Source: Sideroxydans sp. (lineage in GTDB: Bacteria; Pseudomonadota; Gammaproteobacteria; Burkholderiales; Gallionellaceae). From it: 32,921 bases of DNA. Shown piece after piece: positions 1 to 32,921 of this stretch. The notes below the pieces were generated by a model. It did not search any database and was not told the origin of the DNA. It worked only from the letters and a program-made list of their open reading frames with translations. Where the stretch lies: positions 1 to 32,921 of the forward strand of contig DAIDAJ010000056.1 of NCBI GenBank assembly GCA_027310665.1, in the 5' to 3' direction. Within the stretch, counting starts at the first letter, position 1, and each line of letters opens with the position of its first letter. The position numbers were made by a program, and so were the translations under genes.

Positions 1-708
1 GCGGCGAAGAAATCCGAAGCGGAAGCAAAAAAACAAGCCGCTGCCGAAGTTGCCGCGTTGAAACAAGCTGAGACAGAAGCACGCAAACTGGCTGCACAAC
101 AGGTAGCAGCAGCAAAAAAAGCTGAAGCTGAAGCCAGGAGAGTGGCCGCAAGGCAGGCAGCCGAGGCCAAAAAAGCCGAAGCAGATGCAAGGAAGCAAGC
201 AGCTGCGGAAGCCGCGGCACTGAAGAAAGCCCAGGCCGAGGCCAGGAAATCCGAGGCGGAAGCGAGGGCCAGGGCTGCAGCAGAAGCTGCTGCATTGAAG
301 AAGGCTGAAGCCGAGGCGCGTAAGCTGGCTGCGCAACAAGCGGCTGCAGAGAAAAAAGTGGAAGCGGAAGCCAGAAAGCAGGCTGCGCTGGAAGCAGCCG
401 CAATCAAGAAGGCTGAAGCCGAAGCCAAAAAAATCGCCGCACAAGAGGCCGCGGCAGCAAGAAAGCTGGCGGCGGAGCAAGCCAGGTTGGCCGCCCAGGA
501 ACTGGCCGCTGCCAGAAAAGCGGAAGTCGAAGCACGCAAGGCCGCAGCTGCACAGGCAAAGCAGATCGCACAAGAAGAAGCCGCGGCACGCAAGGCTGCG
601 GCGGCACTGAAGAAAGCAGAGGCTGCAGCCAGGAAGGCCGCAATGGCGCCGCCCGAGCCAGTCTGGCCTTTTCCCGACGATGAAACCCAAGAGGCAAGTT
701 CGGTTTAG
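1..708 (+). CDS. Ala/Lys/Glu-rich coiled repeat protein (5' partial)
   Basis: The reading frame is open from the first base of the window and ends at TAG 706-708, so the true start lies upstream. About 235 residues are visible. Nearly all are Ala, Lys, Glu, Arg and Gln in a degenerate unit of about 11 residues, of the type KKAEAEARKLA, repeated about 18 times. Only the tail (APPEPVWPFPDDETQEASSV) breaks the pattern and is acidic and Pro-rich. Such composition forms long single helices or coiled coils, as in the TolA stalk, or binds DNA, as in bacterial histone H1-like proteins. No membrane anchor or enzymatic domain is in the visible part. The long antisense frame over 404-757 is a compositional shadow. 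Function cannot be assigned without the N-terminus. Confidence 0.8.
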   Translation, partial: AAKKSEAEAKKQAAAEVAALKQAETEARKLAAQQVAAAKKAEAEARRVAARQAAEAKKAEADARKQAAAEAAALKKAQAEARKSEAEARARAAAEAAALKKAEAEARKLAAQQAAAEKKVEAEARKQAALEAAAIKKAEAEAKKIAAQEAAAARKLAAEQARLAAQELAAARKAEVEARKAAAAQAKQIAQEEAAARKAAAALKKAEAAARKAAMAPPEPVWPFPDDETQEASSV

Positions 709-1155
709 CGATACCGGGCTTTAACCAGTCCGAACCCACTGATTCACGACAGGCCACCGCTGCAAGCGGTATGGGGTAGCCTGTAACGGCTGGCTGCGCG
801 GGCTCCTGCGCAGTCGAGTGCGGTCAAGAAATACTTCTGCGCGACAATCCCGTATTCAAACTCCCCGGCATGAACGGTGATCATCAATCCGCCGTGCTTC
901 CACGTTGGCAACACTTCGGAGCGATCGCTACGACCCCTTGAAGATGCCCGTATTCACTGGGCTACAGTTCTTTTTTTTACATCAAGTCGGATCGGGTGCC
1001 GGGCGCGACAGAGACGAGGATATAGCGGTTCATACTTATAGAAAATGGCAGTTTTTGCTGCTAGATTGAATATCGAGACTGCAAGAAAAATGAAGCTATA
1101 GCGCAGTTCTCGCAAAGACGCGTCGATTCTTTATGCACTATTGCAGGGGGCAATC
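709..1155. other. Intergenic region with a degenerate copy of a dispersed element
   Basis: No gene is supported in these 447 bases. A match beginning gaagatgcccgt at 940 and the word gtttttgctgctag at 1051-1064 recur at 14905 and 15016, 111 bases apart in both places. The sequence between them has diverged greatly. Both intervals lie just upstream of a predicted lipoprotein gene. A run of eight T lies near 970. No clear terminator follows the preceding gene. Confidence 0.5.
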
Positions 1156-3132
1156 ATGGAATATTCCACCTTACCAACTCCCGGTCACCAATTCCGCATC
1201 GCTTCGCTGGTATTCCTTGTTCTGATAGTCTCCGCCTGTGGAGGCGGGGGTGGCGGTTCGACCGCGATTTCTGCCCCTAGCGTTAGCGGAAACAATTTTG
1301 CTCCTGCAACCGGCCCAGGCGACACGATGGGCTATGTTCCATACAGCGCCGGAAACAAGTGGTTCTACAACGCAACGACCAACGATCCAACGGCACCGGC
1401 ATCCTCCAGTTTTATCGCCTCCTTTATCAATGGCACGAAATCCGTACTCGGGGTGACGGCTACCGCTCTTACCCAGCAGGATACATCGACGCCGGGCGCA
1501 TCCCTCGACAGCTACTACTATTTGAGCCTGGGCGGCCTGAGCTACGTCGGCAATAACGACACAACCGACTTGATCACTCCCCAGATCGTACCGTATGCGC
1601 AATTGCTGTTTCCGGTCCAGACCGGAAGGGTTTCCTCGGTCACGGGTACGAATCTCCCATTTGGATATGACGGCATCGGGAATCCCATCACGCTGAATAT
1701 CACCCAGACCATCGATAACGTGGCAATCGAGGCGGTCAGTGTATCTGCGGGCAGCTTTTCGAACGCGATGAAGCAGGTGTCCACCATAAGCGGCACTGCT
1801 CGTGACGCTGCGCTTGGCCAGTCCATCGCCATCTCGGGAACGGCAACCGACTGGCTGGTCCCCGGCGTCGGCCTGGTCAAGCAAACCAGTTCGACGACGG
1901 TCGGTACCACGAGGATAGACACGTCTCAGGAAATGCGCGGTTACACCGTGAACGGCGTATTCCATGGGCTCGGGCTGCCGCTCCCGCTTGCAAGCGGATT
2001 GGCCGCGGGAGACTCGAATCTGCAAAGCCCCGGTGCTCCCGGGGTGGCCAGCGACGGTAGCAACTTTCTTGTCGTGAGCGGCACTGTGGCAAACGGCACT
2101 TCGACTGCGGGACCGATACTCGCCCGAATAATGGATGGACAGGGCGCGCTGCTTCAGGCCATCACGCTGACACCGGGGGCAACGCCGATGACGGCCTTCG
2201 ATGGCACGAATTACTGGGTCGCCTTTTCAAATGATTCCGTGGCGGGTGCCGGTTGTCATGCTCAACGCGTTAGCACCAGCGGAGCCGTTCTGGATTCCTC
2301 GCCTCTCGTGGTATCCGCGACCTCGTTTTGCGGCTCGCAGCAGCGTATGGCCTTTGGTGGCAGCAACGGCCTGATCGTTTATTCGCACTACAACATGAGC
2401 ACATCCCGCCACGACCTGTATGGGGCCTTGCTCAATCCCAACGGTACGGTTGGTACTGAGTTTCCGATCATAGCCGATACCAGCGATCATCTCTTCCCGG
2501 TGGTCGCGTTTGGCGGCACCAATTACATCGTGGTGTGGGAACAGGGGTCTGCCACGACCCCGGCTGCGAATCCTCTCTATGCGGCCAGAATCAGCCCGAC
2601 GGGTATGATCGTCGACGTTCCGGCCCTTCCGGTTTCCACCAATGCGACAGGCCAATATAGTGCGAGCGTTGCTTTCGATGGCAGCAATTACCTGATCGGC
2701 TGGCTGGACCTGCGGGCACAGACAGGGACCAGCCATGCAGATCTGTATGCGAACCGAATGTCCCCAAGCGGCGCCCTGCTGGATGGGGCAGCGACAGGCG
2801 GAGGCTTCCTGATCAGCTCGGGGGCGACACAGCAGCTGTATTCCCCGAATGTCGCATATAACGGGGCGGAATTCTTTGTATCGTGGGGCTCGCTGGACTA
2901 TGGCAACCAGGGCGGGCTGGGCATTCAGGCTGCCCGGGTCAGCACGACGGGTACGTTGACCAGTGGCAGCAATATCCAGGTAAGCAGTCTGCCGTCAATC
3001 GCCACGGTCTCGCGTTATGTGTACCCCACTTTCGCAAAGAGCGGCACGTCGGCCTTGCTGGTGTGGCTGGATAACACCGAAGTTTCCGGATCCCAAAAAG
3101 GGCTTGCAGGCTTATCCATGGCGCCGTTTTGA
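1156..3132 (+). CDS. Predicted outer-membrane lipoprotein with seven propeller-like repeats
   Basis: The start is taken at ATG 1156 because a GGGGG ribosome site lies just upstream; an in-frame TTG at 1141 is less likely. The 658-residue product opens with a hydrophobic stretch ending in the lipobox VSAC followed by poly-Gly, so it should be exported and lipidated at Cys. The first half is Ser/Thr/Gly-rich and not recognised. The second half holds seven spaced copies of a motif of the form A-F-D-G-T/S-N-Y-x-V-x-W: SDGSNFLVVS, AFDGTNYWVAFS, AFGGSNGLIVYS, AFGGTNYIVVWE, AFDGSNYLIGWL, AYNGAEFFVSWG and a last degenerate unit, about 50-60 residues apart. This is what a seven-bladed beta-propeller would look like. 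Ligand and role are unknown. It is flanked by non-coding DNA and appears to be monocistronic. Confidence 0.85.
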   Translation: MEYSTLPTPGHQFRIASLVFLVLIVSACGGGGGGSTAISAPSVSGNNFAPATGPGDTMGYVPYSAGNKWFYNATTNDPTAPASSSFIASFINGTKSVLGVTATALTQQDTSTPGASLDSYYYLSLGGLSYVGNNDTTDLITPQIVPYAQLLFPVQTGRVSSVTGTNLPFGYDGIGNPITLNITQTIDNVAIEAVSVSAGSFSNAMKQVSTISGTARDAALGQSIAISGTATDWLVPGVGLVKQTSSTTVGTTRIDTSQEMRGYTVNGVFHGLGLPLPLASGLAAGDSNLQSPGAPGVASDGSNFLVVSGTVANGTSTAGPILARIMDGQGALLQAITLTPGATPMTAFDGTNYWVAFSNDSVAGAGCHAQRVSTSGAVLDSSPLVVSATSFCGSQQRMAFGGSNGLIVYSHYNMSTSRHDLYGALLNPNGTVGTEFPIIADTSDHLFPVVAFGGTNYIVVWEQGSATTPAANPLYAARISPTGMIVDVPALPVSTNATGQYSASVAFDGSNYLIGWLDLRAQTGTSHADLYANRMSPSGALLDGAATGGGFLISSGATQQLYSPNVAYNGAEFFVSWGSLDYGNQGGLGIQAARVSTTGTLTSGSNIQVSSLPSIATVSRYVYPTFAKSGTSALLVWLDNTEVSGSQKGLAGLSMAPF

Positions 3133-3240
3133 TCTCAACACCTCAATCCAATATGCGTTATATATATGTAACGATCATAGGCATGCCTTTGTCCCGAAGG
3201 CACATGTTTTGCGGACTGTCTGGCCCGAAATCGAGGCGAG

Positions 3241-3453
3241 TTATACCCATTGGCACAAAGGTCTTATGGATGGAAAGAGCCAGCTTGTCATGACCTGCGG
3301 AATAACGTTTGGATGTTTCGAAATCAGGAACAGGAAAAACTGACCTTTGGCATCGGTTACCAGGAACCCGCATTTACCCGTTTCAACAACTTCAGCAGGG
3401 CCTGGGTATCAACGATGAAATTATCCTTCTAGCGCCTCGATGCGAACCAGCAT
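3241..3453 (-). pseudogene. Small frameshifted gene at the end of the J-domain operon
   Basis: ATG at 3453 begins MLVRIEALEG, ten bases after the stop of the preceding operon gene, then hits TAA. One base further on, a new frame reads DNFIVDTQALLKLLKRVNAG. A second, opposite shift then gives FLVTDAKGQFFLFLISKHPN and runs to TAA at 3241-3243. The three pieces join to a sensible protein of about 70 residues if one base is removed at GG in GAAGGATAA and one added at GGG in GCGGGTTCC, so the shifts compensate. Composition is protein-like, unlike the competing frames. It may be a real pseudogene, or an intact gene with two homopolymer sequencing errors. Family not recognised. Confidence 0.5.
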
Positions 3454-3463
3454 TGCCGCGGAT

Positions 3464-4336
3464 TCAGGAATAGTCGATGTCCTGCTCGCTGCCCGCATAA
3501 TGGTCCTGCAGTTCGGTCAGCACGGTCTTGATCCTGGTCTTGCCAAATATCTTCCTGACGATGGTGCCCCTGAGTTCTTCCATGCGCTCACGCAAAATGG
3601 GCTGAAACTCGGGCGGAATTTTTTTCAGGAAATCGTTCCAGCTTGCCTCGACATCGGGCCGTGTTTCGCGGATATGCTCGACCAGGTTCTCGATCCCTCT
3701 TTGCCCGGTTCGCGCGACGATGCGGCCATCGCCGGAGGCCGCGAAGATAGCGGCAAGAGAGATCACGGCATTGGCATCCAGTTCGGGATCTTTTACGGGG
3801 CCGGAGAAGTTATGCTTGCGCAGCCATAGGGCACAATCGATCAGTCTCTGGTTGCGCCTCCGATCCAGCAATTCATTTTGATAGACAGCATCCCCGTTCC
3901 ATGTCGAAACGGGGTCGGCACTGCATATCTCCAGGAATATCGCCTTGAGGTTGCGCTGCTGGATGAATGCATCTTTGTCAAAATCAGAAATAAAGGCCGC
4001 ATAGGGCAGGGCGGACAGTTCCTTGATGTGCCGGAATCCCATCTGGAACACGTATTCGGCGCCGTTCTGCAGCAGAAACGAAAGCTTGGCTTCATTGCTA
4101 TCGGCAATACCGGCCTGACTGATACCCAGCGAGATGCATCCGACCGTCAGGTGGAACGCTTCGAGCATGCCATCCGCGGTTCTGTCATTCGTGAATTTCT
4201 TCGCGACCAGAACGGTGATTCCGCAGAGTTCGCGAAAAAGCGTGTCGGCCGCATCCCGGTTGCCTGTGCGCAGCGCGAGCGCCTCCAGCGCCTGTACTAA
4301 TTGGGGTGGGCGGGCGGTGAAACTGGTGATATTCAT
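3464..4336 (-). CDS. Unknown helical protein, fourth gene of the J-domain operon
   Basis: The 290-residue product starts at ATG 4336, directly after the TAA of the upstream gene, with a CTCCT/GAGGA-rich leader inside that gene. It is predicted to be mostly alpha-helical, soluble, without signal peptide or membrane segment. Notable stretches are FLLQNGAEYVFQMGFRHIKE near the first third, a basic DRRRNQRLIDCALWLRK helix in the middle, and an Arg/Glu-rich C-terminus ending EQDIDYS. I see no catalytic motif and do not recognise the family. Stop-to-start contact with its neighbour implies translational coupling, so it probably works with the J-domain protein and the two acidic proteins upstream. 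Confidence 0.85.
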   Translation of the reverse strand: MNITSFTARPPQLVQALEALALRTGNRDAADTLFRELCGITVLVAKKFTNDRTADGMLEAFHLTVGCISLGISQAGIADSNEAKLSFLLQNGAEYVFQMGFRHIKELSALPYAAFISDFDKDAFIQQRNLKAIFLEICSADPVSTWNGDAVYQNELLDRRRNQRLIDCALWLRKHNFSGPVKDPELDANAVISLAAIFAASGDGRIVARTGQRGIENLVEHIRETRPDVEASWNDFLKKIPPEFQPILRERMEELRGTIVRKIFGKTRIKTVLTELQDHYAGSEQDIDYS

Positions 4337-5149
4337 TTAGGAGAAAATATCCTCACCCAGGCTCGGCCGTCCACCAGCCTTTGGCGTGCTGGCCGCCTTG
4401 CTGGGCACTTGCCTGCGTAGGCGCAGCAACAGTTCCTTGGTCGTCCGGCCTATCGCATATTCATGTTCGCGATCTTCGTCTTCCGCCTCGTCGTTGTCGT
4501 CGCCGTCCTCTTCGTCAGACCCCGCGTGCAATTCGTTCTCACCGGGGATCCAGTCGGGAAATATCTCGAACAGCACCCGGTCCCAGGCTTCTTCATTGGT
4601 CCTGGCAATCTCCAGCGCGAGCGGGATCACGTCGTGATCCGAAGTCGTCTGGCCGCTTCTATGGGCGCCGAGATTGTGAATGTCATTCGCGATCTCGATG
4701 ATCTCCTCGGCCGCCGTCGAAAAAAGCACGGCAAACGCCGTTGTCCCCCAGTCGGTCGCGAGCGCTTCGTTGAGCAACTCCGCGCGGCGCTCCTCATCGT
4801 CGCTTGCATAAATTACGCCATGAATGTGCGCGAACAGCGATTCGGCCAAGACTTCCGGTTCGTCCTCGATCCAGTCTTCGTCCCAGGTGGCGGCGAAGTA
4901 AGCCAGACTCTCGGCCCAGGCTTTGGGCGGGATAAGCAACGTGGCCAGCGACATCTTGCCGCCATCGAAAGCGGACAAGTGCAACGACGCGACATGCGGC
5001 TCCAGCGTGTTCAACACCTCGACCACTGCGAGATCGCCGAATTTTTCGGCGGTCACGCTGATGGCTTCTTCCGCATGTTTGGTCGAACCTGCCAGGACCA
5101 GCTCGGTGACTTGTTGCCGGATCGCGGGAAGATTGGATTTGTCAGACAT
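4337..5149 (-). CDS. Unknown protein with a highly acidic segment, third gene of the J-domain operon
   Basis: The 270-residue protein starts at ATG 5149 with GGAG four bases upstream and overlaps the end of the preceding gene by eight bases. The N-terminal two thirds look globular and helical (LAYFAATWDEDWIEDEPEVLAESLFAHIHG). Around residues 210-230 comes an almost purely acidic run, DEEDGDDNDEAEDED, followed by a basic segment ending in PSLGEDIFS. There is no signal peptide and no membrane segment. Acidic tracts of this sort occur in histone or ribosome chaperones and in DNA mimics, but nothing here decides between them. Family not recognised. Confidence 0.85.
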   Translation of the reverse strand: MSDKSNLPAIRQQVTELVLAGSTKHAEEAISVTAEKFGDLAVVEVLNTLEPHVASLHLSAFDGGKMSLATLLIPPKAWAESLAYFAATWDEDWIEDEPEVLAESLFAHIHGVIYASDDEERRAELLNEALATDWGTTAFAVLFSTAAEEIIEIANDIHNLGAHRSGQTTSDHDVIPLALEIARTNEEAWDRVLFEIFPDWIPGENELHAGSDEEDGDDNDEAEDEDREHEYAIGRTTKELLLRLRRQVPSKAASTPKAGGRPSLGEDIFS

Positions 5150-5663
5150 TTTCGTCTCCGCGCGAATCGAACAGATGTTCTATATCTTCACCGTGCGAGA
5201 TCTGATCCTCGTCATCCTCGACATTGTTTTCCTTGTCTTCCTCCTGCTGCAGCGCTTCGAGAGAATGGTCTTCGTCCGTCCAGCGCTTGGGATTCTTGTA
5301 CAGGAAAGCCGTAATGATGGCCTTGCGCGCCAATTCCGGATTGGCCGTAAACACGGTGGACAAGGCATTGCCCGATTCGACATTGCTGCATGACACCATC
5401 TTCAATACTTTTGCGGCATCGCCCTTGTCATATTGGCTGCCTTCTGCCAGGAGACCCGGGGCATCATCAAATACCAGATGATTGGCCAATGCGAAGCTCA
5501 ACAGGTTCACATCGTCGATTTCCGTGCCTTTGGCAAACTCGCCGATCAAGGAATCGATGACCCGGTCATAGTTCCTCCTGTCGGGCGGCTCGCCCAGGGT
5601 ATCTTCGATCTGGGCAGCGAGTTCGCGCGATTGGTAAATGAATTCCGGATGGATGCTTTTCAT
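5142..5663 (-). CDS. Unknown acidic-tailed protein, second gene of the J-domain operon
   Basis: I place the start at ATG 5663 (MKSIHPEF) because GAAGAG lies seven bases upstream; a TTG at 5678 would add five residues. The 173-residue product has a helical body (LLSFALANHLVFDDAPGLLAEG; AFLYKNPKRWTDEDHSLEAL) and a C-terminal tail of about 40 residues rich in Asp and Glu (QQEEDKENNVEDDEDQ). It resembles its downstream neighbour in having an acidic region but shows no clear sequence similarity to it. It overlaps the next gene by eight bases. The role is unknown; by context it is a partner or client of the J-domain protein. Confidence 0.85.
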   Translation of the reverse strand: MKSIHPEFIYQSRELAAQIEDTLGEPPDRRNYDRVIDSLIGEFAKGTEIDDVNLLSFALANHLVFDDAPGLLAEGSQYDKGDAAKVLKMVSCSNVESGNALSTVFTANPELARKAIITAFLYKNPKRWTDEDHSLEALQQEEDKENNVEDDEDQISHGEDIEHLFDSRGDENV

Positions 5664-5674
5664 AAAATTACTCT

Positions 5675-5983
5675 TCAAATAGATGATTGGTCATTGCGCG
5701 GAAGCTCGATTCCGCAGCGGCTGAACAGAGAACCCCACAAACTTTGCGCCTCATTCTCGGGATCGATGATGATGCGATTGTTCAGGCTGTAGTTATATTC
5801 CGCCCGCTTTTGCGGGTCGGAAAGCAGCTCGTACGCCTTCTTGATGGCATTGAACCGAACCTCGGCGCTGGAGTGGGGATTCCGGTCCGGGTGATGGCGC
5901 ATGGCAAGTGCGCGATATGCCTTCTTGATGTCTTCGGTCGATGCGGTCGGCGAGACGCCGAGAATATTGTATGGATTTTCCAA
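5675..5983 (-). CDS. Minimal J-domain (DnaJ-like) co-chaperone
   Basis: TTG at 5983 is preferred as start because a perfect AGGAGG lies five bases upstream, and the protein then begins [12 protein letters not shown] as J-domains do; the frame extends upstream to another TTG at 6016. The 102-residue product has a full J-domain: the [11 protein letters not shown] helix I region, [17 protein letters not shown] with the HPD signature at residues 31-33, and [21 protein letters not shown]. About 30 residues follow. It lacks the Gly/Phe region, zinc fingers and substrate-binding domains of DnaJ, so it is a class C protein. It should stimulate the ATPase of DnaK and direct it to a particular client. 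It is first in an operon with three unknown proteins, which are the obvious candidates for client or complex. Confidence 0.92.
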
Positions 5984-6072
5984 TGAAGCCTCCTGCAAGG
6001 CGCGCGATTTTACCAATTTACCGTCGCTTACGTGCAGTTATCCCTCATCCCTCCAATAATACCGGGGTTGAA

Positions 6073-6101
6073 TTGACAACAGAACGAACGTTCTGTATCG
6101 T
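6073..6101 (+). promoter_or_regulatory. Sigma-70 promoter of the helicase-imu operon
   Basis: A perfect -35 TTGACA (6073-6078) is followed after exactly 17 bases by TATCGT (6096-6101), a four-of-six match to the -10 box. Transcription would start near 6108, about 47 bases before the helicase start codon. The spacer is occupied entirely by the operator described next. The minus-strand J-domain operon starts from the other side of the same intergenic region. Confidence 0.75.
6079..6096. promoter_or_regulatory. LexA-type SOS operator of the Gallionellales type
   Basis: ACAGAACG-AA-CGTTCTGT has perfect 8-bp inverted arms around a 2-bp centre. Its core, 6082-6093, is GAAC-N4-GTTC with the bases GAACGAACGTTC. 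From established knowledge, LexA of Sideroxydans and Gallionella recognises exactly this motif, which resembles the Bacillus box, whereas most betaproteobacteria use CTGT-N8-ACAG. It fills the promoter spacer, so repressor binding would exclude RNA polymerase. It controls a gene set (imuA, imuB, dnaE2) that is a standard SOS target in many bacteria, which supports the call independently. Confidence 0.88.
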
Positions 6102-6154
6102 GCAATTGAGAATATTTCCCCCAAGAGCACATCGTCAAAGCGACACCCTGAACA

Positions 6155-8251
6155 ATGAACCTCGAAGTTGAAAACGCCCCCATCGCCGAGGCAGGAAGCT
6201 ATCTTTCGCGCCTCAACACCGCACAGCGCATTGCCGTAGAACACGGTACGGGGGGTGCTGCGGATGAACCGCTGCTGGTGATCGCCGGGGCAGGTTCAGG
6301 CAAGACCAATACCCTTGCACACCGTGTCGCCCATGTCATCGCGCAGGGCGCCAATCCCGGGGCCATCCTGCTGCTGACCTTCTCGCGCCGCGCGGCGGAT
6401 GAAATGGCGCGCCGCGTCGAACGCATCGTGCGCCAACTGGCGGCTGACCGTCCGCGCCTGGCCGGTGCCAAGCTCCACTGGACCGGAACCTTCCACAGCG
6501 TCGGCGCGCGCCTGTTGCGTGAATATGCCGGCAGGATAGGACTGGACCCGGGTTTCACCATCCACGACCGCGGCGATTCGGCCGACCTCATGAACCTGGT
6601 GCGGCACGAGCTGGGCGCTTCCTGCAAGGCCAAGCGCTTCCCGCTCAAGAACACCTGCCTCTCGATCTACTCGGCTACGGTTAACACCCTGTTGCCGCTG
6701 GAAGAAGTGCTGCAGCGCCGCTTTCCGTGGTGTACCGAATGGCAGGACGAACTCAAGCAACTGTTCCTCGCCTATGTGGAGGCCAAACAGAAACAGCATG
6801 TGCTCGACTACGACGACCTGCTGCTGTACTGGGCGCAGATGGTGGCCGAACCAACACTCGCGGCAGAGATCGGCGCGCGCTTCGACCATATCCTGGTGGA
6901 CGAATACCAGGACACCAACGCGCTGCAGGCCAGCATCCTGCTCGCGCTCAAGCCGCAGGGTCGCGGGCTCACGGTCGTCGGCGACGATGCGCAGTCGATC
7001 TACGCCTTCCGCGGTGCGACCGTGCGCAACATCCTCGATTTCCCCGCGCACTTCGATCCGCCCGCAAAGATTGTCACGCTGGAACAGAACTACCGCTCCA
7101 CTCAGCCCATCCTCGCAGCGGCAAACGGCGTGATCGGGCTGGCTGCAGAGCAATACAGCAAGGAGCTGTGGAGCAACAAGACCTCGGGCGAACGCCCGCA
7201 GCTCGTTACGGTGCGCGACGAGACAGACCAGGCCGGCTTCGTGGTGGAGCAGGTGCTGGAACGGCGCGAGATGGGCATCCGGCTCAAGTCGCAGGCAGTA
7301 TTGTTCCGCGCGTCGCATCACAGCGCGACACTCGAGATCGAACTCGTGCGGCGCAACATCCCATTCGTGAAATTCGGGGGATTGAAATTCCTGGAATCGG
7401 CGCACATCAAGGACGTGCTCTCTGTGCTGCGCTGGATCGAGAATCCGCGCGACCGCGTGGCCGGGTTCCGCGTGATGCAGCTGATTCCCGGTATCGGCCC
7501 CAAAACCTCGGCACAGGTGCTCGATAGCATCGCCCTGTCGCAGGATGTGATGCTGGGATTGCAGGAATCCAGAGTGCCATCCAGCGCGGCAGAAGGCTGG
7601 CAGGGCTTTCTTGAAATGGTTGACAGTCTGCATCAGCGTGCCGTGCCGTGGCCGTCCGAATTTGAAACGATCAGTACTTGGTATCAAGGCCATCTGGAGC
7701 GCCTGTATGAAGATGCACAGGTGCGCCAGATCGACATCGAACAACTGACCAAGATCGCCGCCACCTATCCCTCGCGCCAGCGCTTCCTCACCGAACTCAC
7801 GCTGGACCCACCCGATGCCACCAGCGACGAATCGGGTGCGCCGCTGCGCGACGAAGACTACCTCATCCTCTCCACCATCCATTCGGCGAAAGGGCAGGAG
7901 TGGTCATCGGTCACGCTGCTGAATGCAGTCGACGGCTGTCTGCCCTCGGACTTGGCCACCGGAAACGAGAACGAGATCGAGGAAGAACGGCGGCTGCTCT
8001 ATGTCGCCATGACCCGCGCCAAGGAGCACCTTCAGATCGTGGTGCCGCAGCGTTTCTTCGTCACGCAGCAATCGCAGTTTGGCGATCGCCATGTCTATGC
8101 CGGGCGTTCCCGTTTCATTCCGGCCAGCATCCTCGATCTGTTCGAGAAGAGAACCTGGCCGGTGGTTGAGGCTGCGCCGGTGCAGGCGGCAGGACGTTCG
8201 CGCGAAGAGGTGGTCGATCTGTTGGCGAAGATGAAGGCGATGTGGAAGTAG
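6155..8251 (+). CDS. UvrD/Rep/PcrA-like superfamily 1A DNA helicase
   Basis: The 698-residue protein carries the SF1A helicase motifs in order: a Q-motif region (LNTAQRIAVEH), Walker A GAGSGKT at residues 45-51, LTFSRRAADEM (Ia), Walker B DEYQD at 249-253, GDDAQSIYAFRGA (III), LEQNYRS (IV), ILSTIHSAKGQEWSSV (V) and RRLLYVAMTRAKEHL near 612-626 (VI). Length matches the UvrD/PcrA family, so it should be a 3'-5' ATP-dependent DNA translocase. No nuclease domain is present. It is the first gene behind an SOS operator and is followed by imuA, imuB and dnaE2 on the same strand without a visible terminator. A role in clearing forks or gaps for translesion synthesis is inference. The 528-residue antisense frame over it is a codon-bias shadow. 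Confidence 0.95.
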   Translation: MNLEVENAPIAEAGSYLSRLNTAQRIAVEHGTGGAADEPLLVIAGAGSGKTNTLAHRVAHVIAQGANPGAILLLTFSRRAADEMARRVERIVRQLAADRPRLAGAKLHWTGTFHSVGARLLREYAGRIGLDPGFTIHDRGDSADLMNLVRHELGASCKAKRFPLKNTCLSIYSATVNTLLPLEEVLQRRFPWCTEWQDELKQLFLAYVEAKQKQHVLDYDDLLLYWAQMVAEPTLAAEIGARFDHILVDEYQDTNALQASILLALKPQGRGLTVVGDDAQSIYAFRGATVRNILDFPAHFDPPAKIVTLEQNYRSTQPILAAANGVIGLAAEQYSKELWSNKTSGERPQLVTVRDETDQAGFVVEQVLERREMGIRLKSQAVLFRASHHSATLEIELVRRNIPFVKFGGLKFLESAHIKDVLSVLRWIENPRDRVAGFRVMQLIPGIGPKTSAQVLDSIALSQDVMLGLQESRVPSSAAEGWQGFLEMVDSLHQRAVPWPSEFETISTWYQGHLERLYEDAQVRQIDIEQLTKIAATYPSRQRFLTELTLDPPDATSDESGAPLRDEDYLILSTIHSAKGQEWSSVTLLNAVDGCLPSDLATGNENEIEEERRLLYVAMTRAKEHLQIVVPQRFFVTQQSQFGDRHVYAGRSRFIPASILDLFEKRTWPVVEAAPVQAAGRSREEVVDLLAKMKAMWK

Positions 8252-8256
8252 CGGCT

Positions 8257-8403
8257 ATGAATCTATTAGACCTGAGCGCCGTTCAATCCTTCGACAAGCT
8301 GGTGGAACTACTAGCCATCCGATTAGGTTGTCACAAGACGCCAACCAAGTCGTTGGTTATGTCGAAGGGTGAACTAATGCAACGCGCTGACTTAAAGAAA
8401 TGA
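8257..8403 (+). CDS. Possible 48-residue reading frame coupled to imuA, partly repeat-derived
   Basis: ATG 8257 opens a 48-codon frame that begins five bases after the helicase stop. It ends with TGA at 8401-8403, overlapping the imuA start as ATGA, which is classic translational coupling. Against a real protein, its middle (8288-8358) is a copy of a repeat also found inverted at 17016-17078, with a hairpin inside. The sequence begins MNLLDLSAVQSFDKLVELLA and ends MQRADLKK. It may serve only to carry ribosomes across the repeat to imuA. Confidence 0.35.
   Translation: MNLLDLSAVQSFDKLVELLAIRLGCHKTPTKSLVMSKGELMQRADLKK
8288..8358. repeat. Hairpin repeat between helicase and imuA
   Basis: The segment starts ccttcgacaagctggtg (8288-8304), contains tagccatccg (8312-8321), and ends in the hairpin AACCAA-GTCG-TTGGTT (8343-8358). 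The same blocks in the same order occur inverted at 17016-17078, where the hairpin is CCAGC-GACTT-GCTGG. The stem bases differ on both arms in a compensating way. The first block is a half-site of the common TTCGACAAGCT type of palindrome. Confidence 0.6.
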
Positions 8404-9098
8404 ACGCCTCTCTGGACCTGGTACTGCAGCACCCCGGCATCTGGCGCGGCGACCAGCTCGCGCAGACGGAAGAGGACACGCTGCCGACCGGCTTTGCCGA
8501 ACTGGATGAACAGTTGCCCGGCGGAGGCTGGGCGCGCGGTGCGCTGACTGAGATCCTGCTGGAGCGCGAAGGCATAGGCGAACTGCGCCTGCTGCTCCCG
8601 GCACTCGCACGTGTATCGACACAAAGCGAATGGCAAGTCTGGGTCGCTCCGCCGCACATACCTTATGCACCGGCGCTTAGCATCGCCGGGATCAATCTGA
8701 AGCAACTGCTGATAGCTAAGCCGCAATCGCCTGCCGATGCCTGGTGGACGGCCGAACAGGCGTTGCGCTCCGGTGCATGCAGTGCCGTGCTGGCCTGGCT
8801 GAGCACACCAGATGAGAAACGCATGCGCCGCCTGCAACTCGGCGCGGAAACGGGAAAAGCCTGGGGCGTACTGTTCCGCTCCGCGAGAGCCGCACAGGAA
8901 CGCTCCACTGCTTCGCTGCGCCTGCGTCTGGAAGCAACCGCGAACGGCTTGGCAGTGCACATTCTCAAACGCCGCGGCGGGCAGGTGAGCAAGCCCGTCA
9001 TGTTGAATCTGCAGCAAACCAGTGGCGCGCGCCGCACACGCACCTTTGCGCCGTCGTTATCTGTTGTGCCGTCGCTCCGCGCAGTTTCCCGAAACTGA
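8400..9098 (+). CDS. imuA: ImuA, RecA-like accessory protein of the ImuABC mutasome
   Basis: The 232-residue protein starts at ATG 8400, overlapping the preceding short frame. The N-terminal LPTGFAELDEQLPGGGWARGALTEIL is the hallmark of the ImuA/SulA-like RecA superfamily, and SADAWWTAEQALRSG-type helices follow as in the family. Length is typical. ImuA assembles with ImuB and DnaE2 to allow error-prone synthesis over damaged bases, a main source of SOS mutagenesis in bacteria without UmuDC. The C-terminal 30 residues are Arg/Ser-rich and probably disordered. It is followed after 29 bases by imuB, and the operon is under the SOS operator at 6079. Confidence 0.93.
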   Translation: MNASLDLVLQHPGIWRGDQLAQTEEDTLPTGFAELDEQLPGGGWARGALTEILLEREGIGELRLLLPALARVSTQSEWQVWVAPPHIPYAPALSIAGINLKQLLIAKPQSPADAWWTAEQALRSGACSAVLAWLSTPDEKRMRRLQLGAETGKAWGVLFRSARAAQERSTASLRLRLEATANGLAVHILKRRGGQVSKPVMLNLQQTSGARRTRTFAPSLSVVPSLRAVSRN

Positions 9099-9127
9099 CC
9101 CGCACCCCACCGCTGTGAGCAACCCTC

Positions 9128-10534
9128 ATGTTTTGGCTAGCCATACATTTCCCCGCGCTCCCTCTGGAAATCTACTCCAGAGGCGGCGCTGCACCCGAAC
9201 CTCTCGCCGTCATTGAAAAGCAGGGCAACCGATCGAGCGTCAAAGTGTGCAACGAGGCCGCCAGCGAACGCGGAGTGCGGGCAGGCATGCACGGTGCTGC
9301 CGCCCAAGTCTTGGTGACCAACCTCGTCGTGCGTGTGCGCGATCTGGCGGCGGAGCAGGAATCGCTGGAAGGCCTTGCCGCCTGGGCCGGAAGCTTCACA
9401 CCTGCCGTGAGCCTGCAGCCACCGGATGGTTTGCTGATAGAAATTGGCAGTTGCCTGCGCTTGCATCGCGGCTTCAAGAACCTGATCGCGCAGATGCGCA
9501 GCGGACTCAACGAAATGGGTTACGGCGCCTGCCTTGCCTGCGCACCAACGCCGTACGCTGCATGGTTGCTGGCACTGGCCGGAAAGGAAGTCGCGATCCG
9601 CGATCCGGCCAAACTCGAAAAGTTTCTTGGCGCATTGCCGGTAAAGTGGCTGGCTCAACCGCAAGATACGTTGGACAGTCTGGAAATGCTCGGTGCGCAC
9701 ACCTTGGGCGACTGCCTGCACTTCCCGCGTGCCGGCATGGCTCGCCGTTTTGGCCAGAGTCTGCTGGACGAAGTGGACCGGGCACTGGGCCGCTTGCCCG
9801 AAGCGCGCGAATTCTTCGTGCCGCCGCCCAGTTTTTCGCGCCACCTGGAATTGCCCTCGCAAGTACACGAAGCCGAAGCACTGCTGTTCGCCTCGCGCCG
9901 CCTGCTGCTGGAACTGGAGGGCTATCTCAATTTGCGCCAGGCAGGCGTGCAGCAATTCGAACTCATCTGCCGCCATGAAGACGTGCCGGATACCGTATTG
10001 AAAGTGGGCTTCGCCCAGCCGACGCGTGCCTTGGAACGCATGCTGCTCCTGCTGCGCGAAACGCTGGGCCGCACGCGACTGTGCGCTCCCGTTCACACCA
10101 TCACGCTGCACTCCAGCCTCATTCAGACCATCGAGTTATCCAACCTGGACCTGTTCCAGGACAGTACCGAGACAGGCGATGGCAACCTGCTGCTGGAGCG
10201 CCTGCGCATCCGTCTGGGAAAAGAAGGGGTGTTCAGCATCGCTCCCGCTGCAGATCACCGGCCGGAGCTGGCCTGGCGGCAATGCGGAACGGAGGATGAA
10301 AGCATACCGGCAGGCAAGCAGCAACGCCCGCTATGGCTGCTGCCCAAGCCCATGCCCTGCCACAAAGATAGGCTGGAGCTGCAGTCCGGCCCGGAGCGCA
10401 TCGAGAGCGGCTGGTGGGACGGCATGGATGTGGCGCGCGACTATTACGTGGCGCAGGGGCGTAATGGATCGCGGCTGTGGGTGTTTCGAGATCACAGCAG
10501 TGGGGGGTGGTTCGTGCATGGGCTGTTTGCCTGA
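9128..10534 (+). CDS. imuB: ImuB, catalytically inactive Y-family polymerase homologue
   Basis: The 468-residue protein begins MFWLAIHFPALPLEIYSR. True Y-family polymerases have acidic metal ligands here (D-x-x-x-F-A-x-V-E), so this copy lacks the first ligand set, as ImuB proteins do. LLIEIGSCLRLHRG takes the place of the second motif. The C-terminus has the ImuB pattern RPLWLLPKP, GPERIESGWWDGMDVARDYYVA, WVFRDHSSGGWFVHGLFA. ImuB bridges the sliding clamp, ImuA and DnaE2. I do not see an unmistakable clamp-binding motif. Ribosome site before ATG 9128 is weak, suggesting coupling to imuA. The next gene starts ten bases after its stop. Confidence 0.93.
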   Translation: MFWLAIHFPALPLEIYSRGGAAPEPLAVIEKQGNRSSVKVCNEAASERGVRAGMHGAAAQVLVTNLVVRVRDLAAEQESLEGLAAWAGSFTPAVSLQPPDGLLIEIGSCLRLHRGFKNLIAQMRSGLNEMGYGACLACAPTPYAAWLLALAGKEVAIRDPAKLEKFLGALPVKWLAQPQDTLDSLEMLGAHTLGDCLHFPRAGMARRFGQSLLDEVDRALGRLPEAREFFVPPPSFSRHLELPSQVHEAEALLFASRRLLLELEGYLNLRQAGVQQFELICRHEDVPDTVLKVGFAQPTRALERMLLLLRETLGRTRLCAPVHTITLHSSLIQTIELSNLDLFQDSTETGDGNLLLERLRIRLGKEGVFSIAPAADHRPELAWRQCGTEDESIPAGKQQRPLWLLPKPMPCHKDRLELQSGPERIESGWWDGMDVARDYYVAQGRNGSRLWVFRDHSSGGWFVHGLFA

Positions 10535-10543
10535 GGCTTTGTG

Positions 10544-13500
10544 ATGAGTGCCTACGCCGAACTCCACTGCCTCTCCAACTTCACCTTCCGGCGTGGAGCA
10601 TCCCATGCTGAAGAGCTGGTAGAGCGCGCCCACGAGCTGGGCTACACCGCACTCGCCATCACCGACGAATGCTCTCTCGCCGGTGTGGTACGTGCCCATA
10701 TGGCAGCGAAGAAATGCGGCTTGAAGCTGATCGTCGGCAGCGAGATCCGTTTTGCCGATGGCCCCAGCATCGTGTTGCTGGCAACAAACCGTACCGGTTA
10801 CGGCAACCTGTCTGAACTCATCACTCTGGGGCGTCGCAGCGCCATCAAAGGCAGTTACAGCCTTGCACTCAGCGATATCCGGAATGGCCTGCCCGGCTGC
10901 CTCGCGCTGCTGTTGCCGGACCCGCTGCCTACGCTGGAACAGGCACAACAAGTTGCAGCCGCTTTTCCCGATAGTTCATGGCTCGCAGTGGAACTGTTCC
11001 GTGCTGCCGATGATGCAGAACGCCTATCCAGATTAACCAAGCTCGGAGCCGCCGCCGGTCTGCCTCCGGTTGCAACAGGCGATGTACATATGCATGTCGC
11101 TTCGCGCCGTGCCTTGCAGGACACACTCACCGCGATTCGTGTTGGCGTACCAGTCTTCGAAGCCGGGACCGCGCTGTACCCGAACGGCGAGCGCCACCTG
11201 CGCGAACTGGCCGACCTTGCGCGAATCTATCCGCCTGAATTGCTGGCACAGACGCTGATCGTCGCCGAGCGCTGCCAATTCTCTCTCGACGAGTTGCGCT
11301 ACGAATATCCCGAAGAACTGGTGCCGAAAGATCAAACGGCCATCTCCTGGTTGCGCCAACTCACCGAAGAAGGTCTCGCACTGCGCTTCCCCGACGGCGT
11401 ACCCGACAAGGCGCGCTCGCTGGTGGAATACGAACTGGCGCTCATCGAGGAACTCAAGTACGAGCCGTACTTCCTCACCGTGCACGATATTGTGCGCTTC
11501 GCCCGCAGCCGCAACATCTTGTGTCAGGGCCGCGGCTCGGCGGCCAACTCGGCGGTGTGTTATGCGCTGCATATCACCGAAGTGAACCCGGCCTGCATGG
11601 AAATGCTGTTCGAGCGTTTCATTTCCAAAGAGCGCAACGAACCGCCGGACATCGACGTGGATTTCGAACACGAACGGCGCGAGGAGGTGATCCAGTATCT
11701 CTATGCGAAATACGGCCGGGAGCGTGCGGCACTGGCCGCCACCGTCATCACCTACCGCCCCAAGAGCGCGATGCGCGACATAGGCAAGGCGCTGGGTTTC
11801 GACCTGGAGCAGGTGGATCGACTGTCCAAATCGCTGGCGTGGTGGGACGGCCGCCAGGTGCTGCCGCAGCGCCTTGAGGAAGCCGGCTTCGATCCCGCCA
11901 ACCAGAAGGTACGCCTGCTGATGCAACTGCTCGACGAGCTGATCGGCTTCCCGCGCCACCTTTCGCAGCACGTGGGCGGCTTCGTCATTGCGCGCGGCAA
12001 ACTCTCGCAACTGGTCCCCATCGAGAATGCCGCAATGGCGGAGCGCACCATCATCCAGTGGGACAAGGACGATCTCGATGCGCTGGGGCTGCTCAAGGTA
12101 GATGTGCTGGCACTGGGCATGCTCTCTGCCATCCGCCGTGCGCTGGATGAAGTGAGCAGGTTGCGCGGCCGGACGATCACGATGGCGGATATCCCGCGCG
12201 AAGATCCCGCCGTGTACGAGATGATCGGCCACGCCGATACGGTGGGCGTGTTCCAGATCGAATCGCGTGCGCAGATGTCGATGCTGCCGCGCATGCGGCC
12301 GCGCAATTTCTACGACCTGGTGATCGAGGTGGCCATCGTGCGCCCTGGTCCGATACAGGGCGGCATGGTGCATCCCTATCTGCGCCGCCGCGAAGGTTCG
12401 GAGCCGGTGACCTATCCGAGCGAGGAGGTGAGGGATGTGCTGCAACGCACGCTGGGCGTGCCCATCTTCCAGGAGCAGGTGATGCGGCTGACCGTGGTGG
12501 CGGCCGGGTTCTCGCCGGGTGAGGCGGATGAAGTGCGGCGCTCGATGGCCGCGTGGAAGCGCAAGGGCGGACTGGAGCATCTCGAACAGCGACTGATCGA
12601 TGGCATGAGCGAGCGCGGCTACCAGCAGGAATTCGCTTTGCAGATATTCCAGCAGATCCTGGGTTTCGGCGAATACGGTTTCCCGGAATCGCATGCCGCA
12701 AGTTTTGCGTTGCTGGTCTATATCTCAGCCTGGCTCAAGTGCCATGAACCGGCGGCGTTCACCTGTGCACTACTGAACAGCCAGCCCATGGGTTTCTACG
12801 CGCCGACCCAGCTCGTGCAGGACGCGCGCCGTCATGGTGTGGAAGTACTGCCCGCGGACGTGACCGAAAGCGAGTGGGATTGCACCCTGACTACATTCCC
12901 CTCTCCCCAGCCATCGCCCATTCGGGGAGAGGGGCGAATCTCCCAACCTGCACTGCGTCTTGGCCTGCGCATGGTGAACGGCCTTTCTCTGGAAGGTGCC
13001 GCACGTCTCACAGAAGCGCGCTCGCAAAAGCCATTCGACAGCGTAGAAGACCTGGCCCGGCGAGCCGGGCTGGAAAACCGCGACCTCAAATGCCTGGCCG
13101 CTGCAGGCTCGTTGAGCACATTGGCAGGGCACCGCAGGCAAGCCTACTGGGACGTGGCAGGCATCGAGCAGCTTACGCCGCTTGCATTAACCACCGTCGA
13201 GGAAATGCAGCCGCAACTGCTGCCGCTGACCGAAGGCCAGAACCTGGTCGCCGATTACGACAGCCTGGGGCTCACTTTGGGCAGGCATCCGCTGGCACTG
13301 CTGCGCGATACGCTGCGCGCGCAACGATTGGTCACCGCTGCGGAATTGCGCACATTTCCGCACGGCAGGATCACACGCGCAGCCGGTCTGGTGATCGGCC
13401 GTCAGCGCCCCGGCACCGCGAGCGGAGTGACCTTCGTCACGCTGGAAGACGAGACTGGGCCCATCAATGTGGTGGTGTGGCGCGACCTCGCCGACAAGCA

Positions 13501-13648
13501 GCGGAGCGAACTGTTGGGATCGCGGCTGCTTGCGGTGTATGGCTTGCTGGAACGGCAGGGCGAAGTGACGCACCTCATTGCGGGGCACCTGAAGGATTTG
13601 ACGCCATTGCTCGGCGATCTGGTCACGCAGTCGCGGGACTTTCACTAA
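10544..13648 (+). CDS. dnaE2: DnaE2 (ImuC), error-prone DNA polymerase III alpha subunit
   Basis: ATG 10544 is chosen over GTG 10541 because GAGG lies seven bases before it. The 1034-residue enzyme opens with a PHP domain ([22 protein letters not shown]). The polymerase C-family core has [18 protein letters not shown] and the catalytic aspartates of PDIDVDF at 369, 371 and 373. A C-terminal OB fold ([18 protein letters not shown]) ends the protein. Length fits DnaE2 (about 1030-1080), shorter than replicative DnaE. It performs the actual translesion synthesis within the ImuABC complex. Residues of about 784-797, [13 protein letters not shown], are not family sequence but a translated REP palindrome inserted in frame. 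It is the last gene of the SOS operon and converges with degV, 24 bases away. Confidence 0.96.
12898..12934. repeat. REP hairpin inserted in frame inside dnaE2
   Basis: A perfect 11-bp stem, CCCCTCTCCCC (12898-12908) and GGGGAGAGGGG (12924-12934), encloses a 15-base loop. It is translated as [12 protein letters not shown], the well-known peptide that results when this proteobacterial palindrome falls inside a gene. It sits between conserved DnaE2 blocks (WDCTLT and [12 protein letters not shown]), so it probably occupies a surface loop. Confidence 0.88.
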
Positions 13649-13672
13649 GGCCCGCCACTACTGATTCACAGG

Positions 13673-14626
13673 TCACACCTTTTCTTCAAAGGTATGCTTG
13701 TCCGAGATGAATGCCACGGTCACGCAGCCGGGCCCGGTATGCACACCGCCGGTCATGCTCATCGGTGCGACATGGATCGCCACGCCGGCCGATTCCGCCT
13801 CTGCCTGCAATCGCTGGAATCCTGGCATCTTCTGCACTGCGACCGGATCTCCGCCGTAGCCGATACATATCGCCGGTGCCGCCAGGCCCGCCCATACCGC
13901 AAGCGTGACGTTGGCAAACATGGTTTCGACTGCCGCATCGAAGTGCCGCAATTTGGCGACCGGTCCGGTTTCATCCATGTGACCGAGCAGGATCGGTTTG
14001 ATATCGAGCATCGATCCCAGCATGAAACTCGCCCAGTTGATGCTCTTGTCGCCGCGCTTGGAGGCTCGCTTGTAGATATGTTGCAGACCGGGCGGCACCA
14101 TGTAGCAGTATGTATGCGGCACGAGCTCGCGGATGCGCGAATCGATCACCGACGGCGCAGCGCCGGCCTTGATCATGCGCATTACCTCCGCGGCGAGCAC
14201 CGCCGTACCGGTGAAAATGTTGCAGCTGTTGATGACCGCCAGCGAAAAGTGACTGTCGATACCGGCATCCTGGCGCACTTTCTTGTACTTGCCGAGAATA
14301 CCGATCGAAGCCTTCATCGCGTTTTCGTAGATGTCGCTGCGCGACCGCGTCACCGTGAGGCAGAACACGTGGTCATAGTTGCGCACCAGTTTGTCCAGGA
14401 ACAGGTTCTCGATCTGCTCGCTTGAATAGGGGATCGACTCGACCTCGAAATCGGCCTTTTGCTCCATCTGTGCAGAGTGGAACGCAATCGTCTGATTCTT
14501 GTTGCGGTGATCCTCGAAGGTCTGGTCACCGATCCTGAGCGTGGTCGGCATCAGTTCGATGCCGTCTTCATTGAAAAAGGAGTGCGGCAAATCACAGCTT
14601 GAGTCAACCACCAATCCGATTCTCAT
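13673..14626 (-). CDS. DegV family fatty-acid-binding protein
   Basis: The 317-residue product starts at ATG 14626 after AGGAGATAAGGA. It begins MRIGLVVDSSCDLPHSFF, the typical DegV opening where the Ser/Cys pair lines the lipid headgroup site. FCLTVTRSRSDIYENAM corresponds to the family's S-x-x-S-G-T-Y segment, though here the residues differ. The length (about 280-320) fits. DegV proteins bind one long-chain fatty acid, and in Firmicutes the FakB members present it to the kinase FakA for phosphorylation. No FakA-like partner is visible here, so the role is unknown. The protein is cytosolic, and the gene stands alone, convergent to dnaE2. Confidence 0.88.
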   Translation of the reverse strand: MRIGLVVDSSCDLPHSFFNEDGIELMPTTLRIGDQTFEDHRNKNQTIAFHSAQMEQKADFEVESIPYSSEQIENLFLDKLVRNYDHVFCLTVTRSRSDIYENAMKASIGILGKYKKVRQDAGIDSHFSLAVINSCNIFTGTAVLAAEVMRMIKAGAAPSVIDSRIRELVPHTYCYMVPPGLQHIYKRASKRGDKSINWASFMLGSMLDIKPILLGHMDETGPVAKLRHFDAAVETMFANVTLAVWAGLAAPAICIGYGGDPVAVQKMPGFQRLQAEAESAGVAIHVAPMSMTGGVHTGPGCVTVAFISDKHTFEEKV

Positions 14627-14983
14627 TCCTTATCTCCTTCTGTTGTCGGCATCGTGAACCCTGTTTTTGTGTATTGCAGCGCAAAGATTACACAGACTCG
14701 AAATTTGTGCCAGAGGAGAAAATGATGGATAGCCGATGCATGTTATTTTGTGTTGCCATATCAAAATGTTGCCGTACGGCCTGATGTACCGGCGCGAAAG
14801 GGATCACCTCGCCTGAGGCGTTTGCGGGAGCGAGGGGGTGACAATCTTCTATCCGTTGTGCATCGCGCTGATACCCAAGCTTGTCCGTGAAATGGTCGCC
14901 GCCAGAAGATGCCCGTCTTTACTGGCTTTCGGGCCAGCGCCACGCGCCAGTCATCGTGACAATCCGGCTCTGTGCGATTCAAA
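14627..14983. other. Intergenic region without a supported gene
   Basis: Short frames exist on both strands (for example minus 14761-14982, Arg/Trp-rich), but none has a convincing start or recognisable product. From 14905 the sequence resembles 940-964 upstream of the other lipoprotein gene. The stretch probably combines the degV promoter with the beginning of a dispersed element. Confidence 0.4.
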
Positions 14984-15130
14984 GGTCTATATCTTTTGGC
15001 ATATATGCGAATATGGTTTTTGCTGCTAGTCTTCGGCGCGCTTCACGTCAGGCGATGCGAACGGGGGGAGCAAGCGGAAGATTATTTCGAACTTGGTCCT
15101 CTTGAATTCAGGATTGAATATTTTCACTAA
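14984..15130 (+). repeat. Dispersed element, copy 1 (carries a 41-codon frame)
   Basis: The segment beginning ggt-cta-tat and running to TAA 15128-15130 aligns without gaps over its first 57 bases with 21756 and 27726. Shared words are ggt, ttg gca, ttg ctg and ttc gg(c/t) gcg, all in one reading phase. The similarity fades but continues with tgcgaa..gg and cgaac(c/t)tg(g/t)(t/c)cc(t)ct. Confidence 0.65.
15005..15130 (+). CDS. Possible 41-residue membrane or secreted peptide
   Basis: ATG 15005 opens 41 codons ending at TAA 15128-15130, directly before the lipoprotein gene. The product begins MRIWFLLLVFGALHVRRCER, that is a hydrophobic N-terminus with a possible lipid-attachment Cys, then an acidic and aromatic tail (GEQAEDYFELGPL). 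The same phase is open in the two related copies: LLIIFGAVEGKQCEWKEQ at 21756-21884, and LLLGFGANGEAN at 27726-27863, where the ATG is AGG. No strong ribosome site is seen. It could be a real small protein, with copies decayed elsewhere, or the coding scar of a mobile element. Confidence 0.4.
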   Translation: MRIWFLLLVFGALHVRRCERGEQAEDYFELGPLEFRIEYFH

Positions 15131-15142
15131 ATGGAGAAAACG

Positions 15143-15862
15143 ATGCGGAGATTTGCTTGGGTTGGTGTCCTGTTCCTGGTTGGTTGCGCCAACATGACAC
15201 CCATGGCAGTTAATAAAGAAACCAAAAACGTGGACGTGAATTCAAAGTCGGTCGTGTTGATGACACTCGACCTTGCAAGACCCGAATCCAGCCGGTTCAT
15301 CCCCCATCCTGTATCGGTTACTTTCACCAGGAAAGATGGCCAGGGCAAGATGGAAAGACAGACATTCAAAGTGGATGACGATGCCGGCTCGACCGACTCA
15401 AAGCTCGATAACAAGTTCCTGTTAAGGTTTGCCCTGGAACCCGGCCAGTATGAAATGTCGACTGTATTTGGAATGGCCAATGCATTTCCCATCATCGCCT
15501 CATTTCAGGTGCCGCTGCTGATGCCGATCAATGTATCGCCCAAGTCTGTGACTTATGTCGGGCGCGTGAACGCACTAATGCGGCCGCGAGTGGGCAACGA
15601 ATTCAGGGCCGGCCCGGTGATCCCTTTGATTGACCAATCTGTGGCCGGCATATCCGGAGGTACATTCGATATCACCGTAGTCGATGCGTCGAAAGAGGAC
15701 ATACCCGAATTCAAATCCACCTTCCCATCGCTGGAGACTACAGATATTCGAACAGAGTTGTTGCCGGCCTTCGACAGGAGCAAGGTTCAAAAGTGGTGGG
15801 AGAGTGATGGCAAAACCACAGACGCCGGCGATTCGAACAACATAAAACAAGCGCAGAAATAA
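15143..15862 (+). CDS. Predicted lipoprotein of unknown function
   Basis: ATG 15143 is preferred over ATG 15131 because GGAG then lies six bases upstream and the protein starts MRRFAWVGVLFLVGC, a short lipoprotein signal with lipobox LVGC (Cys 15). The 239-residue product has a beta-rich middle (YEMSTVFGMANAFPIIASFQ, VTYVGRVNALMRPR) and a hydrophilic C-terminus. After lipidation it should face the periplasm or be held in the outer membrane. The YVGRV stretch after a hydrophobic strand recalls small lipoproteins that respond to envelope conditions, but I do not assign a family. The gene appears monocistronic and is followed by hairpins at 15886 and 16035. Confidence 0.82.
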   Translation: MRRFAWVGVLFLVGCANMTPMAVNKETKNVDVNSKSVVLMTLDLARPESSRFIPHPVSVTFTRKDGQGKMERQTFKVDDDAGSTDSKLDNKFLLRFALEPGQYEMSTVFGMANAFPIIASFQVPLLMPINVSPKSVTYVGRVNALMRPRVGNEFRAGPVIPLIDQSVAGISGGTFDITVVDASKEDIPEFKSTFPSLETTDIRTELLPAFDRSKVQKWWESDGKTTDAGDSNNIKQAQK

Positions 15863-15885
15863 TCCGGTCAAGCCCTGGGTGAAGT

Positions 15886-15927
15886 GCCGGGTTTCCCGGG
15901 CGTAGGCCGATACCGGGAAAACCCGGC
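15886..15927. repeat. Long hairpin downstream of the lipoprotein gene
   Basis: GCCGGGTTTCCCGG (15886-15899) and CCGGGAAAACCCGGC (15913-15927) pair with one bulged base around a 13-base loop. There is no T-run after it, so it is more likely an RNA-stabilising or REP-like hairpin than an intrinsic terminator. Confidence 0.55.
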
Positions 15928-16034
15928 TCCGGCAAGCGATGCGGGATTGCAGCAGATGGGTGAAATAGCATTTCCAGATTGCCCGCTCTGATTTTGTTTT
16001 TCGAGCACAACCCCATCGACGTTATGGCATAGAG

Positions 16035-16063
16035 CGCCCTGCAAAGCAGGGCGTTTTATTTTC
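16035..16063 (+). terminator. Rho-independent terminator
   Basis: CGCCCTGC-AAA-GCAGGGCG (16035-16053) forms a perfect 8-bp GC-rich stem followed by TTTTATTTTC. It ends transcription from the lipoprotein gene, 172 bases after its stop, and isolates it from the HDOD gene. Confidence 0.9.
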
Positions 16064-16112
16064 GTAATGAATTTCTGATAAAGTCCGCGGCCTTGTAAAT
16101 CTGGACTGAAAT

Positions 16113-16979
16113 ATGCACGGAACTACAGTGAGCGTTGAAAAGATACTCGGCAGCATCCAGCTGCCGGCCTGTCCGGCGATCATGCTGGACATCATGTCGG
16201 AAGCGCGCAAGGAAGAACCCGATTTCAATCACATCTCCAGGCTGGTCGGCAACGATGCCGGGCTCTCAGCAGCCGTGCTGAAGCTGGCCAATTCCCCCGC
16301 CTTCCGGCGCAACAGCAGCATCAGCTCCATCCCCCAAGCGGTCTCGGTGCTTGGTTTGAAGAAAGCCATGTTGGCGGTGAACACGCTGTACCTGCGCAGC
16401 AGCGTCAGCATGACGGACTCCGCCGCCAAGGCGTTACTGGAAAAGTTCTGGGACAAATCCAGCTGCACCGCAGAGGCGGCCTCGATGCTGGCGAAGATGC
16501 TGCCCGGCATCTCGGTCGAGGACGCCTACACCATTGCCTTGTTCCACGACAGCGGAATCCCGGTTTTGATGCAGCGCTTTCCCGAGCACGCGTTCGACGA
16601 CACTTTGCACGAAAGCGATTGGGAAGACAGCCACCGCGAAGAAGAAATCAGGCTCGGTACCAACCATGCGATCGTGGGGAACATGCTGGCCCGGAACTGG
16701 GGACTGCCTGCGCACATCTGCCAGACCATCCTGCATCATCACGACTTGAGCATCTTCTCTGATCTTTCGTACCAAGTCTCGACCGCGGTACGCAATCTCA
16801 TCGCGGTGTTGATCCTGGCCGAACACATGGCCGACGTCTTCATGGGATTTGAAAAAGAAAGTGCCTTGGGCCAATTGCCTGTCCACGCCCATGCCTTGAG
16901 CCACATCGGCATGGAGCCTGCCGAGTTCCACGAGGCGGCATTGGATATACTGGGCGAGATGCGGCAATTCCGGCGCTAG
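16113..16979 (+). CDS. HDOD domain protein
   Basis: The 288-residue product consists of one HDOD domain: SIQLPACPAIMLDIM at the start, then ISRLVGNDAGLSAAVLKLANSPAFRRNSSISSIPQAVSVLGLKKAML, and ALFHDSGIPVL in place of the canonical HD metal site, followed by GNMLARNWGLPAHICQTILHHHD. HDOD proteins are relatives of HD-GYP phosphodiesterases that lost catalytic residues and act in signalling, often near chemotaxis or cyclic-di-GMP genes. No GGDEF, EAL or receiver domain is attached here. The start at ATG 16113 has no strong ribosome site; GTG 16128 is an alternative. The gene lies alone between a terminator and repeats. Confidence 0.9.
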   Translation: MHGTTVSVEKILGSIQLPACPAIMLDIMSEARKEEPDFNHISRLVGNDAGLSAAVLKLANSPAFRRNSSISSIPQAVSVLGLKKAMLAVNTLYLRSSVSMTDSAAKALLEKFWDKSSCTAEAASMLAKMLPGISVEDAYTIALFHDSGIPVLMQRFPEHAFDDTLHESDWEDSHREEEIRLGTNHAIVGNMLARNWGLPAHICQTILHHHDLSIFSDLSYQVSTAVRNLIAVLILAEHMADVFMGFEKESALGQLPVHAHALSHIGMEPAEFHEAALDILGEMRQFRR

Positions 16980-17015
16980 GGAAACGCAGACCAAGTCCGC
17001 CGTTCGCCCCGATAA

Positions 17016-17078
17016 CCAGCGACTTGCTGGCTCTGCCGCCTAGCCGGATGGCTAATGGTTTCACCAGCTTGTCGAAGG
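17016..17078. repeat. Hairpin repeat, inverted copy of the one before imuA
   Basis: Contains CCAGC-GACTT-GCTGG (17016-17030), cggatggcta (17045-17054) and caccagcttgtcgaagg (17062-17078), the reverse complement of the blocks at 8288-8358 in the same order. Confidence 0.6.
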
Positions 17079-17094
17079 AACTGAGTGTTAATCA

Positions 17095-17194
17095 TCCTCC
17101 ATTCACGACTCTACAGGTTGTGTAGTGTGCGGTCTGGACGAACGTTCCCTTACAGCGACGGCCTACCCCTTGCGGGTGTACCACGAATGGATGA
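17095..17194 (-). repeat. Palindrome-ended element, long form, copy C (inverted, diverged)
   Basis: Read on the minus strand, it matches copies A (18393) and B (27232): imperfect inverted ends of about 15 bp (tcatccattcgtggt, and its partner ending in atggagga), then acccgcaaggggtaggccgt with a GCAA-capped mini-hairpin. The middle is diverged; the ggggc-gcccc hairpin of A and B is not intact. Confidence 0.7.
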
Positions 17195-17243
17195 GTCGTA
17201 CTGTCTTCAGGCCTGCCGGTTGCCTGAAAGTGATCGCTTTACC

Positions 17244-18242
17244 TTACTGAATCAGCCCCATATACAAGAACACGGCATAGCCACCGATCAGGCCGTAGCC
17301 CACAGGACGCGGCACGCGTCCGAGAATGGCGATGGACAGGAAGTTAACTACACCGGCCCCCAGGATGATGTAGGTCCCCATCTGGAAGAAAGCGGGGACC
17401 TGGATGGGATTGAACACCGCAAACAGTCCGATACACATCGGGATGCAGATATGCCCGTCCCCGACCTGCGAGGTCAGTACGATGTCCTGCCTGCCGGTCC
17501 GCGTGTAATACAGCGCGAGGAACGCATTGGGCACCACCATCAGCAGGCCGCTGAACCAGCCCAGCTTGGCAAAACTGAAATACGGGTTGTGTGTCGTCGA
17601 GACCCAGGTCACGAGATGATCGACCGAGTAATAGACGCCATAGGCACTGATCCCAAGCAGCGCCAGATCGATCATGATCGTCCAGTGGAACGCCTTGTTC
17701 TTCCTGATATTGTCCTTGAGCACTTCGAATACGTGCAGTATCTGCCAGAACAGGAACAGCCCCACCAGCACCAGACCGTCATAAAAATCCAGCGTCCCAT
17801 CCTTCGCCAGGGCCCAGAGCGTGCCGGTGAACAGGAACAATGCGATCAGGGTGAACAGCAGGTTCAGCTTGTTGATGCGATGGAATTCAGAGTGCTTCGT
17901 TGCTTTTTGTTTTGAGCCACCGCTTTTTTTCACGACGGCGGCCGAGCCGAAGATCGCAGCCAGCCCGAGGATCAGCGTCAGGTTGGTGGCATTGTTGACC
18001 AGGCAGTTCTCGATGACCAAGCCGCCATTGGCCGCAGAGCTGCTCATCACATAGGCGAAGATCAGATTCGCGAACCCGGAACAGTAAGGCATGATCAGCG
18101 TGCCGAGCACGGTGCCTTCAAAGCCCTTGCTTTCCATGGCGTGCAGGCGCCAGATCATCACAAAACTCGCCACCACAAACAGGGCAAGCAGCATCAACGG
18201 GTTGGCAAGATAGCCCTGGATATTATGGATCGCGTTGTTCAC
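17244..18242 (-). CDS. Divergent sodium/calcium exchanger-like membrane protein
   Basis: The 332-residue product has about ten hydrophobic segments in two halves joined by a short basic loop (KKSGGSKQKATKHSEF). The first half contains GTLIMPYCSGFANLIFAY followed by NNATNLTLILGLAAIFGSA, and the second GLLMVVPNAFLALYYTRTGRQDIVLTSQVGDGHICIPMCIG. These occupy the positions of the alpha-1 and alpha-2 repeats of the CaCA family, where members usually read G-T-S-x-P-E and G-(S/T)-N. Here the ion-binding P-E acids are P-Y and P-N, so transport of Ca2+ is doubtful. Start is GTG 18242 with a weak ribosome site. The gene is bordered by repeats on both sides and has no operon partner. Confidence 0.72.
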   Translation of the reverse strand: MNNAIHNIQGYLANPLMLLALFVVASFVMIWRLHAMESKGFEGTVLGTLIMPYCSGFANLIFAYVMSSSAANGGLVIENCLVNNATNLTLILGLAAIFGSAAVVKKSGGSKQKATKHSEFHRINKLNLLFTLIALFLFTGTLWALAKDGTLDFYDGLVLVGLFLFWQILHVFEVLKDNIRKNKAFHWTIMIDLALLGISAYGVYYSVDHLVTWVSTTHNPYFSFAKLGWFSGLLMVVPNAFLALYYTRTGRQDIVLTSQVGDGHICIPMCIGLFAVFNPIQVPAFFQMGTYIILGAGVVNFLSIAILGRVPRPVGYGLIGGYAVFLYMGLIQ

Positions 18243-18352
18243 GAGTGACTTGAAGGATGACCAGCCCGAATTTTACCTTGCCTGAGACTTGAGAATAAAT
18301 TTTGCTAGTGATCCTTCCGTAATTCATTACACAAATTCCGTGAACTGCCGTC

Positions 18353-18372
18353 ATTCCGGCGAAGGCCGGAAT
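18353..18372. repeat. REP hairpin (ATTCCGGC type)
   Basis: ATTCCGGC-GAAG-GCCGGAAT forms a perfect 8-bp stem with a 4-base loop. An opposite-sense copy lies at 20032-20051 beyond the insertion sequence. It is a common intergenic palindrome in beta- and gammaproteobacteria. Confidence 0.9.
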
Positions 18373-18392
18373 CTAGGGAAACGTAAATTAAG

Positions 18393-18490
18393 TCCTCCGT
18401 TCGTGGTGCACCCGCAAGGGGTAGGCCGTGGCTGTACGGGGCATACGCCCCAACAACACACGCTCAGCTTGTCGAACCATGAATGGAGGA
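18393..18490 (+). repeat. Palindrome-ended element, long form, copy A
   Basis: The 98-bp unit begins tcctccgttcgtggt and ends accatgaatggagga; the ends pair at 13 of 15 positions. Inside are two hairpins, ACCC-GCAA-GGGGT and GGGGC-ATAC-GCCCC, and the half-site agcttgtcgaacc. It is preceded by ctagggaaacg, found also beside copies D and near 16975 and 19970. Confidence 0.85.
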
Positions 18491-18520
18491 CGATTAACAT
18501 TCAATATGTTATCTGGTCGA

Positions 18521-18544
18521 CCCTTCGACAGGCTCAGGGCGAAC
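18521..18544 (+). repeat. TTCGACAGGCTCAGGGCGAAC half-palindrome
   Basis: A single copy of the common repeat (cccttcgacaggctcagggc, then gaac) ends seven bases before the left inverted repeat of the insertion sequence, so it could be the target type of that element. Confidence 0.8.
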
Positions 18545-18550
18545 AATGGG

Positions 18551-18564
18551 ATGGACTCCACCTC
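18551..18564 (+). repeat. Left subterminal inverted repeat of the insertion sequence
   Basis: ATGGACTCCACCTC, exactly complementary to 19929-19942. Confidence 0.9.
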
Positions 18565-18632
18565 ACCTAAACGGCATCAACGTGCCAAACTGGAGTTGTG
18601 ACACAACCAGTTAAACGGGAGAGGAGTCCACC

Positions 18633-19661
18633 ATGAAGATTATCCGAGTTGGGGTAGATTTGGCAAAGAATGTATTTCAGGTACATGGCGTTGATCGCAC
18701 TGAGAAGCCTGTTTGGAAACGCAAACTTAAACGAGATGAATGGATCCAGGTACTTCTTGAAAAGATCGAGCCGGGGTGTGTAATTGGAATGGAAGCCTGT
18801 GGAGGTGCGCATCACTGGGCACGTCTGCTGCGAGCCAAGGGTTATACGGTCAAATTGATTGCTCCACAGTTCGTCAAACCTTACGTGAAGAGCAACAAGA
18901 ACGACGCTAATGATGCTGAGGCAATCTGTGAAGCGATGAGCCGACCGAATATGCGCTTCGTCTCGATCAAGACTGTTCAGCAGCAGGATGCGCAGGCAGT
19001 TCACCGCATCCGTGCTGGGTTAATGGAACAACGTACTGCCAAAGTCAATCAGATACGAGGCTTGGTATCTGAATACGGTCTGGTTGCACCGACAAAGGTG
19101 TCGCATTTGCGTGCGGCGATACCGGAATGGTTGGAAGATGCGGAGAATGGATTGACTGGCTTGTTCCGCCAACTACTGAATGGAGTGTGGTCAGACTTGT
19201 TATCGCTGGATCAGCGCCTGAAAGAACTGGATCAAGAGATTACGGTACTTGCGGCAGATGCTGTGGCACAGCGACTGCAACAGCTACGAGGTGTAGGCCC
19301 CATGATAGCGACAGCATTGCTTGCCACAGTGGGTGACGCATCGCAGTTTGCCAACGGAAGGCAGATGGCGGCGTCACTTGGATTAACGCCGAAGCAGAAC
19401 AGTTCGGGAGGTAAAGAGAAGTTACTTGGCATTAGCAAGCGTGGCGATTCATACGTTCGATGTCTCTTGGTGCATGGCGCACGATCGATGATCAAAGTAT
19501 CCAAAGGCAAAGATGATCGATTAAGCCAGTGGGTAATGCGGATTGCCACCACACGGCATCCGAATGTTGCTGCGGTTGCGATGGCAAACAAGACGGCACG
19601 GATCGCTTGGGCGATGATCAGGAATGGATCAGATTACCAACCCGAGTTAGCAGCAGCTTGA
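18633..19661 (+). CDS. IS110-family (IS1111 group) transposase/recombinase
   Basis: The 342-residue protein starts at ATG 18633 behind GGGAGAGGAG. The N-terminal RuvC-like DEDD domain shows D9 (VGVDLAKN), E54 (IGMEACGG), and D91 and D94 (NKNDANDAEA). The C-terminal transposase_20 domain has LRGVGPMIATALLATVGDASQFANGRQMAASLGLTPKQNSSGGKEKLLGISKRGDSYVR, containing the helix-hairpin-helix and the serine region used for strand cleavage. The frame is intact and full length, so the element may be active. These enzymes recombine DNA guided by an RNA made from the element itself. The gene's codon use is more AT-rich than its neighbours, consistent with recent arrival. Confidence 0.95.
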   Translation: MKIIRVGVDLAKNVFQVHGVDRTEKPVWKRKLKRDEWIQVLLEKIEPGCVIGMEACGGAHHWARLLRAKGYTVKLIAPQFVKPYVKSNKNDANDAEAICEAMSRPNMRFVSIKTVQQQDAQAVHRIRAGLMEQRTAKVNQIRGLVSEYGLVAPTKVSHLRAAIPEWLEDAENGLTGLFRQLLNGVWSDLLSLDQRLKELDQEITVLAADAVAQRLQQLRGVGPMIATALLATVGDASQFANGRQMAASLGLTPKQNSSGGKEKLLGISKRGDSYVRCLLVHGARSMIKVSKGKDDRLSQWVMRIATTRHPNVAAVAMANKTARIAWAMIRNGSDYQPELAAA

Positions 19662-19928
19662 GAAGTGATGAAGAAACAGTAAACGAGCATTATTTAAGAA
19701 GGCGCAAACCAACCACGATTGCAGAGTAAGCCGTTTGATGGCCAACAGGTCGAACCGGCGCTGACAAAACCCGATTAAGTCCAAGGACTTAAAGTCCGAG
19801 CGAACGATAGGGAGCCAGCGCGCGAATAGCCCATCAGGGTCCAGCACCTCAAAAGAGGAAGCTGCAGTTAGAGACCGGATATACGTGAGCAGTCGAACCT
19901 ACAGCCAGGAAACGATTTACTTGCAAAC
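19662..19928 (+). ncRNA. Candidate guide (bridge/seek) RNA region of the insertion sequence
   Basis: IS1111-group elements encode their guide RNA downstream of the transposase, and this 267-base non-coding tail is in that position. It contains a palindrome TAAGTCCAAGGACTTA (19776-19791), able to form a hairpin with a CAAG loop, and a second GTCC-rich strand just after it. I did not identify target-matching loops. The assignment rests on family knowledge and position, not on a folded model. Confidence 0.45.
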
Positions 19929-19942
19929 GAGGTGGAGTCCAT
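19929..19942 (-). repeat. Right subterminal inverted repeat of the insertion sequence
   Basis: GAGGTGGAGTCCAT, exact reverse complement of 18551-18564. Confidence 0.9.
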
Positions 19943-20031
19943 ATACGGACTTAATCTGCGTTTCCCTAGCGCTGTTATTCAAAATACATTTGGGTTTTGT
20001 CCCGCAACGCCGGGCTTGTTGGTTTAACTGG

Positions 20032-20051
20032 ATTCCGGCCTTCGCCGGAAT
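20032..20051. repeat. REP hairpin (ATTCCGGC type), opposite-sense copy
   Basis: ATTCCGGC-CTTC-GCCGGAAT; partner of the hairpin at 18353-18372 on the other side of the insertion sequence. The rest of 19943-20185 holds the inverted ctagggaaac motif near its start and nothing else I can support. Confidence 0.9.
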
Positions 20052-20185
20052 GACGAGGTAACAGGTTCTGTGCGTTGTCATGAATTTTGGGAAACTCAAT
20101 AATAGTGCCGTTATCGCTTCAGGGTGAGTGCGCTCCCTGTCCGCTTTAGGTAAACTGGGCTCCTCATTTATCAGGGCAGGTTCCA

Positions 20186-20728
20186 ATGAAAAACACTCAC
20201 CCTCTGCAGGGGAATGAAGCGGCAGAACGCATCGTTCGATTCTTCCAGGCTAACGGGTTCGCCGGCATCACCGAGGCGCTCATCATCCGGATAAGCCTGA
20301 AAACAGGTCACAGGGCAGAAATCGACACGGCGTTCGAAGAGGCGCATGAGCAGGGGATGACCCCGCCCGTGCAGCAGTATTTCGAGATCAAGCCCTTCGG
20401 GCATTTCTCGGATTTCCGCAGCTTCGACGACACAAGATCAGCCATACAGACCGACTTTACCGAAGCCCTGCGCATGGAGCTTCCCAAGGTGTTCTTCGAC
20501 AAGGCTCCCGTCGTGGTAGACGATGCGATGGCGAGCGGCACCAAATACGATGCGCTGATGAAGATCACCGACAACATCGATGGATACGCCATCGCCATCC
20601 TCCTGAATGATCCGGATGCCTCCTTCCTCGAATATCTCGGAACCCATCGCGGCAACGACTGGCAACAGATCATGGGCAAACTGGAAATCACGGCCGCATC
20701 CCTGGCTTCCGAAATGAATCTGCTGTGA
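20186..20728 (+). CDS. Unknown protein with a PRPP-loop-like motif
   Basis: The 180-residue product starts at ATG 20186 with GGGCAGG upstream. No signal or membrane segment. Residues around 111-123 read APVVVDDAMASGTKYDAL, which has the form of the type I phosphoribosyltransferase PRPP loop (four hydrophobics, D-D, then x-x-x-(S/T)-G-(T)), followed at the expected distance by a hydrophobic strand GYAIAILLN. The rest does not look like a known phosphoribosyltransferase and no flexible-loop or pyrophosphate signature is evident. So either it is a very divergent member or the motif is coincidental. The gene is alone between the insertion sequence and a repeat pair. Confidence 0.8.
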   Translation: MKNTHPLQGNEAAERIVRFFQANGFAGITEALIIRISLKTGHRAEIDTAFEEAHEQGMTPPVQQYFEIKPFGHFSDFRSFDDTRSAIQTDFTEALRMELPKVFFDKAPVVVDDAMASGTKYDALMKITDNIDGYAIAILLNDPDASFLEYLGTHRGNDWQQIMGKLEITAASLASEMNLL

Positions 20729-20758
20729 CTTGTTGATCTGGCACTGTGAAGCATTGGC

Positions 20759-20830
20759 ACCGTTCGGGCTGAGCCTGTCGAAGCACAAGAATCCATTCAC
20801 ATTTCGACAAGCTCAATGCGAACGGATTCT
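20759..20830. repeat. Facing pair of TTCGACA-type half-palindromes
   Basis: ccgttcgggctgagcctgtcgaag (from 20760) faces atttcgacaagctcaatgcgaacgg (ending 20825). The two can pair over most of their length, making a cruciform or a stable RNA hairpin after the preceding gene. Confidence 0.8.
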
Positions 20831-20869
20831 TGAATAATGAGTGCCACATTAATAGCCTATTGATAACTG

Positions 20870-20977
20870 CGTGCCGATCCTTCGGGTAATCGCAAGGCCG
20901 CAATCAACGTTCGCTGCCTTGAAGGCGTCGATCTTGCAACGCTCGCCTTAAAGCATATAGACGGCCGTTCACGATAG
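20870..20977 (+). pseudogene. 3' remnant of a GFA-family (glutathione-dependent formaldehyde-activating-like) gene
   Basis: The frame from 20870 to TAG 20975-20977 reads RADPSGNRKAAINVRCLEGV then DLATLALKHIDGRSR. The pattern A-I-N-V-R-C-L-(D/E)-x-V-D-L, ending D-G-R-x, is the characteristic C-terminus of GFA-domain zinc proteins. Nothing upstream encodes the CXC zinc-binding N-terminal part; an in-frame TAA and the repeat pair at 20759 lie there. So only about 35 codons of a lost gene remain, probably after a deletion linked to the repeats. Confidence 0.6.
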
Positions 20978-21035
20978 TTATTGTAAAGAGGGCAGGTTGA
21001 ACTGCCTCATATAAGGAAGCACAGGAGACCGAACA

Positions 21036-21734
21036 ATGAAGACATTATTGATAACCGGCGCCAGCCGGGGAATCGGATTGGAGTTCTGCAATCAATATGC
21101 AGCCGATGGCTGGCGTGTTCTGGCCTGTTGCCGCGATCCCGGCAAGGCGGATGCGCTGAACAAATTAGCGGCCCGATATTCCGACCTGATCAAACTCCAC
21201 GCGCTCGACGTGACCAACCATGCGCAGATCGAGCAACTTGCACGGACGCTATCAGCTGAAACGATAGACCTGCTCATCAACGATGCGGGCATCTATCCGG
21301 CGTCAGACAAACACGGCTTTGGCCATACCGATTATGCGGAATGGATGACCGCTTTCAACATCAACACCATGGCTCCGCTCAAGATGGTCGAATCGTTCAT
21401 CAACCAGATCGCGCGCAGCGAACTGAAGCTCATCGTCACCATCACCAGCCAGATGGGCAGCATGGACGACAACAGCAGCGGCGGGAGCTACCTGTATCGC
21501 AGCAGCAAGGCGGCCGCCAACATGGTGGTGAAAAGTCTGGCCGTTGACCTGAAGGAGCAGGGCATCATTTCGGTGGCGTTCAATCCCGGCTGGGTCAAGA
21601 CCGACATGGGCGGCCCCAACGCCATGATCCCGGTCGAGCAAAGCGTGGCCGACATGAGAAAAGTGATCGAAGGCCTCACCCTCGCGGACACCGGCAAATT
21701 CATCGGCAATGACGGGCTGGTGATTCCCTGGTGA
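21036..21734 (+). CDS. Short-chain dehydrogenase/reductase, C-factor-like
   Basis: The 232-residue Rossmann-fold enzyme starts at ATG 21036 behind AGGAG. The cofactor motif TGASRGIG is at residues 7-14, NDAG in strand 4 follows, and the active-site Y154-x-x-x-K158 lies in SYLYRSSKAA with a Ser upstream in ITSQMGSM. FNPGWVKTDMGG is the usual motif after strand 6. Length and the MGS-x-D-D-N-S-S-GG-S-Y-L-Y-R-S-S-K sequence resemble the CsgA/C-factor branch of the SDR family. The substrate is unknown. It is cytosolic and monocistronic. Confidence 0.92.
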   Translation: MKTLLITGASRGIGLEFCNQYAADGWRVLACCRDPGKADALNKLAARYSDLIKLHALDVTNHAQIEQLARTLSAETIDLLINDAGIYPASDKHGFGHTDYAEWMTAFNINTMAPLKMVESFINQIARSELKLIVTITSQMGSMDDNSSGGSYLYRSSKAAANMVVKSLAVDLKEQGIISVAFNPGWVKTDMGGPNAMIPVEQSVADMRKVIEGLTLADTGKFIGNDGLVIPW

Positions 21735-21755
21735 TACTGCAGTGACAAGCAGCAG

Positions 21756-21884
21756 GGTCGAGGACTTTCGGCATCTGGTCTGGAAGGGGCTTTGCTGATA
21801 ATCTTCGGCGCGGTAGAAGGAAAGCAATGCGAGTGGAAAGAGCAGACAGAAGAGTATTCGAACCTGTCCCTCTTTAATGTTTAA
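21756..21884 (+). repeat. Dispersed element, copy 2 (open 42-codon phase, no start codon)
   Basis: Starting ggt-cga-gga, this segment stays in phase with 14984 and 27726 and is open to TAA 21882-21884. Its translation (SGLEGALLIIFGAVEGKQC, then EWKEQTEEYSNLSLFNV) parallels copy 1. No ATG precedes it in phase near the start. Confidence 0.65.
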
Positions 21885-21911
21885 AAATGACATAGGGGAA
21901 CGCAGATTAAG

Positions 21912-21952
21912 TCCTCCGTTCGTGGTGAGCTTGTCGAACCATGAATGGAGGA
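21912..21952. repeat. Palindrome-ended element, short form, copy D
   Basis: This 41-bp unit begins tcctccgttcgtggt and ends accatgaatggagga, with only gagcttgtcga between them. It equals the outer parts of copies A and B, without the 57-bp centre. It is preceded by gggaacgcagattaag as copy A is by a close variant. Confidence 0.85.
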
Positions 21953-21994
21953 CGATTACCCGGCAACCCTGACAACTTTATCTGAGAGGTTCTA

Positions 21995-22483
21995 ATGGAA
22001 TTCGACGACGAACGCACCGGCACGTGGCACGCCTATGGCAGACGGATGTCCGAAAAATCGCAATCCCAAGCCAACATCAAATCGCTCCGCGACCTGCACA
22101 AGCTTGCTGCTCTCAATCCATTTCCGGTAACCGAAAACTCCAGAGTGACGGACTACCTGACACAGAATTTTCCTGAAGTGGCAGCGAGCATCAATACCAC
22201 TCACTGGGCGCTGCACGTCGAGATAGGCGGCATGGCGCTTGCCACGAGAGAGGCGATATCGAAGCATGACTGGTCTACGCTGTCCGCTCACTTTGCTTAC
22301 ATCGACAGCGTGCTGGAAGCCGCCGACACAGAACTGCACGAGGCGATCGGTGTGTCCTACTTGGTGAATCTTTTCTACGGCGAGACGGCATTCGATTATG
22401 CCAAGGCGCGCACCCTGATGCCCAAGCGGCTGGCTGCCGCGCTTGAGATCATGGAGCGCCACTACGAAGAATTGAGGAAATAA
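21995..22483 (+). CDS. Unknown small cytosolic protein
   Basis: The 162-residue product starts at ATG 21995 with GAGAGG ten bases upstream. It is predicted to be helical: NFPEVAASINTTHWALHVEIGGMALATREAISKHDWSTLSAHFAYI, then AIGVSYLVNLFYGE and PKRLAAALEIMERHYEELRK. The H-W-x-L-H-V-E-I-G-G core and the VSYLVNLFYGE helix look conserved, as in small widespread DUF families sometimes found as immunity-like proteins, but I cannot name the family. No partner gene is adjacent; a repeat copy D ends 42 bases before it. Confidence 0.8.
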   Translation: MEFDDERTGTWHAYGRRMSEKSQSQANIKSLRDLHKLAALNPFPVTENSRVTDYLTQNFPEVAASINTTHWALHVEIGGMALATREAISKHDWSTLSAHFAYIDSVLEAADTELHEAIGVSYLVNLFYGETAFDYAKARTLMPKRLAAALEIMERHYEELRK

Positions 22484-22612
22484 GGTTTCAGTGCGACAGG
22501 AACTGCATCACACTCGTGATGACGAATGAGTTCATTTGAAGCCGTCCCCCTTTAGTTCATGATCGGCGTTGCCTTGATTGGGCGCCACACAGGCTTTACA
22601 CAAGATGGCACG

Positions 22613-22828
22613 CTAGTGGGCGCTGGTGCCTTTATCCTTATTGAGCTCCGCATTGATCTCAGCCTCGGCAGCTAGCCAGTCAGCCACAGGATCGCCACCG
22701 TTGAAGCCACGATGTTCGGCATGAAAATAGGCGGCGACGGCGACATGTTCATGAAAATGCTCGACTGCCTTGTGATCGATGGCAGCTTGTTTATGCAGTC
22801 CTTTTGCTCCGTGTACGGTATGCGACAT
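22613..22828 (-). CDS. DUF2934-like small protein
   Basis: The 71-residue product starts at ATG 22828 with GGAG nine bases before it. Residues in the second half, VAVAAYFHAEHRGFNGGDPVADWLAAEAEINAEL, follow the DUF2934 pattern, helix, short Gly-containing turn, D-W-x-x-A-E-x-E-(I/L). The N-terminus is His-rich. The function of the family is unknown; members are often near stress and desiccation-type genes, as BON and DUF3309 genes are here. Confidence 0.7.
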   Translation of the reverse strand: MSHTVHGAKGLHKQAAIDHKAVEHFHEHVAVAAYFHAEHRGFNGGDPVADWLAAEAEINAELNKDKGTSAH

Positions 22829-22868
22829 GATAATTCTCCATTGAAAGTCCAGTTAGGGTCGAGGTGCA

Positions 22869-23072
22869 GTGGCGAAAACAAGTACTACAAAATTTAACAA
22901 TACGCTCACAACCGCAGTGGTACCGTGCGGTAACCCACATTGTGAAAACCCGGCAATTTTCTCCTGTAAGTCCGAGACGAAATCATATTTCTGGAACTCT
23001 GTCCGCGATGGATTACACGCTCATGGCAAGCATGAAGCTGATTCACGATGGCGGCCCCTGCAACCCGTTTGA
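22869..23072 (+). CDS. Doubtful 67-residue reading frame
   Basis: GTG 22869 after GAGG opens a frame containing VPCGNPHCENPAIFSCKSE, with three Cys and a His that could bind metal, followed by FWNSVRDGLHAHGKHEADSRW. The family is not recognised. Other frames overlap the same interval (22864-23187), and codon use is not decisive. The rest of 22829-23279 holds only the presumed promoter of the BON gene. Confidence 0.25.
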   Translation: MAKTSTTKFNNTLTTAVVPCGNPHCENPAIFSCKSETKSYFWNSVRDGLHAHGKHEADSRWRPLQPV

Positions 23073-23279
23073 CACCTCAATATGTGCTTTGGTCCCGGTT
23101 TTGTTGCGGTCTGATATTGGCCAGGCCGACCGTCCTTGCTTATGTGCGGAAACGAACAGAGAGACGCGTGATAAATCCCTATCGTGAACGGGTAGGTCTA
23201 TTTCAGGCTTACAACAATGTGGTGATCTGAGAAAAGACATCGGGAATGCAAAACATATTCAATTTATAAAGGAGCTATG

Positions 23280-23615
23280 ATGAATACCAAATTTGCGAGG
23301 GTCTCTATTTTATCCGCGGCGCTGCTGGTACCGGCTGCGCTACTGATACCAAGTTTCTCTTATGCAGCGGATACATCCACCAGTACCACTGGTGAGTATC
23401 TGGACGACGCGACCATCACCACAAAGGTCAAATCAAGTTTCGCTGGGGACAAATGGGTCAAAGGGCGGGACATCAGCGTTCGTACCGATCAAGGAGTCGT
23501 CGATTTGACCGGAACCGTTAGCAGCAAGAAAGAGTCCGATCGTGCCACTGCACTTGCAACCAAGGTAAAAGGAGTGAAGGCGGTACACAATAATCTAAAG
23601 GTCGGTTCCGATTAA
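23280..23615 (+). CDS. Periplasmic BON-domain protein (OsmY-like)
   Basis: Two ATGs follow AGGAG: 23277 at two bases and 23280 at five bases; the second is chosen. The 111-residue product has a Sec signal peptide ending SYA-AD and one BON domain: YLDDATITTKVKSSFAGDKWVKGRDISVRTDQGVVDLTGTVSSKKESDRATALATKVKGVKAVHNNLKV. BON domains bind phospholipid surfaces; OsmY has two and protects against osmotic and envelope stress. With a single domain this is a short member. It precedes the DUF3309 gene by 160 bases and may share its transcript. Confidence 0.9.
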   Translation: MNTKFARVSILSAALLVPAALLIPSFSYAADTSTSTTGEYLDDATITTKVKSSFAGDKWVKGRDISVRTDQGVVDLTGTVSSKKESDRATALATKVKGVKAVHNNLKVGSD

Positions 23616-23774
23616 AGCGTGGTTCCGACTGAGTGCCATGTATGGCGCCGAACAGGCTGGCCTCATGGATGGGACTTATTGTTCCTGTCATGAGAAATTG
23701 GTACGCACCCTCATCAGCAGCGACCGTGTCGCTACACGCGGTCTGCGGCCGGTGACACTGAAAGGAGAAGCAAA

Positions 23775-23933
23775 ATGTCATTAGGATTGATTTTATTGAT
23801 CATTGTGGTGTTGATGCTGGTTGGCGCATTCCCGGCTTGGCCGCACAGTCGATCGTGGGGTTATGGCCCGAGCGGAGGGCTCGGGCTGGTATTGATCATC
23901 CTGATCATTTTGTTGCTGCTGGGTAAATTGTAA
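23775..23933 (+). CDS. DUF3309 small membrane protein
   Basis: The 52-residue protein starts at ATG 23775 with AAAGGAGAAG just upstream. It has a first membrane segment (MSLGLILLIIVVLMLVGAFP), the invariant centre WPHSRSWGYGPSGGLG, and a second membrane segment ending LLLLGKL. This matches the DUF3309 family along its whole length, including its size. Such proteins are common in proteobacteria and often lie near BON or CsbD stress genes; their role is unknown. Confidence 0.95.
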   Translation: MSLGLILLIIVVLMLVGAFPAWPHSRSWGYGPSGGLGLVLIILIILLLLGKL

Positions 23934-23944
23934 TTCGCCAAAAC

Positions 23945-24026
23945 AATTCGCCTGAAGGACCAAGCGAGTTGTGACGCGCTCCGGGTGATCTCGGGCGCAT
24001 AAGCGCGGTGCCGAATCAGGCGAATT
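23945..24026. repeat. 11-bp inverted repeat between convergent genes
   Basis: AATTCGCCTGA (23945-23955) and TCAGGCGAATT (24016-24026) are perfect complements with a 60-base loop, followed by TTTCATTTTTC. The word AATTCGCCTG occurs a third time near 24078. Placed between the DUF3309 gene and pepN, it could work as a terminator for both strands, or as part of a repeat or a small RNA. Confidence 0.55.
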
Positions 24027-24137
24027 TTCATTTTTCTTGATTCGGCAGAATCAAAAGGGGCAGAAACTGTCCCGGAAATTCGCCTGTTCCATTCACTGAT
24101 TGCATATCCGCGCCTTCGTTTGCGCAGTAGCGTTCTG

Positions 24138-26777
24138 TCACCCCAGCGATCTCTCCACAATCTCAAACACATCGCGCGATAGTCCCGTGTGGCTGCGTAG
24201 CATTTCCAGCGCGGCACGGGCGTGTCCCTGACGCGTGGGATCGAACCTGCGCCAGCGGTCGAAACAGCGTGCGAGGCGCGCCGCGACCTGGGGGTTGATG
24301 GCGTCGAGCTTGCGCGTCTGTTCGGCAAGGAAGCGGTAGCCGCTGCCGTCGGCAGCGTGGAAGCGCACGTGGTTGCTGCCAAAAGCGCGCAGCAGGGCGT
24401 AGACCTTGTTCGGGTTGCGCAGATCGAATGCGGGATGTGCGACCAGCCGTTCGACTTCCGCCAGCGTGCCGGAGCGGCGGCTGGTTGCCTGCACTTGCAG
24501 CCATTTGTCGATCACCAGCGCCTCGTCTTTCCAGCGTGCATAGAAAGCAGCCATGGCCTGCACGCGTTCTTCGCCTTCGCTCTGTGCCAGCACGCTCAGG
24601 GCGGCGAACTGATCCGTCATGTTGTCCGCAGTATCGAATTGTTTCTTCGCCAGTGCGCGCGTCTCTGTGCTATCCGTTTCGCACAGGTAGCCGAGACATA
24701 CATTGCGCAAAGCGCGGCGCGCGGCATCCTGAGGATCGGGGTGATAAACACCATTTGGCGCAAGCGACTCATAGCAGGCTCTGAATGCAGCGCCGAGTTG
24801 TTCTGCCAGGAAGCGGCGCAGGCCGTTGCGGGCGGCGTGCAGGGCGTCGGGATCGACAACGTCCAACTGTTCAGCCAGCGTTGCTTCGCCGGGCAGTGTC
24901 AACGCTTCCGCGGCGAAGGCCGGGTCTGTAGCGGATTCGGCCAGCACGCGCGCTGCCGCCTTAGCGAAGTCTGCCGGCCAGCTTGGCGTGCGGCCCGCGC
25001 CGATGGTGGCGGTGGCGGCAATGATCAGCTGGCTGGCCAAGCGCTGGCCGGCTTCGCAGCGGTTGAATGGATCGTTGTCATGCGCCAGCAAGTGGGCAAG
25101 CTCTGCTGCCGAGTAATCGAACTCGAGCACGACCGGCGCCGAGAAATCGCGCAGCAGCGAGGGCACGGGTGCAACGGCAACTTTCTCAAAGACAAATTCT
25201 TGCGCTGCGCTTTGCAACGACAGCACACGCTCGGTGGGCACGTTGCTGTCGCCAGCCATATGCAAGGGCAAGTCCTCTCCGTTCGGGCCGACCAGGCCAA
25301 CGGTGACAGGGATGTGGAATGGATGCTTGTCCGGCTGGCCATGTGTGGCGGCGCAGGACTGGCTCAGGCGCAATGTGTAGCGTTGCTTTGTTACATCGTA
25401 ACTGCCGGTGGCGCGCACGTGCGGCAAACCCGCCTGGTCGTACCAGCGCATGAATTGCTTGAGGTCGACGCCAGAGGCATCGGCCATCGCGGCGACAAAG
25501 TCGTCGCAAGTCACCGCCTGCCCATCGTGGCGTTCGAAATAAAGATCCATGCCACGACGGAAGGCGGGCTTGCCGATCAGGGTCTGGATCATGCGCACCA
25601 CCTCGGCGCCTTTTTGATAGACCGTGGCGGTGTAGAAGTTGTTGATCTCGATATACGACGCAGGCCGCACCGGATGCACCATGGGGCCGTTGTCTTCGGG
25701 GAATTGCGAGGCACGCAGGCCGCGCACTTCGCGTATGCGCGCTACCGAGCGGTTGTGCACATCGGCGCCGAATTGCTGGTCGCGAAAAACCGTCAACCCT
25801 TCCTTGAGCGATAGCTGGAACCAGTCGCGGCAGGTCACGCGGTTGCCGGTCCAGTTGTGGAAATACTCATGCGCCACCACCCGGTCGATGTTTTCATAAT
25901 CGACGTCGGTGGCAACGTCCGGCCGGGCCAGCACATACTTGGTGTTGAAGATGTTCAGTCCCTTGTTCTCCATCGCCCCCATGTTGAAGTCGCCAACGGC
26001 CACGATCATGTAAATGTCGAGATCGCATTCCAGCCCGAAAGTCTGCTCATCCCAATGCATCGCTTTCTTGAGCGCAGACATGGCGTGTTCGCATTGATCG
26101 AGCTTGCCGTGCTCGACGTAGATCGCCAGCTTCACATCGCGGCCCGACAGGGTGCGATAGCTGTCGCTCAACACATCGAGCTTGGCTGCGACCACCGCGA
26201 ACAGGTAGCAAGGCTTGGGGAAGGGGTCTTGCCACCTGGCCCAGTGACGGCCGCCCGATTCGTCACCACTATCCATCGGATTGCCGTTGGCCAGCAATTG
26301 CGGCAACGCTGCCTTGTCTGCGTGCAGCGTGACGGTGTAGCGCGACATGACATCCGGCCTGTCCTGGAACCAGGTGATGCGGCGAAAACCCTGCGCTTCG
26401 CACTGGGTGAAATAGCCGTTGGCCGAGCGGTAGAGACCGGAAAGGCGCGTGTTGCCATCGGGGTGGATGCGCGTCCGCGTCTCCAGGCGGAAGGCATCTG
26501 GAACATCGGGGAGGGTCAACTGGTCGGGGCTCAAATGGTAAAGATCAGGGGCCAGCTCCACGCCGTCGAGGCTGACGCGCAGCAATTCCAGTTCCTCGCC
26601 GTCCAACACCAGTGGCGCATTGGGCATGTGCGCCGCCGGATTGCGGCGCAGCGCCAACTGAGCGGTCACCAGGGCTTCTCCGCTGCGGAAATCGATGTCG
26701 ACATCGACCGTGTCGATCAGGAAAGGAGGTGGAGTGTAGTCGGCCAGGAGAGTGGTATGGGGAGTATGTTGGGTCAT
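24138..26777 (-). CDS. pepN: Aminopeptidase N (M1 family zinc metallopeptidase)
   Basis: The 879-residue enzyme starts at ATG 26777. The exopeptidase motif GAMEN is at 267-271, and the zinc site HEYFH at 303-307 with the third ligand E326 (LKEGLTVF). The order beta-saddle, catalytic thermolysin-like domain, small beta domain and long helical C-terminus fits E. coli PepN (870 residues), not the animal APN layout. It removes N-terminal residues from peptides in the cytosol, completing protein turnover. Ribosome site is weak. It is monocistronic and convergent with the DUF3309 gene. The long plus-strand frames over it are shadows. Confidence 0.97.
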   Translation of the reverse strand: MTQHTPHTTLLADYTPPPFLIDTVDVDIDFRSGEALVTAQLALRRNPAAHMPNAPLVLDGEELELLRVSLDGVELAPDLYHLSPDQLTLPDVPDAFRLETRTRIHPDGNTRLSGLYRSANGYFTQCEAQGFRRITWFQDRPDVMSRYTVTLHADKAALPQLLANGNPMDSGDESGGRHWARWQDPFPKPCYLFAVVAAKLDVLSDSYRTLSGRDVKLAIYVEHGKLDQCEHAMSALKKAMHWDEQTFGLECDLDIYMIVAVGDFNMGAMENKGLNIFNTKYVLARPDVATDVDYENIDRVVAHEYFHNWTGNRVTCRDWFQLSLKEGLTVFRDQQFGADVHNRSVARIREVRGLRASQFPEDNGPMVHPVRPASYIEINNFYTATVYQKGAEVVRMIQTLIGKPAFRRGMDLYFERHDGQAVTCDDFVAAMADASGVDLKQFMRWYDQAGLPHVRATGSYDVTKQRYTLRLSQSCAATHGQPDKHPFHIPVTVGLVGPNGEDLPLHMAGDSNVPTERVLSLQSAAQEFVFEKVAVAPVPSLLRDFSAPVVLEFDYSAAELAHLLAHDNDPFNRCEAGQRLASQLIIAATATIGAGRTPSWPADFAKAAARVLAESATDPAFAAEALTLPGEATLAEQLDVVDPDALHAARNGLRRFLAEQLGAAFRACYESLAPNGVYHPDPQDAARRALRNVCLGYLCETDSTETRALAKKQFDTADNMTDQFAALSVLAQSEGEERVQAMAAFYARWKDEALVIDKWLQVQATSRRSGTLAEVERLVAHPAFDLRNPNKVYALLRAFGSNHVRFHAADGSGYRFLAEQTRKLDAINPQVAARLARCFDRWRRFDPTRQGHARAALEMLRSHTGLSRDVFEIVERSLG

Positions 26778-26958
26778 GATGGGTTTACTTTACGGGAATG
26801 GGCGTAGTGTGACAGGAAAGGCAGGGGCAAGTCATCTGGTGCGAACTGCGGCCGAAATATTTCACACCATCACGCGACGCGATCAAGGATCAATTCAGGG
26901 ATTGTCATGAGACCATTAAAAGACTATATTTGGTTCGAGTAATTACAGGGATGAAATC

Positions 26959-27231
26959 ATGCGTTCAACCAACATCAAACCCATCAGCTACCTCAAGGCC
27001 AATGCCGCCGAGGTGCTAAAAGAACTGACAGAAAAACGCGAACCCTATTTGATCACGCAGAACGGCGAAGCCAGGGCGGTCATGCAAGACATTGCTTCCT
27101 ACGAAAACACCCAGGAAACACTGGCACTGCTCAAGATACTGGCGCTGGGCAACCAGGAGATCGAAGCAGGCAAAGTCAGCCCGGTGGCCGAAGTGGCACG
27201 TCGCCTTAAATCCAAGAATACGCAGATTTAG
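26959..27231 (+). CDS. Phd/YefM-type antitoxin
   Basis: The 90-residue protein begins MRSTNIKPISYLKANAAEVL, continues with LTEKREPYLITQNGEARAVMQDIASYENTQETL and ends with a charged helix. This is the Phd/YefM fold: an N-terminal DNA-binding, autoregulatory domain and a C-terminal segment that covers the toxin. The last codons (SKNTQI-stop) lie in a stretch resembling the flank of the repeat copy B that follows (aatacgcagattta against aaacgcagattaa elsewhere), so the natural C-terminus has probably been altered. The toxin gene follows after 122 bases instead of the usual close contact. Confidence 0.9.
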   Translation: MRSTNIKPISYLKANAAEVLKELTEKREPYLITQNGEARAVMQDIASYENTQETLALLKILALGNQEIEAGKVSPVAEVARRLKSKNTQI

Positions 27232-27329
27232 CCTCCCGTTCGTGGTGCACCCGCAAGGGGTAGGCCGTGACTGTAAGGGGCATGCGCCCCAACAGTACAC
27301 GCACAGCCTGTCGAACCATGAATGGGAGA
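27232..27329 (+). repeat. Palindrome-ended element, long form, copy B, between antitoxin and toxin
   Basis: The 98-bp unit is about 88% identical by eye to copy A (18393): cctcccgttcgtggt at the left end, the ACCC-GCAA-GGGGT and GGGGC-ATGC-GCCCC hairpins, then cctgtcgaaccatgaatgggag. The right-hand change (gggag for ggagga) mirrors the left (cccg for ccg), so the ends have kept their pairing. Confidence 0.88.
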
Positions 27330-27353
27330 CGACAAACAAATGAACACATCAAT

Positions 27354-27680
27354 ATGACTTTCAAAGTCTTGCTCACACAAGGTGCAGAGCGTGATCTGGA
27401 GAGCATCTACGACTACATCGCCGAGCACGACAGCCAGAAAAACGCAGACTTCGTGCTGGATAAGCTCCTGGAAGTTGTCGAAACACTGTCCGCTTTCCCC
27501 GAGCGCGGCACCCACCCAAAAGAACTGCTCGCGCTGGGTATCCGCGAATACCGCCAGGTACATTTCAAACCCTACCGCCTCATCTATCGGGTGACCGGCA
27601 AACAAGTATTCATCTACATCATCGCGGACGGACGGCGCGACATGCAGGCACTGCTGTCGCGCAGGATGCTTGGTGTGTAG
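27354..27680 (+). CDS. ParE/RelE-family toxin
   Basis: The start is placed at ATG 27354 (MTFKVLLTQGAERDLE), where the ParE/RelE fold begins; the frame stays open upstream through the repeat but that part is repeat sequence. The 108-residue product shows YDYIAEHDSQKNADFVLDKLLEVVETLSAFPERG and ELLALGIREYRQVHFKPYRLIYRVTGKQVFIYIIADGRRDMQALL, the family's conserved C-terminal strands. Targets are gyrase for ParE or ribosome-bound mRNA for RelE; sequence alone does not decide. A five-codon frame (ATG 27340 to TGA 27355-27357) overlaps the start as ATGA and may couple translation to it. Confidence 0.9.
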   Translation: MTFKVLLTQGAERDLESIYDYIAEHDSQKNADFVLDKLLEVVETLSAFPERGTHPKELLALGIREYRQVHFKPYRLIYRVTGKQVFIYIIADGRRDMQALLSRRMLGV

Positions 27681-27725
27681 CCAATTTGTGGCAGAGGAAC
27701 TGGAGCACCTGACGGTCTTGGTGAA

Positions 27726-27863
27726 GGTCTATGTTTTTTGGCATATAGGCGAGAAGGGGCGTTGCTGCTAGGCTTCGGTGCGAACGGGGAGGCAAATCGA
27801 ATTTGTACCTGGCGGTACCTTTGCGAATCAGAACCCCTTAATTTGGAATATCAAATCCCTTGA
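27726..27863 (+). repeat. Dispersed element, copy 3 (start codon lost)
   Basis: From ggt-cta-tgt the sequence follows copy 1 closely for 57 bases, with AGG where copy 1 has its ATG. The phase stays open to TGA 27861-27863. The tail (ending near ccccttaattt) is shorter than in copies 1 and 2. The remainder of 27681-27893 is the promoter of the next toxin. Confidence 0.65.
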
Positions 27864-27888
27864 ATATTGGTAACTCATACGTTACTAT
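27860..27888 (+). promoter_or_regulatory. Promoter and putative operator of the second toxin-antitoxin pair
   Basis: TTGAAT (27860-27865), 17 bases, then TACTAT (27883-27888). The inverted repeat GTAAC-N6-GTTAC (27870-27885) covers the spacer and reaches the -10 box, as expected for an autoregulatory site. The start codon follows only five bases after the -10 box, so the transcript may be leaderless. Confidence 0.5.
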
Positions 27889-27893
27889 TATAA

Positions 27894-28253
27894 ATGAAGA
27901 TCAAAGTCGAAGAATACCTTTGCCAAGATGGTACGAATCCATACAAGACATGGTTCGACGGACTTGATCCACAAGCCGCTGCCAAGATTGTTACTGCGAA
28001 ATTGCGTTTGGAACTTGGCAACACATCCAGCGTGAAATGGTTTGATGGCATCGGCGAATACGTCATCAATTGGGGGCCGGGATACCGTGTGTACCTTGCC
28101 AAAGATGGAGACACACTTATCATCTTGTTTGGCGGCGGAACTAAGCGCGGACAACAAAAAGATATTGAACGAGCAAAAGCATTGCACATCGAATACAAGG
28201 CACGAAAAAAAGCCAGGACTGCTGCAAGCAAGTCGGAAAAAACCAAGAGGTGA
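27894..28253 (+). CDS. RelE/HigB-like toxin (putative addiction module killer, TIGR02683 type)
   Basis: The 119-residue product reads [46 protein letters not shown], then [42 protein letters not shown]. The P-(F/Y)-x-x-W-(L/F)-D-G-L-D opening and GPGYR-V-Y, GG-x-K-x-x-Q-Q-x-D-I-x-x-A at the end are the hallmarks of this toxin subfamily, in which toxin precedes antitoxin, as here. Members are mRNA-cleaving or ribosome-directed by analogy. The C-terminal 20 residues are very basic and extend beyond the usual length. The antitoxin begins four bases after the stop. Confidence 0.92.
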
Positions 28254-28257
28254 ACAC

Positions 28258-28581
28258 ATGGCACTAACTCGAAATTTCAAGCAAACAGTGATCGAGCGCG
28301 TTGAGCGCGATCCCGCATTTGCCAAAGCACTGCTTGATGAAGCAGCCACCTTGTTTCTCCAGGACGAACCGGAAACAGCGCGCCTCATCCTGCGCGACCT
28401 CGTGAACGCGACATTAGGCTTCGAGCAACTGGCTGCGTTGACAGACAAGCCCAGCAAGAGTTTGCACCGCATGCTGTCTCCCAAAGGCAATCCAAGCATG
28501 GATAACCTCGCGGCTATCTTCGGTGCGATGCGTACCAACTTGAAGGTTGAACTTGAAGTACGTGCGGTGGAAGCGGCATAG
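28258..28581 (+). CDS. HigA-like helix-turn-helix antitoxin (TIGR02684 type)
   Basis: ATG 28258 lies four bases after the toxin stop, with AGAGG inside the toxin's end. The 107-residue protein has AFAKALLDEAATLFLQDEPETARLILRDLVNATLGFEQLAALTDKPSKSLHRMLSPKGNPSMDNLAAIFGAMRTNLKVEL. The Leu-rich first half and the H-T-H region, LAxLTxxxxxSLHRMLSxKGNPxxDNLxxI, match addiction module antidote proteins. It should bind the toxin and repress the promoter at 27860. Confidence 0.92.
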   Translation: MALTRNFKQTVIERVERDPAFAKALLDEAATLFLQDEPETARLILRDLVNATLGFEQLAALTDKPSKSLHRMLSPKGNPSMDNLAAIFGAMRTNLKVELEVRAVEAA

Positions 28582-28633
28582 GTTTTGAAAGGATCGATGG
28601 AGTCTGACCCCATTGATTCGGCTCCTTTAGTTA

Positions 28634-28963
28634 ATGAAAAAACTAATCCTCATAACCATACTCGTTGCCGTCGGCTGGCAGACCTACACAAAGAGCCAGC
28701 CCAGAGAAATTGCATCTGCCGATGCGCGGGAAGAAATACAAGTAGCCGACTCATCACGGCCAGCTCAATTGCCGGCCGACGAACCTGCGACTCCGGCACC
28801 TTACTCACCACCCGTCGAAACGACCTCATCCCATACCTACACCTGTGATGGACGAACTTACTGCTCGCAAATGCACTCCTGCGAAGAAGCGACATTCTTC
28901 CTGCGCAATTGTCCGGGTGTGAAGATGGACGGAAACAATGACGGTGGGCTATCGGTACCATAA
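28634..28963 (+). CDS. Membrane-anchored Excalibur-like protein with an altered end
   Basis: The 109-residue product has an N-terminal membrane anchor or signal (MKKLILITILVAVGWQTYTK), a Pro/Ala/Glu-rich linker of about 45 residues, and a Cys-rich domain, YTCDGRTYCSQMHSCEEATFFLRNCPGVKMDGNNDGG. This is the Excalibur domain, which normally ends D-x-D-G-(V/I)-P-C-E with a last Cys. Here it ends GGLSVP-stop, so the terminal Cys and Glu are missing while the Asp-rich calcium loop is mostly present. The domain may be truncated by mutation or a local variant. Ribosome site is poor. Confidence 0.8.
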   Translation: MKKLILITILVAVGWQTYTKSQPREIASADAREEIQVADSSRPAQLPADEPATPAPYSPPVETTSSHTYTCDGRTYCSQMHSCEEATFFLRNCPGVKMDGNNDGGLSVP

Positions 28964-28968
28964 TTCAA

Positions 28969-29262
28969 ATGAAAGAGGTTGACGATATAGTGGTCGCTAG
29001 CTTATTGAAAATATGTACTGAGAATATAGACGATTCAGTTAAGGCAATGGCGTTTATCGCTGTCGCCAAACTTGGTGACGTTGATCGCCAGAAAACTGTT
29101 GCCGATGCAATAGGAAAAATACATTCGATTTACCTGAGGGGTGCCATTCTCTTCTCGGCCAGATATATGCACAAAGCTGTCAGAAAAAATGTAATCGACC
29201 TACTGGAGAACACTGATCCAATGCTTTCGATGATTGCCAAATCAGTGAAGAAGCACGCATAG
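28969..29262 (+). CDS. Small helical protein, perhaps HEAT-like, unknown
   Basis: The 97-residue frame starts at ATG 28969, five bases after the previous stop. The product is helical throughout: VVASLLKICTENIDDSVKAMAFIAVAKLGDVDRQKTVADAIGKIHSIYLRGAILFSARYMHKAVRKNVIDLL. The spacing of helices and the D-D-S-V-K-A-M-A-F-I-A-V-A-K-L-G-D stretch recall HEAT repeats. It is AT-rich compared with its neighbours, which suggests recent acquisition or that it is the end of a larger lost gene. Nothing supports a specific function. Confidence 0.55.
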   Translation: MKEVDDIVVASLLKICTENIDDSVKAMAFIAVAKLGDVDRQKTVADAIGKIHSIYLRGAILFSARYMHKAVRKNVIDLLENTDPMLSMIAKSVKKHA

Positions 29263-29397
29263 TATTAAAGCTTTAGCAATAACTTGCACTGAGTATTATT
29301 TTGGGTTCATTCGTAGAAATTCGAATCCAAATTGAACTCTTTTCTCTTTGCGTAACTAGACCAACTTGGCATAATCCGCCCCTCGCAAATTCCACCC

Positions 29398-29423
29398 ATA
29401 GACCTCTCCCCGCAGAGGTCTAT
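29398..29423. terminator. Perfect 10-bp hairpin 30 bases before tex
   Basis: ATAGACCTCT-CCCCGC-AGAGGTCTAT (29398-29423) is a perfect stem-loop followed by TTAATCT, a weak T-rich end. It may terminate the upstream small gene, or act as an attenuator in the tex leader if the promoter lies before it. Confidence 0.6.
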
Positions 29424-29452
29424 TTAATCTAGTAACTCGTAATAACCAATCT

Positions 29453-31828
29453 ATGCTCCCATCCATCGAACAACGCCTTGCCGCCGAGATCGCGGCCAAA
29501 CCTGCTCAAATCGCTGCTGCCATTGCCTTGCTGGACGAGGGGGCGACGGTGCCTTTTATATCGCGCTATCGCAAGGAGGCGACGGGCGGCCTGGACGATA
29601 CGCAGTTGCGTTTGCTGGAAGACCGGCTGCGTTATCTGCGCGAGCTGGAAGAACGGCGCGAGGCCATCATTGCCTCGATCACCGAGCAGGGCAAGATGAC
29701 ACCGGAGCTGTTGAAGGCGGTTTCGTTGGCCACCGACAAGACGCATCTGGAAGATCTGTATCTGCCGTACAAGCCGAAGCGCCGCACCAAGGCGCAGATC
29801 GCGCTGGAGGCGGGGTTGGAGCCGTTGGCAAATGACTTACTGGCGAATCCGACACTGAATCCGGAAGAGGAGGCGGCCAAGTATCTGCGCGATCCATTCA
29901 CCAGCGAGGCGGGCGACGCCAACCCCGGCGTGGCGGATACCAAGGCGGCGCTGGATGGCGCGCGGCAGATCTTGATGGAGCGCTTTGCCGAGGATGCGGG
30001 CCTGCTGCAATCGCTGCGCGAATATGTGCAGGAACACGGCGTGGTGCAGTCCAAGGTGCTGGAAGGCAAGAACGACGCGGCGGAAAAGTATGCCGACTAT
30101 TTCGATTATTCCGAATCCATCAACACCATTCCTTCGCACCGCGCGCTGGCGGTGTTGCGCGGCCGGCGCGAGGAGATGCTGGATGTGCAGTTGCGCCTGG
30201 ATAGCGAGGAAGAGAAGCCGACCTGGGCCTCGCCGCACAATCCGTGCGAGATGCGCATCGCCAGCCGCTTCAACATCAAGGACATGAACCGCCCGGCCGA
30301 CCGCTGGCTGATGGACACCGCGCGCTGGACCTGGCGCGTGAAGAGCTTCATGCATCTGGAGTCGGAACTGATGGGCGCACTGCGCGCCAAGGCTGAGACC
30401 GAAGCCATCAATGTGTTCGCACGCAACCTGAAGGCGCTGCTGCTGGCCGCACCGGCCGGGCCGCGCGTGACCATGGGGCTGGACCCCGGCATCCGCACCG
30501 GCGTGAAAGTGGCGGTGGTGGACGAGACCGGCAAGGTGGTGGATACCGCCACCATCTATCCGCACCAGCCGCGCAATGATTGGGATGGGTCGCTGCACAC
30601 GCTGGCGCAACTGGCCGAGAAGCACCGCGTGGCGGTGATCTCCATCGGCAACGGCACGGCCTCGCGCGAGACGGACAAGCTGGCGCGCGACCTCATCAAG
30701 CTGCGCCCCGAACTAAAGATGACAAGTATTGTTGTATCCGAAGCAGGCGCGTCGGTGTATTCCGCTTCCGAATTCGCCTCCAAGGAATTGCCGGAACTGG
30801 ATGTCAGCTTGCGCGGTGCGGTGTCCATCGCGCGCCGCCTGCAAGACCCGCTGGCCGAACTGGTGAAGATCGATCCCAAGTCCATCGGCGTGGGCCAATA
30901 CCAGCACGACGTGAGCCAGTTCCAGTTGGCGCGTTCGCTGGATGCGGTGGTGGAAGATTGCGTCAACGCCGTGGGCGTGGACGTGAACACGGCGTCGGTG
31001 CCTTTGCTGGCGCGCGTTTCCGGCTTGAGCAGCAGCGTGGCGCAGGCCATCGTGAACCAGCGCGACCTGAAAGGCAGGTTCAGCACCCGTGCCGAACTGC
31101 GCGAAGTGCCGCGCCTGGGCGACAAGACCTTTGAACAGGCGGCTGGCTTTTTGCGCATCATGGGCGGCAACGATCCGCTTGATGCCTCGGCGGTGCACCC
31201 CGAATCGTACCCGCTGGTTAAGCGCATCCTTGAAGACATCAAGCAGGACATTAAAGGCCTGATCGGCAACAGCAACCTGCTGAAGTCGCTCAGTCCTTCC
31301 AAATATCAGGACGAGAAGTTCGGCATCCCGACCATCAGCGATATTTTGAAAGAACTGGAAAAGCCCGGCCGCGACCCTCGCCCCGAGTTCGTCGCCGCGG
31401 TGTTCAAGGAAGGCGTGGAAGCATTGTCCGATTTGAAACCGGACATGATCCTGGAAGGCGTGGTCACCAACGTGGCGGCGTTCGGCGCATTCGTGGACAT
31501 CGGTGTGCATCAGGATGGATTGGTGCACATCTCGGCGCTCTCCAACAACTTCGTCAAGGATCCGCACACGGTGGTGAAGGCGGGGCAGATCGTGAAGGTG
31601 AAGGTGCTGGAAGTGGATGAGAAGCGGAAACGCATCGCGCTGACGATGCGGCTGACGGATGTTGCGGCGCAGGCGGGTGGCAACAAGCCGGAAGCTTCAG
31701 CGCAACGCGAGCCGCGGGACAATCGCGGGCAGGGTAAACCTTCTGGTGGCAAGCCTGCCAACCGTGCTCCGGCGCAAGCACCGATGGGCGGGGCGATGGC
31801 GGCGGCGTTTGCGAAACTGAAAGGTTAA
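29453..31828 (+). CDS. tex: Tex, RNA-binding transcription accessory protein
   Basis: The 791-residue protein has the full Tex layout: N-terminal helical region ([36 protein letters not shown] and [21 protein letters not shown]), a YqgF-like RuvC fold domain ([32 protein letters not shown]), helix-hairpin-helix motifs ([27 protein letters not shown]), and a C-terminal S1 domain ([29 protein letters not shown]). A Gly/Pro/Gln-rich tail ends it. Tex binds nucleic acid and RNA polymerase and aids transcription processes; length is typical. Ribosome site before ATG 29453 is weak. It is followed by a repeat-rich non-coding region. Confidence 0.97.
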
Positions 31829-31848
31829 AGAAAATCCGTTCGCCCAGA

Positions 31849-31979
31849 GGTCTGAGCGCCGTTCCTTCCTTCGACCGGCTCAGGACGAACGGGATTGGGG
31901 ACTGCGGTGTTTCTAGAATTGAAGGGTTGATGAATAAAAAAACCGTTCGCCCAGAGCCTGTCGAAGGGTGAATGCCCAT
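31849..31979 (+). repeat. 131-bp repeat unit, first copy
   Basis: Begins ggtctgagcgccgttcc and ends gtgaatgcccat. Contains two facing palindromic half-sites, ttcgaccggctcaggacgaa and ttcgcccagagcctgtcgaa, with a non-palindromic AT-rich centre (attgaagggttgatgaataa) between. Second copy 176 bases further on. Confidence 0.9.
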
Positions 31980-32024
31980 GGGGGTGATGATCCTCAAGAT
32001 TCTGCGGCGAGGGGAGTGTCCGTC

Positions 32025-32155
32025 GGTCTGAGCGCCGTTCCTTCCTTCGACCGGCTCAGGACGAACGGGATTGGGGGCTGCGGTGTTTCTAAAATTGAAG
32101 AGTTAATAAATAAAAAAGCCGTTCGCCCAGAGCCTGTCGAAGGGTGAACGCCCAT
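32025..32155 (+). repeat. 131-bp repeat unit, second copy
   Basis: Same length and order as 31849-31979, with few differences (for example gggggctgcgg for ggggactgcgg, and gaacgcccat for gaatgcccat at the end). The remaining 31829-32391 carries no gene; 45 bases of unique sequence separate the copies. Confidence 0.9.
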
Positions 32156-32282
32156 TCCGGCCGCAAGCAGAATAATAAAATAATCAATTTGTTACAAAGT
32201 ATTCCCACCAGGACCTTGGCGGTGAATCCAACCCCTTCGAGTTCCATGAATAAACAAAATAAATGAATAGACAGGCTAATTA

Positions 32283-32308
32283 GTCAGGCATACGATGCCT
32301 GACGTTTT
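32283..32308 (+). terminator. Hairpin in the leader of the desaturase gene
   Basis: GTCAGGCAT-ACG-ATGCCTGAC (32283-32303) is a perfect 9-bp stem followed by GTTTTCC. It may be a terminator, or a regulatory hairpin, since the desaturase starts 84 bases later. Near-identical repeats of this hairpin were not seen elsewhere in the window. Confidence 0.6.
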
Positions 32309-32391
32309 CCGATTCAAACCTATTCGCCGCTGCCTCTCCGAGGATCTTGTAGTCAGCAACGTGCGGAGTTTTTTGTAAAGGCGGCATCAGT

Positions 32392-32921
32392 ATGCAATTC
32401 AATCTGCTTCATCTGGAATGGTGGGGGTATGTCCTGTTCACCCTGGCCTTCACCCATATCACCATCGCGGCAGTCACGATCTTTCTTCACCGGCACCAGT
32501 CGCACCATTCCCTGGAACTGCACCCGGTCACGAGCCATTTCTTCCGGTTCTGGCTATGGCTCACGACAGGTATCGTGACCAAGGAATGGGTGGCGATACA
32601 CCGCAAGCATCACGTCAAGGTCGAAACCCCTGAAGATCCGCACAGTCCAAATGTGTATGGTATCCGCAGCGTGCTGCTGGGCGGCTATGAGTTGTATCGC
32701 AAGGAAGCCGTGAATGCGGCCACCCTGGAAACCTACGGGAACGGCACTCCGGACGACTGGATCGAGCGCAATCTCTACGAGAAGCGCCACAGCCTGGGCA
32801 TAACGATCATGCTGTTCATGGATGTGATCCTGTTCGGCCCGATCGGCATCACGATCTGGGCGGTGCAGATGCTGTGGATCCCGTTCTTTGCGGCCGGCGT
32901 CATCAACGGCGTCGGGCACTT
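32392..32921 (+). CDS. Fatty acid (acyl-CoA/lipid) desaturase, 3' partial
   Basis: ATG 32392 with AAAGGCGG about 12 bases upstream opens a frame that runs to the window end; about 176 codons are present. It begins MQFNLLHLEWWGYVLFTLAF, a membrane segment, then the first His box in HRHQSHHSLELHP (H-R-x-x-x-H) and the second, HRKHHVKVE (H-x-x-H-H), with PEDPHSPNVYGI as in delta-9 type desaturases. Two further hydrophobic segments follow. These enzymes use a di-iron centre and O2 to put double bonds into membrane fatty acids, for fluidity at low temperature. The third His box is beyond the window. Confidence 0.92.
   Translation, partial: MQFNLLHLEWWGYVLFTLAFTHITIAAVTIFLHRHQSHHSLELHPVTSHFFRFWLWLTTGIVTKEWVAIHRKHHVKVETPEDPHSPNVYGIRSVLLGGYELYRKEAVNAATLETYGNGTPDDWIERNLYEKRHSLGITIMLFMDVILFGPIGITIWAVQMLWIPFFAAGVINGVGH

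What the first reader, a model, noticed from the sequence alone, without database searches (positions are those of the whole stretch)
6079..6096. Non-canonical LexA operator fills the spacer of the helicase-imu promoter
The sequence shows TTGACA, then ACAGAACG-AA-CGTTCTGT, then TATCGT, with the palindrome exactly in the 17-bp spacer. The core GAACGAACGTTC is the motif described for Sideroxydans and Gallionella LexA. It is the only such site I noticed in the window and it stands before the expected SOS cassette. It predicts full damage control of the operon and gives the best taxonomic clue.
Basis: partly seen in the sequence, partly recalled or inferred. Interest (0 to 1): 0.75.

Follow-up and report, generated by a model that had tools for sequence, protein, structure and literature searches.

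The report
Damage-switch site before a mutagenesis operon
The short palindrome is very probably the docking site of this bacterium's unusual DNA-damage repressor (LexA), sitting inside the promoter of an operon for error-prone DNA repair; that kind of site is already known, but the same site type also sits in front of RNA-guided transposon nucleases (TnpB), which looks new.

Summary
TTGACA is 6073-6078, the perfect 18-bp palindrome 6079-6096, TATCGT 6096-6101; the spacer is 17 bp and the palindrome's last T belongs to the -10. The genome has 14 exact GAACGNNCGTTC sites: 9 read as promoter sites, 5 inside genes. The promoter sites precede lexA (two), recA, a PA0069-type radical-SAM gene, a BRO-N gene, the window's operon, an unknown gene and two tnpB genes. 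LexA here has a divergent DNA-binding domain (19.8 bits, cut-off 23.7); 30 of 30 lexA promoters fetched from the genus embed the operator in TTGACA-N17-TA. The motif is published for Sideroxydans and Gallionella (recalled; paper not held). The cassette is accessory: ImuA in 2 of 34 genomes of the genus. The less expected result lies outside the window: all 3 P0001-family tnpB genes found in the genus carry this operator, and some relatives in hosts with ordinary LexA carry CTGT-N8-ACAG there (6 of 57 promoter clusters; 0 of 2031 control windows). I propose SOS-controlled TnpB with host-matched operators. Nothing was tested experimentally.

The parts
6073..6078 (+). -35 hexamer TTGACA
   Evidence: 10 of 12 consensus matches with 17-bp spacer
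6079..6096 (.). LexA operator: 18-bp perfect palindrome ACAGAACGAACGTTCTGT
   Evidence: same core before lexA, recA and five other promoters of the genome outside the window
6082..6093 (.). core GAACGAACGTTC
6096..6101 (+). -10 hexamer TATCGT (first T shared with the operator)
6155..8251 (+). UvrD/Rep-type helicase, 698 aa, first gene of the operon
   Evidence: Pfam UvrD-helicase 215.6 bits; below the NCBIfam equivalog cut-offs of PcrA, UvrD and Rep
8257..8403 (+). small ORF of 48 aa whose TGA overlaps the imuA ATG (ATGA)
   Evidence: no family search done on it
8400..9098 (+). imuA
   Evidence: NCBIfam NF033429 ImuA equivalog 231.1 bits, cut-off 150
9128..10534 (+). imuB (Y-family polymerase-like)
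   Evidence: Pfam IMS 46.8 bits; named imuB from its position behind imuA
10541..13648 (+). DNA polymerase III alpha-type gene, probably dnaE2
   Evidence: Pfam DNA_pol3_alpha, finger, PHP; 'dnaE2' from position, cassette order recalled
5675..6016 (-). divergent J-domain gene; it may share the operator
   Evidence: Pfam DnaJ 89.8 bits
6109..6138 (-). minus-strand promoter-like match (TTGACG, 16 or 18 bp, AATATT or TATTCT; 9 of 12) reading towards the operator and the J-domain gene
   Evidence: TTGACG and TATTCT also present in G176

Best explanation
6079-6096 is the operator of this organism's own, non-canonical LexA. In undamaged cells a LexA dimer lies across the 17-bp spacer between the -35 and -10 and keeps RNA polymerase off the promoter of the helicase-imuA-imuB-dnaE2 operon. 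After DNA damage RecA filaments trigger self-cleavage of LexA, the operator empties and the translesion-synthesis operon is transcribed. Shown here: the sequence arrangement, the matching set of operators in the same genome, the divergent LexA with S24 peptidase domain, and the conserved lexA promoter in the genus. Inferred: LexA binding, steric exclusion, RecA-triggered release, damage induction.
For: 14 exact GAACGNNCGTTC sites in the genome; from the ORF layout I read 9 as promoter sites and 5 as lying inside genes; all 8 with centre AA or TT are among the 9. Genes behind them: lexA (two sites), recA (RecA 480.6 bits), PA0069-family radical SAM (491.8 bits, cut-off 360), BRO-N protein, two TnpB, one unknown, and the window operon. 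Five of the 9 sit exactly in the spacer register with promoter scores 9-10 of 12 (imu, lexA site 1, BRO-N, C109, C61 tnpB); the 5 coding sites score 0-4 in either orientation. 30 of the 32 genus lexA hits were fetched (own included): 29 of 30 carry an exact site and 30 of 30 the layout TTGACA-NCAGAAC-N4-GTTCTN-TA-N3-T. A genome of another family, G021, with a LexA 59% identical, has GAACGATCGTTC and GAACGATTGTTC at -51 and -26 of imuA. The LexA aligns with UmuD/LexA chains over the peptidase domain.
Against: No binding or expression data. recA, the radical-SAM gene, lexA site 2 and the C97 tnpB do not show the exact spacer register (fixed scores 5, 5, 5, 2), so 'spacer' is common, not universal. 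Mechanical ORFs overlap some of the 9 sites (for example C61 and C76), so 'promoter site' rests on my reading of the gene layout. The -10 TATCGT is weak (4 of 6). Of 17 imuA loci in 61 relatives, 13 show no LexA box of either type within 200 bp (these include G000 and G176, whose box is before the helicase, one start corrected). The genome is a 127-contig draft, 92.64% complete; a second LexA in the missing part is not excluded. The other S24 protein (C80) has no DNA-binding-domain hit.
Confidence: 0.9

Rival explanations
1. The palindrome is the site of another regulator (or a phage-type repressor) that happens to share GAAC/GTTC half-sites.
For: The loose form GAAC-N4-GTTC is only mildly enriched in the genome: 97 places against 70 for the reversed control pattern.
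Against: The tight form GAACGNNCGTTC marks lexA, recA and imu promoters together, and its presence before lexA is conserved in 29 of 30 fetched loci.
Confidence: 0.05
2. Chance palindrome in the spacer, with no regulatory role.
For: Near forms are common: with up to one mismatch 135 places in the genome, fewer than the 198 of the reversed control.
Against: Exact core plus outer ACAG/CTGT arms, promoter register reached at 0 of 20,000 random positions, identity in G176, recurrence before SOS genes.
Confidence: 0.01
3. The operator is real but mainly serves the divergent J-domain gene, or both directions equally, the imu genes having a further promoter (for example before imuA).
For: The J-domain gene is divergent. 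The promoter scan finds, besides the + strand promoter, two overlapping minus-strand matches (9 of 12) at 6138-6109 whose start would fall at the edge of the operator; TTGACG and TATTCT are kept in G176. 148 bp separate helicase and imuA.
Against: The + strand match is better (10 of 12) and has the operator in its spacer. No LexA box of either type lies within 200 bp of imuA in this genome (L180).
Confidence: 0.04

Closest known systems
LexA regulon of Sideroxydans lithotrophicus and Gallionella capsiferriformans (Sanchez-Alberola et al. 2015, J Bacteriol 197:2622; seen only as a reference entry in PMC8565304; content recalled)
   Same: Core GAACGAACGTTC, divergent LexA, SOS genes as targets.
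   Different: The operators found here also stand before two tnpB genes, a BRO-N gene and an unknown gene; I could not compare with the paper's list of six target genes. ImuA is rare in the genus (2 of 34 genomes).
Canonical proteobacterial SOS box CTGT-N8-ACAG
   Same: Palindromic LexA site at a sigma-70 promoter. Exact boxes stand before imuA in G016 (-17) and G007 (about -96) and before 2 of 9 helicase relatives outside the genus (L212 about -50, L216 about -57; L213 one mismatch; L069, L214, L215, L217, L218, L219 none).
   Different: No such box with up to 1 mismatch within 300 bp upstream of 6155.
imuA-imuB-dnaE2 translesion cassette
   Same: Gene order and domains.
   Different: Led by an extra UvrD/Rep-type helicase, whose relatives were found in 3 of 61 relatives (E 1e-100, own genome included) and 9 of 369 class members (E 1e-150, own included); in G005 a LexA relative is divergent to it, in G504 it follows a gene that I read as LexA-like by eye.
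IS200/IS605-type TnpB RNA-guided nucleases
   Same: Both proteins pass NCBIfam guided_TnpB (213.7 and 229.7 bits, cut-off 100).
   Different: LexA operators in the promoter. Searches of the held library for TnpB+LexA (10 papers), TnpB+SOS response (11) and IS605+LexA (8) showed, judged by titles and starts of abstracts, no paper on such control; passages were read in three of them (PMC2806898, PMC11437467, PMC11981726).
LexA repression of the Tn5 transposase gene (Kuan and Tessman 1991, title seen in the reference list of PMC2806898)
   Same: Precedent for a transposon gene under LexA.
   Different: A transposase of an unrelated element, not an RNA-guided nuclease; the paper itself was not read.

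Membership tests
LexA operator of the Sideroxydans/Gallionella type | Core GAACGAACGTTC (recalled consensus) | tested here: met
   exact at 6082-6093
LexA operator of the Sideroxydans/Gallionella type | Cognate LexA with divergent DNA-binding domain | tested here: met
   PF01726 21.9 and 19.8 bits vs cut-off 23.7; TIGR00498 101 bits vs 110.95. No direct comparison with the S. lithotrophicus LexA was made
LexA operator of the Sideroxydans/Gallionella type | Same motif in the lexA promoter (autoregulation) | tested here: met
   two sites before lexA; exact site in 29 of 30 fetched loci of the genus
LexA operator of the Sideroxydans/Gallionella type | Binding by LexA and release after damage | not testable with these tools
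   needs gel shift and damage-induction data
Canonical CTGT-N8-ACAG SOS box | CTGT-N8-ACAG near the promoter | tested here: not met
   none with up to 1 mismatch within 300 bp upstream of 6155 (L067)
imuA-imuB-dnaE2 cassette | ImuA, Y-family ImuB and a polymerase III alpha gene in one operon | tested here: met
   domains; gaps of 29 and 6 bp from the ORF list. Co-transcription not tested
SOS-controlled TnpB (proposed) | LexA site of the host's own type within the tnpB promoter | tested here: met
   3 of 3 P0001-family tnpB found in the genus. 12 of 12 examined hosts of a CTGT-type tnpB box (9 exact, 3 one-mismatch) have a PF01726 LexA above cut-off and a CTGT-N8-ACAG box before lexA (5 exact, 7 with one mismatch). 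One of them, G016, also has two relatives of the divergent LexA (50-51%), so its match is not exclusive
SOS-controlled TnpB (proposed) | The box is general in the family | tested here: not met
   exact box in 7 of 77 named loci, 6 of 57 clusters; in the order sample 2 of 6 other genomes exact, 1 with one mismatch, 3 none
RNA-guided nuclease TnpB | RuvC catalytic Asp-Glu-Asp | tested here: inconclusive
   P0001: first and third Asp aligned, but Gly stands where the solved TnpB has Glu 278 (that this Glu is catalytic is recalled), in all 7 sequences of A1; P0002 has Glu in that motif by eye

The most novel reading that the evidence does not exclude
A family of IS605-like tnpB elements has repeatedly put its RNA-guided nuclease under the host's SOS repressor: the element carries a LexA box in the tnpB promoter, and the box is of the host's own LexA type (GAACGNNCGTTC in this genus, CTGT-N8-ACAG in Polynucleobacter and other Proteobacteria). 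TnpB would be silent until DNA is damaged and RecA repair is active, which would limit self-harm and favour copying the element back by recombination.
Probability: 0.65. Interest if true: 0.72.

Novelty: new member of a known kind. Interest (0 to 1): 0.5.

Why it matters
The site itself confirms, in a further genome, a published exception to the usual SOS code and shows an accessory mutagenesis operon wired to the local LexA. The wider consequence is the tnpB promoters: when and why TnpB, a very common bacterial gene, is made is an open matter, and a LexA box in its promoter gives a direct, testable answer for one family.

Tried and rejected
Viral collection: CAGAACGWWCGTTCTG found 18 stretches; none shows the promoter register (best 6 of 12), so I drop the idea of phages borrowing this operator; the genes there were not annotated.

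Site 5169 and the one-mismatch site 17136 in the window: rejected as operators, the first because it lies inside an ORF and lacks the G..C core, the second for its mismatch and lack of a recognisable promoter by eye.

Five exact genomic sites inside ORFs (C27, C38, C75:27229, C93, C109:6102): treated as chance; fixed-register scores 0-4.

LexA boxes at imuA in relatives: of 17 loci only 2 have an exact CTGT box within 200 bp (G016 -17, G007 about -96), one has it with 1 mismatch (L187), one has the GAACG type (G021); 13 show neither (starts are approximate, and for L183 the start was wrong there: with the right one its box lies at -629). So imuA alone does not prove operator switching.

Second tnpB (C61, P0002): its start lies 181 bp behind the operator; the relative in G094 (L063) has no exact box of either type. 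Kept as tentative: the element may have landed behind a host SOS promoter.

Palindrome control at tnpB: over all 256 XXXX-N8-rc motifs, TCGG (13) exceeded and CCGG (7) equalled CTGT (7) in 74 distinct upstream stretches. These look like left-end hairpin stems (my reading, not tested), so this control is not decisive; I rest on the control windows and shuffles. Two further one-mismatch boxes far upstream (L092 -88, L104 -107) I take as chance.

Tree of tnpB: 54 of the 80 named loci plus 10 unnamed ones; the rest left out by choice (near-copies, short or cut flanks). L086 was coded 'none' because its exact box reaches beyond the stretch used; L111 is broken after 80 codons; L051, L053, L054 and L055 are among the long branches of unsure place. 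Counts of origins (5 changes for CTGT, 4 forced) are therefore rough.

Paper look-ups: the 2015 J Bacteriol paper, the Verrucomicrobia LexA paper and the 2023 TnpB census are not held.

Full report
What is there. One search shows TTGACA at 6073-6078, ACAGAACGAACGTTCTGT at 6079-6096 and TATCGT at 6096-6101. The spacer is 17 bp; the palindrome is 18 bp and shares its last T with the -10. The looser form GAAC-N4-GTTC occurs twice in the window (expected 0.41); the exact tight form once. In the fixed register the promoter scores 10 of 12; 20,000 random positions gave at most 9, once.

The operon. 6155-8251 is a UvrD/Rep-type helicase (Pfam) below the NCBIfam equivalog cut-offs. Behind it come a 48-aa ORF overlapping the next start, imuA (NF033429, 231.1 bits), an IMS-domain gene taken as imuB and a polymerase III alpha gene taken as dnaE2. 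The operon looks accessory: ImuA was found at E 1e-8 in 17 of 61 genomes and in 2 of 34 members of the genus, G000 and G176 (several of these genomes are incomplete); the helicase in 3 of 61 and 9 of 369 class members, G000 included. In G176 operator and hexamers are the same and 144 of 154 bases agree. On the minus strand two overlapping promoter-like matches (9 of 12) end beside the operator and point to the divergent J-domain gene, so shared control is possible.

The repressor. The genome has one hit to the LexA DNA-binding family, below the cut-off (21.9 bits; 19.8), in one frame with an S24 peptidase domain. The N-terminal 74 residues alone match no LexA chain of the PDB set up to E 10, though alignments of the whole protein to some LexA chains begin at residue 8. 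Its promoter has two sites, GAACGCTCGTTC inside a TTGACA-N17-TAGGAT spacer and GAACGTTCGTTC 24 bp on. A relative at E 1e-20 or better occurs in 43 of 61 genomes and in 32 of 34 of the genus (my count of the rows). Of the 30 loci fetched from the genus (own included), 29 have an exact site and 30 the spacer layout.

The regulon. Of 14 exact GAACGNNCGTTC sites, I read 9 as promoter sites: lexA twice, recA, a PA0069-family radical-SAM gene, a BRO-N protein, an unknown Ala/Lys-rich protein at a contig end, two tnpB genes and the window's operon. That PA0069 and BRO-N (DinD-like) genes belong to SOS regulons elsewhere is recalled. Five of the 9 sit in the exact spacer register (scores 9-10); recA, the radical-SAM gene, lexA site 2 and the C97 tnpB do not (5, 5, 5, 2), although in the last a TATAAT follows one base later. 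The five sites inside genes score 0-4. I conclude that 6079-6096 is a LexA operator and that the operon is under SOS control; binding and induction are inferred.

Known or new. The motif and its LexA were described in 2015 for Sideroxydans and Gallionella; I recall this, and saw only the reference entry. As an operator the site is a new member of a known kind.

Where the evidence led. One tnpB (P0001, G000:C97) starts 16 bp behind the operator core. In 150 genomes of the order, 7 have a relative at E 1e-30, G000 included. Of the six others, two have an exact CTGT-N8-ACAG at the start or in a 17-bp spacer (G003 L051, G016 L054), one a one-mismatch form (G113 L055), and three show none. In the genus 3 of 34 genomes have a copy (G000; G172, 82%; G155, 74% identical), and all 3 carry GAACGNNCGTTC in the promoter. 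Seven have an exact box starting at -29 to -4: Oceanimonas (L086), three Polynucleobacter (L111, L129, L137), a Burkholderiaceae MAG (L118) and two uncultured beta-proteobacteria (L101, L147); the other 70 have no exact box. One-mismatch boxes near the start occur in Denitrificimonas (L145) and eight Sphaerotilus copies. After clustering, 6 of 57 clusters have an exact box in -60..+25, against a shuffle mean of 0.055 (maximum 1 in 400) and 0 of 2031 control windows from the same, unclustered loci. L111 is a broken gene (80 codons).

Match to the host. Twelve genomes with a CTGT-type tnpB box were examined: those of the 7 exact named loci, of L108 and L145 (one mismatch), and G003, G016 (exact) and G113 (one mismatch). 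In all 12 the best LexA hit is above the Pfam cut-off (85.1-104 bits), and all 12 have a CTGT-N8-ACAG box upstream of lexA, 5 exact and 7 with one mismatch. Against a simple rule, G016 also has two relatives of the divergent LexA (50-51%). In the genus of the window the LexA is divergent and the tnpB box is GAACGNNCGTTC. On the tnpB tree the exact CTGT state needs 5 changes, 4 forced by well-supported branches (with the caveats told in Tried and rejected). So control seems gained more than once, or lost often.

How it may work. TnpB is an RNA-guided nuclease of insertion elements (recalled). A LexA box would hold it back until RecA filaments form, when recombination can copy the element back into a cut site. 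This is inference. P0001 has Gly where the solved TnpB has Glu 278, as have all 7 sequences aligned; I recall that rearranged catalytic sites are described for TnpB, but that paper is not held, so nuclease activity is open. A hairpin-like stretch that I take for the left end lies upstream of the operator in the three genus copies, which suggests that the element carries the operator; element ends were not mapped.

Print check. Searches TnpB+LexA, TnpB+SOS response, IS605+LexA and a broader one (15 of 32,058 listed) showed no paper on LexA control of tnpB, judged by titles and starts of abstracts. Of those papers I read passages of three; one of them cites LexA repression of the Tn5 transposase gene, a precedent for transposon genes in general. 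Most subscription papers and all bioRxiv preprints are outside that library.

Noticed in passing
L028:938-2053 minus (G000:C97); L210; L211: tnpB genes with the LexA operator GAACGNNCGTTC directly before the start; all 3 P0001-family copies found in the genus.
   Followed up: yes
L086, L101, L111, L118, L129, L137, L147, L051, L054: Relatives of the same tnpB in other Proteobacteria with an exact CTGT-N8-ACAG box over the promoter or start.
   Followed up: yes
L022:2019-3455 (G000:C61): A second tnpB (P0002) 181 bp behind a LexA operator in promoter register; may be an insertion behind a host promoter.
   Followed up: partly
L029:3-714 (G000:C109): Unknown Ala/Lys-rich protein behind a TTGACA-operator-TATCGT promoter, same layout as the window site; no Pfam, NCBIfam or PHROG match; cut off by the contig end.
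   Followed up: partly
L069 and L219: Relatives of the window's helicase stand beside LexA-like genes: divergent in G005 with GAACTCTTGTTC between them, and directly behind one, read by eye, in G504.
   Followed up: partly
window 6109-6138 minus strand: Promoter-like match pointing at the operator and the J-domain gene; possible second target of the same operator.
   Followed up: partly
L025:2158-2260: c-di-GMP-I-GGC riboswitch (59.4 bits, gathering 59) before a MotB/OmpA gene, near the radical-SAM SOS gene.
   Followed up: no
window 8257-8403: 48-aa ORF between helicase and imuA, stop overlapping the imuA start.
   Followed up: no
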